From assembly GCA_945890645.1 (NCBI GenBank), contig CAMDCV010000023.1:1-64000 (forward strand): 64,000 nt of DNA, given 5' to 3'. Origin of the DNA: Akkermansia muciniphila (GTDB lineage Bacteria > Verrucomicrobiota > Verrucomicrobiia > Verrucomicrobiales > Akkermansiaceae). Each line of letters begins with the position of its first letter. The stretch's first letter is position 1. The position numbers and the translations under genes are program-made. The notes beneath the pieces are model-generated. The model did no database searches, was not told where the DNA came from, and was given only the letters and a program-made list of their open reading frames with translations. Shown piece after piece: positions 1 to 64,000 of the stretch.

Positions 1-109
1 GTCGACCAAGCCGATTCGCAATCTCAGAAATCTTGATGTATTGCCCACGCATTGCAGCAACCGCATAACGCTCCTCAGTGTTCATGTGTTCGTAGTTCAC
101 GCTCGACAT
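1..109 (-). CDS. IS30-family transposase, N-terminal fragment (runs off the window)
   Basis: Read on the minus strand from the ATG at 109, the frame stays open to the window edge for 36 codons. It begins MSSVNYEHMNTEERYAVAAM and continues into KISEIANRLGR. The pattern Y-x-H-(x)-EER-Y followed by I-S-x-I-A-x-x-L-G-R is the N-terminal helix-turn-helix of IS30-family transposases, which bind the element ends and catalyse transposition. Only the DNA-binding start is visible; the DDE catalytic core would lie left of position 1. The sequence just upstream, about 112-140, would be expected to hold the terminal inverted repeat of the element. The transposase family is fairly clear, but whether the copy is intact cannot be seen. 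Confidence 0.7.
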   Translation of the reverse strand, partial: MSSVNYEHMNTEERYAVAAMRGQYIKISEIANRLGR

Positions 110-141
110 TCTGTCGCACTTTGGTCTTGAATCCAAGATGG

Positions 142-227
142 CGAACAAGGCGCTTCATCCAACGGCGGGCAACGTCCTTCATTGAATTCGGGCTTCACTC
201 CGGCGTGCCACCACTCTAACGTTAGCT
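142..227 (+). repeat. attC-like recombination site (putative integron cassette junction)
   Basis: The stretch starts with GAACAAGGCGC (143-153), contains AACGGCGGGCAACG and GGCTTCACTCCGGCG, and ends in CTCTAACGTTAGC, with the core-like GTTAGC at 221-226. Spaced AAC...GTTAG ends around GC-rich imperfect inverted segments are the layout of integron attC sites, which are recombined by the IntI integrase. The next gene starts eight bases past the core, as in gene cassettes. No intI gene is in the window, and the left arm may be interrupted by the IS30 end. This is inferred from pattern only; folding of the bottom strand was not computed. Confidence 0.4.
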
Positions 228-234
228 AGAAAGA

Positions 235-1062
235 ATGGATATCATATCATACCAACTTACCCCCGAATCTTACGGTCAAGTCAGATACTGTCCGATTCTT
301 TTAGCGAATCACACAAATACCGCCCTCGAGGAGTGGTTCACAAACTACAAGTTTCTTCTCTTTGCTATTGAAAATACAACCGAGGAAGAATTCAGCAATC
401 ATCGACTTTCTGTTGAATATCTCTATAGTCTCAAAATACGCGAAAGAACCTTCACTGAAATCAAACAAAACTCAACTTCCTTGATTGAAGCCAGCCTATT
501 TCAAGATCTCTTTAGAATACTCGTTACGACCTTTGAACAAGCAAATGAGCTATTCGAAATATCTGAGACGAAAAAAATAGGCCAGAATATTCTAGATTTT
601 CAGCAAGAGATTGAAAAGAAGACATACAAGTTTAACAGAGACGATTTCCCGAAAAAGATTAAGAAGTTCGCAGTTGAGGACAAGTTTCAGGACTATCTCG
701 CGACTTTAGTTGCCATCAACAAAGCCAGAAATTGTTTTGAGCACAGAAACGGGATTCTAGGTATTTACGACTGCAATGTCGGAGAGAAGTTGGTTATAAA
801 ATTCAGATATCCAGCTGCAATCGACGCTGATGGGAAACCGGTCGGATTATTCGACAAGGTCAAAGGCAATCAGGACCTAAGACTTCAATTCATAGAGGGT
901 AAAAAGACATTTCGTGTTAAGGAAAGAATACGACTAAACTTTGAAGATAGTTATAAGCTGATCTATACGATAAATTTCGCACTTAAGGGGATTGTAGACT
1001 TTCTGTACAAACTAAAAGACATGGATGAAGAAGTCACCATAATCAAAGAATTCAAGAGCTAA
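235..1062 (+). CDS. AT-rich cassette gene; hypothetical protein with HEPN-like R-x4-H motif
   Basis: This 275-residue soluble protein has no signal peptide or membrane segment. I do not recognise its family. Residues 165-172 read RNCFEHRN, an R-N-x3-H arrangement (R165, H170) like the catalytic motif of HEPN-domain RNases, and it sits in a region predicted helical by composition. Base composition is strikingly AT-rich compared with all neighbours, indicating recent transfer. The purine run AGAAAGA lies directly before the ATG. Its TAA stop (1060-1062) falls inside the GCTAAC that opens the next attC-like site, a hallmark of integron cassette genes. Function is unknown; a defence or toxin role is only an inference from motif and context. 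Confidence 0.75.
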   Translation: MDIISYQLTPESYGQVRYCPILLANHTNTALEEWFTNYKFLLFAIENTTEEEFSNHRLSVEYLYSLKIRERTFTEIKQNSTSLIEASLFQDLFRILVTTFEQANELFEISETKKIGQNILDFQQEIEKKTYKFNRDDFPKKIKKFAVEDKFQDYLATLVAINKARNCFEHRNGILGIYDCNVGEKLVIKFRYPAAIDADGKPVGLFDKVKGNQDLRLQFIEGKKTFRVKERIRLNFEDSYKLIYTINFALKGIVDFLYKLKDMDEEVTIIKEFKS

Positions 1063-1268
1063 CAAGCCGGCACTGGGCAACTCACTACCCACTCCGTGGT
1101 TGTACCGGATGATGGCGACAAACCCCAACCTGAAGCGAAGAGGTGCTCCCAATAGCGGGTTGCCAAGCCTCGACTTTGAGGTCCTGTACTAAGAGCTTCC
1201 AGCCTTCCCCATGAAATACTCACACCCCTGGAAGGCTGCAAATTTGGATCGCAGCCCCATTGTTAGAT
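1060..1268 (+). repeat. attC-like site closing the cassette
   Basis: The segment opens with CTAACAA at the stop codon of the upstream gene and closes with TTGTTAGAT, whose GTTAGAT (1262-1268) matches the integron core GTTRRRY. The ends CTAACAA and TTGTTAG are exact inverted repeats. Inside, CAGCCTTCC (1200-1208) pairs with GGAAGGCTG (1230-1238), and GGCTGC (1234-1239) with GCAGCC (1251-1256). At about 209 bases it is longer than usual attC sites, which weakens the call. Cassette limits would be about 222 to 1262. Confidence 0.35.
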
Positions 1269-1452
1269 CACCCCTTCTGGTCTCAAATCTTTTGAAATAC
1301 TATTTCCTAGCGCGATGCGTTAGGCTGGTATGAAATTGCACTTTTGGTGCGCTAGAGGAATCAAGTTAGCCCAGACAGTCATCGATCAAGCTCGCGGTTG
1401 AACACAGAATATCCTTTTCCCAAGAACACATCTCGCCTATCCTCCCGCCGCT
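1269..1452. other. Non-coding stretch before argH
   Basis: No gene is visible here. Two more GTTRRRY-type words occur, GTTAGGC (1319-1325) and GTTAGCC (1365-1371), which could be remnants of further cassette junctions or chance. The argH promoter should lie here, but no convincing -35/-10 pair stands out. The bases just before the argH start are pyrimidine-rich and have no Shine-Dalgarno sequence. Confidence 0.4.
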
Positions 1453-2811
1453 ATGTGGAAAGGTCGTTTTACGCAGGATACCTCAACGTTGGTGCAGCAA
1501 TTTGGCGAGTCGGTCTCGTATGATTGGCGCTTGTTCCCGCATGATATTGCGGGATCGATCGCGCATGCCCGCGCGCAGAAGGTCGCGGGATTCCTCACCG
1601 AGGAAGAATTTTTTGCGATCGAAACGGGTTTGCTAGCGATCCGTGCGGACATTGAGGCGGGCAGCTTTGAGTTCAAAACATCGCTCGAAGACATCCACAT
1701 GAACATCGAATCGGAGCTGACGCGCCGCATCGGCCCGGCGGGTGCGAAGCTGCATACCGCTCGTTCGCGCAATGACCAGGTGGCCACCGACACGCGGCTC
1801 TATTGCCGGGCGCAGGTCGATTCTCTGGTCGCTGCCATGCGCGATCTTCAGCGCGCGCTGGTGAACCGTGCCGATGCCTATGCTGACTCGGTCATGCCAG
1901 GCTACACGCACTTACAACGCGGTCAACCTGTCACCGCGGGCCATCATTTCCTGGCTTACGTCGAAATGCTCGAGCGCGATGTTTCGCGTTTGCTCGATGC
2001 CCGCAAGCGTCTCAATATTTCACCGTTAGGCTCGGGGGCTTTGGCGGGATCGACGATCAATCTCGACCGCTACGCCATCGCTGCGGAACTGGGCTTCGAT
2101 GGTGTGACCACAAATTCGATGGATGCCATCGCGGATCGCGATTACATCGCCGAGGTCTTGTTTGCGATCGCACTCTGCGGTGTGCACTTGTCGCGCCTGA
2201 GCGAGGACTTGATTTTGTGGTGCAGCGCGGAGTTTGCCTTCGCCGCTCTCGCGGATGCGCATACGACTGGTTCATCGCTAATGCCGCAGAAAAAGAATCC
2301 TGATGTCTGCGAACTCACACGCGGCAAGACCGGTCGTCTCGTCGGCAATTTGATGTCTATCCTCACTGCGATCAAAGGACTGCCGCTCACTTACAATCGC
2401 GATTTGCAAGAGGACAAGCAGCCCTTGTTTGATTCGATCGATACCCTGCATCTGACACTGGCCGTGAACACCGAAATGATTCTCGCCCTGACCTTGCGCG
2501 AAGACGTTTGCGCCGCTGCGGCTGCCGATCCGATGCTGCTCGCCACCGACCTCGCTGATTACTTGGTGAAAAAAGGCGTGCCGTTTCGTCAAGCGCACGA
2601 GCTCGTCGGCAAGGCGGTCGCCGAAGCCATCGCGACCATGACGCCTTTGAATCAAGTCGATCTCCCCAAGATCAGCCCGCACTACGGCAACGACACTGCG
2701 GAAATTTTCCAACTCGCCCGTGCCTTGCAAGCGCGCACCAATCCGGGTTGCCCCAACCCACGCATCGTGCGCGAGCAGATTACACGTTGGCAGCAACATC
2801 TAACAATCTAA
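1453..2811 (+). CDS. argH: Argininosuccinate lyase
   Basis: ArgH splits argininosuccinate into arginine and fumarate, the last step of arginine synthesis, as a cytosolic homotetramer. The 452-residue length is normal for the family. The start MWKGRFTQDTS matches the conserved M-W-G-G-R-F opening of ArgH. The fumarase/aspartase superfamily signature GSSLMPQKKNPD, which carries the catalytic serine loop, sits near residues 272-283. The substrate-binding stretch AKLHTARSRNDQVATD is present near residue 100. There is no Shine-Dalgarno sequence before the ATG, but the protein start is typical. A small membrane protein gene follows after three bases and is probably co-transcribed. No sign of truncation. 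Confidence 0.97.
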   Translation: MWKGRFTQDTSTLVQQFGESVSYDWRLFPHDIAGSIAHARAQKVAGFLTEEEFFAIETGLLAIRADIEAGSFEFKTSLEDIHMNIESELTRRIGPAGAKLHTARSRNDQVATDTRLYCRAQVDSLVAAMRDLQRALVNRADAYADSVMPGYTHLQRGQPVTAGHHFLAYVEMLERDVSRLLDARKRLNISPLGSGALAGSTINLDRYAIAAELGFDGVTTNSMDAIADRDYIAEVLFAIALCGVHLSRLSEDLILWCSAEFAFAALADAHTTGSSLMPQKKNPDVCELTRGKTGRLVGNLMSILTAIKGLPLTYNRDLQEDKQPLFDSIDTLHLTLAVNTEMILALTLREDVCAAAAADPMLLATDLADYLVKKGVPFRQAHELVGKAVAEAIATMTPLNQVDLPKISPHYGNDTAEIFQLARALQARTNPGCPNPRIVREQITRWQQHLTI

Positions 2812-2814
2812 CGT

Positions 2815-3354
2815 ATGAACCTCAAGTTCGATCCTGTGGATGTGGTCGGTGCCGGGTGCTGGGATACCATCTCGCGCTTGTTTCTGTTTGCCACTTCCGT
2901 GATGGTCGGCTGCGGCATCGGCTCATGGTCGCTGCATGCGCACCACATGTTCGGTAGTCCATGGGAACCGATTCTTTACTTCATCATCGGTCCCGCCCAT
3001 TTGTTGTCGGCATGGGCATTGATTTCTTTTCCGCTATTAATCGCAGGTTTGTTTATGATGATTCGCAGCGAAGAAGAACTCGCCCCTCGTTGGGCAGCTC
3101 TTGCCTGTTGCCTCGGGCTGTTGTGCGTGCTCGGTTATTTTCGTGATGATGATTCGCACTGGATGGCATGGCCCCTGTGGTTCGTGATGTCAGCGATGCT
3201 CTGCACCGCGACGTGGTTCTGGATGCAATGGCATCGCAATCGCTGGATTCAAGAAATCGAGGAACTCAAAGCGGAAAACAATCAACGCCGCCAAGAGCTC
3301 AACGATAAATTCGGCACCGTCGCCTCCAACATGTATGATATTGATGAAACCTGA
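2815..3354 (+). CDS. Small inner-membrane protein of unknown function
   Basis: This 179-residue protein has about four hydrophobic segments: near 17-35, 45-78 (possibly two helices), 94-108 and 115-138. It ends in a charged tail rich in E, K, N and R (IQEIEELKAENNQRRQEL) that looks like a short coiled coil facing the cytoplasm. No known family was recognised. It starts three bases after argH and overlaps the next gene by 20 bases, so it sits in a tight plus-strand operon, but neither neighbour explains its role. The start codon follows CTAACGT with no Shine-Dalgarno sequence. Confidence 0.8.
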   Translation: MNLKFDPVDVVGAGCWDTISRLFLFATSVMVGCGIGSWSLHAHHMFGSPWEPILYFIIGPAHLLSAWALISFPLLIAGLFMMIRSEEELAPRWAALACCLGLLCVLGYFRDDDSHWMAWPLWFVMSAMLCTATWFWMQWHRNRWIQEIEELKAENNQRRQELNDKFGTVASNMYDIDET

Positions 3355-3994
3355 ATCGCTATCAAATCTTACGATAAGCGCGAACTTCGCGATCTCCGCC
3401 GATGGAAAAATTTCGTCACTCGATCATAGACCCTCGGGCTGGACCTCAAAGGCGGATCACCAACGTTTGTTAGACTTACGGCGCGATGCCGATGCAATCT
3501 TCGTTGGACGCAAGACACTACAAACCGACAACATGAGTCTCACCGTGCCGCAGCAAGAGCGTCAACCACTGCGCTGCATTGCCAGTGCGTCGGGAAAGTT
3601 GACGGGTGAGGAAAAAGTCTTCCACACACCCGGCGGCGCGATTCATCTATGGTGTCAGACATTGCCATCGATCGAACTTGCTGGGGTCACCTTCCATCAA
3701 AGATCTCTCACAGAATTTCTGGAAACCCTACATCAACAGCATGGGGTCCATCATCTCCACTGCGAGGGCGGTGGCACTTTGTTGCGCGCGCTGTTAGAAA
3801 TCGATTGTGTCGATGAACTGCATCTCACTTGGGCGGCACATACGCTTTTTGGAGGTGCTACAGCGCCAACGATCTCTGGCATTCCCGGATTGGCGATGGC
3901 GCAATCGCAGCATTTTCAACTCACCCATTTCGAGCCGCTCGACGGTCTCGATGAAGTATTTTTAACCTATCGACGAATCAATACAGCGCCTTAG
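3335..3994 (+). CDS. RibD C-terminal-type reductase (dihydrofolate-reductase fold)
   Basis: The protein is a stand-alone RibD-C domain, about 219 residues, without the deaminase half of bifunctional RibD. In the family this fold uses NADPH to reduce the ribosyl group of the pyrimidine intermediate of riboflavin synthesis; stand-alone copies may have other substrates. Seen features are the N-terminal strand NFAISADGKIS, the RRDADAIFVGRKT loop near residues 50-62, the HCEGGGTLLRALLE cofactor loop near 149-162, and the ending DEVFLTYRR. The start overlaps the upstream gene; an in-frame ATG nine bases later (3344) is equally possible. Its stop overlaps the convergent His-rich gene by four bases. 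Confidence 0.85.
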   Translation: MILMKPESLSNLTISANFAISADGKISSLDHRPSGWTSKADHQRLLDLRRDADAIFVGRKTLQTDNMSLTVPQQERQPLRCIASASGKLTGEEKVFHTPGGAIHLWCQTLPSIELAGVTFHQRSLTEFLETLHQQHGVHHLHCEGGGTLLRALLEIDCVDELHLTWAAHTLFGGATAPTISGIPGLAMAQSQHFQLTHFEPLDGLDEVFLTYRRINTAP

Positions 3995-4176
3995 TGCTCG
4001 GCTTTTTTCTCGCCGTGTTCTTCAGCGTGCGCGCCGTGTTCATCGGCATGAGCACCGTGGTCGCCATGATCGGCGCCATGAGATTCATGCAGCACTTTCA
4101 CGTCTTCAAACTTATGGCGTTCACAGGAAATGACGCCAAGAGAAGCCAGAGACAAGAAAAGAAGAGCAAGTTTCAT
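3991..4176 (-). CDS. Small His-rich putative lipoprotein
   Basis: This 61-residue protein has an N-terminal hydrophobic segment ending in VISC, a plausible lipobox with the lipidated cysteine at residue 18. The mature part is dominated by repeats of H, E, D, G and A such as DHGAHADEHGAHAEEHG, giving about a dozen histidines in some 40 residues. That composition suggests binding of Zn, Ni, Cu or Co at the periplasmic side of a membrane. It follows lpxB by 12 bases on the same strand and is probably co-transcribed. No family could be named; metal binding is an inference from composition. Confidence 0.7.
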   Translation of the reverse strand: MKLALLFLSLASLGVISCERHKFEDVKVLHESHGADHGDHGAHADEHGAHAEEHGEKKAEH

Positions 4177-4188
4177 CGCGGCGCTTTC

Positions 4189-5364
4189 TTAGACCAGCGC
4201 AGGCGGATTGGCAATACCGGAGACGGAATTTTTTCGCTCACCGCGCAGCCACTCGCCTACAATCGCCGCCGCCCGTTCGTGAGCGCCGGGTCCACCTAAC
4301 AAATCTGCCGTTTCGCGCAGCGCTGTGACCATGCGCTCGCGCTCGTTTTGATCCTCTAGCAATCGACGCAACTCCGCCACGATCTGCGGCCCTTCGGCTT
4401 GCGTTTGGATCAGTTCCTTCACCACACCACGACCGGCGAGAATGTTGACGAGGCCGATAAAATCAATGCGCACCAACATCTTACCCAGCCAATAGGTCGG
4501 CCATGCCACTTTGTAAACTAACGCATACGGTAAACCAAAATTGGCCGCTTCTAGAGTCGCAGTGCCGCTCGCAATCACTCCGCAAAAGGCACGCTGCATC
4601 AGCTGATGACTGCCGCCATCGGTCACTTCCACGCAGTCCCCCAGCCCACGTTGCAGAACCAATGAGCGCATCAAAACCGCTAGTTTCGCCGAAGCCGCCG
4701 GTGCGGCAAAACGCAAGCTCGCCTGATCCGTCAGAAGCATTTCCGCCGCATCCAGCATCACCGGAAACAAGCGCGACACCTCACGTTCACGACTTCCCGG
4801 AAACAACCCTAACAGATTTGTATCGCGTGCGATCACTTGCCGCTCGGCTTCCAATTCATCGACGAGCGGATGTCCCACAAAGGTCGTGCGCAATCCTGCC
4901 GACGAAAAAATTTCCTGCTCGAAGGGAAACAGGCACATCATTTCATCGAGCATCTGCGCCATTTTCGGGATGCGCCCGCGATTCCAGGCCCAGACTTGCG
5001 GGCTGATGTAATAGACGATTTTTGTCTCCGGCAGTTTTTCTTTCACCGCTTTCGCAAAGCGCAGATTGAAGCCGGGGTAATCAATCAAAAGCAGCACCTC
5101 AGGCCGCAAAGCAACGATTTCCGCCAGCATCTGCCGGAATTGTTCCTGAAACCAACTATAGTGCTTCAGCACCTCCCAAATGCCCATCACGGCAGCATCT
5201 TCGACCCAATCGCGCAGTTTTTCTCCTGCAATTGCCTTCATCTGAGGCCCCCCGGCACCGCTAATGACGAGATCGGGCATCGATTGCCGCAGCGAGCGCA
5301 GCAAACCCGCCCCATGCGCATCTCCGCTCAATTCTCCTGAGATGACGTATAGCGAAGTAGGCAT
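4189..5364 (-). CDS. lpxB: Lipid-A-disaccharide synthase
   Basis: LpxB, a GT19 glycosyltransferase at the inner membrane, joins UDP-2,3-diacylglucosamine and lipid X to make the lipid A disaccharide. Starting at MPTSLYVISGELSGDAHG (ATG at 5364) the protein has 391 residues, normal for LpxB; an upstream in-frame ATG would add an unrelated 41-residue leader. The family hallmarks YVISGELSGD, GAGGPQM, LLIDYPGFNLR, YYISPQVWAWN and FVGHPLVDE are all visible, as is the C-terminal SGTATLEA nucleotide-binding region. The gene shows that the organism makes lipopolysaccharide. It is divergent from the TPR gene at 5475 and leads the His-rich lipoprotein gene. Confidence 0.95.
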   Translation of the reverse strand: MPTSLYVISGELSGDAHGAGLLRSLRQSMPDLVISGAGGPQMKAIAGEKLRDWVEDAAVMGIWEVLKHYSWFQEQFRQMLAEIVALRPEVLLLIDYPGFNLRFAKAVKEKLPETKIVYYISPQVWAWNRGRIPKMAQMLDEMMCLFPFEQEIFSSAGLRTTFVGHPLVDELEAERQVIARDTNLLGLFPGSREREVSRLFPVMLDAAEMLLTDQASLRFAAPAASAKLAVLMRSLVLQRGLGDCVEVTDGGSHQLMQRAFCGVIASGTATLEAANFGLPYALVYKVAWPTYWLGKMLVRIDFIGLVNILAGRGVVKELIQTQAEGPQIVAELRRLLEDQNERERMVTALRETADLLGGPGAHERAAAIVGEWLRGERKNSVSGIANPPALV

Positions 5365-5474
5365 GCGCGCAGAAGCTAGCAAGCAGGCAGGCTGTAGTCC
5401 ACTGCCAAACCATGCGAAAAAGCAAAATTCCGATTGATTTTCTGTGCCATACAGGGCATTTTTTCCTTCGTCAC

Positions 5475-6299
5475 ATGTCTGATCCATCTACCCATCCCCT
5501 TCCGATTGGCGAAATCGTCCAAGGCCCCAGCCCGTTTGAGCAATTTTTGGAGAACAATCAAAAATGGCTCGCCATTTCGGCTGTCGCTGCTGCTCTGGGA
5601 ATCGGTGGTTTTATGGTCTATCGCACCGTCGAGAAAGACAATGCCATTGCGGCAGGCGTGGCTTTCTCCTCCGCCCAAGACATCGCTTCTCTCGAAAAAG
5701 TGAAAGTCGATTACGCAGGCACCGCTTCCGCCGTGACTGCCGCACTGGCCATCGCCGAAAAACTCTGGACCAACGGCCAAGAAGATGAAGCCATCGCGAC
5801 CCTGAAGGAAATCATCGAAAAATTCCCAAAACATCCTGCTACGATTGTGGCACAAAACACTCTCGGCTACCGACTCCTCTCGCAGGGAAAAACCGGCGAT
5901 GCGACACTGGCCTTTCAGGCGGTGCTTGATCGCGACGCTTCCAATTTCCTCGCACCTGCCGCCACCATTGCGTTAGGTGATATCGCCAAGAAAGCGGGCG
6001 ATCTCAGCAAAGCTGCGGAGCTTTACAAAAGCGTGTCGAAAGATTTCTCGGATAGCCCCTTTGCCACGATGGCCGCCGAACGCGAAAAATTTCTTACTTT
6101 TACTCCGCCTGTTGAAATCGAGGCCCCACCCGCAGCACCTGAAACACCGTTGATCAGTCAACCGGATTCCACCCCTGGTTCGGATACGCCCACTGGCAAC
6201 CCGCTTCTCGACAGCTTCAACACTCCGGGCACTACCCCACCTAGCGAAACACCTTCTCCAGAGGAGAGCCCTACTGCTCCCACGACCCCACCCCAATAA
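5475..6299 (+). CDS. Membrane-anchored TPR protein (YfgM-like architecture)
   Basis: The start is placed at MSDPSTHPLP (ATG 5475), giving 274 residues; an earlier in-frame ATG at 5412 adds a non-family-like leader. The layout is a short cytoplasmic N-terminus, one membrane helix near residues 33-52, tetratricopeptide-like helices up to about residue 200 (including DEAIATLKEIIEKFPKHP and DLSKAAELYKSVSKDF), then a Pro/Thr/Ser-rich disordered tail. This resembles the YfgM/PpiD-type periplasmic chaperone partners of the Sec translocon. A bactofilin gene follows after 25 bases. No Shine-Dalgarno sequence precedes either possible start. Interaction partners cannot be read from the sequence. Confidence 0.75.
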   Translation: MSDPSTHPLPIGEIVQGPSPFEQFLENNQKWLAISAVAAALGIGGFMVYRTVEKDNAIAAGVAFSSAQDIASLEKVKVDYAGTASAVTAALAIAEKLWTNGQEDEAIATLKEIIEKFPKHPATIVAQNTLGYRLLSQGKTGDATLAFQAVLDRDASNFLAPAATIALGDIAKKAGDLSKAAELYKSVSKDFSDSPFATMAAEREKFLTFTPPVEIEAPPAAPETPLISQPDSTPGSDTPTGNPLLDSFNTPGTTPPSETPSPEESPTAPTTPPQ

Positions 6300-6324
6300 T
6301 CGAAACCATTTACCACATAACAGT

Positions 6325-6864
6325 ATGTTCCAAAAAGTTATCGGCAAAAATTCCGGCGAATCACTGCCAAACAATCCTCCTATCAACCCTGCACCCGCTC
6401 CGAATAATCAGCCAGTCATGGCAGGCGCGGTTCCTGCTCCTGCACCCGCTCCTTCGCGTCCACCAAGCGCTGCTTCACGCAACGTGTTGTCCACTGACGT
6501 CGAAGTCAAAGGCATGCTGAAATTCACCAACGACCTGATTGTTGATGGCCGCATCGAAGGAGAAATCCAATCGGATGGCAATCTCACCATCGGTGAAAAC
6601 GCACGCATTAAAGCAGAAATTCGCACCGCCACGGTCATCGTTCACGGCAAAGTGCACGGCAACATCACCGCCAGTGACCGCGTCGATCTCAAAGCAGGTG
6701 CGGAAATTGTCGGTGATATTAAAGCAAAAATCCTCACCATGGAAGCCGGCGCCGTTTTTGTCGGTAAATCCACCGTCGGTGCAAGCACTCAAAGCGCTCC
6801 TTCCGCGACCGCGGCGACCGCACCCACGCCGGCTGCTGCACCAGCTCCGGTGAACCGCGCCTAA
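6325..6864 (+). CDS. Bactofilin
   Basis: This 179-residue protein has the bactofilin fold, a right-handed beta helix that polymerises into non-polar cytoskeletal filaments involved in cell shape and polar localisation. A Pro/Ala-rich N-terminal tail (residues 18-50) precedes the core at about 57-150, which shows the repeating G-x-I-x-G-x-I pattern (VDGRIEGEIQSDGNLTIGEN, VHGKVHGNITASDRVDL, AEIVGDIKAKILTMEAGAVF). An Ala/Pro/Thr-rich tail follows. Length and layout are typical. It is co-directional with the TPR gene and ends at a hairpin terminator shared with the convergent DUF58 gene. Confidence 0.93.
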   Translation: MFQKVIGKNSGESLPNNPPINPAPAPNNQPVMAGAVPAPAPAPSRPPSAASRNVLSTDVEVKGMLKFTNDLIVDGRIEGEIQSDGNLTIGENARIKAEIRTATVIVHGKVHGNITASDRVDLKAGAEIVGDIKAKILTMEAGAVFVGKSTVGASTQSAPSATAATAPTPAAAPAPVNRA

Positions 6865-6877
6865 CAGTTACTGACTT

Positions 6878-6900
6878 CAGTGCCTGCCTTCGAGGCACTG
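6878..6900. terminator. Hairpin between convergent genes, likely bidirectional terminator
   Basis: CAGTGCCT (6878-6885) pairs perfectly with AGGCACTG (6893-6900) around a seven-base loop GCCTTCG. It lies between the bactofilin stop (6864) and the DUF58 stop (6911), the only place both transcripts could end. The U-tract is weak (CGTTTGTAAATT on the plus side). Confidence 0.6.
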
Positions 6901-6910
6901 CGTTTGTAAA

Positions 6911-8218
6911 TTACAATTTCCCTGCCGCTTTGATGTCGAGGTAGCGGTTCGCTAGACCCACGGCTAATTGATCAGCAGTGACGTCGAGTGTTTGGATTCC
7001 GTGTGCTTGCAAATGCGCCAGCACTTCCTTGCGTTCGCCCATGTATTGACGCGCGGCCACATGCTGCAATGCTGAGGAAAAATCAGTGATGGTCTCATCG
7101 ACCGCATCACGCACCACACCTTCGCACAAACTCGCCAGCAAAACCAGATGTCGTGTTTGCAACGAGCGCAGCGCTGGAATGATTTCATCGGCATCTTCGC
7201 CGCGCAAGTTCGTCATTACGATCACCAATGCACGACGACGAAAGCGCATCATCAGACGCTCGGCGGCTTCGATGAAGTCACTGGGCGATTGCGTTGTTTC
7301 GGCATCATACAGGTGCTCAAGAATTGTTGCCATTGCATGATTGCCTTTCACAGCAGGCATCCATCTGTCAGCTCCTCCGAAGGATTGCACGGCCACATGA
7401 TCACCTTGTCGCAGCGCCACGTACGATACCAATAGTAGCGCGTTCAAGCAGTGATCGAAATGCGGTGCATCACCATCTAAGGAACGCATGCGACGCCCAC
7501 TATCTAACAAAAACACAATGTGCTGGTTGCGTTGCTCTTGGTAATCGCGACTGATCAACTGCAATCGACGTGAAGTGGCTTTCCAATCGATCTGTGACAA
7601 GCTATCTCCCTTGCGATACTCACGGAGTTGGTGGAAGTCCTTGCTATTGCCACCACGCGAGCGAAGAACGATGCCCATTTGCTCTTGGCGATGTTCCGTT
7701 GCCAAGAGCGACAAGCGCATCACCGGCGCGTAATTCGGATAGACTTTCACACTTTGATCTAACGGAAATGAAAAGCGACGGTGCAACAAGCGCAAGGGTC
7801 CTCGCAGGCGATAGCTGAGAGTAGAAAACTTTGCCTCGCCGCGCTCGGGTATGGTGACGGAATAACGCACCTGTGCCGTAGTGTTAGCGGGTATGATCCC
7901 TGACCACGGCAAAGCCGGCGCGGAAGATTCCGCAGGAATGCCATCGAAAACCTCAATGTGCATGGGTAGGCGTGAGGCATTCAAAATACTCAATTTCACA
8001 TCACCCTTTTCCCCCACGGCAAATCGATACGGCAGCTCGCGCGCGATACTTGGTTTTTTTAGAACCATCAATAAAATTAGATCTAACAAAAATAGACTGA
8101 GCAACAACGCTCCCGCGTAGAGCCATGGTTGCAAAAACCACGGAACGAACGCCGCCGCCAGCGAAGCCAGCGACCATGCCATTAGCAATTGCATGCCGAG
8201 CCGTGAGGGAGTCAGCAT
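6911..8218 (-). CDS. DUF58 (VWA-like) membrane protein of the MoxR operon
   Basis: The start at MLTPSRLGMQLL (ATG 8218) gives 435 residues and places the gene one base after the MoxR stop. Two membrane helices lie near residues 12-55. The DUF58 signature REYRKGDSLSQIDWKATSRR follows near residues 195-215, and a VWA-like strand VFLLDSGRRM near 233 carries only part of a metal-ion site. DUF58 proteins act with MoxR AAA+ ATPases in chaperone-like or stress and cell-envelope systems; the precise client is unknown. It is the last gene of the five-gene minus operon and ends at the hairpin at 6878-6900. Confidence 0.88.
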   Translation of the reverse strand: MLTPSRLGMQLLMAWSLASLAAAFVPWFLQPWLYAGALLLSLFLLDLILLMVLKKPSIARELPYRFAVGEKGDVKLSILNASRLPMHIEVFDGIPAESSAPALPWSGIIPANTTAQVRYSVTIPERGEAKFSTLSYRLRGPLRLLHRRFSFPLDQSVKVYPNYAPVMRLSLLATEHRQEQMGIVLRSRGGNSKDFHQLREYRKGDSLSQIDWKATSRRLQLISRDYQEQRNQHIVFLLDSGRRMRSLDGDAPHFDHCLNALLLVSYVALRQGDHVAVQSFGGADRWMPAVKGNHAMATILEHLYDAETTQSPSDFIEAAERLMMRFRRRALVIVMTNLRGEDADEIIPALRSLQTRHLVLLASLCEGVVRDAVDETITDFSSALQHVAARQYMGERKEVLAHLQAHGIQTLDVTADQLAVGLANRYLDIKAAGKL

Positions 8219-8219
8219 A

Positions 8220-9236
8220 TCAGAGACGTGGCGCGGGTACGCTATCGATGATGCCGCGCAGGATGTCATCCACCTCCTGCCCGCTGATTGCAATCTCGGG
8301 GGTTAATTGCACGCGATGACGCAGCACGGGCAAAGCCACCGCTTTGATATCATCCGGCGTGACGAAGCGTCGGCCGTTCATGACCGCTAAAGCTTTCCCA
8401 ACTCGGACCAAACTGATCGCGCCGCGTGTGCCCGCGCCTAACGAAATCGCGCGTGACTCGCGCGTTGCCCGCACAATGGCAACAGCATACGCAACCAATT
8501 CATCGACCGCTCTTACCTGAGCCGTTTCCTCCTGCGCACGGATGATGTCATCAATCGAACATACAACTCGCAACGAAGCGAGCGATGACGATTGTTTCAC
8601 CGCAGCTGCCATCGCCACAATGTTGGCTTCGTCTGTGTGATTCGGATAGTCGATGACGATCTTCATCAAAAAGCGGTCGAGCTGTGCTTCGGGCAAAGGA
8701 TAAGTGCCTTCGTGCTCGACGGGATTCTGCGTGGCGAGAGTCATAAACGGCGCGCTCAGCGGCAGAGTCTCGCCGTCGATCGTCACCTGTTGCTCTTGCA
8801 TCACTTCTAACAAGGATGCCTGTGTCTTCGCTGGTGCACGGTTGATTTCATCGGCTAGGAGTAAGTTCGTGAAGACAGGACCTTTGCGAAGTTCAAAGGA
8901 TTGGCTCTTCATATCATACAAGCGAAATCCCGTAACATCGGAGGGCATGAGATCGGGAGTAAACTGGATCCGTCCGAAAGCGCCGCCGAAGGTTTTAGCG
9001 AGAGCAAGCACAAGGTGAGTTTTGCCCAGACCGGGTTTCCCCTCTAACAAAACGTGCCCCCCGGCCAGCAATGCGGCGAGCACTTGCCCCGCGACATCAT
9101 CCTGACCGATGAAGATTTTTTTCAATTCAGTGCGGATCTCATGAAAAATGCGCGACGCTTCCGGTACAGTTTCCACTGGCGGGGCAACGTAATTATCTTC
9201 GATCACTATTTCTTCCATGGATGTTTCTTCGCTCAT
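8220..9236 (-). CDS. MoxR-family AAA+ ATPase
   Basis: This 338-residue cytosolic ATPase shows a Walker A motif GKPGLGKT near residues 65-72, Walker B LLLADEINRAPAKTQ near 125, sensor 1 MTLATQNPVEHEGTYPLPEAQLDRF, and a sensor 2 region with GAGTRGAISL. These are diagnostic for MoxR. The N-terminal 20 or so residues are acidic and poorly conserved. MoxR proteins remodel or activate VWA/DUF58 partners. Its start overlaps the DUF4350 gene stop by four bases (ATGA), and an AAAGG stretch sits about eight bases before the ATG, one of the few Shine-Dalgarno-like sequences here. Confidence 0.95.
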   Translation of the reverse strand: MSEETSMEEIVIEDNYVAPPVETVPEASRIFHEIRTELKKIFIGQDDVAGQVLAALLAGGHVLLEGKPGLGKTHLVLALAKTFGGAFGRIQFTPDLMPSDVTGFRLYDMKSQSFELRKGPVFTNLLLADEINRAPAKTQASLLEVMQEQQVTIDGETLPLSAPFMTLATQNPVEHEGTYPLPEAQLDRFLMKIVIDYPNHTDEANIVAMAAAVKQSSSLASLRVVCSIDDIIRAQEETAQVRAVDELVAYAVAIVRATRESRAISLGAGTRGAISLVRVGKALAVMNGRRFVTPDDIKAVALPVLRHRVQLTPEIAISGQEVDDILRGIIDSVPAPRL

Positions 9237-10327
9237 GCAAATGCCTTTCGTATGTGTTGTAAATCAGCTACCGTTCGGGTGAAAATCAAATTATCGCGCG
9301 GCTGTAGTTCCGTCATCGCTCTCTCGATGCGCTCCAAAGGCAAATCCGCCCGCGTTGCCATGACCTCAAACAAACCTTCATCAAGCCGCCCGTGTTTCGC
9401 CTGCCACTGATGGCACATCTCTTGCAGTTCCATACGCAATGGATGCAGTAATGACGAGCCGCGATCAAGTCGCCAATGGAAGTCGCCAATCATCTCGAGG
9501 TGATGGTCATAGGCGCGAATTTGATCCTCTCGCAATCCCCCTTGCAGAGGACCGAAGCGAGGCATGTGGCGAAGCAACCACGCGCCGATCAAAACAGCGA
9601 GCGCTAGCAAAACCATCCACGCCTTTTGCCACAATAAGGAAAAAAACGAAATGCCCACGCCACGCATGAATACGATTTCGCCGTCGCGACGCCACTGCAG
9701 TAGATAAGTGATTAACTCGATGTGTTGCTCTTGGTCAATCTCGCGATTCCGCATCAAGCGAGCATCGCTGACAAATGTCACCAACCCATCGCCATACTCC
9801 CGGCAAATGACAGCCTGTGGGGTATTTTTTTCATCCATCAAGCGCACACGCGAAGTGAGATCCACCTGAAACTCCTCGTCATAGATTTCAACTTTGGTGT
9901 ATTTCTCTTCTGAATAATCGTCCTCAATTTTCAAATCCATCTCTACCAAAAAATCCATCAAAACCTGCGGCACTTCAGGTGAGGGATTATACTCCGCCCA
10001 ATCGCTGCGATGCATGTCGGCATTATCAAACAAAAACACAGCATGCCCGCCGTCAGAGATCCACGCTTTAATTTGATCGACACTCAACTGGCTCGACAAC
10101 AGATCAGCGGAAAAAATCAACATGGACTGGCTGCCATCCAGTTCCGGCCAGGTGTGTTGGATGACGACTTCTTCGCCCAAGTGCTGCTGCACGAAGCGCT
10201 CGAAGGCCAGGTACGGGTTAATGCGCGCTTTGCCGCGATAACCGACCTCGCGTTCTTTTTCCACCGTGTCATTGCAGTGCGTCAATAGCAACAAAGCCAT
10301 CAAGGCTAAGAGCATTCGTTTGATCAT
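9233..10327 (-). CDS. DUF4350-domain membrane protein
   Basis: The start at MIKRMLLALMALLL (ATG 10327) is supported by a strong Shine-Dalgarno sequence GGAAAGGAGG five bases upstream and by the ATGA overlap with the preceding stop. The 364-residue protein has an N-terminal signal or anchor ending in LTHC, which is not a good lipobox. A DUF4350-type domain follows (ARINPYLAFERFVQQHL to DGGHAVFLFDNAD), then a membrane helix near residues 253-273 and a cytoplasmic helical tail. DUF4350 proteins occur with MoxR and DUF4129 proteins in many phyla; the role is unknown but probably in the same envelope-associated complex. Confidence 0.8.
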   Translation of the reverse strand: MIKRMLLALMALLLLTHCNDTVEKEREVGYRGKARINPYLAFERFVQQHLGEEVVIQHTWPELDGSQSMLIFSADLLSSQLSVDQIKAWISDGGHAVFLFDNADMHRSDWAEYNPSPEVPQVLMDFLVEMDLKIEDDYSEEKYTKVEIYDEEFQVDLTSRVRLMDEKNTPQAVICREYGDGLVTFVSDARLMRNREIDQEQHIELITYLLQWRRDGEIVFMRGVGISFFSLLWQKAWMVLLALAVLIGAWLLRHMPRFGPLQGGLREDQIRAYDHHLEMIGDFHWRLDRGSSLLHPLRMELQEMCHQWQAKHGRLDEGLFEVMATRADLPLERIERAMTELQPRDNLIFTRTVADLQHIRKAFA

Positions 10328-11760
10328 GCTTGCCTCCTTTCCTGAAAGGGCCACCGCTGACACAATAACTCCCAACTTTCCTGCGGGGGCAGTTGCTTGG
10401 CATAGGCACCCAATAACCACGCCTGAGTGAGGTCATGAAAATACGAACCATGCGGGTGACGCAACTCCGCGACTCGACGCAGGCAATCGCCCTCGGTATC
10501 AGATTCCTGAATCGAAACCCGCGCGCTATCAATCCACCACGCCAGGGAACCGCGATACAATAAACTCATCGCCTGCAAGCACTCGCCCGCGGACCAAAGC
10601 TGTCGCGCATGATCTAACAAATTTTTCGGCAACGAGGCAGCCGTCACTTCCATGCCCATCACCACACGCGCTTTTTCCACCGTCTTGAGCGATAGATTCG
10701 CATTCGATTGCAAAAATTTTGCACGACTGATCAACCAAACAATCCCGGCCATCAAGGCTAACAAAAACACGCCTAATAACAGGTAGCCGATTCCAGTGAG
10801 GAATTGCGCGATCCCCGGTGCGGCTGAAATACTTGGCGAGCTTCTCGGCTTCACGGTCTTCGGCTCGCGATACTTTTCTTTATGAACCATGAAATCTTCG
10901 TGCCGCTTGACCTCTTCAATTGACTCACGTGGTGTGGGATCGAGTTCTTCTTCTGCCGCATGACTCCATGGTGAAAACAATAGCAACAACATACCGCACC
11001 ACAAAGACGCTTGCCCGAGCAGACGGTTAGCCATGCGCTTGAAGGCCAGTTCCACATCCCAGCCCTCGATCCATGTGCGGCTGTTGATATAAAGCCCGAA
11101 GCCCGCTCCCGTAAAAAAAACATCGATCAGCGAGCTAGCTGCTGTGACGCATGCGATCATCAACCATAAATAGCCGTTGCTATCGAACATCCGCTCCGGG
11201 TCAAACGACTCCGACCATCGCGTTTGCACAGACTCGGGAAACAGCAGGAGCCCGATCATAAAAATTGCGAACGCCAACCAACACACACCCAGTGCCGACA
11301 GGAGCGTCAGTAAGATCGCAACTCCCTCACCCTTGCGATTGATCATCCCCATGCGACGGGAAAATTTATCACCACGCAATCCTTCCAGATCCTCGACCGC
11401 GGCAGAGATCGGTTTCCAGGGCGAAACACGCGCCCAAATCATCCGATAAAAAAAACGACGCACCCACGCACGCGGCAACTCACGCCATAGTGATTTCCAC
11501 GAGGGATTTTCGCCAAACAATCGACGACTCAATTGATACAGCACCATGCGGCAACCCGCCCACTTCGCCCACAGGAGTATCGCTACCCACCACATGGGCC
11601 AATCACGCAAGGGATAGATCAATAAAAATACGGGCAACACGGCCAGCCACCATAACGCCCAACAACGCCAGAAGTCCCGCCGCGCCATCGCCAATCCAGA
11701 GTCCACGGCTTCCCAGTCGGTGCGTGGACGGATCTCCATGGTCACTTCTTCCAGCTTCAT
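10324..11760 (-). CDS. Multi-pass membrane protein with C-terminal DUF4129 domain
   Basis: This 478-residue protein has an N-terminal multi-spanning part with hydrophobic segments near 35-52, 55-70, 150-175, 195-225 and 250-268, a proline-rich linker, another helix near 325-345, and a C-terminal DUF4129-like domain (about 390-475) with the family pattern QAMSLLYRGSLAWWI. Its start overlaps the SpoIIM stop (ATGA), and AAGGAGG sits eight bases upstream of the ATG. DUF4129 proteins are regular members of MoxR operons and may be structural parts of the same complex. The unusually large N-terminal membrane region is not assigned to a family. Confidence 0.8.
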   Translation of the reverse strand: MKLEEVTMEIRPRTDWEAVDSGLAMARRDFWRCWALWWLAVLPVFLLIYPLRDWPMWWVAILLWAKWAGCRMVLYQLSRRLFGENPSWKSLWRELPRAWVRRFFYRMIWARVSPWKPISAAVEDLEGLRGDKFSRRMGMINRKGEGVAILLTLLSALGVCWLAFAIFMIGLLLFPESVQTRWSESFDPERMFDSNGYLWLMIACVTAASSLIDVFFTGAGFGLYINSRTWIEGWDVELAFKRMANRLLGQASLWCGMLLLLFSPWSHAAEEELDPTPRESIEEVKRHEDFMVHKEKYREPKTVKPRSSPSISAAPGIAQFLTGIGYLLLGVFLLALMAGIVWLISRAKFLQSNANLSLKTVEKARVVMGMEVTAASLPKNLLDHARQLWSAGECLQAMSLLYRGSLAWWIDSARVSIQESDTEGDCLRRVAELRHPHGSYFHDLTQAWLLGAYAKQLPPQESWELLCQRWPFQERRQA

Positions 11761-12734
11761 GCGTCAGCCTCCTTCACTCCGCGCCCCACCCACAAAAAGT
11801 ACACCGCATGCAACACCCAAAAGCCAATGCCTACACCATACTTCAATCCATCCGGCAGTTCACGAGCCGACCAAAATCCTTCCACCACGGCCGCCAGTGC
11901 CGTCATCAACGAGCCGCCGAATAACAAAGGCATCGCCTTGATGGTCGATTCCCGCAAAGCGCGTTTGCGCGGCAATCGACCCGGCTTCACCAAGCCTAAG
12001 CCCATGCGCATCCCTGCCATGCCGACAACACACATGCCTAACAACTCAAACGACGAATGCCCGCTGACAAAAGTCCAGAACGATGTCGGATTGCACGCGT
12101 ATTGAACATAGCCCGCCGCTGCGCCAATCATCACTCCATTTGCTAGTAGGAAAAAAATTGTGCCCAATCCTGCAAGAATGCCGCCTGCGAACAATCGAAA
12201 ATCAATGCCGACATTGTTCTGAATGTAATGGGCGAACATCATGAAATTCGAGCCAAACTGCGAGCGCAAGTGGCTGATCTGCGAGGCCCCATCACCGCCA
12301 TACATTTGCTCCATCGACGCCATACCATCCTGGCCCAGCACACTTTGTACCCAAGTCACATCCCACCAGACCGAAGCCATCATCCCAAAAAATGGCACCC
12401 AAAATAAGGCATTGCTCAACCAGAACAGCCGCCACTCGCGACGCACGGCTTGCGGAAAGGTAGCGACCACAAAACGCACGCAGTTCTCCAAGCCAACCGA
12501 ACGCCCACGATACAAAATCTTGTAACCGCGAATGACTCGATCATTCAGCCCATGAACGACCCGTTGCCCATACATGCGATACTGCGCCAAGGCCAAATCG
12601 GCACAAGCTTGTCGAAACAATCGCGGTAACGACTTCACGTCCACCTGCGTCTGCTTCTTTTCCACAGCCGTCATCAGCACATCCATCTCGCACCAGCGCG
12701 GCGCGTTCTTTTTTTCAAAGCTCCCAGGTGTCAT
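11757..12734 (-). CDS. SpoIIM-family (stage II sporulation protein M-like) membrane protein
   Basis: The start is taken at MTPGSFEKKNAPRW (ATG 12734), the usual opening of this family, giving 325 residues; an ATG 45 bases further upstream is less likely. The cytoplasmic N-terminus has the conserved ACADLALAQYRMYGQ helix, followed by about five membrane segments from residue 110 onward, including GVMIGAAAGYVQYA and the HSSFELLGMCVVGMAGM stretch typical of the family. The name comes from Bacillus; here there is no sign of sporulation. It is the first gene of the MoxR operon, where RDD and SpoIIM proteins are common partners. Confidence 0.88.
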   Translation of the reverse strand: MTPGSFEKKNAPRWCEMDVLMTAVEKKQTQVDVKSLPRLFRQACADLALAQYRMYGQRVVHGLNDRVIRGYKILYRGRSVGLENCVRFVVATFPQAVRREWRLFWLSNALFWVPFFGMMASVWWDVTWVQSVLGQDGMASMEQMYGGDGASQISHLRSQFGSNFMMFAHYIQNNVGIDFRLFAGGILAGLGTIFFLLANGVMIGAAAGYVQYACNPTSFWTFVSGHSSFELLGMCVVGMAGMRMGLGLVKPGRLPRKRALRESTIKAMPLLFGGSLMTALAAVVEGFWSARELPDGLKYGVGIGFWVLHAVYFLWVGRGVKEADA

Positions 12735-12881
12735 GACGGCATAATTTTTCTCAACGAATGAGTCACGACACTTCAGCACAAGTCGCTAGTTACGTCGATG
12801 CAAAAGAGTCAAACGATATCGTAAAATACAGTGAATCCTATCCGCCGCTAACAGTGGGACCGAAGAGGCAAGGCGTTTGCT

Positions 12882-13112
12882 TTACGGCCACCATCGGAAA
12901 AACCGGATGAGGCTGTGCCAAGCTTCATCCCCTACCTTAGCCGCGTAAAAGCTAATCGCGAAGGACACCGCGGCCCAGACCGCAATTCCTGTGAGTAATC
13001 CCCATGAATCAATAACTCGAACAACACCCAGCGCTGCGATGAATCCAAAGAACAGAAACGCGCAAACAAATCTAATCCAAAATTCTAATCGATCTTGGGG
13101 AGGATCGCTCAT
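12882..13112 (-). CDS. Small two-helix membrane protein, unknown
   Basis: With the start at MSDPPQDRLEFWIRFVC (ATG 13112) the product has 76 residues; an ATG at 13160 would add 16 residues. Two hydrophobic segments are visible (about 12-30 and 36-54), then a short polar tail ending in RFFRWWP. It resembles small uncharacterised membrane proteins of Verrucomicrobiota, but no family was recognised. It lies between the respiratory operon and the MoxR operon on the same strand, with gaps of over 100 bases on both sides, and may be transcribed alone. Confidence 0.6.
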   Translation of the reverse strand: MSDPPQDRLEFWIRFVCAFLFFGFIAALGVVRVIDSWGLLTGIAVWAAVSFAISFYAAKVGDEAWHSLIRFFRWWP

Positions 13113-13237
13113 GACTCTAAAAGGGCATAGATTACGGAACTGGGAAGGCTCACGATTCATGATTCACCCGAACAGATCACGCGGCACGCTAGCAATTTCT
13201 TCCATAGTGCGCCTTACCAATCAACCACAAGCGAAAA

Positions 13238-14020
13238 TTACTTCGCTGCAGCGGGCTTGAAGGTGATCGGGTCGACAAGAGTCGTGGGATCCATTTTATC
13301 ACCGGGCAGATCTTTTTCATGACCTTTCAATTCATCCGCTGTGACGGGTGCAGCAGGATTGGGACGCTTGGCGGCAATGTCGATCGCAGCCTGCGCCATC
13401 TCGGGCGTCACAACATCTCCCACGCTATTGCCGAAGCTATTGCGAATGAACGTCATGATGAAAGCCAAGTCCTGCGCACTCATGCCGGCACCCTGAGCGG
13501 GCATAACGCCTGCACCATAGACTTTACCGGTGCTGGTAGGACCTTGCAAACCATTGAGAATCACTTGGGAAAAACGATCAGTGTGACCTGTGGACCAGGC
13601 CGACCCTACCAAAGAAGGATAATTTGCACCGTCGCCTTTGCCGTCTGCACCGTGGCAACCATTGCATTTCGCGCTGTAGAGCGATTGACCTTTTTTCACA
13701 TAGACATCGAGAATCGCTTTCGGTGGCATAACCACATCATCCACCACGCCCGGAGCTTTACCACGAACGTAGTTTGGCTTGATCGAGGCATCATAATCAA
13801 ACAAGGCACCCGAAGTTTTGCCGAGAACCGAGCCGCCGATGATCAGCATCACTGCGCAGAGTGCGAAAGCTGCAATCGAAAGCGGTTCTTTGTCGACACC
13901 CGGATTGCGGAATTCACGTGCGGCAGCGGCGGTAGCATTGCTGCTGTGGGCGCTCGTTACGTTCATCACGTCGTCCAGATCAGGGCGATCGGTGGGAGTG
14001 GGATAAGAGTCTTGTGACAT
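13238..14020 (-). CDS. Membrane-anchored monohaem cytochrome c (last gene of the respiratory operon)
   Basis: This 260-residue protein has a polar N-terminus, one membrane anchor near residues 48-68, and a C-terminal class I cytochrome c domain with one haem motif CNGCH near residue 118 and a plausible axial methionine in GVMPAQG. The helix FIRNSFGN is shared with the cytochrome encoded at 16334, so the two are probably paralogues. The haem faces the periplasm. The position after ccoN- and ccoO-like genes suggests a CcoP-like electron carrier, but a second haem, usual in CcoP, is missing. No Shine-Dalgarno sequence precedes the start. Confidence 0.88.
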   Translation of the reverse strand: MSQDSYPTPTDRPDLDDVMNVTSAHSSNATAAAAREFRNPGVDKEPLSIAAFALCAVMLIIGGSVLGKTSGALFDYDASIKPNYVRGKAPGVVDDVVMPPKAILDVYVKKGQSLYSAKCNGCHGADGKGDGANYPSLVGSAWSTGHTDRFSQVILNGLQGPTSTGKVYGAGVMPAQGAGMSAQDLAFIMTFIRNSFGNSVGDVVTPEMAQAAIDIAAKRPNPAAPVTADELKGHEKDLPGDKMDPTTLVDPITFKPAAAK

Positions 14021-14058
14021 GTCAGAGTGGGAAAATAGGTTAGAGGAACAAACAGGGC

Positions 14059-14772
14059 TTATTTCTCAGCTGGCTTAGGCGGTGAATAATTCATCGAGGC
14101 CGGCACGGCATCGTTTTTCTTCATCGACATCAGATAGCCAACCAAGGCGCGGGCTTCCGCCTTCGGCGCGGGAATCTCGCCCTTGATTTTGGATTTTTCA
14201 AACAAAAATCGCAGTGATGGGCAAGTGGACCAGCGCATTTCTACACGATAGCGTGGATCGTAGAGATGCTCATACAACATCTCTTCCGGCGTGACTTTCA
14301 TCGCATCGTTCCAAGCATCGCCCAGCTCTTCCTTACGGGCCGTATTTTTTGCAATCGCAGCTTTTTCATAGCGCGAACCGACATTCGAGAGGTCAGGGCC
14401 AATGCGCATTACACCGATTTGCGCGAACTCCTCGCCTTGGTAGTCGAAGACATTCGATTCACGACGCGTGTCACCACGATCGGGATCTGCCTTAAAGCCA
14501 GCCCAGCCATCTCGGTGGAAATCATTGCCCGCATAGGTTGGACGCACGACTTGGGTGTGGCAAACGTAGCATCCGTTCTGTGCATAGACCTTCGCACCAT
14601 TGGTGATCTGGCCGGTGCGTTTGGGGAAATAGACACCTGTTTTTCCATCGAGCGCCTCGACGTAGGGCACGGGTTCGATCGTACGCGTTTTGAAAAATGG
14701 CAGCACCACAGCGAACAGCCATGCTGAGCCGAAGGTGACCGTCATACCCAAAGTAAAGAAGCGAAGAGTCAT
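14059..14772 (-). CDS. ccoO: CcoO-like monohaem cytochrome c subunit (cbb3 oxidase subunit II type)
   Basis: The 237-residue protein has an N-terminal membrane helix (about 8-27) and a periplasmic haem domain. The haem motif sits in NGCYVCHTQVVRPTYAG, the classical CcoO context CxxCHxQxxRP. RESNVFDYQGEEFAQIG and MRIGPDLSNVG follow, the latter corresponding to the R-x-G-P-D-L-x-x-V-G block with nearby methionines for the axial ligand. In cbb3 oxidases CcoO passes electrons to the catalytic subunit CcoN. Here the partner CcoN-like protein lacks the catalytic ligands, so this subunit may serve as an electron conduit only. Start is clear; length is typical. Confidence 0.85.
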   Translation of the reverse strand: MTLRFFTLGMTVTFGSAWLFAVVLPFFKTRTIEPVPYVEALDGKTGVYFPKRTGQITNGAKVYAQNGCYVCHTQVVRPTYAGNDFHRDGWAGFKADPDRGDTRRESNVFDYQGEEFAQIGVMRIGPDLSNVGSRYEKAAIAKNTARKEELGDAWNDAMKVTPEEMLYEHLYDPRYRVEMRWSTCPSLRFLFEKSKIKGEIPAPKAEARALVGYLMSMKKNDAVPASMNYSPPKPAEK

Positions 14773-14803
14773 AGCAAGTGAAAAACGAGGGTTGCAGAAA
14801 TTG

Positions 14804-16303
14804 TTAGTGAGCGATCACAGAACCGGGACCAGCGTTGTCGATGTCCCCTTCAGGGCCGTGCGGATTTTCCAGATGCGCATGTCCGAGCAAGGTCGGGTGC
14901 GAGGAACGACGACCGAGACGCATCCACATCAACAACAGATGCACGCAGAAAAAGAAATTCGAGAACAACACGAAGCACCATGCGATCAGAGTAGCGATCA
15001 GATACGGGTAGGCGCGTGCGACAGCATTGTCCCAAGGGAATTTGAAATCCTCCTGGCCTTGACCGTGCAAGAGACCACCCAGCACAGCAAGGACCGCGAT
15101 GGTGACCACGCCATACATCGAAAACAAGAAGTGCATGTTGATCAGGCGCTTCGAAAGCCACTCACGACGCGTCACGCGTGGCACGATGAAATACATCGCA
15201 CCAAACATTACGAAGCTGAAGCAACCGTAGATCGCTAGGATGTCCATGCCGTAGGTAGTGATGCTGAACTGTGTGAGTTGCAGTGTGGAATCAGGCAAGT
15301 TGATGAACACGCTAGAGACGCCCAAGAGCAACATGCACACCACGCCAGTAGCGGAGAAGCGCAAGGCAGGACTCGAGGCGAATTTTTCCGGACTGCCAAA
15401 CATCGTGCGCAAAGTGCTGATGGCGATGGCAACTGTTGGCACTCCAATCAACACCGCAGCAGCGGCGCCCAAATAGGGAAGGAAATAAGGAATCGGTGCC
15501 CCTGCCAACTTCTGCATGCCCGCCCAAGGGCCAACGATGGCAAGAGTCCAGAAGCCGATCAACGACAGTGAATAGCTGTGCACGGGGCGCCCCGTGATTT
15601 TCGGTGCGAGATAGTAAGCAGCGGCGGCAGCGGTCGGCAGGAAAAATAAGAAGATCAGGCCCGAGCGGAACCAAGCAGCGACCCCCGCGGACATCAGTGG
15701 ATTGCCACCGACCACAAAAATCAAAGCAAAGGCCGTGGCAACGATCCAGGGAAACCAGATCATGGCGCCCACAGCGAACCACTGCGAAACGTAAACTTCA
15801 CCCGGAGTGCGGACGCGGAATTGGATCATCGTCCAAATGGCAATCAACCCGTAGGCAGCCAATAAGCCCGGCCACACCATCGAGGGAAATTCCATCCATG
15901 GCACACCTGTGCCGTAGCCGAGAAGAATCGCGAGTGTGCCGACGGCCACCACTAAGTTCCATGCGTGACCCGCGGTCAGGATGATTCCCGACGCGCGGTT
16001 TTCCTGACGGGTCAAACGCGATACCAACCAAATCAAAACACCGAAAGCCGCTTGGCAGCCCCAGCCATAAACTAAAGTCGAGATATGAGCGGCAAACACC
16101 CGCCCTTGTGTCAAAAGTGGACAACCGTCGAGAAACTCCGGCGCGACCATTTTGGCCATGGCCAGAATTCCCAAAATCAGGGAAACGGCCAGCCACACGG
16201 CACCACTGGTGAAAAAGAACATGACTGGATGACGCAGCGAACGGTCGATCGCCGTGCGGAGGATCGCGTCTTGTTCTGCGGATGATTTGGAATCGGTTGA
16301 CAT
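14804..16303 (-). CDS. CcoN-like haem-copper oxidase subunit I lacking the catalytic ligands
   Basis: The 499-residue protein has about twelve membrane helices and aligns with CcoN, the catalytic subunit of cbb3 oxidases. It keeps H73 (GRVFAAHISTLVYGW, matching the first low-spin haem ligand), but the other ligands are gone. The CuB motif W-Y-G-H-N reads WFRSGLIF here. The CuB His pair in GPHHLHYT reads GPWAGMQKL. The haem ligands in HVHAGALGW fall in SITTYGMDILAIYG. It should therefore not reduce oxygen, nor bind haem b3 or CuB, and probably lacks low-spin haem too. The reading frame is intact and hydrophobicity is conserved, so this is a maintained protein rather than a pseudogene. A structural or docking role in the ACIII chain is an inference. 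Confidence 0.85.
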   Translation of the reverse strand: MSTDSKSSAEQDAILRTAIDRSLRHPVMFFFTSGAVWLAVSLILGILAMAKMVAPEFLDGCPLLTQGRVFAAHISTLVYGWGCQAAFGVLIWLVSRLTRQENRASGIILTAGHAWNLVVAVGTLAILLGYGTGVPWMEFPSMVWPGLLAAYGLIAIWTMIQFRVRTPGEVYVSQWFAVGAMIWFPWIVATAFALIFVVGGNPLMSAGVAAWFRSGLIFLFFLPTAAAAAYYLAPKITGRPVHSYSLSLIGFWTLAIVGPWAGMQKLAGAPIPYFLPYLGAAAAVLIGVPTVAIAISTLRTMFGSPEKFASSPALRFSATGVVCMLLLGVSSVFINLPDSTLQLTQFSITTYGMDILAIYGCFSFVMFGAMYFIVPRVTRREWLSKRLINMHFLFSMYGVVTIAVLAVLGGLLHGQGQEDFKFPWDNAVARAYPYLIATLIAWCFVLFSNFFFCVHLLLMWMRLGRRSSHPTLLGHAHLENPHGPEGDIDNAGPGSVIAH

Positions 16304-16333
16304 CGTTGGGAAAGGGTTGCGAGTTGGAAAAAA

Positions 16334-17125
16334 TTATTTCGGCGCTTTGAGGTCGCTGACCTTGAGTGCAGGCCGTCCGACTTCACCGCGATAGGCTTTG
16401 ACTTGATCAGCAGTCACGGCCGATGCTTTATTGCCGAAGGAGTTGCGGACATAGGTAAGAGTGGCAGCAACTTGGTCATCCGTGAGGTGAGCCAAGGGAG
16501 CCATGGCCAGCGGTAAATTGTAGTCGACACCATTCACGCTAATCGGACCTTCCAGACCGCGAAGCACGATGCGGATCGGGTTTTCGACAGGGCCTACGAC
16601 CCACTCAGAATTCGCAAGTGGCGGAGCCAAACCAGGAACGCCGGCACCTTCGGGTCCGTGGCAGGCCATGCACAGCGCGTATTGCGCTTTGCCAGCATCC
16701 ATAACCGCGGGGTCGATTGGTGCATTCGGATCTGTTTCTACGATGACCACAGGAGCGGCATTCGCAGCAGCGGCTTCATTTGCTTTCGCCGTGGCAGAAC
16801 CAGGAATGACTTGCTCTGGTTTTTCTACGGCAGTGGGTTTGGTAGCCGCGAGTTCTTTACCCAGATGGGCAAACACATCCTGCGGTTTCACCTGAACGGT
16901 TTTGCCAGCTTCGATTTCTTTGTAGGTCAAATTCGCGGATTGTGCGGCTTCGACTTTGGCGCGGTTTTCATAACGAATCACCGCTGCTTGGTCTTCCAAG
17001 GTTTTCGGTTCCTTCTTTTCCAGCAAAGCAATAACGCCCAAAGCAATGCCGAATAAGGCGAACAGAGCCAAGGCCCAGAAAAAGGCTTTGAAGCGAACGA
17101 TAGGGTTGTCTTGTGACGGGTCCAT
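16334..17125 (-). CDS. Membrane-anchored monohaem cytochrome c between actF and ccoN-like genes
   Basis: This 263-residue protein has one N-terminal membrane helix near residues 13-33, an Ala/Pro/Lys-rich linker (about 90-130), and a class I cytochrome c domain with haem motif CMACH near residue 152 and PLAMAPLAHL containing a possible axial methionine. The TYVRNSFGN helix matches the cytochrome encoded at 13238. Such cytochromes commonly link alternative complex III to an oxidase. The gene is 21 bases from actF and 30 from the ccoN-like gene, so it is clearly in the operon. The leader is pyrimidine-rich with no Shine-Dalgarno sequence. Confidence 0.9.
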   Translation of the reverse strand: MDPSQDNPIVRFKAFFWALALFALFGIALGVIALLEKKEPKTLEDQAAVIRYENRAKVEAAQSANLTYKEIEAGKTVQVKPQDVFAHLGKELAATKPTAVEKPEQVIPGSATAKANEAAAANAAPVVIVETDPNAPIDPAVMDAGKAQYALCMACHGPEGAGVPGLAPPLANSEWVVGPVENPIRIVLRGLEGPISVNGVDYNLPLAMAPLAHLTDDQVAATLTYVRNSFGNKASAVTADQVKAYRGEVGRPALKVSDLKAPK

Positions 17126-17146
17126 GATGAAAAGTGTTAGAGAAAA

Positions 17147-18601
17147 TTAGTTGGTGAGATTCGCCGATTCCAAGATGCGGGGATCGCGATGCGGATAAAG
17201 TGCGTGCTGACCGAGAGCGCGCAAGAAGAAGAACAAGAAGCCGGCTCCAATGGTGACAAAAGCAAGAATATCGCCCAACCACGCACCTTTGATCGTGACG
17301 GCGATATCGCCGAAAGTTGCATGATCGATGTTACCCAGTGAAATACCGCGCTCGGGAATGACGATGAGGTAGAGATCGAGAACGTGCACGAGCATCATGT
17401 AAATTGCTACCGCGCTGAGCAGATACGGCTTCTTCTTGAGCCATTGTTGCAACAGCACCACGAAAGGCAATACGAAGTGCAAGATCACCAAGGCGATGCT
17501 GGCGACGTTCCAGCCCTCCGTGTTACGGATGAAGAAGTATTTTGTTTCCTCGGGAATGTTCGCATACCAGATCAGGAAGTACTGCGAGAAAGTTACGTAA
17601 GCCCAGAATACCGTAAAGGCGAAGAGCAGCTTGCCCATGATGTGGAAGTGTTCTTGGCTGACGACATGTTTCAGATAGCCCGCACGACGAAGTAAGAATA
17701 CGGTAACGATGATCACGGCCATCGAGTTGATCGCGCAACCAGCGAATATGTAAACGCCATACATCGTTGAGAACCAGGTGTAGTCCATGCCTTTCAACCA
17801 ATCGAACGCAGCAAAGGTCACAGTCAGCGCGAGGATGGGCAGGAACGCAGCAGCACGACGACGGGCGGTAAACAAATGCACTGTGCCGGGTTTGGGATCG
17901 TTGTCTTGAGCAGTCGAGAGCTTGCGCAAACGATAGATGGCATAACCCAGGCCCACGAAGAACATGATATTGCGGAAATACCAGAACGGCAAGTTCATGT
18001 ACCATAGCTTGTTATACATCAGGTGATCCTTGTGATGTAAACCTTGAGCTATGGCTTGGTCATGAGGGTTTGCATTGAATTCACCAGCGTCGGTAAAGAT
18101 AGAAGTTACTGCCCATAAAATAAATTTCACTCCATTGAGGACCCAATTCCATACTCCAGCGAGCCATTCACCGACAAGAGTACCAATACCGATATTCTTC
18201 TCATTGATTACGTCGTGGTGAGTATTCATCCACTCGTAGAGGTAGTGTTGCACGTTCGGGCAAAGAAGAGGAATCGCGAAAATGCTGAGCCACGGAAATA
18301 CTGAACCGAGGTTTTCCATCACACGGCGCACGCTCGTACCCCAACCGCTGTTAGAAACATTGTGCAGTAAGGTCCAGAAGCAACCACCGAGGGCGAGAGT
18401 AAAGAAATAAAACAGCGCAAAGACCCAAGAATACGCGAAGCTCCCCTGCTGTACTTTGGGCGCGAAAAACAAGAAATAGACGCTCAGCAAGCCGCCCATC
18501 ACCATCACGGCCAGCGCGATCGTTTTGACTTTGCCAATCTTGGATTGATCCAAGTGCTCGCCGTTTTCAGGAATGTCGTGGGATGTGACGTGGTGTGCCA
18601 T
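17147..18601 (-). CDS. actF: Alternative complex III subunit ActF (multi-pass membrane protein)
   Basis: ActF is one of the two large membrane subunits of ACIII, the quinol:cytochrome c (or direct-to-oxidase) reductase that replaces the bc1 complex. This 484-residue protein has about ten hydrophobic helices and the family stretches FYFFTLALGGCFWTLLHNVSNSGW near residues 47-70 and FTVFWAYVTFSQYFLIWYANIPEET near 310-335. The His-rich start MAHHVTSHDIPENG is cytoplasmic. It lies in the standard act gene order, 26 bases after actE. ActF is related to ActC/NrfD-type proteins but is considered not to bind quinol at the same site. Confidence 0.93.
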   Translation of the reverse strand: MAHHVTSHDIPENGEHLDQSKIGKVKTIALAVMVMGGLLSVYFLFFAPKVQQGSFAYSWVFALFYFFTLALGGCFWTLLHNVSNSGWGTSVRRVMENLGSVFPWLSIFAIPLLCPNVQHYLYEWMNTHHDVINEKNIGIGTLVGEWLAGVWNWVLNGVKFILWAVTSIFTDAGEFNANPHDQAIAQGLHHKDHLMYNKLWYMNLPFWYFRNIMFFVGLGYAIYRLRKLSTAQDNDPKPGTVHLFTARRRAAAFLPILALTVTFAAFDWLKGMDYTWFSTMYGVYIFAGCAINSMAVIIVTVFLLRRAGYLKHVVSQEHFHIMGKLLFAFTVFWAYVTFSQYFLIWYANIPEETKYFFIRNTEGWNVASIALVILHFVLPFVVLLQQWLKKKPYLLSAVAIYMMLVHVLDLYLIVIPERGISLGNIDHATFGDIAVTIKGAWLGDILAFVTIGAGFLFFFLRALGQHALYPHRDPRILESANLTN

Positions 18602-18627
18602 CGTGCTATAGGGAAAATGTTAGAAAA

Positions 18628-19332
18628 TTATTTGGAGCTAGTGGCGGCTTCTTGTTGTTGCTTACCGGCTTCGAAGGCGTCTTTGACCGCATCGTACGGT
18701 GCGCTGCGTGCGACTTGGATCGCGCGAACGTAAGCGATGATCGCCCAGCGGTCGCGCACAGGGATGTTATAACCATAACCAGACATGAGCCCTTTACCTT
18801 TCGTAATGGTTTCAAACAGGCGACCATCGGGATAAGAACCCGCGGAGAATGGTGGCGCTGTGAGATTTGCGATGCCCGGCACGCCATAAAGCCCTGTGAT
18901 GCCCGCACCATCGCCGGAAACACCGTGGCATGCAGAGCAATAAATATTGTAGCGCTCTTCACCGCGCTTGAGCAGTTCCAAGGAATTTTCTGGAGTGAGT
19001 TCCAATTCTTCCGGCATGCCCGTGCCGAAATAATCACCTACGTGGCCAGTGAAATAATAACCAGTGCCACCGGAAAACTCATACTCAGGAATGCCACCCA
19101 GCTTGTTCGCGCCATCAACTTGAAATCCAAGCGGTGTAGTTTGTGTCACTGGTTGACGAGCCCCCTGCCCATCGGCGAAAAAGGCGCTTTGTTTTTGTGC
19201 TTTCAACACATCCTGGTCATCCATGTCTGGAAGTAATTGAATGGGCGGCTCGCTGAAGCTGTGTCCGCGGTATTTGAAAATACCGACCACGGAAATGGCG
19301 ATGATCGCGTAGAGAATAAAAAAGTATTTCAT
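18628..19332 (-). CDS. actE: Alternative complex III subunit ActE (monohaem cytochrome c)
   Basis: This 234-residue protein is the monohaem cytochrome c subunit of ACIII, anchored by an N-terminal helix (residues 2-20) with the haem domain in the periplasm. The motif CSACH lies near residue 133 in RYNIYCSACHGVSGDG. LMSGYGYNIPVRDRWAIIAYVRA gives the axial methionine and the C-terminal helix typical of ActE. A PDMDDQ motif near residue 36 and the FSGGTGYYF region also fit. It takes electrons from the pentahaem ActA/ActB side and passes them to the downstream carrier. Order and spacing in the operon are standard. Confidence 0.93.
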   Translation of the reverse strand: MKYFFILYAIIAISVVGIFKYRGHSFSEPPIQLLPDMDDQDVLKAQKQSAFFADGQGARQPVTQTTPLGFQVDGANKLGGIPEYEFSGGTGYYFTGHVGDYFGTGMPEELELTPENSLELLKRGEERYNIYCSACHGVSGDGAGITGLYGVPGIANLTAPPFSAGSYPDGRLFETITKGKGLMSGYGYNIPVRDRWAIIAYVRAIQVARSAPYDAVKDAFEAGKQQQEAATSSK

Positions 19333-19351
19333 GGATGAAAAGTGTCAGAAA

Positions 19352-19909
19352 TTACGCAGGTTCCTCCTCAATGAGTTCAATGCTAGTGCCGCCAATATCC
19401 CCAAGGAAATCCTTGGTGCCAGTTGCAGAAAACTTCGGATCACGCGCTTCGAGGGCGATGAAAAATCCATCGTCGGTCGAGCGTTCAAACTGCTTACTCG
19501 CAAAAAGTGGATGATTGAAACGGGGCAGTTTCATCAGCGCCAACAACCCGAACAGTGTCGTGAAGCCCGAAAACAAAATCGTCAACTCGAACATGATGGG
19601 GAAAAACGCCGGCAGGGTGAAAAAGTTTGTCGGTTTGCCCTGCACCACGGTTGGATACAAATACACTTGCGTCGTGTAGGCGAGCAAGAAGGCCGTGATC
19701 GTGCCCGTCATACCGCCGAAGAACACCATGTAGGGAAGGATCGAACGCTTCAATCCCATGGCTGCATCGAGACCGTGAATTGGATAGGGCGAGTAGCAAT
19801 CCCACTTGGTGAAACCGGCATCGCGCACTTTTTCCGCCGCTTTATACAGCGCCGAGGCACTCTTGAACTCAGCAAGATAACCGTAAACTCTTTTCCGTGT
19901 TGTGCTCAT
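19352..19909 (-). CDS. actD: Alternative complex III subunit ActD (DUF3341)
   Basis: ActD is a small membrane subunit of ACIII with two transmembrane helices. The 185-residue product shows the DUF3341 layout: an N-terminal cytoplasmic domain starting VYGYLAEFKSASALYKAAEK with the conserved YSPYPIHGLDAAMG near 38-51, helices near 59-80 and 95-125, and a C-terminal alpha/beta tail with RSTDDGFFIALEARDP. The YSPYPIHGL motif is the best family marker. It lies 20 bases after actC. Confidence 0.94.
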   Translation of the reverse strand: MSTTRKRVYGYLAEFKSASALYKAAEKVRDAGFTKWDCYSPYPIHGLDAAMGLKRSILPYMVFFGGMTGTITAFLLAYTTQVYLYPTVVQGKPTNFFTLPAFFPIMFELTILFSGFTTLFGLLALMKLPRFNHPLFASKQFERSTDDGFFIALEARDPKFSATGTKDFLGDIGGTSIELIEEEPA

Positions 19910-19929
19910 GTTTTCAGCGTTTCAAAATT

Positions 19930-21423
19930 TCAGACCGTCGTTCCTTTGTCCGTGGTTTCGGGCAGTTCGTGCTGGTAAGCCGCGATTTTCACCGTGCCGT
20001 CATCAGGATGATCGTTGAGGTCATCGAAGTGCGGATCCGATTCGCGCAACGTCCACTTGACCTCGGCGATGTTGATGCAGGGAAGGAATTTCAGGAACAA
20101 CAAGAACAGCATCAGGAACATGCCGATCGTGCCGACAAACAAAATAATCTCGAAAGGACTGGCGGAGTAGTATTTCCAATCACCTGGCAGCCACATCCGC
20201 GCGAGCGTGGTGCAAATAATCACAAAGCGCTCGAACCACATGCCGACGTTTACCGCCATCGATACTGCCATGATTACCCAGAGGTTTTCGCGGCATTTCT
20301 TGAACCAGAAAACCTGTGGCGAAAGAACGTTGCAGGACATCATCGCGAGATAGGCCCACCAATACGGACCAGTCATACGATACTTGAACGCTTCCATTTC
20401 ATAAATGGCACCGGAGTAATACGCGACGAACAACTCCATCAAATAGGCGTAACCAACGATCGTGCCAGTCAACAAAATGATCTTCGCCATGTTCTCGATG
20501 TGCTTCATCGTGATCATGTCGTGCAGACCATAAATCGCCCGCGCCGGAATCATGATCGTGAGAACCATTGCGAAACCACCGAACACCGCACCTGCGACGA
20601 AATAAGGCGGGAAAATCGTGGTGTGCCAACCGGGAACCACGGAGGTGGCGAAGTCGAACGAAACGACTGAGTGAACCGAAAGCACCAGCGGGGTGGAAAG
20701 AGCCGCGAGCAAGAGGTATGCCATTTCATAGTGGCTCCACTGACGGTTGCCACCGCGCCAGCCGAGGGCGAAAATCCCGTAGAGCATCTTGCGCAAGCCG
20801 GGCTTCGCACGGTCGCGGATCGTGGCGAGGTCGGGCACCATGCCGAGGAACCAGAAAATCAAAGACACGGTAAAGTAAGTCGAAACCGCGAACACGTCCC
20901 ACAGCAGCGGCGACTTGAAGTTTTGCCAAATGCCATTCGCATTCGGAATCGGCGCGAGGAACCAGGCCATCCACACACGACCGACGTGGAAGGCCGGGAA
21001 AATACCGGCACAGCACACCGCGAAAATCGTCATCGCCTCCGCCGCGCGGTTGATGGACGTCCGCCAATTTTGTCGAGTGAGGAAAAGAATCGCGGAAATC
21101 AACGTGCCCGCGTGACCGATACCGATCCAGAACACGAAGTTGGTGATGTCCCAACCCCAGAACACCGTATTGGTCATGCCCCACACACCGACACCCGTCG
21201 ATACCAAGAGCGTCAGGCCACCGCCTACACCGAGCATGGCGATCAGCGCACTCGGGATAAACAAAATCCACCACAACAGCGGTTGTTTGTTTTCGACGAT
21301 GCCGCAGATGCGCTCCGTGATCCAATGGTAGGAACGGTTATTGAGAATCAGATGCTCGCGCTCCAAGACGGGCAATTTCGGACCGTTTCGTGGTTCGTGA
21401 GCGGTGGTGCTAGCGTGTGCCAT
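19930..21423 (-). CDS. actC: Alternative complex III subunit ActC (NrfD/PsrC family, quinol-binding)
   Basis: ActC belongs to the NrfD/PsrC membrane proteins and holds the likely quinol-oxidising site of ACIII at the periplasmic side. The 497-residue protein has about ten membrane helices, with family features such as [19 protein letters not shown] near residues 100-118, [20 protein letters not shown] near 140-160 and [26 protein letters not shown] near 255-280. Histidines in GHAGT and PGWHTT are conserved in the family. It is long-spaced from actB (36 bases) with a pyrimidine-rich leader. The C-terminal acidic tail is cytoplasmic. Confidence 0.94.
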
Positions 21424-21459
21424 GTTCAGGGTGAAGTGTGGGTGAAAAGGGAAAAAGTG

Positions 21460-24400
21460 TTAGGCCATGTGGATCGTGGCGGTTCCGACATACTTGGCGT
21501 CCGGCATTTTCTCGTTCGGATTCTTGACGCGTGCCATGTAAAGCGTGCGCGGAATCGTGGCGATGTAATGAAGGAGTTCGTAGCTGCGAGCGAGCTCACG
21601 ACCGCGCACCACAGTGGCGGCGCTTTCATCGAGCAAGTTGCCAAAGCTAATCGCATCGGCAGGACAGGCCTCTTGGCAAGCGACCTTGACGCTATCGACG
21701 GGAATGCGCAGCGTCTTGGTGGTGACGGCGACTTCAGGAGATGTCTTGCCGGAGGCGAGGACGTCCTGTTTCTGACCGCGCTTTTGACGGATCTTCGCGT
21801 CTTTGAGGCGCTGCACGCAATAGGTGCATTTTTCCATGACACCACGCATGCGGACGGTGACGTTCGGATTGCGCTGCAAGTGCGGAGCTTCGCCGACTTG
21901 AGTCACGCCCGCAGGGCCTTTGTAAAGGTTGTCGGCGATCAGCGGGTTGCGTTTGTTGTAATCGAAATAGTTGAAACGACGTGCTTTATAAGGGCAGTTG
22001 TTAGCGCAGTAACGAGTGCCGATGCAACGGTTGTACGCCATGGCGTTGAGGCCGTCTTCGGTGTGAATTGTGGCGTTGACGGGGCAAACCGTTTCGCAAG
22101 GCGCGCTCTCGCACTGCATACAGGCGACAGGCTGCGGCACCATCGCGGGGCTATCGGCATCGAAAGTGTTGTCTTTGTTCTGCGCGAAGTAGCGGTCCAT
22201 GCGGATCCAGTGCATCGCACGACCCATCGCCACTTGCTTCTTACCGACGACAGGAATGTTATTCTCCGCTTGGCACGCTACCAAGCAAGCATTGCAACCC
22301 ATGCAGGACGACAAATCGATATTCATCGCCCACTGATGCAAGTCATCGCTGAGGTGCGGTTTGGCTTTGCCCTCTTTATCGGGATCCCAAGTAGCGGAGC
22401 CTTCTTGTTTGTAGAGCGAAAGGTTGGCCGGGGCATGAGAGTCGTTGCCTTGCTTCTGCACGCCGTCGTATTGCTTGTCGAACGAACCCTTGTCGCCTTT
22501 CAGCGTGGAAATTTCGCGGGCCAATGAACGACCGTACATCGCGTGGTGCTCTTGTGTGAGAGCGACGGAGTAACGCTTCTCCGTGAGAGTTACTTTTGCG
22601 CCTTGTGCGATGTAGGTTGTCGCCGCAGTGCGGAGCGGATAGACATTCACACCGCGATTGACGCCCACCAAGCCAACGTGTGTGGCATTCACAGGACCGC
22701 GTGCGAGTTCGTCTTCATCATCGTAGCCTTGGCCGTAACCGACAGGCAGCACAATGGTATTTTCTGCTAGACCGAATGCCACCAATACGGGGATTTCAAT
22801 CTCCTTGCCATTGAGCGAAAGTTTGATGATGGGTGATTTGCGATTGCCTGCTTCGCCATCGACAGGACTAGCGGCACGGGGACTTTCCAGCGCAATGACT
22901 TGATCGTAAATGCCAAGTGCCTTCGCGGTTTTCGGCGCGATCAACGCGGCATTATCCCACGTCAATTTCGAAATCGGATCCGGCGACTCTTGAAGCCAGG
23001 CATTGTCGATCCAGCGACCGTCATAGATCGAACCATCGGTGGAGAAAATCACGTCGAGGCTTTGCTCGGTCGCGGCTTGGTAGTTGACTGCGGTTGCCTC
23101 AGGTGCTGTCAAAGTGCCAGTTTGTGCCGTACCGGCGAGGAAACCTTCGCGCAAGGCTTTTTTCCATGTGACATCGTCACCGGTGAAAGTCTTGCGAACC
23201 GCTGCAAAGGCAGCGGATTCTTCGCCCGTGATGAGCTTGCCATCGAGCAAAGCGGAAAGCAGTTCCAGTTCGGAAACACACTCGTCATAAAGCGGCAAAA
23301 TCATCGGCTGGATCAGCGTGTGTAGGCCCGACGCCGAGCGGGCGTCCGACCAGCTTTCAAGGTAATGCGCTGCCGGAATGTGCCAAGTGGCCGCGTGGGC
23401 AGTGGCATCGGTGCGCAGACCGAGATGGAAGCTGCCCTTTGCCTTTTGCAATGACGTAATGAAATCGAGATCGGCGGGAGCATCGAAGACAGGATTCGCG
23501 GGAGTCAGTAGAGCCACATATTCCACCGCGCCGCTCTCGATATCAGCTTTCAGAGCCGCGATGTCAGCGAAGCCAGCGTTGTCGGATTGCAAGGCAAGGA
23601 GAGTCGTTCCGACCGCGCCAAGTGTTTCATTGATCGCGTACACGATTGCTTTCAAGGCAGGAGAAGTGCGCGAACCAGCCAGCGCCAGTGCTTTGCCTTT
23701 CGAGGCCAACAAGTCATCCGCAGCGGCATCGACCCACTGTTGGATTTGGGAATCGGTAATCGCAGCGGCGGAGCTGATGAGTGGGTGCGAAACATTCAGT
23801 TTGCTAGCAACAGCAGCCGCGATGCTGATAACCTTGCTCGGCTCAATGCGCAAGCGGTGATCCGCCATGCCGCCGGTCAGACTAAAAATACTTTCCACCG
23901 CATAAAGACGATTCATCGCAGCGACATCGCGTTTGGCTTTGTAGCCTTTGCCCTCGGGCTTGCGGCGGTCGAAGAATGGTGTGACGGGACCTTGCGGGTC
24001 GAGCGATGCGAAATCGCAATCAAAGGAAATGATGCGGTCGGCCTTGGCGAAGTCTGCCACGGCGCGCGCAGCCGTTGCCGATGGGGCGAGTGGCTCGTAG
24101 GAGTAGAATTTTGCGCCAGCAAATTTGCCAACAAGCTCTTTCGATAAGCGAGTGCGGGTCGGCGACTCATCAGCTCCGAAAAGGAAGCCAATTTTGCCAG
24201 AGGTAGCCGCTTCTGCGAGTGCAGCTTCGAGGTCAGCCTTGGTGGAGGCTTTCGCGTGATGCAAAATTTTCTGCGAACGCGACGGCGAATACATATCGAG
24301 AATCGACGCCTGCACAAAAGCATCGGTGCCGTCTGAATCAGGATGCAAGGTATTCGGTCCGAGCTTGGTCGGACGGCCTTCAAACGTCGTCACTACAACA

Positions 24401-24744
24401 GGCGTTGCACCCGTAGCGCGTGGCATGGCCGAAGCATAATAAAGCGCTTTGCCCGGAATCACCCACTCGGGGGCTTGGGTGTAAGGAACCGTGTACTTTT
24501 CCGCACGACGGCAAGCCACCATGCTCATACCCGCGAGAGCCGAGGAGGCGCCCATCAGTTTAAGGAAAGAACGACGCGAGGTCTCAGCATCCGCTGCGTC
24601 CGCCATCGCGGCTGCGCTTGCGGGAAATTCGCGATCCATGTACTCACGGAAAACGGGGCTGCCTTCGAGCTGCCCGACGCTGCGCCAGGATACCGTGGTT
24701 TCCTCCGCTGGGATTTCTGGATGTTGCCAAATGCGTTTGCTCAT
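21460..24744 (-). CDS. actB: Alternative complex III subunit ActB (fused molybdopterin-like and Fe-S domains)
   Basis: This 1094-residue protein fuses a molybdopterin-oxidoreductase-like domain (about 70-770) with a ferredoxin-like domain (about 800-1090), as in ActB. A twin-arginine motif SRRSFLKL at residues 56-63, after the usual 50-residue extension, should direct export through Tat. The C-terminal part has four cysteine groups: CMGCNACLVACQAEN, CMQCESAPCETVC, CIGTRYCANNC and CTYCVQRL with CQEACPAD. In known ACIII structures the large domain carries no molybdenum cofactor and the Fe-S clusters form an electron wire. A long opposite-strand open frame over this gene is a shadow. Confidence 0.95.
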   Translation of the reverse strand: MSKRIWQHPEIPAEETTVSWRSVGQLEGSPVFREYMDREFPASAAAMADAADAETSRRSFLKLMGASSALAGMSMVACRRAEKYTVPYTQAPEWVIPGKALYYASAMPRATGATPVVVTTFEGRPTKLGPNTLHPDSDGTDAFVQASILDMYSPSRSQKILHHAKASTKADLEAALAEAATSGKIGFLFGADESPTRTRLSKELVGKFAGAKFYSYEPLAPSATAARAVADFAKADRIISFDCDFASLDPQGPVTPFFDRRKPEGKGYKAKRDVAAMNRLYAVESIFSLTGGMADHRLRIEPSKVISIAAAVASKLNVSHPLISSAAAITDSQIQQWVDAAADDLLASKGKALALAGSRTSPALKAIVYAINETLGAVGTTLLALQSDNAGFADIAALKADIESGAVEYVALLTPANPVFDAPADLDFITSLQKAKGSFHLGLRTDATAHAATWHIPAAHYLESWSDARSASGLHTLIQPMILPLYDECVSELELLSALLDGKLITGEESAAFAAVRKTFTGDDVTWKKALREGFLAGTAQTGTLTAPEATAVNYQAATEQSLDVIFSTDGSIYDGRWIDNAWLQESPDPISKLTWDNAALIAPKTAKALGIYDQVIALESPRAASPVDGEAGNRKSPIIKLSLNGKEIEIPVLVAFGLAENTIVLPVGYGQGYDDEDELARGPVNATHVGLVGVNRGVNVYPLRTAATTYIAQGAKVTLTEKRYSVALTQEHHAMYGRSLAREISTLKGDKGSFDKQYDGVQKQGNDSHAPANLSLYKQEGSATWDPDKEGKAKPHLSDDLHQWAMNIDLSSCMGCNACLVACQAENNIPVVGKKQVAMGRAMHWIRMDRYFAQNKDNTFDADSPAMVPQPVACMQCESAPCETVCPVNATIHTEDGLNAMAYNRCIGTRYCANNCPYKARRFNYFDYNKRNPLIADNLYKGPAGVTQVGEAPHLQRNPNVTVRMRGVMEKCTYCVQRLKDAKIRQKRGQKQDVLASGKTSPEVAVTTKTLRIPVDSVKVACQEACPADAISFGNLLDESAATVVRGRELARSYELLHYIATIPRTLYMARVKNPNEKMPDAKYVGTATIHMA

Positions 24745-24771
24745 GGTCGTAGGAAAATCTGTTACAAAAAA

Positions 24772-25485
24772 TTAATGGTGGCAGCTGGTGCAGGTCTCAC
24801 GCGGCTGGAGTTTGAAAACATCGGTGAGTTTTTTGCCAAACTCTTTTGGATCGCTGATGCGCTCGCCTTTATCGTTCAGCACAACTTGCTGCTTCAAGTA
24901 TTCCGCAGGGTCGTATTTCAAATTATACACTTCCTCAAGCGGACGCACATGAGTCTCCGGTGCGCGGTGGCAATCGAGGCAGAAGCCCATCGAGTGCGGT
25001 TTAGCATGATAGACGACCTCCATTTGATCGACTTGACCGTGGCAGCTGACACAAGAAATACCGCGGTTGACGTGCGCGCTGTGGCTGAATTTCACGTAGT
25101 CGGGTGCCTTGTGAACTTTCACCCACTGGATGGGCTTGCCGTCGTAGAGCGGATGCGTTTTGTCCATCGCGCGGTGCAAGGGTTCCAGTTTCGGACTGTC
25201 CCTGCGCACGTGTTGGTGGCAGTTCCAGCAAGTGTTCGCCGATGGCAAATTCGAGTGGTCGGAATTGTCCACAAACGAATGGCAATAACGGCAATCAAGG
25301 CCGAGCTGATCGACGTGGATTTTGTGCGAAAATGGGATCGGTTGGGACGGTTGATAGCCGACCACGGTCGCCTTAGGAGTAGCATAAACCGTGAAAGCGG
25401 CGACTACGCCAACGGCAGCAGTTCCAGCGCAAAATGCGATTTTCAACGGTAACAGGTTGGTCCAGCGAGGAAAAATATTGGCCAT
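24772..25485 (-). CDS. actA: Alternative complex III subunit ActA (pentahaem cytochrome c)
   Basis: The 237-residue protein carries five CxxCH motifs (CRYCH, CWNCH, CVSCH, CLDCH, CTSCH), the haem number of ActA. An N-terminal helix (about 13-32) anchors it in the membrane, with the haems in the periplasm. Family stretches include QPIPFSHKIHVDQLGLDCRY and VKFSHSAHVNRGISC, whose extra histidines are likely axial ligands. It is the first gene of the operon, and its start at 25485 (MANIFPRWTNLLPLK) has no Shine-Dalgarno sequence. A palindrome of CRP type lies 30-49 bases upstream. Confidence 0.95.
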   Translation of the reverse strand: MANIFPRWTNLLPLKIAFCAGTAAVGVVAAFTVYATPKATVVGYQPSQPIPFSHKIHVDQLGLDCRYCHSFVDNSDHSNLPSANTCWNCHQHVRRDSPKLEPLHRAMDKTHPLYDGKPIQWVKVHKAPDYVKFSHSAHVNRGISCVSCHGQVDQMEVVYHAKPHSMGFCLDCHRAPETHVRPLEEVYNLKYDPAEYLKQQVVLNDKGERISDPKEFGKKLTDVFKLQPRETCTSCHH

Positions 25486-25514
25486 GGCGAGTTGCGGTGC
25501 GCGGAGACTGCCTC

Positions 25515-25534
25515 CTTGTGAAAAATTTCACAAG
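25515..25534. promoter_or_regulatory. Perfect palindrome of CRP/FNR-superfamily type upstream of actA
   Basis: CTTGTGAAA (25515-25523) and TTTCACAAG (25526-25534) are exact inverted repeats around AA. The core reads TGTGA-N6-TCACA, identical to the consensus half-sites of CRP-type regulators. Its centre is about 39 bases before the actA start codon. It is AT-rich and not followed by a U-run in either direction, so it is unlikely to be a terminator. A smaller repeat GGGGT/ACCCC lies at 25567-25581. The regulator is inferred, not identified. Confidence 0.55.
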
Positions 25535-25700
25535 CAAAATCTTGTTGCAGCGAAAGTTTTTTGTGCGGGGTGCGTAACCCCTTACTTCTCCCTCGCGTTT
25601 GTTCCAAAATTCATCAAATCCGAGAATAATCCTGCCTTCAATCCGTTAAATCCGTCGTTAAAAAATTCTCCCATCTTTCATGTGAAAATTTCTCCCCCCT

Positions 25701-26459
25701 TCAAACGCTCATCAAAAACTGATCTTCGTTCTTGAACTCCCCCGCCAAGCTCAAGCGATACACATGCTTCGTCGCATCGATCAAACCCTCCGACAAACCC
25801 GCTTGCGAGAAAACCACCGCATTGCCTTCTGATTCCTCCCAACTCAACAAAGCTCTGCCACCACGGTTGACGCATTGCGCATACAAGTTGTGATCGAACT
25901 CTTCTTTCTCATGCACTTCCCCATCGTGAATGTGAACGGTCGGGAAATACAATCGATCCGCGAAACGACTCGGAAACTCCAACGCCATCGGATGCACCTT
26001 CTGATTCCCGGCCTTAAACTTGAACACCGCAAAGCCGAAATCCTTGTAAATTCCTACTTTTTCCAAGGCTCCCTCGGGCAAGCGAAAGCGCTCATCCAGT
26101 CGCGAAAAATCCGCCATCTTCGGCACAAATGACGCCTCAAACGAACCCACTTGAAGCACCTTCAATGGAACCGATTTCGGCGCAGACCGCGTTGGAGAAC
26201 CCGCAAACGGATCCCCGCCGGCTCTCGCAGGAAACCCCTTATCCAGCGAAGAGAAGAAATGCGGAAACTTACTCAAATCGATAAACTTCACCGCATTCTC
26301 AGCCGCCCCTACGATCACCGGCAACGGCAATACCATCGCCACCTCGGTCGGTGTATCAATATTCATTGCATACACCAATCCCTGCCGACCCGGCCCCACC
26401 ATCCGGGCAAAAATCCGCGTATTCGTCACCTCTTTGATTTTTCCCGAGAACATGCACAT
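25701..26459 (-). CDS. Conserved hypothetical protein beginning MCMFSG
   Basis: The start is placed at MCMFSGKIKEVTNTRIFARM (ATG 26459; earlier in-frame codons are only TTG), giving 252 residues. It has no clear signal peptide. Residues 30-60 (YAMNIDTPTEVAMVLPLPVI) and a C-terminal block HPMALEFPSRFADRLYFPTVHIHDG look conserved, and I recall similar uncharacterised proteins in planctomycetes and myxobacteria, but no function can be assigned. The latter block, rich in H, D and E, could bind a metal. It lies upstream of the act operon on the same strand, separated by about 215 bases with a regulatory palindrome, so it is probably a separate unit. Confidence 0.7.
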   Translation of the reverse strand: MCMFSGKIKEVTNTRIFARMVGPGRQGLVYAMNIDTPTEVAMVLPLPVIVGAAENAVKFIDLSKFPHFFSSLDKGFPARAGGDPFAGSPTRSAPKSVPLKVLQVGSFEASFVPKMADFSRLDERFRLPEGALEKVGIYKDFGFAVFKFKAGNQKVHPMALEFPSRFADRLYFPTVHIHDGEVHEKEEFDHNLYAQCVNRGGRALLSWEESEGNAVVFSQAGLSEGLIDATKHVYRLSLAGEFKNEDQFLMSV

Positions 26460-26582
26460 AACACCACGCAAACTATACTAAATTCATCGCCTGTCAGCTA
26501 AATATCTAGCACTATGATAATCACCTCAGTCTTACCCTGAAAGGTTTGACAATGTTCTACGTTCTTAAGCACACTAATTTTT

Positions 26583-29426
26583 ATGAAATCCTTTCTCGCA
26601 CTTGCCGCGCTGATCTTCAGCATTCTTCCCTCCACCGCTCTTGAACTGGGCGCCCCTTTTGCCGATCACGCGGTGCTGCAACGCCACCTCGCCCTTCCGA
26701 TCTGGGGTTGGAGCAAGCCGGGCACGGAGGTCACCGTCGAGTTCGCCGGACAAAAACAATCCGCCAAGACCGCTGACAATGGCAAGTGGATGATATCGCT
26801 CAACCCGCTCGAAGCCAGCGCTGAACCGCGTCCGATGACCATCACGGAAAAAGGTGGCGATTCTCGCACACTGAATGACCTCCTCGTCGGCGAAGTCTGG
26901 ATGGCCTCTGGTCAATCGAATATGCAGTGGCTCGCCTCCAAAAGCTCGGTGCAAAATCTCATTGATGCGCTCAAAGCAAAAGGCGAAACCCCACCAATCC
27001 GCGAATTTGAAATCACCAGCGTCTATGCCGCACTGCACCCGATCGAACGAGCTACTGGTGCTTGGAAAGTAAACGACTACGGCAACTACAGCGCCGTCGC
27101 TTTTGCCTTCGCGCTGAAACTCCATCAAGAAATCGGCGTGCCGATCGGCATCCTCAACTGCTCGTTCAGCCAAACCAGCATCGAGTCTTGGGTGCCACGC
27201 GAGGGCTTCGCCGCGGGAACCGATGACTACACGAAGTCAATCTATCAGAAAATCCTCGAAACCGATCCCACCACCCCCGAACACAAAAAAGCATGGGACG
27301 CCTTTTACCAATCGTTAGAAGATACCATCAGATCCAATGCCGAACGCGTGGCCGCCGGAAAAGAAGCGTTGCCCGTTTCCACAAAAACGCCCGGCAACAT
27401 GAGCGACAACCGCGATGCCTCGTGGATGTTCAACGGTCGCATGAGCCCAGTCGTGCCCTACGCGATTCGCGGGGCAATCTGGAACCAAGGCTACGCCAAC
27501 ATCAACGGAGGACTCCAGTATTACCAAAACCTCCACAGCCTCATCCGCGGCTGGCGTCTGAAATGGAACAACCCCACCTTGCCCGTCTATTTCCACCAAT
27601 TTTATTGCCCCAACCCCGCCGAGGCGGGCAACGGAAAAAATATCCCCAGCATCGAAGCCATGGCAGAAATGCGACTCGGCACCTGGCTAGCCCGCGACAT
27701 TCCCCACACCGGTATGGCCAGCCAAATCGACATCTCCGGCGCCATTCACTACGGTCAAAAAGCCCTACCAGGCCAACGCCTCGCACTCCACGCTCTAAAA
27801 AATCATTACGACAAAAAAGAACTCGTCACCGATGGTCCGATGTTCAAAAGCTACACGGTCAAAGGCGATCTGCTACAAGTATTATTCGACCACGCCGAAG
27901 GCGGCCTCGTGGTAGCGGAAACAAACACGAATTCCAATACCAAACCCACCGAAACCTGCGACGGTCTCGCCACGCCAAAAATCGTTCCCGAAGGAGCCGC
28001 TGCCGTGAATCTTTTCTGGCTCGCCGGAGAAGATCGCGTCTGGCACCCCGCCACGTTTAAGATCGATGGCTCCACGGTTCATGTTAGATCTCCCGCCGTG
28101 AAAAACCCACGCGGGGTTTCCTACGGCACCGGTGGTATTGGTTTCCAGGCCAACCTTTACAACAAGGCGATGCTGCCAACGACCCCATTCATCTACTACG
28201 ACAACAAACTCGTCACCAGTGAGACATGGCCTGATAAGCCGATGAAAATTGCCGGTGTCGTGATCGATCCAAGCTCAGTCGGTAATGTTTATGAGTATCG
28301 TAAGTTGCCCATCTTACGCACCCAATTCCGCGACAACGCCATCTTGCAAGCCGACATGCCCCTCACAATATCCGGCTCCACTGTGCTGGAATGGGGCACG
28401 GAAGCACCAGGCGAGAAAGTGATCCAATTCAAATTTGCCCGTATCGAAAAATCGATTGTCGTCACTCCGGACATGAAGGAATGGAGCGTGACATTGCCCG
28501 CCATGCCTGCAAGCAAGGAACCCAAAACCCTGCAAGTCACGATGACCATCAACGGTGAAGTCGTACTCGACCGCGTGTGCAAAAACATCCTCATGGGCGA
28601 TGTCTGGTATGTGGCCAGCCCGAACCCTGGCAAAAAACCACCGGTTTTGACGATCGAAAATTCCGGCCAGCCTGTGCGCGTCATGGATCGCAAAGCCAAG
28701 CGCTCCTCCGCGCCAGTTCCAGCGCGATACATGGTGTCGACATCCACCGAACCGAACAACCGCTTTGCCTCCCTTTGGGAAGATGCCGGCACCGACATCG
28801 CCTCCGCGATTGGCCATAAACTCGCGAAACAATCCAGTCGTCCCACCGGCGTGATCCATATGACAAGCGATGAGGTCCCGCTCAAAAGTTGGATGCGTCT
28901 CGAAGCCCTCAAGAACGCGCCGAGCCTCATGGCCGACTACAAAAACCTCGCGCAAATCCAACCCGGCAATGAAATTTACGATGCCAATATCCGCCGCTAC
29001 ATGGGTGCATGGAAAAGCTATTGGAGTGATTTCATTCCCCAAATGATTGCCACCCGCGGCGTTCCGAATGGTGAAACATGGGGCACCTATCCTCAACTCG
29101 CGGGCGAAGTCACCAGCACAGCGACCCAAACACACAACGTGCTTGCCTACTCTTTTGCACCCGGCAGCTTCAAGGGCATCATCTTTATCAGCGGACCAGC
29201 GATGGTCGCGCACGATCAAGGCCAAAATTTCGGACCAGAACTTTCCGCCCTCGCCAACAGCTACATCAGCGACTTCGGCGGCAAAGCGAAATTTTTCTAT
29301 ACCATGCCCGATGCCACTCTCGCCCCGAAAATTAGCGCTCCAACCGCTATCAAAGGAGAGAGCCAAGCCATCAACATTTCCGACTGGACTAACTTTGCTC
29401 CGATTCTGGATGCAATTAAGCCATAA
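26583..29426 (+). CDS. Secreted sialate O-acetylesterase-type enzyme with a second, inactive-looking module
   Basis: The 947-residue protein has a signal peptide (MKSFLALAALIFSILPSTA). Residues 20-560 form a complete SASA-type SGNH hydrolase: the substrate-side beta domain LGAPFADHAVLQRHLALPIW, then the block I motif GEVWMASGQSNMQW with nucleophile S112, a family region VAFAFALKLHQEIGVPIGIL, and an ARDIPHTGMA/DISGAIHY region. The family removes acetyl groups from sialic acids or plant polysaccharides. From about residue 580 the pattern repeats (FRDNAILQADMPLTIS), but the block I equivalent reads GDVWYVASPNPGKK near 672, without the serine. The second module may have a binding role. It stands alone on the plus strand; TTGACA at 26545 may belong to its promoter. 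Confidence 0.88.
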   Translation: MKSFLALAALIFSILPSTALELGAPFADHAVLQRHLALPIWGWSKPGTEVTVEFAGQKQSAKTADNGKWMISLNPLEASAEPRPMTITEKGGDSRTLNDLLVGEVWMASGQSNMQWLASKSSVQNLIDALKAKGETPPIREFEITSVYAALHPIERATGAWKVNDYGNYSAVAFAFALKLHQEIGVPIGILNCSFSQTSIESWVPREGFAAGTDDYTKSIYQKILETDPTTPEHKKAWDAFYQSLEDTIRSNAERVAAGKEALPVSTKTPGNMSDNRDASWMFNGRMSPVVPYAIRGAIWNQGYANINGGLQYYQNLHSLIRGWRLKWNNPTLPVYFHQFYCPNPAEAGNGKNIPSIEAMAEMRLGTWLARDIPHTGMASQIDISGAIHYGQKALPGQRLALHALKNHYDKKELVTDGPMFKSYTVKGDLLQVLFDHAEGGLVVAETNTNSNTKPTETCDGLATPKIVPEGAAAVNLFWLAGEDRVWHPATFKIDGSTVHVRSPAVKNPRGVSYGTGGIGFQANLYNKAMLPTTPFIYYDNKLVTSETWPDKPMKIAGVVIDPSSVGNVYEYRKLPILRTQFRDNAILQADMPLTISGSTVLEWGTEAPGEKVIQFKFARIEKSIVVTPDMKEWSVTLPAMPASKEPKTLQVTMTINGEVVLDRVCKNILMGDVWYVASPNPGKKPPVLTIENSGQPVRVMDRKAKRSSAPVPARYMVSTSTEPNNRFASLWEDAGTDIASAIGHKLAKQSSRPTGVIHMTSDEVPLKSWMRLEALKNAPSLMADYKNLAQIQPGNEIYDANIRRYMGAWKSYWSDFIPQMIATRGVPNGETWGTYPQLAGEVTSTATQTHNVLAYSFAPGSFKGIIFISGPAMVAHDQGQNFGPELSALANSYISDFGGKAKFFYTMPDATLAPKISAPTAIKGESQAINISDWTNFAPILDAIKP

Positions 29427-29640
29427 AAATCCGGTGTTCGTTACTTCGAATGGTGTGAAATCGACAACTTAAAAAAATGTGAGAATACTCTCTAAGATTT
29501 TTTTACGTGGTGCGTTTATTTAAGTACTTACTTTGTTGCGTCATCGTGAGTACGAACCAGAACGCGTCTTCTCCATCCTCCTATTCCCCCCGCCCCCCAA
29601 ATTTTCTTGCATTGGTACGTCAAAAGCTTATTACTCGTCT

Positions 29641-30809
29641 GTGCTGAAGTCTGTACCATCCCTCAATAAGTGCCATTCCCTAGCAATACAGAAGCTAATT
29701 CTTTTATTTTCTCTCGCCACTTCTGCGATTCACGCCGCTCCACCCGACCTCACCGCCGAAGGCGTGATTGCAGGATTATCTCCCAGCGTGCTCAGCGAGA
29801 CGTATAATCTCGGTCCCACGGGACTGCGCGGCTGGATTTACATTAGTCGCGGTAGCGGCGCAAGCTATGGCCCCGATGGAACCATGACTGATGAGAGTCG
29901 TCAGATTATCGTGACTGTGGCGAGCACACCTGCTAGCGCGGTGTTACAGGTCAATGATGTCATTCTTGGAGCCATGCCGGGCAGCAGTGGCACTGTGCCG
30001 TACTTCTCTAGCGATGCTCGAAAAGCTTTCGGAGTCGCGATTGGCGATGCAGAAAAAACGGGAGCAGGCATCCTGCGTGTCAAACGCTGGCGCGGAGGGA
30101 CAATCACTGATGTGAACATCCCCATAACCATCATGGGCGATTACTCGGCCACTGCCCCCTACTCTTGTCCAAGGTCTTCGTTGATTCTCGCCAACGCACG
30201 CAATAAACTTGTCGCGGACCTTCTTGCCAACCCGAACTATTTCCAAAATTACAATTACGCGAGCGCCATCAGCGGACTCGCCTTGCTGGCTAGTGTGCAA
30301 CCAGGGGACCCCAACTACGCAGCCGTGCAGACCCGACTGCAAACCTACGCACGAAGCCTGTCGACAGAAGGCCTCCGAAATGACGGCCTCGACATTTGGA
30401 ACTGGGCCTATGTTGGAATCTTTCTCTCTGAATACTACCTCAGCACTGGTGATACCCAGGTGTTGTCGGGCATCAATCAATTCGCTCTCAAGCTCTCTCA
30501 GTCACAGAGCATGTATGGCACCTTTGGGCATAACCCCGCAATACCACGATTAGCACCAGCGATACACCGCAATTCCGTGCAGTATTTGCCCGACGGAAAA
30601 ATTATATCAGCGCAGGGCTACTCTACACAGTTCAATTTTCTGCTGACATGCAAACATGGACCAATAATGCCATCGCACCACTCGTGCTTACCGGCACAGG
30701 AAACACCGCCGATGTCGATGCCGTATCGATGCCATTCCCCGCTCTGGTTCCTGCTGTCGGAGGCGAGACAAAACCTCACTTTTTCCGCGTGGTGGTCTCG
30801 GCACCGTGA
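29641..30809 (+). pseudogene. Decayed DUF6288-type secreted protein gene with internal deletion and frame change
   Basis: From a possible GTG start at 29641 the frame encodes a signal-like segment (LAIQKLILLFSLATSAIHAA) and then a DUF6288-like region (EGVIAGLSPSVLSETYNLGP to SQSMYGTFGH) up to about 30528. After that the frame reads out into unrelated sequence. The neighbouring frame from about 30543 to the TGA at 30807-30809 encodes a clean C-terminal module (FRAVFARRKNYISAGLLYTV, then VPAVGGETKPHFFRVVVSAP) homologous to the end of the giant protein downstream. The central part expected of DUF6288 proteins is missing. The simplest reading is a deletion that joined N- and C-terminal parts out of frame. 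No good ATG start exists either. Confidence 0.75.
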
Positions 30810-31031
30810 CGACTTCCCTAAGACACTTCTTTCATGACTCTGCCAAATAATACCTTCAAAGTCACCTTCCGATTTATGCGGCAAGTTGACTAAATCCATT
30901 TGCGGAATGGGACTAAATGGTTTTTACTATGTAACTACTTCAAAATGTTCCAATCGCCTATGAAATACCAAAGTTTACTGATCATCCTCCTCCTTTGATT
31001 CCTCTGCCTTGTATTCCAAAACCCATCCATC

Positions 31032-34000
31032 GTGAACGCTAAACGCACCATCGCTCTGATCCTCTCTATTTTGCTATTGCCTCTTGCCGCCTATGGTCAA
31101 GGTAGCCCGCGCAAAAAATTGTTCGGTAAAGGCAGCCCCTTCAGTCTCGAAGAACTACCCGCAGGGGAACTCAAAGCCAAACTGGGCAAACTCAATCCTC
31201 AGGCCAGAGCCAAGGCAATGCAATGGCTTCACAAATTTCAATTCCCCGAGTCTGATGCCGCCAAGCACCTGCGCGTCGACCCCGATGGCGGCATCTACAT
31301 TGTTTGCCCCGGCATTGGTTGCGATTGCGGCCATGAACATGACACGGAGCAACACGCGAGTGATCAGTCATATCCCACTGCTGTGGAAAATGCCCCCGAG
31401 GCACCACAGGATTCCGTTCCACCCCTCGGTTATGCGACCGCTCCGATTAGCTCGCCACCCACTTTTAACTCTCGACCCAATGCGCCCTATCATATCTACC
31501 TCGATTTCAATGGCGGCATCGTCACGGGCACCGCATGGAATTCATCGAATGGAATCGCTTCGTATAGTGTGAAAGCATGGTCACAAGATGCCGACCTTGC
31601 CAATTTCAGCGACTCCGAGCAAACGTCCATCCGTCGCATGTGGGAGCGGATCAGTGAGGACTTTGCTCCTTTCAATGTCAACGTTACGACTGACACCACA
31701 TACGATCCTGTAAATTACACCGGCAATAAGAACAACGTGGGTTGGCTCATGATTGCACCTACTGTTGACAACAATAACAACAACCTGCCTCATGCGGGCT
31801 CAGGTGGTATTGCCTACGTCGGAGTTTACGGAGAATTCAACTACCACACCAGCTACCAACCTGCTTGGGTCACGGCAAATACCTCATCGAATATTGCCAA
31901 TATTTGCGAAGCTGCCAGTCACGAAATGGGCCACAACATGGGGCTGAGTCATGATGGCACAAGCACACTCGAATATTATGGCGGCCACACATCTACCTCC
32001 TCCGCACCTTCCTGGGGGCCTATCATGGGCACGGGCTATAACCGCGACGTGAGCCAATGGTCAAAAGGTGAATATTACACATCCAATCAAACGCAAGACG
32101 ACCTCACCATTATTGCGAATCGCATCGGATACCGCGCCAACGACTACGGCGGCACCTATGGCACTGCCAGCATTCTGCCCCTCCCCCCTGTCTCCTTAAA
32201 TGGTGTGATCGAAAACACCAACGAGGCTGACTATTTCACCTTCACCACACAAGGAGGCACTGCCACTTTTAATGCCAATGCCTTCAAAAGTGATTCAGGC
32301 ACATGGGGTTCCAACCTCGATATCCATCTCGCCATTTACAATTCCTCTTTGGCCCTTGTCGCAGAAAATAATCCGCTCACCGATGTGAATGCGACTCTAT
32401 CCACCAACTTGCCAGCTGGCACCTACTACCTCGTAGTCCGCCCTGCCGCTACGGGCACACCTACAGTCGCTTCTCCCTCTGGTTACAGCATCTACGGCAG
32501 CCTTGGCCAGTACACAATAACCGGGACTTACAATCCGAACGTGAACACCCTCATCGTCTTAGAGCCAAATGGGGGCGAGGTTTTCGATTTCAATTCTACG
32601 ACCGAAATCCAATGGCTATCCAATACGCCGGGCAATGTGAAAATTGAACTTCTCAAAGGAGGCAACCTTCAATCCGTCATAGCGGCCAATGAGACAAACG
32701 ATGGCAGTTACAATTGGCTCGTATCCCCTGCACTGCCCGCCGGCAATGACTACAGCATCAAAATCAGTAGCATCGCGGATGCCGCCTTCTCCGATACCAG
32801 CAACGCGAACTTTTCCCTTCAAGCCCTGCCCACTCTTGCCACTGCAGTCGATAGCAACGGACTCACTTGGACCAATAGTGGTAACTTACCGTGGTTTCCC
32901 CAAACAACCACCACCAAAGATGGGTTTGATGCGGCTCAAAGCGGTGCGATCAATCACAATCAAAACAGCTCCATGGAAACGACAGTTGCCGGACCAGGCA
33001 CTCTGACATTTTGGTGGAAGATTTCTTCGGAGACCAGCTATGACTATCTTCGCTTTTATGTCGATGGCGTCGAACAGACTGGCATTCTCGCGAGAATCTC
33101 TGGCACCGTTGATTGGGTGCAAAAAACCGTCTCCATTCCCTCTGGCAATCATGTCGTAAAATGGAGCTACACGAAAGATGGAAGTGTCGTGAGCGGTTCC
33201 GATGCCGCATGGGTTGATCAAGTGACGTACACCGCAGCATCCGCACCAGAAGTCGCCGTTGAATACCCCGCGAACACCAATCTAACGGATAATACTGCAA
33301 CCATCAATTGCGGCACAGCAACTGTTTCAAATTCAATCACGCCAGTCACCTTCACCGTCAAAAACCTCGGTATCGCCAACCTTACCGGACTCGCCTTGAC
33401 CAAAGACGGCTCACACAACGCAGATTTTTCCGTCAGCAGTCTCGGTGCTACGACTCTCGCTCCCGGTGCCAGCACCACCTTTACTGTTACCTTTACCCCC
33501 GGTGCCACTGGCACGAGGAACGCCGCTATTCATCTCAGCAGTAACGATGCCGATGAGAATCCGTTCGACATCGCGCTCACGGGAACAGGCGTTACCGTGG
33601 GTACTCTTGCCGTAACCCCCTCCGAAAATCTCTCTGCCACGGGAAGTACTGGGGGCCCATTCAGCCCTAGCTCGCTACAATACACGCTCAGCAATCCAGG
33701 AAATTCCAGCATCAATTGGACAGCATCGAGCTCCGCAAACTGGATCACTCTCAGTGCGACCAGTGGCACACTCGCAGCAGGGGCCAATACGACTGTAACA
33801 GTCTCCATCAACAGCAACGCCAACACACTTGGCATCAATAGCTATAGCGACACCGTCAGTTTTACCAATACAACAAATGGTAACGGCAACACCACTCGCG
33901 CCGTCTCGCTCACCGTCAATCCATTGCCGGCGACCGTCACTATCAATAGCCTCAGTCAGACCTACAATGGCTCGCCGAAACCTGTCACCGTCACCACCAC

Positions 34001-37000
34001 TCCTTCAGGCCTATCTCACACCATCACCTACAATGGGTCAGCAACCGCTCCCTCGAACGCAGGTACTTATTCAGTAGTCGCGACAATCACTCAACCGGGC
34101 TACGTCGGCAGCGACACGAAAGATCTCGTGATCGGTAAGGCGTCCCAAAGCATCACTTTTAACCCATTGGGTACTGTTGGCGACACCACTAGCGACTTTC
34201 CTCTCACCGCCACATCATCTTCTGGACTTCCTGTTTCACTTGCGAGTTCGGATGATGCGGTTGCCTCTCTCTCCGGCAACATTCTCAGCATCAACGCGAT
34301 CGGCACGGCAACGATCACGGCCTCTCAAGCCGGCAACTCCAACTACCAAACAGCACCTGCCGTTTCCCAAGTAATCACTGTAGTAAGGGACAATCCTTCA
34401 GCCATTACCACGGGACCTTACAAAGTACTGATCGACCAATTTCTCTCACTGAATGGTCAATCCTCTCAACCCTCTCATGGAGCCACCATCACCTCATACG
34501 AGTGGGACCTCAATGGTGATGACAACTTCACGGATGCGACTGGTCCTCAGCCCAGCCAAATTAGTGTAGCGACACTCACGAGCACCTGGCAAATGAATCA
34601 AGGAGTCAATTCGATCCGACTCCGTGTCACAGACTCAGCGAGCAAAACCTCTATCGTCACCACCACAGTGGAACTCATTCTCGCACTCACCTGGGATGCG
34701 AACAGCACTTCCTCGGGTCTCACAGACGCTGGTGGTGCTTGGCTGGATGTAGTTAACAACCGTTGGTGGGATGGCTCGGACAACATCCCATGGACATCGG
34801 GTTCGTCAGCCTCTTTTGGCAACGGCGGCGGTAGCGGTACGATGAATGTCACACTCGCCAGTCCAACCGATGTAAATTCATTTGCCTTCCATAATTTTTC
34901 CGGAACTTACCAAATCGGCTCCACTGGCCAGGCCATCACGCTCGCAGGAGGCATCACAAAAAATTCTGGCTCGGGTTCGGTCATATTTGTAAGCCCCATC
35001 ACACTTGGCAGTGCACAAACATGGACGAACAACTCTACTGCCACACTAGCTACATCGCACAGTGCAAACTTAGTCAACAATGGTGGTTACAATTTAACGA
35101 TTGATGGCATAGGAAGCACTCTCTTTGGAGTCATCAATACGACAAGCTTGGCACTCACCGGCTCCGGAGCATTGATCAAAAACGGCAGCGGCGTTCTCTC
35201 TCTCGGAGGTGCGAACACAGATTTTACCAGCAGCGTCACCGTCAATGGCGGTGTCGTGCGTGTCAATTCTCCCCTCTCTGTGAATGGTAACATTAACCTC
35301 ACCAATGGTGTGTTTGAACACTATTGGAACTCTCCTCTCACTCGCACCCTGGGCACGGGATATGGACAAATTCAAATCACCGGTGGCGCAAGCGGATTCA
35401 GTCAAAATGGCAATACCAGCATGACGGTCACCTTGAATAATAACGCTGCCTTCGAACTCGTATGGGGCACTTCCCTTTTCAATCCTTCTTCATTCATCTT
35501 ACAAGCCGATACGGCTCAACAATCGTCAAGCCTCACTTTGGCGAATAAGATTGATCTCAATGGTTCCACTCGCACCATTCATGTTTCCGGTGGTACTACG
35601 GGAGCGGCGCGCGCCAGCATTACAGGGCAGATACGCAACTCCACTGGTACAGCCGGACTGATCAAAACGGGCGCTGGCATACTTACTCTCTCCAATAATG
35701 CCACCACTTGGAATGGCGCCACTGCCGTCAATAGTGGCATCCTCGACTTTAATAGCATTAGCATGAATTCCAACATCGGCGGAGGCACAGGGCGCAATAT
35801 TTCTGTCGCTGCCGGTGCCGGCGTACGCTTCAACGCGCTCACCAACGCCTTACTCAACCGCATTGTCGAGACCTCCGCTGAAATTTCCGTCATGACCAAT
35901 ACCACCACGGCCAATTTCGACTTCAGCAGCAGCACCGGTGCCAACTTGCCCAATGCCTTTCTCGGGAATTGGGCCAGCAACGGCGCCAAGATGGAACTCG
36001 GCACCGCCGCCGCAGGAACCGGAGTCATTACCCCCGCAGCCGACAACTACCGCCTCGGAGCGAAAGGGAGTAGTGGTTTGCTCGCAATCATCGGCACGAA
36101 CAAACTTACCGGCACGCAAGGATTGCTCGTCGGTGGCACAGGTGCTTCCGGCATTCGTGTCATGCTCGCAGGGCCTAATAATTTCTCGGGCGATACTGTC
36201 ATCAATAGCGGTGCCAAGCTCACCATCGCCCACAATCTCGCACTGCAAAACAGCCCGCTAAACGTCGGCTCTGCCGGTGGAAACTTTGCCCTCAACAGCG
36301 CGGGCACCGTCACCAATGCCGCCGTAGCTAACAGCCCTACATTGGGTGGACTGATCGGAAGTCGCCATTTGGTGTCGGTGTTCACCAACGCCGTTGGTAA
36401 TAATGAAACCAATCTTGCCGCCACCGCTGTCGAAGGATTCACTCTCAATCTCGCTGCGGATAAATCACTCACCTATTCTGGTAACATCGTCGACTTTGCC
36501 GTGGGCACTACGCTCACCAAAGCCGGCCCCGGAACACAGACTCTCAGTGGCTCTCACAGCTTCACTGGCAAGACCTCCATCAATGCTGGTAAACTGCTAT
36601 TCAACGGCAGCCTCAGCAATGTCGATGCAGCCCTTAATGTCGCCAACGCTGCTAGCCTAGGCGGTACGGGATCCATCGGTCGCAATGTAACCATCGAGGA
36701 CGGTGGTATGCTGGAGTTCTCTATCAGTTCGAACGCCGACAACCATGACCGACTCGACATTTCCCCCGGTCGATCCTTTCATTTTGCTGGCGCCTCAGCA
36801 CTCAACATCACCTCATCCGGTGGAGCGAGCCCCGGCATTTACACGCTCATCTCAGGAGGAAATGCCATCAGCGGTGTGGCACCTTCCACACTCACCCTGC
36901 CCACCAATTGGATTGCGACCGTTTCTATCTCAGGAAACAGTTTGCTACTGAACCTCATTTCCACAACTGGTTCCGGCCCCGTCGATCATTTTGTGATTTC

Positions 37001-37724
37001 ACCGATTAGCACCACGCAAACCATTGGCGTCCCCATCACAGGCATCACGATCACCGCAGAAGATGCCTTAAACATCACCGCAATCAACTTCAATGGCACA
37101 GTGAATTTTGGTGGTAGTGGTGGTTTTAGTGGAACGTCCGGCACCTTTGTAAACGGTGTGCTCACAAACGTCAGCGTTACACCCACCATCGCCGGAACCA
37201 ATCGAACACTCACCGTGGACGATGGATCTGGTCACACGGGATCCACGACCATCGCCTCCATTCAAACGGCATTTCAATCATGGACCACCACCAGCGGTCT
37301 CGCCGGTAGCGACGCCCTCACTACCGCGAATCCTGACGGCGATGCGTTGAACAATTTGCAAGAATTTGCTTTCGGTACTAATCCTTCCCAAGGAGGCATG
37401 GGACCCATCGCCTACCAGCCCAATGGTGCTCTGATCAATCCAGGGGCTCCTCTCGCCGTGAACTTCTCCACCAGTCCCGTCGCCGATTTCCGTGCTGTCT
37501 TCACGCGTCGCAAGAACTTCCTCTCAGCGAGAGTAACCTACACCGTGCAATTTAGTGCCGATCTCAGTACTTGGACCAATAGTGCTGTCGAACCCACCAT
37601 CCTCACCGGACCAGCGAATCCCGCCGAAGTCGAAGCGGTATCTGTGCCATTTCCCGAGTTGGTGCCCGCGATCGGCGGCAACAAAAAACCCACTTATTTC
37701 CGGGTGAGTGTGAGCTTACCGTAA
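31032..37724 (+). CDS. Giant secreted metzincin protease with adhesin-like beta-helix region
   Basis: The 2230-residue protein starts at GTG 31032 with a signal peptide (cleavage near residue 23). Residues 297-308 read HEMGHNMGLSHD, a complete HExxHxxGxxHD metzincin zinc site, with the Met-turn PIMGTG at 331-335. A PPC-like beta domain follows (about 385-498), then a Kre9/Knh1-like domain (505-600), a jelly-roll region with TLTFWWKISSETSYDYLRFY (about 600-735), a choice-of-anchor-D-like Ig domain (737-857), a BACON-like domain (857-967), an MBG-like domain (967-1035), Ig and PKD-like repeats to about 1217, and a long Thr/Ser/Asn/Gly-rich autotransporter-type beta helix (1217-1976). The C-terminus (2077-2230) is a verrucomicrobial-type module with DPDGDALNNLQEFAFGTNP. 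It lacks PEP-CTERM. Probable role: extracellular proteolysis and adhesion. Confidence 0.85.
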   Translation: MNAKRTIALILSILLLPLAAYGQGSPRKKLFGKGSPFSLEELPAGELKAKLGKLNPQARAKAMQWLHKFQFPESDAAKHLRVDPDGGIYIVCPGIGCDCGHEHDTEQHASDQSYPTAVENAPEAPQDSVPPLGYATAPISSPPTFNSRPNAPYHIYLDFNGGIVTGTAWNSSNGIASYSVKAWSQDADLANFSDSEQTSIRRMWERISEDFAPFNVNVTTDTTYDPVNYTGNKNNVGWLMIAPTVDNNNNNLPHAGSGGIAYVGVYGEFNYHTSYQPAWVTANTSSNIANICEAASHEMGHNMGLSHDGTSTLEYYGGHTSTSSAPSWGPIMGTGYNRDVSQWSKGEYYTSNQTQDDLTIIANRIGYRANDYGGTYGTASILPLPPVSLNGVIENTNEADYFTFTTQGGTATFNANAFKSDSGTWGSNLDIHLAIYNSSLALVAENNPLTDVNATLSTNLPAGTYYLVVRPAATGTPTVASPSGYSIYGSLGQYTITGTYNPNVNTLIVLEPNGGEVFDFNSTTEIQWLSNTPGNVKIELLKGGNLQSVIAANETNDGSYNWLVSPALPAGNDYSIKISSIADAAFSDTSNANFSLQALPTLATAVDSNGLTWTNSGNLPWFPQTTTTKDGFDAAQSGAINHNQNSSMETTVAGPGTLTFWWKISSETSYDYLRFYVDGVEQTGILARISGTVDWVQKTVSIPSGNHVVKWSYTKDGSVVSGSDAAWVDQVTYTAASAPEVAVEYPANTNLTDNTATINCGTATVSNSITPVTFTVKNLGIANLTGLALTKDGSHNADFSVSSLGATTLAPGASTTFTVTFTPGATGTRNAAIHLSSNDADENPFDIALTGTGVTVGTLAVTPSENLSATGSTGGPFSPSSLQYTLSNPGNSSINWTASSSANWITLSATSGTLAAGANTTVTVSINSNANTLGINSYSDTVSFTNTTNGNGNTTRAVSLTVNPLPATVTINSLSQTYNGSPKPVTVTTTPSGLSHTITYNGSATAPSNAGTYSVVATITQPGYVGSDTKDLVIGKASQSITFNPLGTVGDTTSDFPLTATSSSGLPVSLASSDDAVASLSGNILSINAIGTATITASQAGNSNYQTAPAVSQVITVVRDNPSAITTGPYKVLIDQFLSLNGQSSQPSHGATITSYEWDLNGDDNFTDATGPQPSQISVATLTSTWQMNQGVNSIRLRVTDSASKTSIVTTTVELILALTWDANSTSSGLTDAGGAWLDVVNNRWWDGSDNIPWTSGSSASFGNGGGSGTMNVTLASPTDVNSFAFHNFSGTYQIGSTGQAITLAGGITKNSGSGSVIFVSPITLGSAQTWTNNSTATLATSHSANLVNNGGYNLTIDGIGSTLFGVINTTSLALTGSGALIKNGSGVLSLGGANTDFTSSVTVNGGVVRVNSPLSVNGNINLTNGVFEHYWNSPLTRTLGTGYGQIQITGGASGFSQNGNTSMTVTLNNNAAFELVWGTSLFNPSSFILQADTAQQSSSLTLANKIDLNGSTRTIHVSGGTTGAARASITGQIRNSTGTAGLIKTGAGILTLSNNATTWNGATAVNSGILDFNSISMNSNIGGGTGRNISVAAGAGVRFNALTNALLNRIVETSAEISVMTNTTTANFDFSSSTGANLPNAFLGNWASNGAKMELGTAAAGTGVITPAADNYRLGAKGSSGLLAIIGTNKLTGTQGLLVGGTGASGIRVMLAGPNNFSGDTVINSGAKLTIAHNLALQNSPLNVGSAGGNFALNSAGTVTNAAVANSPTLGGLIGSRHLVSVFTNAVGNNETNLAATAVEGFTLNLAADKSLTYSGNIVDFAVGTTLTKAGPGTQTLSGSHSFTGKTSINAGKLLFNGSLSNVDAALNVANAASLGGTGSIGRNVTIEDGGMLEFSISSNADNHDRLDISPGRSFHFAGASALNITSSGGASPGIYTLISGGNAISGVAPSTLTLPTNWIATVSISGNSLLLNLISTTGSGPVDHFVISPISTTQTIGVPITGITITAEDALNITAINFNGTVNFGGSGGFSGTSGTFVNGVLTNVSVTPTIAGTNRTLTVDDGSGHTGSTTIASIQTAFQSWTTTSGLAGSDALTTANPDGDALNNLQEFAFGTNPSQGGMGPIAYQPNGALINPGAPLAVNFSTSPVADFRAVFTRRKNFLSARVTYTVQFSADLSTWTNSAVEPTILTGPANPAEVEAVSVPFPELVPAIGGNKKPTYFRVSVSLP

Positions 37725-37740
37725 TCGACAGCCCATCACC

Positions 37741-37764
37741 TTCCTCTCAGAACAAGGGGAGGAA
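37741..37764 (+). terminator. Weak hairpin after the giant protease gene
   Basis: TTCCTC (37741-37746) can pair with GAGGAA (37759-37764) around a 12-base loop, 17 bases after the stop codon. There is no clear U-tract. This is the only hairpin candidate seen after the gene. Confidence 0.25.
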
Positions 37765-37842
37765 ATATTGAACTGTGCAACAATATTCACTTAAAGGAAA
37801 ATTGTAATCCAAATGTGACGACCTAGTCGCTTCCAAACGGTC

Positions 37843-37858
37843 TGGCACGTCGATTGCA
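37843..37858 (+). promoter_or_regulatory. Sigma-54 (RpoN) promoter upstream of PEP-CTERM gene
   Basis: TGGCACGTCGATTGCA matches the sigma-54 consensus TGGCAC-N5-TTGCA at every defined base; the GG (37844-37845) and GC (37856-37857) are separated by exactly 10 bases. Transcription should start about 37870, leaving a leader of about 220 bases before the PEP-CTERM gene at 38091. A small dyad CGAC-CTA-GTCG lies some 15 bases upstream. Sigma-54-dependent control of PEP-CTERM genes through PrsK/PrsR-type regulators is established in other bacteria. Confidence 0.75.
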
Positions 37859-38090
37859 TATGTTCAATCGTCGATATGAAACAAGCGATCACATATCATG
37901 AATTCCGAGCATACAAGCCGATGCAATGAATGCGTCCATCATGGTCGCACTATGATTGTAATGCATGTGACGCAATCGTTTCGATAGCACCGTTGCTTCG
38001 TCATGGAAAACCATCAAATTGCTCTCGGCTTTATTAATTCTAATCCGCCCACCTAATTTATCTTTTTAATATCTAATAATTCTCACAATC
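37859..38090 (+). other. Long untranslated leader of the PEP-CTERM gene
   Basis: If the sigma-54 promoter is used, this stretch is a 5' leader of about 220 bases. It contains no gene-like frame. It becomes AT-rich towards the end (TTTAATATCTAATAATTCTCAC) and has no Shine-Dalgarno sequence before the ATG. It may hold a second promoter or an RNA element; nothing more specific was recognised. Confidence 0.4.
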
Positions 38091-39362
38091 ATGAAACTTA
38101 AAATTGCCCTCCTATCACTCGGTTCACTTTACCTTACTTCAGTCAGCGCCACAGCAGCGCAAAGTTACCTCGATGCAGGCGATATCGTCTTCCTCGCCGC
38201 TAACTCTGATGCGCCTGACACATTTGCGTTCGCTCCGCTGGTGAACATCGCCGCTGGCACTGTGATTCACTTTTCTGACAACAGCCGCACTTCCACTGCA
38301 ACGGACTACGCAGCATGGAGACTTAACAATGGGGCCTTTTCAGAAACTCCATATTACACTTGGGTAGCCTCAACTGCTGTCACTGCAGGCACCAGAATTT
38401 CGATCCCCGATACTGTTCATGGAGGAATCGGATTAGCAACAGCTGGTGATAACCTCTTCGCCTTTCAAGGTGATATATACAACCCGCGTTTTGTAAGCGC
38501 TATTGGCTGGACATCCGCCAGTCCGTTCATCACGACAGGAACTGCAAGTGCAAACAATTCTTACCTACCTTCATCGCTCACTCTGGGCACCAATGCAGTC
38601 TCCATAACAGCCAACCAAGACAATACCGGCTACAACGGTATTACTACTTCTGGCACGACTGCTGCGCTACGCACCGCTGTTAACACAGCTGGCAACTGGA
38701 CAAGCAGCGAAACAGTTGTGCAATCAGGACCCGCTTTGCTTACCATCTCTGATGCCGCTACCGCTACGGATGCTACCAAACAACTCATGGGGTATTCGTT
38801 TGGTCCGAATGCGACGAACTACACCAATGCTGCAACGGTTGTCGCAGGCAACACCACTCTCTCAGGTTTTGACTTCACTGGCACCGGAACCTTGGATACC
38901 AATGGGTCCAACGCATTGACAGGACAAGCATATGCAGTCGCAGGAGGTTGGGATATCGATGGCTTCGATGTCGGAGACCAATATCTTGAATTCACCATGA
39001 CCATCGATTCGGGATTCGCATTTCAACTGGAAGATTTTGGATTCGGTTATCAATCATCTGAAAATATCACAATTGGTGCTTATTACAGCACCGACGGATT
39101 TGCCACTTATAATCAACTCGGCACCGATACGGCGATCACCAATACCAACGTCGGCGCAGCATTCCTCACCAATTTGGGTATTTCAGGACTTGACGGTACG
39201 ATTGATTTTCGTTTTTACGGTTACGATGCGGCTACAGGAAATGGTAACTTAGAAATCGACGAAGTATGGATGCAGGGTTCACTCACCGCCATCCCTGAAC
39301 CGTCCGCTGCCCTACTTAGCAGTCTCGGAGTATTAGCTCTCTTGCGCCGTCGCAAGCGCTAA
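38091..39362 (+). CDS. PEP-CTERM sorted surface protein
   Basis: This 423-residue protein has a signal peptide (MKLKIALLSLGSLYLTSVSATAA) and ends with a PEP-CTERM tripartite signal: IPEPSAALLSSLG, a hydrophobic helix, then RRRKR. In this system exosortase (EpsH-type) removes the tail and attaches the protein to the cell surface or to exopolysaccharide. The body is a Thr/Ala/Asn/Gly-rich beta protein with two parts, about 22-230 (starting SYLDAGDIVFLAANSDAPDTFAFAPLVNI without its first residue) and about 235-395 (a jelly-roll-like lectin fold containing DEVWMQGSL). No exosortase gene is in the window. An exact sigma-54 promoter lies 230 bases upstream. Confidence 0.9.
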   Translation: MKLKIALLSLGSLYLTSVSATAAQSYLDAGDIVFLAANSDAPDTFAFAPLVNIAAGTVIHFSDNSRTSTATDYAAWRLNNGAFSETPYYTWVASTAVTAGTRISIPDTVHGGIGLATAGDNLFAFQGDIYNPRFVSAIGWTSASPFITTGTASANNSYLPSSLTLGTNAVSITANQDNTGYNGITTSGTTAALRTAVNTAGNWTSSETVVQSGPALLTISDAATATDATKQLMGYSFGPNATNYTNAATVVAGNTTLSGFDFTGTGTLDTNGSNALTGQAYAVAGGWDIDGFDVGDQYLEFTMTIDSGFAFQLEDFGFGYQSSENITIGAYYSTDGFATYNQLGTDTAITNTNVGAAFLTNLGISGLDGTIDFRFYGYDAATGNGNLEIDEVWMQGSLTAIPEPSAALLSSLGVLALLRRRKR

Positions 39363-40424
39363 TCACGGTTTCCACTCGACAATCAAATCATCGAACAGCG
39401 CATCGCCACCAGCCCGACCACTGCGGTCGAGGCTGATGCGATCGATTTTGCCGATTACTTCCGCAACAAATACTTCGGTGCTGGTGAACTCTTTTTTGCC
39501 ATCATTCACCACGACTACCATTTTCACTTTGCCGCCGGCTAGTCGCTCGACGTCGACGCACATGCGCTGCATTTTACCGACAGGTGGATCAAAACCCATC
39601 ATAACGTTGTGGGTAATGAAACGCTCCGTATCCACTAATTGAAAGCGGAAGGCTCCCGTCTCATACCCGGGATGATACAAGGCGCGCACGTTTCCCACAG
39701 CTACGCCGATGTGATAGGCCCCTTCCCCTCCTGCTTCGCCACCGAGTTTGACATCGATGCGAAATTTGTCAGGAAATGTTGCTTTACCCACGATGTCTTT
39801 CGCATCTAGGTATAAGTGTTGATCCCCTTCGTCATTTTTTCGCTCTCCCGAAAGCCGTAACACGCCCTGCTCTACGCGACCTTTTAGATCGGGAGCGCCT
39901 TTATAGTGCATGCGACGATATCCCTTCTCTAACGAATCCGCTGGATCGCGGAAGAGTTCCACAAACATCCGCTGCGAAGCATGAACCTCACCTGGGTTTT
40001 CCCGTTCATGGAGAAGACCTGTCACCGCCAATCGCAACAACTCTCCTTGGCTCCATCGCTCATTCTCCGATAGAATTTTTTCGATCTGCCGCATACGCAA
40101 ACACACTTCCGGATCGGTGGAAGCGGGCATCTTACGAATCATCGGTAACATGTCTTTGCCCATCAATATGATCTCATTTTGCGCCTGCAAGCGCACCGAT
40201 AACTTTTCAGCGCCCAAGCGCACCACCGCGCGCTCTAGCTCGACCGAGGACAACTGATATTTCTTGCTCATCGCACGCAACGCTTCGGTATCAGATGATA
40301 ATTTTTCCGCTGCCAAAAATTCGAGCCGCCAATCCTTTGGCGCATCCGCACCAGACACGACACTGCAGGCAAAGCCCATGCATGCGCTAGCAAACCACCA
40401 TTTTCCCATGCCCGCTTTGATCAT
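39363..40424 (-). CDS. Secreted protein with C-terminal laminin-G/DUF1080-like fold, unknown function
   Basis: The 353-residue product has an N-terminal signal sequence (WWFASACMGFACSVVSGADA). A helical middle part (residues 30-150, rich in E, R, L and K) is followed by a beta-rich C-terminal region from about 180, including LYLDAKDIVGKATFPDKFRI, GAYHIGVAVGNVRALYHPGYETG and SLDRSGRAGGDALFDDLIVEW, which resembles the concanavalin/DUF1080 fold often found in planctomycetes and verrucomicrobia. It is convergent with the PEP-CTERM gene, with the stops adjacent. No catalytic residues were recognised. Confidence 0.65.
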   Translation of the reverse strand: MIKAGMGKWWFASACMGFACSVVSGADAPKDWRLEFLAAEKLSSDTEALRAMSKKYQLSSVELERAVVRLGAEKLSVRLQAQNEIILMGKDMLPMIRKMPASTDPEVCLRMRQIEKILSENERWSQGELLRLAVTGLLHERENPGEVHASQRMFVELFRDPADSLEKGYRRMHYKGAPDLKGRVEQGVLRLSGERKNDEGDQHLYLDAKDIVGKATFPDKFRIDVKLGGEAGGEGAYHIGVAVGNVRALYHPGYETGAFRFQLVDTERFITHNVMMGFDPPVGKMQRMCVDVERLAGGKVKMVVVVNDGKKEFTSTEVFVAEVIGKIDRISLDRSGRAGGDALFDDLIVEWKP

Positions 40425-40547
40425 GGCAAAATTCTAGCACTCCCCCTTCGGTGCGTCCATCATACAAATCTTGCTTTCCATTCCACAAAGGGATCATCTG
40501 GCCCATTTCACTTGTGATTCACCACGCGATGCCCTATCGCAGAACGC

Positions 40548-41465
40548 ATGAACCGCCCGGAACCATCTTCTCCCTTAACGCCGGGCATCTGGGCGGCATT
40601 GGGGGCGTTTTTTCTTTGGGGTGTGCTGCCTCTTTATTGGAAAGCCCTGCAAGAGACTCCCGCACCGACCATCATCGCACACCGCACCGTATGGTCGCTA
40701 TTGATTCTGTGGTGCATTCTCGCATGGCAAGGAAAGGCCCGCACGACACTACAATCGCTTCGACAGCCACGCATTGCCATCTGGCATCTACTTTCCGGTT
40801 CCCTACTCGCAGGCAACTGGCTTCTGTATGTGTGGGCCACCTTGCACGGGCGAATCATCGAAGCCGCCTTCGGTTACTACCTGAATCCCTTCTTCAACAT
40901 GCTGTTCGGCTACTGGCTCTTCGCCGAACGACAAACGCGATTGCAAAAAATTTCCATCGCCATCGCACTCGCTGGTGTCGCGTGCCAATTCCGCGGCGTG
41001 CATGGATTTCCATGGATCGCTGTGACCTTGGCGTTGAGCTTTTCCCTTTACGCCGTGGTGAAAAAAAAATCGCCACTCGGTTCCTTGCCCGGTCTCAGCT
41101 TGGAAACTTTGCTGCTCGCGCCCATCGCGCTGCTCTGGCTGACCACCACCACGCCATCGTTCGCACAAACCATGAGCACTTTCAACAACCAAACGCTACT
41201 CTTAATCGGCACTGGTTTTGCTACGGCAACACCACTTCTCCTCTTCGGCTACGCGACGCGAAAAATTTCCCTCACCACCCTCGGCATGTTGCAATTCCTC
41301 GGCCCAACTTTGCAATTTTTCATCGGCTGGAAAGTGTATCACGAAACCATGACTCTCGAACGCAGTCTCTCCTTCGTCCTGATCTGGCTTGCCATTGCGC
41401 TTTATGGATATTCGTTGCGAATCAAATCGAGGGAGTCTGCAGAGAAAGGAACCATTACTTCATGA
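40548..41465 (+). CDS. rarD: RarD-type EamA-family transporter
   Basis: The 305-residue inner-membrane protein has about ten transmembrane helices and matches the RarD branch of the drug/metabolite transporter superfamily. The start of the core GIWAALGAFFLWGVLPLYWK (residues 13-32), IIAHRTVWSLL, GNWLLYVWATLHGRIIEAAFGYYLNPFFN without its last residue, and LGMLQFLGPTLQFFIGW are typical RarD blocks. RarD was named for chloramphenicol resistance, but the true substrate is not settled. The gene ends 11 bases inside the convergent vapC gene. A longer overlapping frame starting at 40451 is a shadow. Confidence 0.92.
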   Translation: MNRPEPSSPLTPGIWAALGAFFLWGVLPLYWKALQETPAPTIIAHRTVWSLLILWCILAWQGKARTTLQSLRQPRIAIWHLLSGSLLAGNWLLYVWATLHGRIIEAAFGYYLNPFFNMLFGYWLFAERQTRLQKISIAIALAGVACQFRGVHGFPWIAVTLALSFSLYAVVKKKSPLGSLPGLSLETLLLAPIALLWLTTTTPSFAQTMSTFNNQTLLLIGTGFATATPLLLFGYATRKISLTTLGMLQFLGPTLQFFIGWKVYHETMTLERSLSFVLIWLAIALYGYSLRIKSRESAEKGTITS

Positions 41466-41838
41466 CCTTGCGGATCATCGCGAAATGGCGATCTCGCTCT
41501 AACAATTCCACACCATAGCGTGTCGAACACGCGCAAACCAGCACATCGCCGAAAGGCACGTTCACACCCGCTCGCTGACATAAGCGCGCCGTCTTGGCAG
41601 CTTCTTTCCAGCATGCTTCATCAAATGCAAGCCAAGTGCTAACTTGTCTCCATCCCAATAGGCTGGCCTCCTCTCGCGCTCCTCTCGCTCCTTGATAGAG
41701 TTCCACCCATATAGGCCATGACATCGCGGTTCGCCCCTTACGCAATAATTCGGCAACGCGCTCTTTCAATTCGGCATCCCCCGTCTTGCGTGAAACTTCG
41801 ACCCATACCGAACTATCGATGAGAACGATGTTCTTCAT
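41455..41838 (-). CDS. vapC: VapC-type PIN-domain RNase toxin
   Basis: The 127-residue protein is a PIN-domain nuclease with the acidic quartet D8 (IVLIDSSVWVE), E46 (PIWVELYQGAR), D98 (VNVPFGDVLVCAC) and D116 (ERDRHF). VapC toxins cut specific tRNAs or rRNA when freed from the antitoxin. Its start overlaps the antitoxin stop by four bases (ATGA), so translation is coupled. The 3' end overlaps rarD by 11 bases on the opposite strand. All key residues are present, so the toxin should be active. Confidence 0.9.
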   Translation of the reverse strand: MKNIVLIDSSVWVEVSRKTGDAELKERVAELLRKGRTAMSWPIWVELYQGARGAREEASLLGWRQVSTWLAFDEACWKEAAKTARLCQRAGVNVPFGDVLVCACSTRYGVELLERDRHFAMIRKVMK

Positions 41839-42086
41839 AATTTGCTGGTTTTACGTGACTTACGCGACTTTGATTCCTTCAATGCAATTTCTTGCATGTC
41901 CCCCGCCTCAATCTCATCGTTGCTTGCAAAATCCAACGTTCCAAAGCTCGCAATCAAATCTTTTACCAAGTGCTGTCGGTTAAACTCCTCTAACGCCTTC
42001 ACCACGGCCTCACGTTTGGTTTTTGCTCCGGTAAATCGCATCGCATCCGCCAACGTCTTTTCAGGAATATCAATCGTTGTTTTCAT
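41835..42086 (-). CDS. vapB: VapB-type antitoxin
   Basis: This 83-residue protein begins MKTTIDIPEKTLADAMRFTG, a ribbon-helix-helix type DNA-binding start common to VapB antitoxins, followed by AKTKREAVVKALEEFNRQ. Its lysine/arginine/serine-rich C-terminus would wrap VapC. VapB normally represses its own promoter. It is the first gene of the two-gene operon. The intergenic region upstream (42087-42175) includes two TCAGTG words nine bases apart (42156, 42165), part of a scattered repeat family noted elsewhere in this window. Confidence 0.88.
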   Translation of the reverse strand: MKTTIDIPEKTLADAMRFTGAKTKREAVVKALEEFNRQHLVKDLIASFGTLDFASNDEIEAGDMQEIALKESKSRKSRKTSKL

Positions 42087-42155
42087 AGAATCTAAATACT
42101 CCTAAAATTGGATTCTTTCAAGCTCAAACATCAGCATCCATTCTGCTGCGAATCA

Positions 42156-42170
42156 TCAGTGCGTTCAGTG
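42156..42170. repeat. Two phased TCAGTG words near vapB
   Basis: TCAGTG at 42156 and 42165, nine bases apart, inside the intergenic region between vapB and the esterase gene. They match the phased words seen at 57359-57392. Confidence 0.4.
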
Positions 42171-42175
42171 GCTAT

Positions 42176-43303
42176 TTATGGGGCACTTACTGTTAGGAGT
42201 GCGGTGGCGATGGTGGACGGATCGGCTCGCTCGGCGAGGGATTGTTCGATGGCTTTTGTATTACGATTCACTTTTCCGGCGAAGACTTGTTTGTCATTCC
42301 ATAAGACTTTGATTTCCTGATCAAGGTCGAGCAAGGCATCGGACAAGCGCAGGGTGACTTTGGGCACATCAACGCTCTTGATCGCGATGGTTTGGCCTTC
42401 GCAGCGGGCTTCGATGGTTTGGTTGACCTTGGCTTCAGCGGCATCGACCGAAAGCCAATAGAATCTTGTGCTGAGGACATCATCCTGTCGCCATGTCACG
42501 CCCTTAGGCCAGGTTTTGCGTTTATAGGCGAGCATCCATGGCACGGCGACCGCGTCTTCGCGATTCATCCAGTGACCGAGTTCTGGATACGACTTGAAGA
42601 AGTGCGGATAGGAGCCGGGATTTGCTTGTGCGAGCAGTTGCAATTTGTCTGCCCAAATTTTGCAAGCTTCATTGCGTTTGACTCCAAAATCTTTGCCACC
42701 GACTTGGATGGAAAACGGCAAATTGCGTAAGTTCACTGGCTGCACTTCGTTCGGGTGTCCCGCCATCATCGCAGCAGCGGCCCAGCGGTCGGCCATGCGG
42801 GGACCAACTTGATAAACGCCATCTCCCCCAGCGGAGTAGCCCATGATGTAAACGCGGTCAGGATTGATCTTGTGAATGGCAATGCAGTTGGCGATGAGTC
42901 GATCATAGAACGCATCCATGTGCTCTTGATGCCAAAGATTCCATTTGTCAGTCGGCGCACGTGGCGCGACGTAAAGCGATCCCTCGGGCTCGTAGAGGCG
43001 GATTTGATTTTGCCATTGCTGGTCGTTTACCTGAGCGGGAGCTTCACCGCCACCGTGGAGTGAGATGACTAACGGGCGCCCTCCCTCCGGCACTGGACCG
43101 ATTTCTCGTTGCAGAAATCGCATGCTTTTATCACCGATAACGATCTCTTTTTTCTCCATCTCCGGAGCACGTTCTTTACTCAGCGTTTCTAACGTTTTTT
43201 CCCACTGTTGTTTCACTAAAGCCTCAGCTTCGGCACGAGTGAGAGAAGTTTCCTCTGCGCGGCAGGTGAGGCAAGCAATGAGAATCAGGGCAATGCGTTT
43301 CAT
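42176..43303 (-). CDS. Secreted alpha/beta-hydrolase esterase
   Basis: The 375-residue protein has a short signal peptide (MKRIALILIACLTCRA). A helical prodomain-like stretch (20-60) leads into an alpha/beta hydrolase with the oxyanion region PLVISLHGGGEAP near residues 78-90 and the nucleophile elbow GYSAGGDGVYQVG near 154-166. The likely acid and histidine are in GGKDFGVKRNE and ELGHWMNRED. A beta tail of about 95 residues follows. It resembles LpqC/feruloyl- or PHB-depolymerase-like esterases; the substrate is not known. It overlaps the RDD gene by four bases and is the last gene of a long minus-strand run. Confidence 0.82.
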   Translation of the reverse strand: MKRIALILIACLTCRAEETSLTRAEAEALVKQQWEKTLETLSKERAPEMEKKEIVIGDKSMRFLQREIGPVPEGGRPLVISLHGGGEAPAQVNDQQWQNQIRLYEPEGSLYVAPRAPTDKWNLWHQEHMDAFYDRLIANCIAIHKINPDRVYIMGYSAGGDGVYQVGPRMADRWAAAAMMAGHPNEVQPVNLRNLPFSIQVGGKDFGVKRNEACKIWADKLQLLAQANPGSYPHFFKSYPELGHWMNREDAVAVPWMLAYKRKTWPKGVTWRQDDVLSTRFYWLSVDAAEAKVNQTIEARCEGQTIAIKSVDVPKVTLRLSDALLDLDQEIKVLWNDKQVFAGKVNRNTKAIEQSLAERADPSTIATALLTVSAP

Positions 43304-44157
43304 GGTGTGGGAGTTGGTTTCGGGACGAAGGAATCAAACCATTTGGCCTGTTCCGGGAAGTTTTCTTGCATGATCTCACGAGTGATCGGTTCGAGAATCA
43401 GTCCGGTCACTTGCATGATGAAAAGTGCCGCCATGGCATACAGCACCCAACGCCATGGCTTGATCGCATTCATGGTCACACGAATGCCCGAGGCTCCATC
43501 CCACAGTGTGGCACCGTGCTTGCGCACAAACCACCACGAAAATCCATGGCACAGTGGCAAGAGAATCGGATGAGTCATTCCCATGCCCATCAGATAGACG
43601 CGAATGGCCCGGAGCACGCTGAGTCCAATTGTCACCGGCTCTCCATCGGCACGTTTCACTCGCAGTCCTAGCAAAGCTTTGCCTGGAGTGGTGCCCCACA
43701 CGTGAATCATCGCCGCCTCAATCAGGATCCATACGATCATCATCAGGTAGTTGAACCAGAAATTTAAGATCAGTGATTTCAAATCCGATCCCGCGAGATA
43801 AAAGGCGCACCAATAGATGCCGGACCACATGAAAAAATCGAACCACCGTGCAAAAAAACGACGGATCAGCAACTGCGTTTTTTCTCCCATGGTGCTGGCG
43901 GGGATTTGCCAGTGAGCCGTGCGCGCAGGCGCAGCGGGATCAACCACTACCGTGGGCAAAGGAGGAGCCACAGGCTTCCGACTTATCCCACACGCTTCGG
44001 CGAATTGGGGCATTGTTGAAAGTGGCTGCCATTCTTTCATGCCCTCGATCCAGCCATAGGTTTCTGGTTTCAGTTCACCAGACTCGATGCGACGCGCTAC
44101 TTGCGCAATGTCGAAGGGGCCGGTCTTTTCACCGTCGATGATGATCCAAGTTCTCAT
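43300..44157 (-). CDS. RDD-family membrane protein with N-terminal GYF-like domain
   Basis: This 285-residue protein starts with a GYF_2-type domain (RTWIIIDGEKTGPFDIAQVA, SGELKPETYGWIEGMKEWQP, residues 2-50), followed by an RDD domain from about residue 85 with RRFFARWFDFFMWSGIYW, TPGKALLGLRVKRADGEPVT and four hydrophobic helices. The GYF domain binds proline-rich peptides; RDD proteins are implicated in ion or small-molecule transport. Such fusions occur in Verrucomicrobiota and Planctomycetota. It is three bases from the FtsX-like gene. RDD proteins often accompany MoxR operons, but here the gene is 30 kb away from it. Confidence 0.87.
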   Translation of the reverse strand: MRTWIIIDGEKTGPFDIAQVARRIESGELKPETYGWIEGMKEWQPLSTMPQFAEACGISRKPVAPPLPTVVVDPAAPARTAHWQIPASTMGEKTQLLIRRFFARWFDFFMWSGIYWCAFYLAGSDLKSLILNFWFNYLMMIVWILIEAAMIHVWGTTPGKALLGLRVKRADGEPVTIGLSVLRAIRVYLMGMGMTHPILLPLCHGFSWWFVRKHGATLWDGASGIRVTMNAIKPWRWVLYAMAALFIMQVTGLILEPITREIMQENFPEQAKWFDSFVPKPTPTP

Positions 44158-44160
44158 ACG

Positions 44161-45777
44161 TTAGAGATTGCGCAACGATTTAGCGGCATCGCTGCGAGAT
44201 GCGAAGTAAGCGGGCACAAACGATGCGATCATACAAAGCACCAACCCCATGCAACCGATCAGCACTTGCTCGCGCCAATCCATATACGCTGGCAATACTT
44301 TAAATCCAGTGAGTCTTGCGGAAAAAGGATCGAAGCCGAGATGACGCAGCACTTCTTGTAGAGAGCCACGTCCGTAAATCACAACACGACCGAGAACAAC
44401 GCCGAGCAACGAACCCGCAACACCGAGAATAGTACCTTGATAGAGAAAAACTCGCATGATTTGCCCCGGAGTGGAACCGAGCGCCTTCATCACACCGATT
44501 TCTTTTTTCTTTTGAATTGTTACCGTGAACATCACCGCCATCATCGAGAAGGCGGAAATTAAGACGATGAAGCTCAGCACGAAATACATCATCACACGCT
44601 GTTGGCTGATGAGTGAGAAAAACTGCGCGTATTGATCGGCCCAAGTAAAGACCATCCAGCCCGGTTCTAGCTCCGGCAGGATTTTCGCAATAAAGGCATC
44701 GGCTTGATAAGCATCTTCAATGCGAAGCGCGACACCCTGCACACCATCGCCCAAACCAGACAGCCCTTGCGCCAAAGTGAGCGGTACAAACATGTCGGGC
44801 ATCTTGACCATTTGCGATGCCTGAAACACACCAACAATTTCCACTTCTCGCGGTAGGATGATGCCTTTGAGATTTTTCAACACATCCGCATCGAGCTTGT
44901 CCTTTTCATTGCTCCATAATTCATTCAAATGCCGCGCAAATTCGTCCTTTGATCCGGCACTGAAATGAAAGGTATCTGCAGCCACATCGTGCGTGGCTTT
45001 ATCGTACACTTGCAACATGCCGAGAATCGAAGTGCGTTCTAGCTCACGCAAGTCGTCTGTCTCATAAACTGTGTAGAGTTCATTGAGAACGTTCGCTTGC
45101 GCGCGGCTCATCGTATAACCTTCCGCCGTTTCCTTCCATTGCTCATCGACGAGTTTTTTAACGGGCGTCAAGGTGTCGGCAAAACGTAAGCGCACAAGGT
45201 CCTGCTCGGTACTTTTATAAGCCTTGAGGACTTCTTGGAAATTGCGCGTTGAGTAAAGATTGATCTTATCGCCAAGCTGCCAACCGAATTGCTCAGCCAT
45301 CAGTGAAGAAACAACAACCCGCGCATCCAGTCCCATGTCGGCCGTCGAGCCAGGATAATTTTCGAGGTCGAGAATTTCTTCTACACCCTTGAGCTGCACA
45401 GCATCGTTCGAATCCACCGCTTGGTATTGCACCGGCCGTTGTAGGTCTGCAGAATCGAGCACGGCATTGTCTTCGATGTGCGCGTAACAAGCGACCACGC
45501 CGGGGATTTTCTGCATGCGTTCCACCACACTACCCCAGTCCTGAATTTCGGTCATCCGTTCGCCGGTCTCGCTGTATTGAAGTAACAGATGCGGAGAAAA
45601 GCCGAGCAAGCGCTTCTTTTGCTCGCGCTCCAGACCAGCATACACCGCCATCACCACCACCAGCACCAACACGCCTAACAGAACACCCATCACCGAAATC
45701 ATCGTGATCGAGGATATCCAAGCACGGCGCGGATTGAGGTAGCGCCACGCGAGCATCAGGCTGAAGGACTTTTTCAT
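44161..45777 (-). CDS. LolC/LolE-type (FtsX) ABC transporter permease
   Basis: The 538-residue protein has the MacB/LolC layout: first membrane helix at about 20-47 (SSITMISVMGVLLGVLVLVV), a large periplasmic domain (about 48-385) and three C-terminal helices (about 390-520, including SAFSMMAVMFTVTIQKKKEI and GVMKALGSTPGQIMRVFLYQ). In Lol systems the permease extracts lipoproteins from the inner membrane with the ATPase LolD. The periplasmic domain is about 120 residues longer than in E. coli LolC. No ATPase gene lies nearby, so the partner must be encoded elsewhere. The start overlaps the metG stop (ATGA). Confidence 0.87.
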   Translation of the reverse strand: MKKSFSLMLAWRYLNPRRAWISSITMISVMGVLLGVLVLVVVMAVYAGLEREQKKRLLGFSPHLLLQYSETGERMTEIQDWGSVVERMQKIPGVVACYAHIEDNAVLDSADLQRPVQYQAVDSNDAVQLKGVEEILDLENYPGSTADMGLDARVVVSSLMAEQFGWQLGDKINLYSTRNFQEVLKAYKSTEQDLVRLRFADTLTPVKKLVDEQWKETAEGYTMSRAQANVLNELYTVYETDDLRELERTSILGMLQVYDKATHDVAADTFHFSAGSKDEFARHLNELWSNEKDKLDADVLKNLKGIILPREVEIVGVFQASQMVKMPDMFVPLTLAQGLSGLGDGVQGVALRIEDAYQADAFIAKILPELEPGWMVFTWADQYAQFFSLISQQRVMMYFVLSFIVLISAFSMMAVMFTVTIQKKKEIGVMKALGSTPGQIMRVFLYQGTILGVAGSLLGVVLGRVVIYGRGSLQEVLRHLGFDPFSARLTGFKVLPAYMDWREQVLIGCMGLVLCMIASFVPAYFASRSDAAKSLRNL

Positions 45778-47333
45778 GCGTCTTTCGGTGCGGCGGGAAC
45801 GATGCGAGGGAATACCGGTTGCGGCTGTTCAATGACGTGGCCATTTTTCAACAGACCCCACGACAAATCATCAAGCCTGCGACTGAGTAGATCAGGTAAG
45901 TTCAATTGGGCGGCCAGCTTGGCAGCGGCATCGGGCAATACGGGCGAGAGCATCACCGCGCAATGGGCGACGCTTTCCGCGAGATGATACAGCACCGTGG
46001 CGACGCGCGATTTTTTCTCAAGGTTCTTGTTCATCTCCCACGGCTTCATGCGCTCGGCGTAGATGTTACAATTGACGACATGGCGGTTCAGCGCCTCAAG
46101 GCCCTTGGCAACATCGTATTGGTCCATCGCGTCGCGATAGAGCGCGAGCGAATCCACAAGACTTTGCTGCAGGACGAGATCTTCTGCCTCCAAGGGCTCA
46201 TGGCAGTTCAAAACACCGTCGGTGAAACGCTGACTCATGTTCAGCGCGCGGTTGCACAAGTTGCCGAGTTCATTGGCGAGCTCGGTATTAAACAACATCA
46301 CCAAACGCTCGACATCGAAATCACTGTCCTTGCCCGTGGTAATGTCACGCGTGAGATAGTAACGCAGAGCATCCACACCAAACGTATCCGCGAGTTGATC
46401 GGGATCGACTACGTTACCGAGAGTCTTCGACATTTTTTCGCCACGGATGTTCCACCAACCGTGCACCAGCAAGGTCGGCATCTGCGCATCAGAGAAGCCC
46501 ATTGCATGCAGCATGCAATACCAATAAATGCCGTGAGCCGGCACCATGATATCCTTGCCGATGATGTGTACCACGTCATTCCAGGTTTCGGAAAAATTGG
46601 GCAGCGTGAGATCGCTGTCACCATAACCGGCGAAGCTGATGTAGTTGATAAGAGCATCAAACCATACGTAAGTTACGTAGTCGGGATCAAAGGGAAATTC
46701 GATGCCCCAACGCAAACGTTCTTTCGGACGCGAAATGCACAGATCGATGCCGCCATTGCGAGTCAAGGCATTCATCAACTCGGCTTTGCGGAACTGTGGT
46801 AAGATGACGTCGTTTTTCTCCAAAAATGCTTGCAACCACGCGGTGTGCTCGCTGAGTTTGAAGTACCAGTTTTCCTCTTGGATTTCTACCACCTCGCCCC
46901 ACTCAGGACCAAAGTTCCCTTCCGCATCGCGATCGCGATCGGTGAGGAATTGCTCTTGCCGCACCGAATAAAATCCGTTGTAGGCTTTTTTGTAGAGCTG
47001 CCCTTTTTCCTTTAGGTCGGTCAGGATCGCTTGAACGCAACTTTTGTGTCGTTGATCGGTAGTCGCCGCCCATCCATCGTAATGCACGCCGATTTTTTCC
47101 CACAAGGCCGTGAAGCGCGTGGTCACTTTCTCAACGTATTCCTCGGGGCTTACGCCTTCTTTCGCGGCAGTCTGCTCGACCTTTTGGCCGTGCTGATCAA
47201 CGCCGGTGAGGAAATACACCGGACGTCCACGTAGTCGCTGGTAGCGCGCGATCACATCGGCGAGCACTTTTTCGTACGCGTGACCGATGTGCGGCGAGCC
47301 GTTGGTGTAGTCGATGGCTGTGGTAAGAAGCAT
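45774..47333 (-). CDS. metG: Methionyl-tRNA synthetase
   Basis: MetG charges initiator and elongator tRNA with methionine. The 519-residue class I synthetase has the HIGH motif at residues 15-18 (NGSPHIGHAYEKV) and GEKMSKTLGNVVDPD near residue 300, equivalent to KMSKS. YVWFDALINYISFAGYG and HGWWNIRGEKMSK are typical. The enzyme starts only a few residues before the first strand and lacks the C-terminal dimerisation domain, as in the shorter MetG form. It lies 18 bases after the peptidyl-prolyl isomerase gene and overlaps the permease gene, so it is part of one operon. Confidence 0.97.
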   Translation of the reverse strand: MLLTTAIDYTNGSPHIGHAYEKVLADVIARYQRLRGRPVYFLTGVDQHGQKVEQTAAKEGVSPEEYVEKVTTRFTALWEKIGVHYDGWAATTDQRHKSCVQAILTDLKEKGQLYKKAYNGFYSVRQEQFLTDRDRDAEGNFGPEWGEVVEIQEENWYFKLSEHTAWLQAFLEKNDVILPQFRKAELMNALTRNGGIDLCISRPKERLRWGIEFPFDPDYVTYVWFDALINYISFAGYGDSDLTLPNFSETWNDVVHIIGKDIMVPAHGIYWYCMLHAMGFSDAQMPTLLVHGWWNIRGEKMSKTLGNVVDPDQLADTFGVDALRYYLTRDITTGKDSDFDVERLVMLFNTELANELGNLCNRALNMSQRFTDGVLNCHEPLEAEDLVLQQSLVDSLALYRDAMDQYDVAKGLEALNRHVVNCNIYAERMKPWEMNKNLEKKSRVATVLYHLAESVAHCAVMLSPVLPDAAAKLAAQLNLPDLLSRRLDDLSWGLLKNGHVIEQPQPVFPRIVPAAPKDA

Positions 47334-47351
47334 GGCGAAGAATGCGAGCGA

Positions 47352-47897
47352 TTACTTTTTATCGAGAATGGAGTTCCAATGCTCGAGGTTGTCTTTTTGC
47401 GACTCAAACAAGGCGGTGGTGTCGTCGTGAATGGTGATTGAAGTGATCTTATCGCCCACGCCGTTGTGCTTGCAGCCTTGCTCGCCGGTGTTGTTTTTAC
47501 CGGTGACATTTTTCACCACATCGAGCGGAGAGGTTACTTCACCAAACACCGAGTGGCGGTTGTCGAGAAACGGGGTCGGCACGGTGGTGATGAAAAACTG
47601 CGAGCCATTCGTTCCGGGACCGGCATTTGCCATGGAAAAGATGCCTGGCTTGTTGTGGCGGAGTTCGGGGTGAAATTCATCGGCAAATTTGTAGCCAGGA
47701 CCGCCGCGACCGGTTTCGGTTGGGTCGCCGCCTTGCAGCATAAAACGGTCGATCACGCGGTGGAAAGCGACGTTATTGTAATAACCGCGACGTGCCAAAT
47801 TGAGGAAATTCGCGCAAGTGATGGGTGCTTTCGAAGCAAACAGAGTGGCGCGGATATCGCCAGCGGTGGTGTGGATAGTGATCGTAATATCGGACAT
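47352..47897 (-). CDS. Cyclophilin-type peptidyl-prolyl cis-trans isomerase
   Basis: From MSDITITIHTTAGDIRATLF (ATG 47897; ATG at 47906 is an alternative) the product has 181 residues and no signal peptide, so it is probably cytosolic. The cyclophilin core is complete: FHRVIDRFMLQGGDPTETGRGG, FADEFHPELRH, GIFSMANAGPGTNGSQFFIT and DNRHSVFGEV, including the catalytic arginine and the FSMANAG and SQFFI blocks. Upstream in-frame codons add a non-homologous arginine-rich leader and were rejected. Followed by metG after 18 bases. Confidence 0.93.
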   Translation of the reverse strand: MSDITITIHTTAGDIRATLFASKAPITCANFLNLARRGYYNNVAFHRVIDRFMLQGGDPTETGRGGPGYKFADEFHPELRHNKPGIFSMANAGPGTNGSQFFITTVPTPFLDNRHSVFGEVTSPLDVVKNVTGKNNTGEQGCKHNGVGDKITSITIHDDTTALFESQKDNLEHWNSILDKK

Positions 47898-47959
47898 GAC
47901 GCGCATCCATAGCGCGGAAAAGCCGTTTGGACAATGGCGGATTTGCTTTTTTCCGTGGC

Positions 47960-47976
47960 GCGGGCGTCTCGCCCGC
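47960..47976. repeat. REP-like GC-rich palindrome
   Basis: GCGGGCG (47960-47966) and CGCCCGC (47970-47976) pair perfectly around TCT. Such short GC-rich palindromes are often dispersed intergenic repeats in Verrucomicrobiota and Planctomycetota, but only this copy is present in the window. It could also help end transcription of the small gene at 48034-48384. Confidence 0.45.
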
Positions 47977-47987
47977 ATACCTGATTT

Positions 47988-48010
47988 TGTGATTTCTAAA
48001 TGAAATCACA
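47988..48010. repeat. AT-rich hairpin
   Basis: TGTGATTTC (47988-47996) pairs perfectly with GAAATCACA (48002-48010) around TAAAT. It lies just after the REP-like palindrome and just past the stop of the minus-strand gene at 48034. It could be a terminator without a good U-run or a protein-binding site. Confidence 0.4.
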
Positions 48011-48033
48011 CTCGAAACGGTCTAGTCTTCCCC

Positions 48034-48384
48034 TTAGCTAGGGCGCGACGCAAGCAAACGCATAGCCCTGCTTCGTCTCAAGAAAAGCACGAGAAATACA
48101 ATGAATGGAATCAAACAGACAATCGATAATGCCATCGCCCAAAAAACAGTTAGCATCGAATGCGAAATATTTCCCGCCAGCTCTGCGGGATCGGCCGACC
48201 CCGTGTGTTCGAGTTTCTGAAATGTGCTCCTCATACCGATCACCATCCTAAAAATCCCGAGTAGAGGCGGTAGAATAACACCTATCCCAAAAACAAATGC
48301 AGCCCAACCAAATCGCTTCTTAGAACGAGCCACCTGCGCGGCATCGTGCTCTAGTGCAACCGGCGTTGTGTAGGGACTTTCCAT
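48034..48384 (-). CDS. Small membrane protein with MotA/TolQ/ExbB-like segment
   Basis: The start at MESPYTTPVALEHDAAQVAR (ATG 48384) gives 116 residues. Two membrane helices (about 27-47 and 78-102) flank a loop with GSADPAELAGNISHSMLTVF. The A-D-P-A-E-L-A-x-x-I-S pattern just before the second helix resembles the conserved stretch of MotA/TolQ/ExbB proton-channel proteins. It is much shorter than real TolQ or ExbB and no TolR/ExbD-like gene is near, so the resemblance may reflect a minimal relative. Function unknown. Confidence 0.65.
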   Translation of the reverse strand: MESPYTTPVALEHDAAQVARSKKRFGWAAFVFGIGVILPPLLGIFRMVIGMRSTFQKLEHTGSADPAELAGNISHSMLTVFWAMALSIVCLIPFIVFLVLFLRRSRAMRLLASRPS

Positions 48385-48412
48385 ACCATGCAAGTCGAGG
48401 CCGAGTCACTGA

Positions 48413-48685
48413 TCATCGAATAAAGCTCAGTCCAATGAACAAGCCAATCCCGACGATCAACACCACCCACCATAAACCTTCTCCTTCCGTTCGCTTGAGC
48501 AGCCAGAAAAACAAAAAGCCAAGGCCCAAGTTAATCATCGCACCAATCGCCACGACAAGAAAGGGCTGCTCGAACAATAATCCAAACACAAAGGCAATCA
48601 GAGCAAAGAGTATTGCAGGAATGATCGGCTTTTCGATCACGGCATTCAATTTAACCAAAGCGGCAAGGATAAGGGCGGATAGCAT
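48413..48685 (-). CDS. Small membrane protein, unknown
   Basis: With the start at MLSALILAALVKLNAVIEKP (ATG 48685) the product has 90 residues and about three hydrophobic helices (24-38, 42-62, 71-88), joined by short charged turns such as LKRTEGEGLWW. No family was recognised. It lies between two other small minus-strand genes with short gaps (28 and 80 bases) and could be co-transcribed with the gene at 48034-48384. An upstream in-frame ATG (48757) would add a cysteine-rich leader and is unlikely. Confidence 0.6.
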   Translation of the reverse strand: MLSALILAALVKLNAVIEKPIIPAILFALIAFVFGLLFEQPFLVVAIGAMINLGLGFLFFWLLKRTEGEGLWWVVLIVGIGLFIGLSFIR

Positions 48686-48765
48686 GTTATTTCGGCGGTT
48701 GTGTTGGAGCGAATTTTTTGAAGAACTAACGCATCGAATGCAACATGTCGATGCCATTTATTCTC

Positions 48766-49251
48766 TCAGTGCTCCCGTTTCGTTACGAGTAGTTGCCACT
48801 TACGATTTCGCTCCAGATAGATTTTTTCAGAAATAACTTCTTCGCCCTCGCGCTCGTTGTATTCAATCCACACCGTGACACTCACGGCGGTGCTACTCAT
48901 TTTTTTGATACGGAAAATAGGAGCCCTTTTGCTGCGAATAAAGCAATGCAGTGGGACATGAAAGTGTGCGGCATTCCACAACAAAGTAGCCGGAGGAAAA
49001 TCATCCAACTCGCCGAGCGCATGGAGCACTTCACGCACGCGACGCTCGCCATGCTTAGCCATGAGTCGCGCGGCGTGATGACGATTGCGCCATTGCTCCC
49101 ACAGTGACTCCAGTGGTTGCTCGTGCTCGATTTCCATTTCCGCAATCAATACCCGCGCGTGCAGTGCCATCTGCGCATGCAATTCGTCACGATCAATCAC
49201 GCCGTTTTCAAATTGTTGCATCAGCTTTGGTGGTGTCGGCAGTCGCGGCAT
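48766..49251 (-). CDS. Hypothetical cytosolic protein, unknown family
   Basis: The 161-residue protein has no signal peptide or membrane helix. The N-terminal half is helical and rich in H, E and R (LIAEMEIEHEQPLESLWEQW, RNRHHAARLMAKHGERRVRE); the C-terminal half looks beta-rich (SVTVWIEYNEREGEEVISEK, IYLERNRKWQLLVTKREH). I do not recognise it. It follows the pseudopilin gene by 51 bases on the same strand and may be the last gene of the DUF6607 operon, although the composition gives no functional link. Confidence 0.65.
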   Translation of the reverse strand: MPRLPTPPKLMQQFENGVIDRDELHAQMALHARVLIAEMEIEHEQPLESLWEQWRNRHHAARLMAKHGERRVREVLHALGELDDFPPATLLWNAAHFHVPLHCFIRSKRAPIFRIKKMSSTAVSVTVWIEYNEREGEEVISEKIYLERNRKWQLLVTKREH

Positions 49252-49302
49252 CGCTGATTACTATCGACGAAGTTTTTCCCGCTGCAAATCAAAAGCATTG
49301 CG

Positions 49303-50112
49303 CTAAGGAGTATCGGCTTTCCGGATTGTGTAGTCCGCTAGATTCATAATCGCTGCTTGGTTCGACCACATTCGCATATCGCGCATTTCGTCCTCCGTCA
49401 TCAATGCCGCGGAGCCATCGAACTTGGCCACTACGGCTTTTCCTCCATGGCGAAAATCCACAAAGCCATGCTCCTTCGCGGGGTGATCTTCGTCAAACTC
49501 CTCCGAGGACCACAGCGTCTGCGTCAATTTGGGCGGGCGCACCTCGAAGTAGCCTCTCTCGTTTTCGCTTTGTCTTGCCGAGGCGAAGACAATGAGATTT
49601 GAGGGGTCATGCACTTCGTGCGCGTGCGAGACGTAAAATTTTCCATACGCATCAGTAAAGCGCTTCGTGGGCGGCAAGGGACTGGCAGAACCATAGTGGC
49701 CACCGACGAGTACCGCATTGATCCCCAAATTGGGCATCACGGACACTTGATAGATCGGATCGGCGGCATCCCAAGCGTTACGGTTGCCATTCACGGTCAA
49801 GGTTTCACGCGGGTCACCCAAGTAGGGCATCAACCGCCAGGGGTAGCGCGCATTCATCGGGAAATGCAGATACTCGCCATCCGGGCCAGTCGTTTCCTGA
49901 TCGGTCTTGTAGCCTTCTAACAACTTGCCGCTGTGATCACCGGCGTATTGGTGATAGGCGATCATGAGATTTCTTGCCGCGCTTAGTTCATTTACGCTCG
50001 CCAGTCTGCGCTTTGCAAAACTGGTAGCGCCTACGATCAATCCGGCGAGGATCACGAGGATCGTGATCGTCACCAATAATTCCATCAGGGTAAATCCTCG
50101 TTGTTTTTTCAT
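49303..50112 (-). CDS. Type II secretion/pilin-like pseudopilin
   Basis: The start at MKKQRGFTLMELLVTITIL (ATG 50112) gives 269 residues. Residues 6-11, G-F-T-L-M-E, are the prepilin peptidase site (cut after G6; the F becomes N-methylated; E11 is the conserved +5 glutamate), followed by the hydrophobic helix. The rest is the large globular C-terminal part typical of verrucomicrobial and planctomycete pseudopilins, here including PYLGDPRETLTVNGNRNAWD and HGFVDFRHGGKAVVAKFDGS. Such proteins are abundant in these phyla and often lack nearby secretion genes. It overlaps the upstream gene by four bases. Confidence 0.9.
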   Translation of the reverse strand: MKKQRGFTLMELLVTITILVILAGLIVGATSFAKRRLASVNELSAARNLMIAYHQYAGDHSGKLLEGYKTDQETTGPDGEYLHFPMNARYPWRLMPYLGDPRETLTVNGNRNAWDAADPIYQVSVMPNLGINAVLVGGHYGSASPLPPTKRFTDAYGKFYVSHAHEVHDPSNLIVFASARQSENERGYFEVRPPKLTQTLWSSEEFDEDHPAKEHGFVDFRHGGKAVVAKFDGSAALMTEDEMRDMRMWSNQAAIMNLADYTIRKADTP

Positions 50113-51158
50113 GGTCTTGTGCGTATGATTCGGAAAAATGCTTTGTTTTCGTGACTGACTCCCTGCCACTGCTGCGGCGCGGTGGAAACGCTGGTCACCG
50201 TATGTATGGTCTGCCACGACTGCGACAGTAGCGTGGTACTTTTTTGCAACTGATAGGTAAAGCCCGGCAATGCGGGCCACTGCAGCGTGACGACTCCCGT
50301 GAGTGGATTCCGCGTCAGGGTGGGCTGCGGCAGGACGATCTCGTATTCGATTTCTAACGACGGCGCGGCATTGCCATCCAGATCGTGCAGCGGGCTTTCT
50401 TTGGTATGAAAATCCGCGTATTCCCCACCCTGCTGAATCGCAGGGTGGAGCGAGCTGAGGCTGAGCCATAACACACCATCCTGCAGGGCCTGTGCGATGT
50501 ATTGCCGCACGCCCGGCACGTGGAGATTCACTGTGAATTCCATCGTCGTATCAGCGTTCACCCACGCGCCCGGTGCATGCCCCGCACAGGTGCCCACCGC
50601 CCAGGGCAGTGGATCGAATTTCTGCGTGACATTGTCACTCACGTCGCGCGCTTGCCCAGCTGGAGTAAAACCTAACGCAAACGCATTTTGTCCACCCGGA
50701 GCACTTCCGCCATAGGGGCTGGTCTCTTGGAAAGTGAGTGCCGTAAAGCCATTGCGGAATCCTAACCCGAATAACTCGACCGGACGCCCGACATCTGCAT
50801 CGGCCATCGTCGCCACAGCATAGGACTGCCACGGATCAGGCGTTGGGTCATAGCGGAAGCTCTGTTCGGAAAATGTCGTGGCTCGCAGAACAACCTTGCT
50901 GATGCGGTAATTCGCCGCACCGAGCCCCGCAGGAATCCCTGCGGTAGCCGTGTGAAAACGCATCAGCATTTGACCGAATCGATCCGATACTCCACCCAGC
51001 GAAGGCAGTGCGCTGAATGTCGATGCGACAGGGCGGCTGCCCGGCGAACTATTGTAGGGATACATCCAGCGATCCGCCGATGGCTGAGGAATGAAGACCG
51101 ATTGCCCCGACGTAAACATCTGCGACAACGCCCAAAAGAAAAATAGTTTCGTCTTCAT
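50109..51158 (-). CDS. Secreted protein with C-terminal beta module, unknown
   Basis: The 349-residue protein has a signal peptide (MKTKLFFFWALSQMFTSGQS). A large beta-rich domain with an RISKVVLRATTFSE segment and LEIEYEIVLP fills residues 25-275; it resembles the all-beta lectin/DNRLRE-like domains of surface proteins. The C-terminus (about 278-349) contains GFTYQLQKSTTLLSQSWQTI, matching the Y-x-V-Q-x-S-x-x-L-x-x-x-W pattern at the end of the giant protease gene. It overlaps its neighbours by four bases on both sides, so translation is coupled with the PEP-CTERM and pseudopilin genes. No enzymatic motif was seen. Confidence 0.75.
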   Translation of the reverse strand: MKTKLFFFWALSQMFTSGQSVFIPQPSADRWMYPYNSSPGSRPVASTFSALPSLGGVSDRFGQMLMRFHTATAGIPAGLGAANYRISKVVLRATTFSEQSFRYDPTPDPWQSYAVATMADADVGRPVELFGLGFRNGFTALTFQETSPYGGSAPGGQNAFALGFTPAGQARDVSDNVTQKFDPLPWAVGTCAGHAPGAWVNADTTMEFTVNLHVPGVRQYIAQALQDGVLWLSLSSLHPAIQQGGEYADFHTKESPLHDLDGNAAPSLEIEYEIVLPQPTLTRNPLTGVVTLQWPALPGFTYQLQKSTTLLSQSWQTIHTVTSVSTAPQQWQGVSHENKAFFRIIRTRP

Positions 51159-51814
51159 GAGCGGCTACGGCGAAGGAATAGACAGGCACTGAGCAAGGAG
51201 AGCAGGCACGCTGACGGTTCAGGAATGACTTGCGCGAACTGCGTGGAAGAATCCACGTCCACGCGCTTGATGGCCGTATGCGGATCAGTGCCCCAGCGCA
51301 CTTCGTAGCTGGCAATGCTGCCCACCGACTGCAAATCCCATTGATAGAGAAAATTCGGATAGGTGCCGCCCATCTCCCCGCGTGTGAAATCGGCGATCAA
51401 TCCCGTGCTGCCGCCATTCAGAAACAGCAACGGTGTGATGCCCGGTCCCTGCCCCATCTCCAACTGCAAGACCAAGGTCTGCATGCCGCTGATCGGTGTG
51501 AGATCGCGCAAGTAATACTGACCCGGATCATTGAAATTATAAATGTAGCCCGCAGCAGAAAAGTAGCCACCTGTGCCATCCTCCTTACCAAACACCGCGC
51601 TGCCTCCGCCACTCTGAGCAACGAGTGGAGCAGGCCAATGTTGCAAGGTCGTCATGAATGATGTCGGATAACCCGATGACGATGGGTAAGCGGCGCTGCT
51701 CAAGTTGGTCCAAGAATTCGATTCCTGCGTTCCCGGAAGAGTGATGGAAGTAGCAGCCCATGCGCCATGCATGAAGAAGCATGCAGCAGTAAAAAAAGAG
51801 TAGATTGATTTCAT
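51155..51814 (-). CDS. PEP-CTERM sorted surface protein (second copy, in DUF6607 operon)
   Basis: The 219-residue protein has a signal peptide (MKSIYSFFTAACFFMHGAWA) and a C-terminal exosortase signal, VIPEPSACLLSLLSACLFL followed by RRSRS. The body (about 22-190) is Gly/Ser/Tyr-rich and predicted mostly beta, with YYLRDLTPISGMQTLVLQLE and LYQWDLQSVGSIASYEVRWG; the latter is common in verrucomicrobial PEP-CTERM proteins. It lies 19 bases after the DUF6607 gene and overlaps the next gene by four bases. Surface display in an iron-linked operon is unusual. Confidence 0.88.
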   Translation of the reverse strand: MKSIYSFFTAACFFMHGAWAATSITLPGTQESNSWTNLSSAAYPSSSGYPTSFMTTLQHWPAPLVAQSGGGSAVFGKEDGTGGYFSAAGYIYNFNDPGQYYLRDLTPISGMQTLVLQLEMGQGPGITPLLFLNGGSTGLIADFTRGEMGGTYPNFLYQWDLQSVGSIASYEVRWGTDPHTAIKRVDVDSSTQFAQVIPEPSACLLSLLSACLFLRRSRS

Positions 51815-51833
51815 AGTAGTAAAAATGGAAGGT

Positions 51834-52766
51834 TTAGGGTTGGCGTGATAGGAAGCTCATCAGGTCATGCGCTGCCGCATCGGTGGACTCGGGTTGTTTT
51901 TCCCATTCTCTGAATTTTTCGCTGAGCGTGTGCCCCTCCACCACCGTATGATAGGCAAAGGATTTTCCGGGCTTGTTCATTTCCTGAAGCCAGACATTTC
52001 GCATCGCGTTCCAGAAATTTCCTTTTTCCTGCCACCACGATTCCGCAATCGCCGTCGCTGGCGATTCCACCCGCGTGTATTGATTCAAGCCTGCTTCATG
52101 GCAGAGCACCTTGCGCTCATCACCACGATCCACGACTTTGTGGTTGTCCTGATAATGCACCCATCCTGTCGGGGTGATCACATGCCGATTTGTCACCAGC
52201 AAGTAGTCGTAGTCATCGCGCTTCGAGTATTCGCGGCGTGGCAGAGGTCGGCGCGTCGCTTGGCTCGTCCAGGTGGAAACGCCGTTTTCATGAATCCAGA
52301 AGCCACGCGATTCATAGCGCGGAGAATCATCCACATTCGTCACGAGCTGCGTCCATGTGCCGCTCATCGACGCGGCATCCGCCTGCACAATGTTCCAGCG
52401 ATGGTCGTCTTCTTGGCCACAGTAGTCTAACACAAAGGGATCCCCCCAGGTCCACACTTGCGACCAGTGCTTGATCACTTGCGGCTTGTCGCCATCATTC
52501 ACCACCAGCAAGTGCTGCAAGGTGATGCGCGTGGGAGTATCCTCCACCACCTTCACGACCTCCGTCGCGTGTTCCTCGTAGGCCTTCGCGCGGATCTTGT
52601 AATCAGGCGAAAGGCTATACGTTTCGTGAAAGCGGAAATCCACGGCGAAGGTTCCTGCCATCGCACGAATGGCCACGGCATCACACTGCGGCGGTGCGGA
52701 GGTTTCATCAGCAGGAAGCAGAGCGGCGGAACAACTGAGACAAACAAAGAAGTGTGTTAGATTCAT
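51834..52766 (-). CDS. DUF6607-family secreted protein
   Basis: The 310-residue protein has a signal peptide (MNLTHFFVCLSCSAALLPA) and matches my recollection of the DUF6607 family: GTFAVDFRFHETYSLSPDYK near residues 36-55, VVEDTPTRITLQHLLVV, QVIKHWSQVWTWGDPFVLDY, and RGFWIHENGVSTWTSQATRR without its end. Conserved H and W residues suggest ligand binding. Members are uncharacterised and periplasmic. As first gene of the operon it starts 97 bases from the Fur-like box that separates it from a divergent AraC regulator, which suggests control by iron. The binding partner is unknown. Confidence 0.82.
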   Translation of the reverse strand: MNLTHFFVCLSCSAALLPADETSAPPQCDAVAIRAMAGTFAVDFRFHETYSLSPDYKIRAKAYEEHATEVVKVVEDTPTRITLQHLLVVNDGDKPQVIKHWSQVWTWGDPFVLDYCGQEDDHRWNIVQADAASMSGTWTQLVTNVDDSPRYESRGFWIHENGVSTWTSQATRRPLPRREYSKRDDYDYLLVTNRHVITPTGWVHYQDNHKVVDRGDERKVLCHEAGLNQYTRVESPATAIAESWWQEKGNFWNAMRNVWLQEMNKPGKSFAYHTVVEGHTLSEKFREWEKQPESTDAAAHDLMSFLSRQP

Positions 52767-52862
52767 AACGCCGCCAGCATAGCCCGCCGCAGCACCGATT
52801 CGCTAACGGTGGCTTGCGTTTGTTCAACGGTGCATTGCAGGCACATAGCCCATCATTTTTAT

Positions 52863-52877
52863 TGATAATGAGTCTCA
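52863..52877. promoter_or_regulatory. Fur-like operator between DUF6607 operon and AraC gene
   Basis: TGATAATGAGTCTCA compares with the 7-1-7 Fur consensus TGATAAT-N-ATTATCA: the left half is identical and the right half matches five of seven positions. Another AT-rich half-site (TATCGATAATAT) follows directly. The box is about 33 bases before the AraC start and 97 before the DUF6607 start, so it could control both directions. Iron control is inferred. Confidence 0.55.
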
Positions 52878-52910
52878 ATATCGATAATATACCCCAAGAG
52901 AGCGCAAGGA

Positions 52911-53759
52911 ATGAAGTGGTGGCATGTAACGGATGAGCTGAGCCTTGGGCACTTGGCGGGACAAATGACAAGCGCAGGGCTCGCGTGGGAAACACCTGAT
53001 CGCGAGGTGGTGTGGCTGTGGCTGAATTTGCAGGGAGTCGGCCTGCTGTGGGGGCAAAAGGAACGCTATCCCCTGCATCCCGGGATGTATGCGGTCACCG
53101 GTGGCATGCCGGGCAAAACCTGGCAATGCATGCGCCAGGCCGGAGCCTATCAAGTGGACGTGGTGGCGATGCCGAAACGCTGGCTGGCACAGCGCTTGGG
53201 GAAAAATCCGCACGCTCTGCATCCTGAATTCCGCAATTGGCTGGAGGGCAAACAAGAGGTGACGTTTTGCGGTCTGATGGGTGAATGGGAAAAGCAACTC
53301 GCTGGATTTCTGTTAGAAGCGCGCAGTGGGGATTGCGTGGCATTACTCATGGCAGAGGCGCGTCTGTTAGAGTGGGCCGCACTGCGATTGTTTCGCCCAC
53401 GCACTCAGACTGGCGAAACATTTTGCGCCCAGTTCAAAAAAATCGGCACTGTCGGCAAGGCTCTGATGCAATTGCAATCACGACTCGATCAGCCACTGGA
53501 CCTAGCCCAACTCGCGCGCAGCGTCGGCATGGCACCGCACCAGCTCTCGCGCAAAGTGAAAGAGGAGACAGGCATCACGCTGCAACTGCACCTGCGCCGC
53601 TACCGCATCAGTCGCGCCTGCGAAGAACTGACCGTTGCAGGAAAATCCATCACCGAGGTGGCGCTCGATGTCGGCTATCTAAGTCTCCCCCATTTCGCCC
53701 AGGCCTTCCGCGCTGAAATGGGCTGCAACCCCAGTGAATGGCTCAAGCAACGGCACTGA
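52911..53759 (+). CDS. AraC-family transcriptional regulator
   Basis: The 282-residue protein has a C-terminal double helix-turn-helix (about 185-282) with LDLAQLARSVGMAPHQLSRK, then SRACEELTVAGKSITEVALD, VGYLSLPHFAQAFRAEMG and the ending NPSEWLKQRH, which is the AraC/XylS signature. The N-terminal 150 residues form a ligand-sensing part with no named domain, similar in layout to PchR-type regulators that sense siderophores. It is divergent from the DUF6607 operon and shares the Fur-like box with it, so it is the likely specific regulator of that operon. Sensing of iron or siderophores is an inference. Confidence 0.9.
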   Translation: MKWWHVTDELSLGHLAGQMTSAGLAWETPDREVVWLWLNLQGVGLLWGQKERYPLHPGMYAVTGGMPGKTWQCMRQAGAYQVDVVAMPKRWLAQRLGKNPHALHPEFRNWLEGKQEVTFCGLMGEWEKQLAGFLLEARSGDCVALLMAEARLLEWAALRLFRPRTQTGETFCAQFKKIGTVGKALMQLQSRLDQPLDLAQLARSVGMAPHQLSRKVKEETGITLQLHLRRYRISRACEELTVAGKSITEVALDVGYLSLPHFAQAFRAEMGCNPSEWLKQRH

Positions 53760-53803
53760 GGCGCTTGCCAAGAGAGCGATGAACTGCCAGTGTCTGCGCG
53801 TCG

Positions 53804-54781
53804 ATGAAACATGCTCAGCACAACCGCGCCCTCCTTTGGCTGTTGACCGCCACTTTGTTGTGGGCGGTAAGTTTCCCATTCGTGCAGATTCTCTACATCG
53901 AGCAACGCGCTTTAGTGCCCGGTGCCACGACATTATTTCTCTCAATCTTATTGATGGCTTCGCGATTCGGCATGGCGACTTTGCTGCTGCTGCCTTGGGT
54001 GCTGCCCCATATAAAAACTTACACCGTTCGCGAATGGCAACAAGGCCTGTGGCTCGCGCTATTCGGCGGCGTGGGCATGTGGTTGCAAGCAGATGCTCTG
54101 GCCTACACGAAAGCATCGACCTGCGCCTTTATCACGCAAGGCTATTGCGTATTTTTGCCGATCTATCATGCCCTGCGCAGCCGCCGTAGCCCCGGTTGGC
54201 ACACGATAGTCGCCGTCGTATTGGTCGTCATCGGAGTTGGTTGGCTTTCTGGCGTGAAGCCCGACGACATACGCTTGGGACGCGGCGAATGGGAGACCTT
54301 ACTCGCGGCGCTCATTTTCACCATGCAGATTCTCTGTCTGGAAAATCCCCGCTACCAGGGCAACCGCAGCATGCCGATCACCTGGGTCATGTTTCTCGGC
54401 ATCACGCTCTTTGCCACACCCTGCACATTTGTTATTGCGGAAAAATCTAACGATATCTTTACCGCACTTGCCTCCCCTGCCGCTTTGGGATTGATCGCAA
54501 CGATGGCCATTCTGTGCAGCATCGGCGCCTACGGGCTGATGAACCGATGGCAGGGTTTTGTCAGTTCGGTAGAAGCGGGGCTGATCTATTGCGCGGAACC
54601 GGTTTTCACGAGTATCATCGCGCTTTTCTTGCCCGCGATCGTCGGTATCTGGATGGGACGTTCCATCGCGAATGAATCACTGACTATCGCATTGATCGGC
54701 GGTGGCATCTTGATCACCATCGCCAATGTGATTGTGCAATGCAAACCATCCACCGCCCACTCGTTACATCCCACGGAGTAA
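53804..54781 (+). CDS. EamA/DMT-family transporter
   Basis: The 325-residue inner-membrane protein has about ten transmembrane helices and two EamA repeats; the first (about 10-150) includes LLWLLTATLLWAVSFPFVQI and GGVGMWLQADALAYTKAS, the second SVEAGLIYCAEPVFTSIIAL near 255-275, the standard E-P block. It belongs to the drug/metabolite superfamily; substrates vary and cannot be read here. It follows the AraC gene by 44 bases on the same strand and could be co-transcribed with it. Confidence 0.9.
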   Translation: MKHAQHNRALLWLLTATLLWAVSFPFVQILYIEQRALVPGATTLFLSILLMASRFGMATLLLLPWVLPHIKTYTVREWQQGLWLALFGGVGMWLQADALAYTKASTCAFITQGYCVFLPIYHALRSRRSPGWHTIVAVVLVVIGVGWLSGVKPDDIRLGRGEWETLLAALIFTMQILCLENPRYQGNRSMPITWVMFLGITLFATPCTFVIAEKSNDIFTALASPAALGLIATMAILCSIGAYGLMNRWQGFVSSVEAGLIYCAEPVFTSIIALFLPAIVGIWMGRSIANESLTIALIGGGILITIANVIVQCKPSTAHSLHPTE

Positions 54782-54834
54782 TGACAAACCTCGATTGAGG
54801 CTTGCCAGCACGACGTTTTTTTCTACTCTCTGTC

Positions 54835-55359
54835 ATGGCATCTTCCGATCACCTCCGCGCCGCCGTTCGAGACATTCCTGATTTCCCGAAAGAAGGCATT
54901 CTCTTCAAAGACATCACTCCCGTGCTCGCCGATGGCAAACTATTTCACGATTGCATCACACTACTCTGTGCCACCGCAGGCGATCAGGTAATCGATAAAG
55001 TGGTTGGCATTGATGCCCGTGGTTTCATCTTTGCCGCTGCTGTTGCCGATCGAATGGGCGTTGGTTTTGTTCCCGTACGCAAGGCTGGGAAACTGCCCTG
55101 GAAAACGCGTGGTCTCGCGTATTCGTTAGAGTATGGCGAAAATGTCATCGAACTTCATGAGGACGCTGTTCATCCGGGTGAGAACATTTTATTAGTCGAT
55201 GACCTACTCGCCACCGGCGGCACCGCAGCCGCAGCCGCCGAGCTCATCACCTCGCTCGGTGCGAATCTCATCGGTGCCTCGTTTTTCATCGAGCTCAACG
55301 ATCTCAACGGTCGTGAAAAAATGCCCGATATCCCGATCCACGCAATCTTGCGGTATTGA
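54835..55359 (+). CDS. apt: Adenine phosphoribosyltransferase
   Basis: Apt salvages adenine to AMP using PRPP. From MASSDHLRAAVRDIPDFPKE (ATG 54835) the protein has 174 residues, normal for the family; a TTG 33 bases upstream is unlikely. The conserved start RDIPDFPKEGILFKDITPVL, the GIDARGFIFAAAVA loop and the PRPP motif ILLVDDLLATGGTA (residues 118-131) are all present. No Shine-Dalgarno sequence precedes the start. Convergent with the HIRAN gene. Confidence 0.96.
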   Translation: MASSDHLRAAVRDIPDFPKEGILFKDITPVLADGKLFHDCITLLCATAGDQVIDKVVGIDARGFIFAAAVADRMGVGFVPVRKAGKLPWKTRGLAYSLEYGENVIELHEDAVHPGENILLVDDLLATGGTAAAAAELITSLGANLIGASFFIELNDLNGREKMPDIPIHAILRY

Positions 55360-55411
55360 TCAATTATTAGCGCTCGATGCTTTCATTGGTATGAGGATTC
55401 CGCTGATTTTT

Positions 55412-55816
55412 TCACACATCCCGCAGAAAAACTCTTACCGATACGCGTAGCCAGTCGCCCTGCCATTCCTTGGATTCAAGACTGGCGATTAAAAATTTGC
55501 CTGCGTCCATGAGGCGGGCGAGGATTTCATTTCGATCACGCGGGACGTAACCGAGCTTTTTGCCATTTTCCGTCAGGATCAAGATGGCGAGTGGGTCATG
55601 GGCATTGTCAGTTTCACGCCGCAGAACTAGCGAGTCCCCCCCTTTTATCGTTGCTTCTATTTCACGGATGGGAACGTGAGATGTTCCGGCGACATGCGTT
55701 TCTATAAGGAAAATCTCTTTTGCAAATGGCGCAGTCAGTGCCCCGCCAGACATGAGGTGGCTGTGAAGTAGGGCAAGTTGATGCTGTTCCGTAGGCGTTA
55801 AACTGAAATCATTCAT
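55412..55816 (-). CDS. HIRAN-domain protein
   Basis: The 134-residue protein consists mainly of a HIRAN domain (about 35-130): FLIETHVAGTSHVPIREIEA, a helix, SLVLRRETDNAHDPLAILIL, KKLGYVPRDRNEILARLMDA and a final strand. HIRAN domains bind the 3'-OH end of single-stranded DNA at stalled forks in Rad5/HLTF proteins; small stand-alone bacterial versions are uncharacterised. It starts five bases after the stop of the J-like gene, on the same strand, and so forms an operon with that gene and the SprT-like gene. Confidence 0.88.
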   Translation of the reverse strand: MNDFSLTPTEQHQLALLHSHLMSGGALTAPFAKEIFLIETHVAGTSHVPIREIEATIKGGDSLVLRRETDNAHDPLAILILTENGKKLGYVPRDRNEILARLMDAGKFLIASLESKEWQGDWLRVSVRVFLRDV

Positions 55817-55821
55817 GTTAC

Positions 55822-56619
55822 TTAGTGTGCCAATAATTGGTTGAGGTGAACTCTGCGTTGATCGCGTAGCGTGGTCAATACAGCGATGCGTTCCTCAAGT
55901 TCTTTTTGCTTAGCAGCAGTTGCCTCAGGATCATCGAGTAACGGTAACTGATCGAGTGGCCAGGCCTTACGCCGTCTGGACAAATTCGTCAGCAATGTAT
56001 TCAGCTTCATTTCCAAACGCTGCAAGATTTCATACATGGCATCCAATGAACTCGGGAGAACATCATAATTCTGCTCTCTCGTAATAATTTCTATGGCATC
56101 AAGCTCTTCAAGATTTTGACTCTCGTATGCGCATGCCACGCGGTGCCAAAGTTCTTCTTCCGCTGGCGTTTGTGTGGGATGCAAATCGGGGTGAAGCCTC
56201 CGTGCCAGCAAACGAAATTTGTCGCGAAGCAATTTAGTCGTTCCTGGGTCAAGAAGATGATTAAGAATACCCTGTTGCCGTTTGAAATTTTCCGCTTCGA
56301 TCTCAAGTTTTTTCTGCCATTCGCTGAATTCCGCATCCAGTGTTTCTTGAATGCTCGCATAATCCCACTGCTCTCCTTTGTTGATAGAGGCTTGGAGCAA
56401 TGCAATTTCCCGCTTGCAACGGGAAGCATCAATTTCAATCGCTTGTAATCTAACCAAACGATCGCCAAACGCCGTTGCGTAGCGACCTAACACTAAGGGT
56501 ATTGTATCGGCAAGAGCATGCGCATCAGTGATAACAGCAGTGATCTGAGTAGTGATCGCTTGATGCTTTTGCGTTAGCCTACTCCATTCGGGATGAGGAC
56601 TGGGAAGGCTTGAGGACAT
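55822..56619 (-). CDS. Coiled-coil protein with an internal DnaJ-like segment
   Basis: The 265-residue protein has helical coiled-coil parts (about 10-115 and 205-265) on both sides of a J-like segment (about 127-175). That segment reads LLRDKFRLLARRLHPDLHPT with HPD at 143-145, then EEELWHRVACAYESQNLEEL, like helices II and III of DnaJ, whose HPD loop stimulates Hsp70 (DnaK). It lacks the glycine-rich and zinc regions. Similar J-like coiled-coil proteins are found in other bacteria but are uncharacterised. Located between SprT-like and HIRAN genes in one operon. Confidence 0.8.
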   Translation of the reverse strand: MSSSLPSPHPEWSRLTQKHQAITTQITAVITDAHALADTIPLVLGRYATAFGDRLVRLQAIEIDASRCKREIALLQASINKGEQWDYASIQETLDAEFSEWQKKLEIEAENFKRQQGILNHLLDPGTTKLLRDKFRLLARRLHPDLHPTQTPAEEELWHRVACAYESQNLEELDAIEIITREQNYDVLPSSLDAMYEILQRLEMKLNTLLTNLSRRRKAWPLDQLPLLDDPEATAAKQKELEERIAVLTTLRDQRRVHLNQLLAH

Positions 56620-56658
56620 GGCTATACTTTAACTTCGCATGATTACCATGCAAGCAAT

Positions 56659-57258
56659 TTAGTGGTGTCTTTCCACAAAGCGAAAACGTTTGTCATAGTG
56701 CCCACCGTTGTGGCTTCTGCAACAGGCGAGACAAGCCATCGCTCCCTTGATTTTTCGCACGCGTTTGATTTCGATACGGCACTGCGGGCAATAGTAAAGA
56801 AACCGTTTGGCATGGGTGCGCCGCGGTAACGGCAATTGATGACAGACAGATTCTCCCCCGATGCCCAATTCGGCACAGGCATGCCGCCATTCGATACCAT
56901 GCGGCGCGATTTTCCGCCGACCAGCCCGTTCGTAAGCAATCAAATGGGCGAGCTCATGCCGCAGTGTGCGCGCACTTTGTTCCGGATCGTGCTCTTTGAC
57001 TTTGGGATTGAGTTCGATCAATCGCTGCGGCCACCACGCGCGTCCTGCGGTCGAGCGCATGCGAGAGTTCCATACGACTTCCACAGTCTTCGCTAGTTCT
57101 GTTAGACCCAGTGAGGTAGCGGTATCGCGGCACCATTGTGTAAGGTCCAAATCGATGTGCTTCACAGCCTTGCGTTTCACGACAGGAACGACCGATGGCA
57201 CAGGCATGACCGGCTCGGTGAGCCAAGAAAACGCCATCTGCCATAAGCCCTTTTGCAT
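56659..57258 (-). CDS. SprT-like zinc metalloprotease
   Basis: With the start at MQKGLWQMAFSWL (ATG 57258; ATG 57237 is also possible) the product has 199 residues. The SprT core shows HELAHLIAYERAGRRKIAPH with HELAH at 101-105 and third ligand H120, then GIEWRHACAELG. A zinc ribbon follows with C157, C160, C176 and C179. SprT/Spartan proteases cut proteins crosslinked to DNA in eukaryotes; bacterial relatives are poorly known. It is the first gene of the trio with the J-like and HIRAN genes, spaced 39 bases from the next one. Confidence 0.87.
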   Translation of the reverse strand: MQKGLWQMAFSWLTEPVMPVPSVVPVVKRKAVKHIDLDLTQWCRDTATSLGLTELAKTVEVVWNSRMRSTAGRAWWPQRLIELNPKVKEHDPEQSARTLRHELAHLIAYERAGRRKIAPHGIEWRHACAELGIGGESVCHQLPLPRRTHAKRFLYYCPQCRIEIKRVRKIKGAMACLACCRSHNGGHYDKRFRFVERHH

Positions 57259-57613
57259 GCGCAAAACCCATAGCACAATGCTGATCAAGTGACAACCGTG
57301 ACTTAGTATGCTTTGTAAGCATGAGTCCTAGTGGCATGACCAAAATCTTTTACAAAAATCAGTGGCTTCAGTGGTCCTCAGTGCAATCAGTGGTCAAAAA
57401 TGCAACTTTGGCCTGACAAGCCCGTTTTAACAGAATTTCAGAATTTTCAGAATTGCTTCTAACGATCCGTGGTTTTGACATGGCGGGCCGCAGCAACGAC
57501 TCACAGCCTTTACATTCCAGACCTTGGACATTCAGACTTTCTCGACCAAATTGATACCGTGTTGCTAGCACTTTCCCCTCGCCAGCGGCCCCTTGCTGTT
57601 ATAGTGCTACCCC
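57259..57613. other. Intergenic region with phased degenerate repeats
   Basis: No gene is present. TCAGTG occurs at 57359, 57368, 57378 and 57387 (steps 9, 10, 9). CAGAATT occurs at 57431, 57439 and 57448 (steps 8, 9). No hairpin terminator or clear promoter was recognised. The upstream regions of the divergent SprT-like and VWA genes meet here, so both promoters should lie inside. Confidence 0.5.
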
Positions 57614-59419
57614 ATGCCAAGTTTTGCCAATCTCGCTGGTCTGTGGGCCCTTTTAGGGATTCCCGCCGTGATCCTCATCCACTTTTTGCAACGCAAGGCG
57701 AAACTGATTCCTGTGTCGACCCTTTTTCTGTTAGACAAAACCCAGCGCGAAGCCAGCAGTGGACGACACTTCGACCGCCTCACGCAATCAATCCCCCTGT
57801 GGATGCAAATTCTCGGCGTTCTCCTACTCACTTGGTTGTTGCTCGAACCACGCTACCCTCTCGCTCGCAGCACGCAGCGCATTGCATTGGTGCTCGACTC
57901 TTCCGCCTCGATGACCGTTAGCAAAGATCGACTGCTGGAACAACTTGCCAAAGACTTACCCGCGCTGAAAGGTTTCGCCACCGATGTCGAATACACCGTC
58001 TTGGAATCGACACCCGGCAAGCCGCGCCTGTATGCCGGTAAATCCACCGAAGAATTGCTCAACGCGCTCAAGGATTGGCAACCACTCGCCGGCGTCACGG
58101 ATCCCACGCAGGCGCTGCGCCTCGCGCGCTCGCTGGTTTCACGCGAGGGCATCATCATCTATGCCAGCGACACACCAAGCGAAGGTCTGCCTTTTGAAGC
58201 CATCCAGCTTTCCGTTGGCAAGGCGATTGAGAATGTCGGCTTCACCGGAGTCGCCTTCGAAAATAAAGAGGGCACTATGTTGTGGCGGGCAACGCTGCAA
58301 AACTACTCCGATCAGGACGTGACCCGCACTTGGTATGTGGACAGCGGCAAAGGTGCACCCGCCGAACCGAAAACAGTCTCTCTTCCCGCCCGTAGCTTGG
58401 TGACTTTGCAATCGAATTTCCCCGCGCAAGCACAGCGCATCCAACTGAAATTGTCAGGAGATGAATTCGCCACCGATGACACCCTACGCATCGTGCGGCC
58501 CGTACCGAAAAAACTCACCATCGAAGCCGCACCCGCACTAGCTACGCTGAACACAAAATTACTTCGCGCCATCGAGCAACTCACACCGGGAACTGCGGCC
58601 GATGCCGACATCACATTGGCGTCCTACGATCCACTGGACCCCACTCCTGTGCAAGGCAATGCCGTGATTTTCGTCGATGACGCCACGCAAGGTGGTCAGT
58701 ATCTCGCAGGCGGTATCATCGCGGAAAAACATCCCCTGCTTGATGGTCTAAACTGGCAATCGCTGCTGGTGCGCGAGACAATCGCACTGGAACTTCGTCC
58801 CAATGATCAAACGCTCCTTTATCAGGACAAGCGGCCACTCATATTGCTGCGCAGCTTGCCCGCTACTGCCGAACGTCCCGCGTGCCAGCAATTGCTTTTT
58901 AATTTCGATCCCCGCCTTTCCAACATCGAAAACCAGCCGGCCTTGATCGTGATTCTGCTTCGATTCATCGAGCAAGTGCGCGCCGTTAAAGTGGCACCTT
59001 CACAGGAAAATCTTGAGACTTCTCAACCCATTACGTTAGCCAGCAACAGCACAACTCCACCTGTGCCCGTGCGCCTCATGGAACTTTCTTCAAGCGGAGA
59101 AGTGCTGCGCACGAAAGAAGTCGATCCCAACATTCCCCTCACCGCACCCGAGTTGCCAGGTTATTTCCGCTTCCAACAAGGCGAGAGCACTTTGTTGGAA
59201 GCAGCCACCTATTTCGCCGACACCCGCGAAGCGGATTTCCGTGAATGTGCCGAAGTCAATCAACTCGGCGATGCCCAAGCCGCCGCCATCCAAGCCCACA
59301 GCAAAGGCGACCCCTACTGGCATCTCTGGCTACTCGCCTTGATCGGCGTTCTGCTCATCTCTTGGTATTATACTCGCGAGCGGGATTCAGCCGTAAACAC
59401 GATGCCAGCGACCGCATAA
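57614..59419 (+). CDS. BatA-like VWA-domain membrane protein
   Basis: The 601-residue protein begins with the aerotolerance-regulator N-terminal domain (two membrane helices at about 5-25 and 57-78 with WALLGIPAVILIHFLQRKAK between them), continues with a VWA domain starting ALVLDSSASMTVSKDR (MIDAS D-x-S-x-S near residues 94-98) up to about 250, then a beta-rich part, and ends with one helix near 560-580 and a short tail. Similar proteins work with MoxR ATPases. Here the gene stands alone, 48 kb away from the MoxR operon. The downstream Nramp-like gene is 94 bases away. Confidence 0.87.
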   Translation: MPSFANLAGLWALLGIPAVILIHFLQRKAKLIPVSTLFLLDKTQREASSGRHFDRLTQSIPLWMQILGVLLLTWLLLEPRYPLARSTQRIALVLDSSASMTVSKDRLLEQLAKDLPALKGFATDVEYTVLESTPGKPRLYAGKSTEELLNALKDWQPLAGVTDPTQALRLARSLVSREGIIIYASDTPSEGLPFEAIQLSVGKAIENVGFTGVAFENKEGTMLWRATLQNYSDQDVTRTWYVDSGKGAPAEPKTVSLPARSLVTLQSNFPAQAQRIQLKLSGDEFATDDTLRIVRPVPKKLTIEAAPALATLNTKLLRAIEQLTPGTAADADITLASYDPLDPTPVQGNAVIFVDDATQGGQYLAGGIIAEKHPLLDGLNWQSLLVRETIALELRPNDQTLLYQDKRPLILLRSLPATAERPACQQLLFNFDPRLSNIENQPALIVILLRFIEQVRAVKVAPSQENLETSQPITLASNSTTPPVPVRLMELSSSGEVLRTKEVDPNIPLTAPELPGYFRFQQGESTLLEAATYFADTREADFRECAEVNQLGDAQAAAIQAHSKGDPYWHLWLLALIGVLLISWYYTRERDSAVNTMPATA

Positions 59420-59513
59420 GCACGAAGTACGGTCTTAGCAGTGAAAATCCCAACTCGGCTCGACTCCACCTTTCCGATTGACGCCGCAAGCTCATAAATC
59501 GCATGCTTTCCCC

Positions 59514-61061
59514 ATGACCCAACTCACTGAGCCATCGGCTTGCCAAAATCCACCCACGACCGTACGCGGTATCATCCGACAACTCGGACCAGGTCTCATC
59601 ATTGCTGGATCCATCGTTGGATCGGGGGAACTCATCGCCACCACAGCGGTTGGCGCTGAGGCAGGTTTCGTGCTTTTGTGGCTGATCATCATCGGGTGTT
59701 TAATCAAGGTCTTTGTGCAGATCGAGTTCGGGCGCTACACCATCACCAGCGGCAAGACCACGCTCGAAGGCCTCAACGAAGTCCCCGGACCCAAAATACG
59801 GGTGAACTGGCTTTGCTGGTTCTGGCTGATTTTCACCGTGGTCGCTTTGATCCAACTCGGCGGCATCATCGGCGGTGTCGGCCAAGCATTGACCATTACC
59901 CAACCACTGACCGCCGCCGGAAAAGAAGCGAACCTGCGCCAAGATGCAGAGATCCGTTTGCAAGTCGCGGAAAGCATCAGCGCCCGCTTCGCCAACGATC
60001 CGGCGATGACAGCAAAAATGGAAGCTCTGGCGGAAACGAAAAATTCGACGGCTGCAGAACTGAAAAAATGGGAAGACAGCCCAGCAGCCACATCGAACGA
60101 TCCCATGATTTGGGCGACCATCATTACGCTGATCTCGATCGTTTTATTAGTCGTCGGTCGCTACCGGATGATTCAAAATGTTTCCACCGCCTTAGTTGCG
60201 ACCTTTACCTTAGTCACCGTCTTCAACTTACTCTATCTGCAAATGCTGCCCGAGTGGAGAGTGTCATGGACCGATCTCAAGAGCGGTCTCAGTTTTCAGA
60301 TCCCCGAAGGCAAGGGCATGGCCATCGCGTTGGCAGCCTTTGGCATCATCGGCGTCGGCGCTACCGAATTGATTCAGTATCCCTACTGGTGCATCGAAAA
60401 AGGCTACGCCAAATGGACCGGACCACGCGATGATTCCCCCGAATGGGAAGAACGCGCGCGCGGATGGGTGCGCGTGCTGCGCTGGGATGCGTGGTGCTCG
60501 ATGATCGTCTATACGTTTGCTACGATTGCTTTTTACCTGCTTGGCGCCGCAATTCTCGGTCGCACCGGACTTGATCCCGATGGCGAACAAATGATCCGCA
60601 CACTCGGCCAAATGTATGTGCCAGTCTTCGGCAAAGCGGCAGAACTGATATTTCTGTTAGGCGCCTTCGCCGTTCTCTACTCGACATTTTTCGTCGCCAC
60701 TGCCAGTCACTCGTTAGTCTGTGCCGATGCCTTGAGGGTCTTCGGTCTCGCCGATGACAAAGAGAGCACGAAGCGTTTTTGGATTCGCATCTTCAGCATA
60801 GGCCTGCCATTGTTGTTCCTTGGCAGCTTCGCCTATTTCAAAGCACCAAAACAACTCGTTCTCGCGGGTGGATTCATGGGTGCACTGATGTTGCCCCTGC
60901 TCGGAGTCGCCGCGCTCTACTTCCGCTATCGCCGCTGCGATACCCGACTCGTCCCCAGTCGACTCTGGGACTTCGGTCTATGGCTCAGCATCGTAGGACT
61001 ATTCGTCGCCGGCGGCTACGCGCTTTACGACAAAGTCATTCGCGAGTTCCTAGAAAAATAG
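59514..61061 (+). CDS. Nramp-family transporter lacking the canonical metal-binding motif
   Basis: From MTQLTEPSACQNPP (ATG 59514; a TTG lies 36 bases upstream) the product has 515 residues and about eleven membrane helices with the LeuT-like Nramp fold. The first helix reads GPGLIIAGSIVGSGELIATT: the DPGN metal-binding motif of classical Mn/Fe transporters is replaced by GSGE. The sixth helix reads GVGATELIQYPYWCIEKGY instead of containing MPH. About 60 hydrophilic residues (roughly 135-195, many A, E, K) are inserted between two helices. It is therefore not a standard Mn/Fe Nramp; the substrate is unknown. Confidence 0.85.
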   Translation: MTQLTEPSACQNPPTTVRGIIRQLGPGLIIAGSIVGSGELIATTAVGAEAGFVLLWLIIIGCLIKVFVQIEFGRYTITSGKTTLEGLNEVPGPKIRVNWLCWFWLIFTVVALIQLGGIIGGVGQALTITQPLTAAGKEANLRQDAEIRLQVAESISARFANDPAMTAKMEALAETKNSTAAELKKWEDSPAATSNDPMIWATIITLISIVLLVVGRYRMIQNVSTALVATFTLVTVFNLLYLQMLPEWRVSWTDLKSGLSFQIPEGKGMAIALAAFGIIGVGATELIQYPYWCIEKGYAKWTGPRDDSPEWEERARGWVRVLRWDAWCSMIVYTFATIAFYLLGAAILGRTGLDPDGEQMIRTLGQMYVPVFGKAAELIFLLGAFAVLYSTFFVATASHSLVCADALRVFGLADDKESTKRFWIRIFSIGLPLLFLGSFAYFKAPKQLVLAGGFMGALMLPLLGVAALYFRYRRCDTRLVPSRLWDFGLWLSIVGLFVAGGYALYDKVIREFLEK

Positions 61062-61065
61062 CAGC

Positions 61066-61989
61066 TTATTTCACCGCTGGAATCGCATAAAATTTTTCAG
61101 CATTGCGGTAAAACAATTTCTCGCTGACATCCTTGCCTTTTTTGTCAACATACGCGCGCGTCAGAGCCAGCACCGATGCATAGTCGCCCGTCGCTTCCGT
61201 CACGGGCCAGTCACTGCCATACACCAAGCGATCCTCGCCAAAGCACTCGAAGGCCAAATCGAGAACTGGTTCATAGGCTGACAACTCTTTCGGCGCGGGT
61301 TGTTTTTCGAATCGACCATACAAGGCCGAGACTTTGCAATAGACATTCGGCTGCTGAGCGACCGCACGAAAGTCCTTCACCCACGCCGCATCCAGCGCTT
61401 GGCCATTCAGTCGTACACTGCCAAAATGATTCACGATGATGCGCAAGTCCGGCACCTGCTTGGCGATGGTAGCGATCTCGCTCAACGAAAAACCACCGGC
61501 AAGAAAATCCACGCTTTTGCCTGCCGCAGCCGTGCGTTTCAAATCCCGATACAACGCATCGCTGAGTCCTTCCTGATAACGTCCGGAAATTCGATAGCCC
61601 AAATAACGCGGGTCCTTGCTGAGCTTATCGAACAGCGGCGCAAAGGCATCGGTGCCAATCACTTCCGAAAGATTCCCCACCAATCCCCGAAACAATTGGG
61701 GATTGTGCGCGGTGATATCGAGATTCCACTGATTGTCCGGCAAGCTCTGCCCCGCCTGCACTAGCACGACTCCTGTGACGCCATTGGCTTTGGCAACTTT
61801 CTCAAAATCCGCCGGCAGCATATTCCGATAGAGCACCGAGTCATCCTTCTTGATCCAACTCAATCCCGCCGGACGCGACAAGTCCCACAAATGCACATGG
61901 CAATCAATCACTTGCGGTTCCACTGCTGACGCGGCACCAACAAACAATCCAACAATCAGCGCACGGCACATTTTTAAAAGCAATTTCAT
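61066..61989 (-). CDS. Secreted amidohydrolase-family TIM-barrel hydrolase
   Basis: The 307-residue protein carries a signal peptide (LLLKMCRALIVGLFVGAASA) and an amidohydrolase_2 barrel. The metal-binding start VIDCHVHLWDLSRP (H-x-H) sits near residues 28-41, IIVNHFGSVR with another histidine near 185, and YGSDWPVTEATG with the catalytic aspartate near 260. It is closest to COG3618/fuconolactonase-like lactonases or to 2-pyrone-4,6-dicarboxylate hydrolases; most such enzymes are cytosolic, so export is notable. Its end is four bases from the convergent Nramp gene. Confidence 0.85.
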   Translation of the reverse strand: MKLLLKMCRALIVGLFVGAASAVEPQVIDCHVHLWDLSRPAGLSWIKKDDSVLYRNMLPADFEKVAKANGVTGVVLVQAGQSLPDNQWNLDITAHNPQLFRGLVGNLSEVIGTDAFAPLFDKLSKDPRYLGYRISGRYQEGLSDALYRDLKRTAAAGKSVDFLAGGFSLSEIATIAKQVPDLRIIVNHFGSVRLNGQALDAAWVKDFRAVAQQPNVYCKVSALYGRFEKQPAPKELSAYEPVLDLAFECFGEDRLVYGSDWPVTEATGDYASVLALTRAYVDKKGKDVSEKLFYRNAEKFYAIPAVK

Positions 61990-62357
61990 GAATTCATCAT
62001 GGCGGGAAATTCACCGCAAGCAATACCATACTCCGCATTACTCCTCTTCATGAATCTGAGAAATCTGCGTAATCTGTGGTTCGAATCTCCGGAATTTAAA
62101 TTAATTTCAAAAAAATCTCACGCAAATTTCATAAACCTATAAAATCTGCAAAACCTGAAAATCAATACAAATCAATGGTTTTCCAAATATTCAACCCGAT
62201 AATCCACCTTTGGCGGGTATCATCAACATTGAGCTAATAAGATAATTTTAAAATTTAGACTTGATTACTATCCACCTTTTCGATTTAGTTCCTTCCGTCC
62301 CGATAAAACCGCCTACGTCCCAACCCGGTGGTTTTGTCTTTAAACCATATACCAGCC
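61990..62357. other. AT-rich intergenic region with phased degenerate repeats
   Basis: No gene is present. AATCTG occurs at 62053, 62062 and 62071 (exact 9-base steps) and AATCTC at 62084. A longer series of AA[TC]CTN words from 62114 to about 62178 repeats at steps of mostly 9 (11, 9, 9, 9, 8, 10). The remainder is AT-rich, with no terminator hairpin. The promoter of the MarR gene should be near the right end. Confidence 0.5.
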
Positions 62358-62819
62358 ATGAAAAATGTTCACTCGATGAATACGGGCCCTGCTGTACAGG
62401 CAGAGGCCGACCGCCTTGCAGATTTCGTGTTGTTCACACAACGCAGCTGCATCCTCAACCTCTCCGGAGAGCTCAGCAAAGGAAATGTTTCGTTTCCCCA
62501 GTTCTTCTTGATGGCTTATCTATCAAGCGAGGAATACCTGACGATGTCCGACATCGCCAAAAAAATGGGTCATTCGACCGCTGCCGCCACCGGATTGGTG
62601 GATCGCTTGGAAAAACTCGCCTACGTCGAGCGCATCCATGCCGCTGAAGACCGCCGCAAGATCATGGTGCGCATCACGCAAAAAGGCGTCGAGCTCGTCT
62701 CGCGCATGCGTCGTGAAATCGCCGCCGATCTCGCTGATATGCTTTCCAACATGGACCAGGAAGAGGCCGACACCGTCGATGCCACTCGCCGCGCCATGTC
62801 CGCATTACCCCAAGGCTGA
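62358..62819 (+). CDS. MarR-family transcriptional regulator
   Basis: From MKNVHSMNTGPAVQAEADR (ATG 62358; a GTG lies 30 bases upstream) the protein has 153 residues. The winged helix-turn-helix spans about 50-115: LTMSDIAKKMGHSTAAATGL (recognition region), VDRLEKLAYVERIHAAEDRR (wing with D-R-R), and ITQKGVELVSRMR. MarR proteins bind palindromic operators as dimers and respond to phenolic or other small molecules. No target gene is obvious; pgeF follows after 129 bases. Confidence 0.93.
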   Translation: MKNVHSMNTGPAVQAEADRLADFVLFTQRSCILNLSGELSKGNVSFPQFFLMAYLSSEEYLTMSDIAKKMGHSTAAATGLVDRLEKLAYVERIHAAEDRRKIMVRITQKGVELVSRMRREIAADLADMLSNMDQEEADTVDATRRAMSALPQG

Positions 62820-62948
62820 TTGGAGTTCCCTGCTCCGAGTGTCGCGCTAGCGTTTGACAATCGACTGGGAAAACGACACAACATCCTCCGTCGCACATCT
62901 GCTGCTACGAAGGATTTTTTTGCTCTGCCGCCTCTCCTTTTTAACGTC

Positions 62949-63623
62949 ATGTCTCAAGATTTTCTAGCTCCTCTGCGTGCTTTGCCCCATCTGCGGGTCG
63001 ATTTTATCGAACGCGTGCCGGAAATGCCCATGGATGCCGATCGCGATGAAGCGATGCGTCGTCTGCGCGCTCACCACACGGCGGCCGTGGAAACTCTCGG
63101 CTTTTCTCCGCAACATTGGTGGCGCGCCGAGCAAGTTCATGGCGCTGAGGTCGCCATCGCTGGTGAGTCGCCGACTATTCTCGCGCCCGATGGATTACCG
63201 GTCGTCGCCGGGGTGGACGGGCTGATCACGGCACAACCGGGCCTCGCGCTGGCGATTTACGTCGCCGATTGCGGCGCAGTATGGCTCGCCGACCGCGTCA
63301 ATGGAGCGCATGGCTTATTGCATTCGGGGAAAAAGGGAACGGAGGGAAACATCCTCGGTCGCGCTGTAGCGCTGATGCAGGAGCGCTTCGGCTCACGCCC
63401 GCAAGACCTCGTGGGCGTGCTCGGTCCCTGCATTCGACCGCCGCACTACGAAGTCGATTTTGCCGCAGAAATCGTACGCCAAGCCGCCGCCGCGGGGGTT
63501 GGTGATTTTCACGACTGCAAAACTTGTACCGCATCGGACTTGCACCGCTTCTACAGTTACCGTAAAGAACTGGGGCGCACCGGCCGTATGATGGCATTAA
63601 TCGGATCCCTACCACACTCATGA
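62949..63623 (+). CDS. pgeF: Purine nucleoside phosphorylase-like / multicopper polyphenol oxidase-family protein (YfiH type)
   Basis: From MSQDFLAPLRALPHLRVDFI (ATG 62949) the protein has 224 residues, slightly shorter than average. The zinc ligands of the family are kept: H64 (EQVHGAEV), C108 (YVADCGAVWLAD) and H125 (LLHSGKKGTEGN). The usual H-A-G-W-R-G is altered to HSGKKG. GPCIRPPHYEVDF near residue 157 is typical. Family members cleave nucleosides or act in peptidoglycan editing (PgeF). The stop overlaps the ispE start (ATGA), so translation is coupled. Confidence 0.88.
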   Translation: MSQDFLAPLRALPHLRVDFIERVPEMPMDADRDEAMRRLRAHHTAAVETLGFSPQHWWRAEQVHGAEVAIAGESPTILAPDGLPVVAGVDGLITAQPGLALAIYVADCGAVWLADRVNGAHGLLHSGKKGTEGNILGRAVALMQERFGSRPQDLVGVLGPCIRPPHYEVDFAAEIVRQAAAAGVGDFHDCKTCTASDLHRFYSYRKELGRTGRMMALIGSLPHS

Positions 63624-64000
63624 GCGAAAAAAGCATCACCGTCACAGCCCCGGCCAAACTCAATCTTTCCCTGCGCGTGATCGGCAAACGCAGCGATGGC
63701 TTTCACGAGGTCGATACCCTCATGACCCCGGTGCCGGAACTATTCGACACCCTGACTTTTACCGCCGCCGAAGCCTACGCCCTGACTTGCGATGTCGCGG
63801 AAATACCCGTGGACGAGAGCAATCTCATCACGAAGGCAACGCTGCTATTCGAAAAACTCAGCAAGAAACCTTGCCTCGCTCACATTCACTTGGAAAAACG
63901 CATTCCCCACGGAGCCGGACTAGGCGGAGGCAGCAGCGATGCCGCCGCGACCTTGCGCGCTTGGAACGAGTGGCACGGTAGCCCGCTCGATGACGCAGAA
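63620..64000 (+). CDS. ispE: 4-diphosphocytidyl-2-C-methyl-D-erythritol kinase (5' part)
   Basis: The first 127 codons are present; the gene continues past the window. The opening ITVTAPAKLNLSLRVIGKRS and the family stretch DGFHEVDTLMTPV match IspE, and the GHMP kinase ATP loop PHGAGLGGGSSDAAA lies at residues 96-110. IspE phosphorylates CDP-methylerythritol in the non-mevalonate (MEP) isoprenoid pathway, so the organism uses that pathway. It overlaps pgeF by four bases. Confidence 0.95.
   Translation, partial: MSEKSITVTAPAKLNLSLRVIGKRSDGFHEVDTLMTPVPELFDTLTFTAAEAYALTCDVAEIPVDESNLITKATLLFEKLSKKPCLAHIHLEKRIPHGAGLGGGSSDAAATLRAWNEWHGSPLDDAE

Follow-up and report, generated by a model that had tools for sequence, protein, structure and literature searches.

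A cbb3-like subunit I in the ACIII operon of Verrucomicrobiota that has lost most of its metal ligands and is retained under selection

The window (the whole 64,000-nucleotide stretch of DNA that was analysed) carries an ACIII operon on its minus strand, in the order ActA, ActB, ActC, ActD, ActE, ActF, a mono-haem cytochrome c, the CcoN-like gene N, the CcoO-like gene O and a further mono-haem cytochrome c. As the first-pass annotation had proposed, N belongs to this operon, with ActA-F upstream on the same strand, and it is thus encoded where an ACIII component would be expected.

24772..25485, minus strand: ActA, multihaem cytochrome c
21460..24744, minus strand: ActB, molybdoenzyme-like and Fe-S domains
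19930..21423, minus strand: ActC, NrfD family
19352..19909, minus strand: ActD (PF11821)
18628..19332, minus strand: ActE, mono-haem cytochrome c
17147..18601, minus strand: ActF, without a Pfam match, assigned from position and conservation across loci
16334..17125, minus strand: cytX, mono-haem cytochrome c of 263 aa, between ActF and N
14804..16303, minus strand: N, CcoN-like subunit I of 499 aa, retaining one of six metal ligands (PF00115, PDB matches, alignments, structure model)
14059..14772, minus strand: O, CcoO-like mono-haem cytochrome c of 237 aa, with CXXCH but with Cys184 in place of the axial Met
13238..14020, minus strand: cytP, mono-haem cytochrome c of 260 aa

A membrane-like ORF of 92 aa without a family match lies directly downstream of the operon (window positions 12882-13160, minus strand).

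The reading frame of N (14804-16303, minus strand) was uninterrupted across all 499 aa, in agreement with the earlier description of an intact frame. N matched PF00115 (COX1) with an E-value of 5e-40, and its sequence relatives in the PDB were CcoN chains only (five CcoN sequences, E 8e-21 to 3e-13). The AlphaFold (AF2) model had a pLDDT of 85.7 and superposed on P. stutzeri CcoN (3mk7) with a Z-score of 45.8 and an rmsd of 2.4 over 446 aligned residues at 21% identity. The PF00115 match and the model comparison with 3mk7 both gave the 12-helix haem-copper oxidase fold, and, as modelled, N is a full-length CcoN fold. The curated ccoN equivalog profile TIGR00780 scored N at only 80.8 bits against a cut-off of 583.

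Ligand positions were assigned from a MAFFT alignment with 3mk7 and the same genome's own CcoN. They were checked a second time with an HMM profile of 34 relatives, which was gap-free at the ligand positions against 3mk7 and 9g6b. The codons concerned are as follows.

16085..16087, minus strand: H73, equivalent to P. stutzeri H60 (low-spin haem b), the sole ligand kept
15662..15664, minus strand: S214, at the position of CuB ligand H207
15509..15514, minus strand: Q264-K265, at the positions of CuB ligands H257-H258
15239..15247, minus strand: M353-D354-I355, at the positions of H345 (haem b3) and H347 (haem b)

Both alignments placed H73, S214, Q264, K265, M353 and I355 of N at P. stutzeri H60, H207, H257, H258, H345 and H347, respectively, so the assignment does not hinge on a single aligner. 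All three CuB ligands are absent (S214, Q264, K265), as are the haem b3 ligand H345 and one member of the low-spin pair H60/H347, leaving H60 alone. The three His of the FeB site of nitric oxide reductase (NorB) are lacking as well, because the same three residues occupy the metal-B His positions. The cross-linked Tyr (Y251) corresponds to G258, and the conserved Glu E323 is likewise lost. The two independent alignments also ruled out that other His residues of N occupy the ligand positions. The first-pass annotation, which had listed exactly these five losses from three motif comparisons and had named H73 as the only remaining ligand, was therefore correct in each of these points when compared with 3mk7 and 9g6b. 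N shares with cbb3 CcoN (3mk7) the overall fold, a CcoO-like partner gene and the retained H60, but it lacks H207, H257, H258, H345, H347, Y251 and E323 and scores far below the ccoN cut-off. We filed N as a variant within the haem-copper oxidase superfamily and not as a CcoN oxidase.

N was matched in 55 of the 57 related genomes, nearly all by a strong same-family match; G010 and G011 gave no N match, and G038 gave a weak fragment match only. Across the class, 93 of 141 genomes were matched at E 1e-30. ACIII-adjacent homologs were found in the majority of class genomes, cultivated type strains included, and named records with N include the type strains Luteolibacter marinus, Haloferula rosea, Persicirhabdus sediminis and Rubritalea marina. 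The ACIII-N-O arrangement was present at every locus with enough flank. Many class genomes without a match belong to one genus of the window's own family (g3, 2.2-3.5 Mb). This genus, probably Akkermansia, lacked N in all sampled genomes (e.g. G011 and G074).

In the comparison below, N is called intact where the ligand His are kept (L066, with five of six, was grouped with the intact forms) and dead where the catalytic-site ligands are lost. N was dead at all named loci checked and in all relatives from the window's family and order, so the loss is common to these relatives. Members of the window's family kept H60 alone, and more distant dead forms often kept none of the ligands. The low-spin pair H60 and H347 alone was kept in L062, L063 and L069 (family f14) and in L051, which indicates that a haem-b-only stage exists after loss of the active site. 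All six His were kept at 17 ACIII-operon loci, all outside the window's order. Intact relatives retained Y251, while position 323 was mostly Gln. L066 kept five of the six ligands (HRHHHH) in the same ACIII operon; its first CuB His is changed to Arg (L066:7581-9053), possibly an early stage of inactivation.

In G063 (1.7 Mb, 99% complete), the intact N was the only haem-copper oxidase, and no cytochrome bd oxidase was found. Judged from this gene content, the intact form very probably functions as an oxidase. As for dead N, another high-scoring haem-copper oxidase was present in 60 of 60 genomes examined. The window's genome encodes an A-type CoxA (contig C1) and a fused CcoNO (C25) with all ligands intact, and thus has separate complete oxidases. 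Three further haem-copper-like proteins were observed in the survey. Two Opitutaceae-like genomes (family f16) whose ACIII-locus N is dead encode an extra CcoN-like protein at a second locus that includes a cytochrome c gene (L137:7549-9405 and L138:7924-9564, both on the minus strand), with the motif GYYMHQGVG, six His and Gln at 323. In four stretches from other classes of the phylum (L222-L225), a CcoO-like gene accompanies a CcoN-like protein that is intact and unfused (motif WFYVHNAVG, Gln at 323), and ActA-F were not detected in these stretches. A 429-aa frame at G057:C53:33406-34137 gave a very weak PF00115 match (39 bits) and is perhaps another degenerate haem-copper protein.

The partner O matched PF02433 with 35.8 bits and has the N-terminal helix and the CXXCH haem c motif, the latter kept at 105/105 loci. 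Met is the established axial haem ligand in CcoO. The first-pass annotation had described O as a normal CcoO-like haem subunit, but the residue at this position is Cys.

14221..14223, minus strand: Cys184 codon of O, in place of the CcoO axial Met (STCPS where CcoO has SxMPx)

The Cys was placed on the Met of the SxMP motif in the alignment to P. aeruginosa CcoO, and it was found in O of every window-family member. The same change occurred separately in the unrelated dead-N lineage f30 (L100, L104, L118), and other dead-N rows carried M, H, S, A or R at the axial position. At the intact-N loci the axial Met was kept in 18 of 18. His/Cys haems c are usually of low potential, so O in the window's family may not relay electrons. 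The exchange suggests that, in this family at least, the haem of O no longer belongs to the high-potential relay.

How often the oxidase was inactivated was read from two kinds of tree. The ActC tree is unaffected by changes within N itself. In it, intact and dead forms were interleaved, with 11 changes by Fitch parsimony and 17 losses when regain was forbidden (bootstrap range 16-19). The full N tree, on the other hand, put all dead forms in one clade with a single change. Taken at face value, that tree would mean a single ancient inactivation, after which transfer or replacement by paralogues carried the dead copies into other lineages; the present-day protein would be the same and its history different. 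However, dead rows have long branches in the full N tree, and dead L073 shared 49-51% identity with the intact forms of its family and no more than 41% with any other dead row compared. Dead L076 was similarly 47% identical to intact L066 of the same family. When dead clades were added to N trees one at a time, they attached to separate intact families: L073 within intact f16 (support 99), L076 with L066 (98), the dead rows of f30, L086 and L116 with L064/L071 (98, 93 and 97), and the window's order inside the intact L059-L080 group (100). An AU test on a reduced set, where parsimony gave 4 changes, rejected one dead clade (p 0.024). Moreover, no genome combined a dead N with an intact one at ACIII loci (matches at E 1e-30). 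We therefore read the single dead clade as long-branch attraction and consider one inactivation unlikely. The N data by themselves point to four or more losses that occurred independently; their precise count is uncertain, and gene replacement may apply in some cases.

This history bears on the suggestion of the first-pass annotation that N is a new type of respiratory part. That N is conserved and non-catalytic stood. The same locus holds an intact CcoN in other families, so N is better described as a recurrently inactivated oxidase than as a part with a single origin.

For the present-day function, one alternative is that N still holds one haem, by H73 or jointly with a new partner, and conducts electrons inside the ACIII assembly without reducing O2. 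The invariance of H73 in the window's family despite the loss of H347 would fit such a conduit, as would the haem-b-only forms of f14 and L051 described above. On the other hand, the window's family has no conserved His placed as a second axial ligand. Counted from the II-III loop, the newly invariant H113 is about 11 residues away on helix III and H73 about 29 on helix II, which would set the two apart; a new H73-H113 haem pair is thus unlikely by the helix geometry of the model. H391 is conserved in catalytic CcoN too, and H60 has also been lost in many dead lineages. A conduit is therefore doubtful. Slightly less probable still is that the retained CcoN fold provides ACIII with a path for protons, a site for quinol or a coupling element. 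Such a role could make use of the retained 12 helices and of the invariant polar residues K235, Y244, R315, Y371 and E381, but the key C-family residues Y251 and E323 are gone, and the other invariant residues are common to intact members and may be structural.

Pairwise dN/dS of N was 0.05-0.09 in the window's genus, similar to that of ActE/F and O, and 0.05-0.13 across this genus, the f12 pair L095-L097, f14 and f3. It was raised in some dead lineages (f30 dead N 0.27-0.35, f16 dead N 0.33), indicating weaker constraint there. Open homologs, 90-36% identical, occur in nearly all relatives, including cultivated type strains, which rules out a sequencing error or a lone pseudogene. N is thus not a pseudogene and is under purifying selection. 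A decaying oxidase gene kept by operon linkage alone, as the faster evolution of dead than intact forms in f30 and f16 might suggest, is very improbable given frames open class-wide, the low dN/dS elsewhere and the retention of N after the loss throughout the window's order.

The gene layout bears on the preferred reading, that of a non-catalytic scaffold. The usual layout of relatives was ActABCDEF-cyt c-N-O-cyt c-CoxA, with CoxA in the same stretch as N at about 110 loci (some represented twice), mostly 1.3-2.6 kb apart. Downstream of CoxA come a cox3-like gene and then other cox genes, and a CuA-type CoxB was read from sequence motifs in L132. In Luteolibacter marinus, the cox3-like protein carries a long hydrophilic insert and is 550 aa in total (L156:10985-12637). 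In the window's genus, CoxA is on another contig, away from N, and CoxA was not found in the retrieved stretch of the dead lineages L083, L076, L093 and L085. Intact L059, L065 and L075 also have an adjacent CoxA. Strict coupling of inactivation to CoxA adjacency was therefore rejected, and any bridging to CoxA is not tied to adjacency.

We consider N to be a pseudo-oxidase, namely a cbb3-like subunit I of the ACIII operon that in this lineage no longer carries out O2 chemistry and persists in the membrane as a non-catalytic subunit (probability about 0.6). Among the mechanisms weighed, a non-catalytic scaffold is the best supported, with the haem-b conduit, the proton or quinone role and the relic less likely. 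N would anchor O and the cytochrome c domains in the membrane, and its module would bridge ACIII to the A-type oxidase in a putative ACIII-N-O-CoxA complex; catalysis would have been handed to CoxA, and the cbb3 core turned into a scaffold. A docking or scaffold role is plausible.

A special case is family f12, in which pmoA-type genes were found in 11/11 genomes tested. Because of these genes and its small genomes, f12 is very likely Methylacidiphilaceae. At most one ligand His remains in its N (SESHFV, ADAHQT). In four f12 genomes, motifs assigned the remaining haem-copper genes to CoxA (two genes), a ba3-like type (one or two) and a NorB-like type (one); an intact C-type oxidase was not found in these four. 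The ACIII-adjacent gene of verrucomicrobial methanotrophs has been described as a cbb3 terminal oxidase (PMC6688271, PMC8498564, PMC11102522), and one paper ties the methanotroph cbb3 to high O2 affinity (PMC6688271, PMC8498564). By its ligand residues, this high-affinity cbb3 appears to be one of the dead N forms, and the cbb3 assignment in verrucomicrobial methanotrophs is worth revisiting.

That ACIII lies beside a C-type oxidase in Opitutaceae and verrucomicrobial methanotrophs was already known, as stated in a passage of PMC8498564 that cites Refojo et al. 2010. Locus and gene family are the same as those of N, and the intact class members are probably this published oxidase. It was counted as a terminal oxidase, whereas the window's order and the pmoA-bearing genomes carry ligand-less forms. 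Supercomplexes of ACIII with A-type oxidases are known from R. marinus (ACIII-caa3, PMC5928083) and F. johnsoniae (ACIII-aa3, described in PMC8361435), and direct electron transfer from ACIII to the oxidase has been proposed or shown in these systems (PMC5928083, PMC8361435). As in the relatives studied here, their ACIII genes adjoin an A-type oxidase; unlike the loci here, no CcoN/O-like module is described for them. ActB of ACIII, which is not known to carry a molybdenum cofactor, offers another parallel. Like N, it is a large subunit, homologous to another enzyme family's catalytic subunit, that was kept (PMC5928083). It differs in belonging to another superfamily and in being universal in ACIII, while N was found here only in this class. 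In the open-access literature, we found no earlier description of a ligand-less CcoN in ACIII operons.

The wider proposal, to which we give even odds, is that the catalytic subunit of an oxidase has turned, several times and independently, into a stable, non-catalytic part of ACIII-oxidase supercomplexes across the class, with convergent replacement of the partner's axial ligand by Cys, and that this forms a new module between quinol oxidation and O2 reduction. The intact, haem-b-only and dead forms at one locus are natural replicates for the non-catalytic needs of a respiratory complex, and the N system makes the architecture of ACIII supercomplexes testable. Subunit I of haem-copper oxidases is usually taken as a firm sign that an organism respires O2 (or NO); as this widespread, selected family is unable to reduce O2, annotation overstates terminal oxidases in Verrucomicrobiota. 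Many Verrucomicrobiota thus keep an oxidase subunit under strong selection after all or nearly all of its metal ligands were lost, probably as a structural part.
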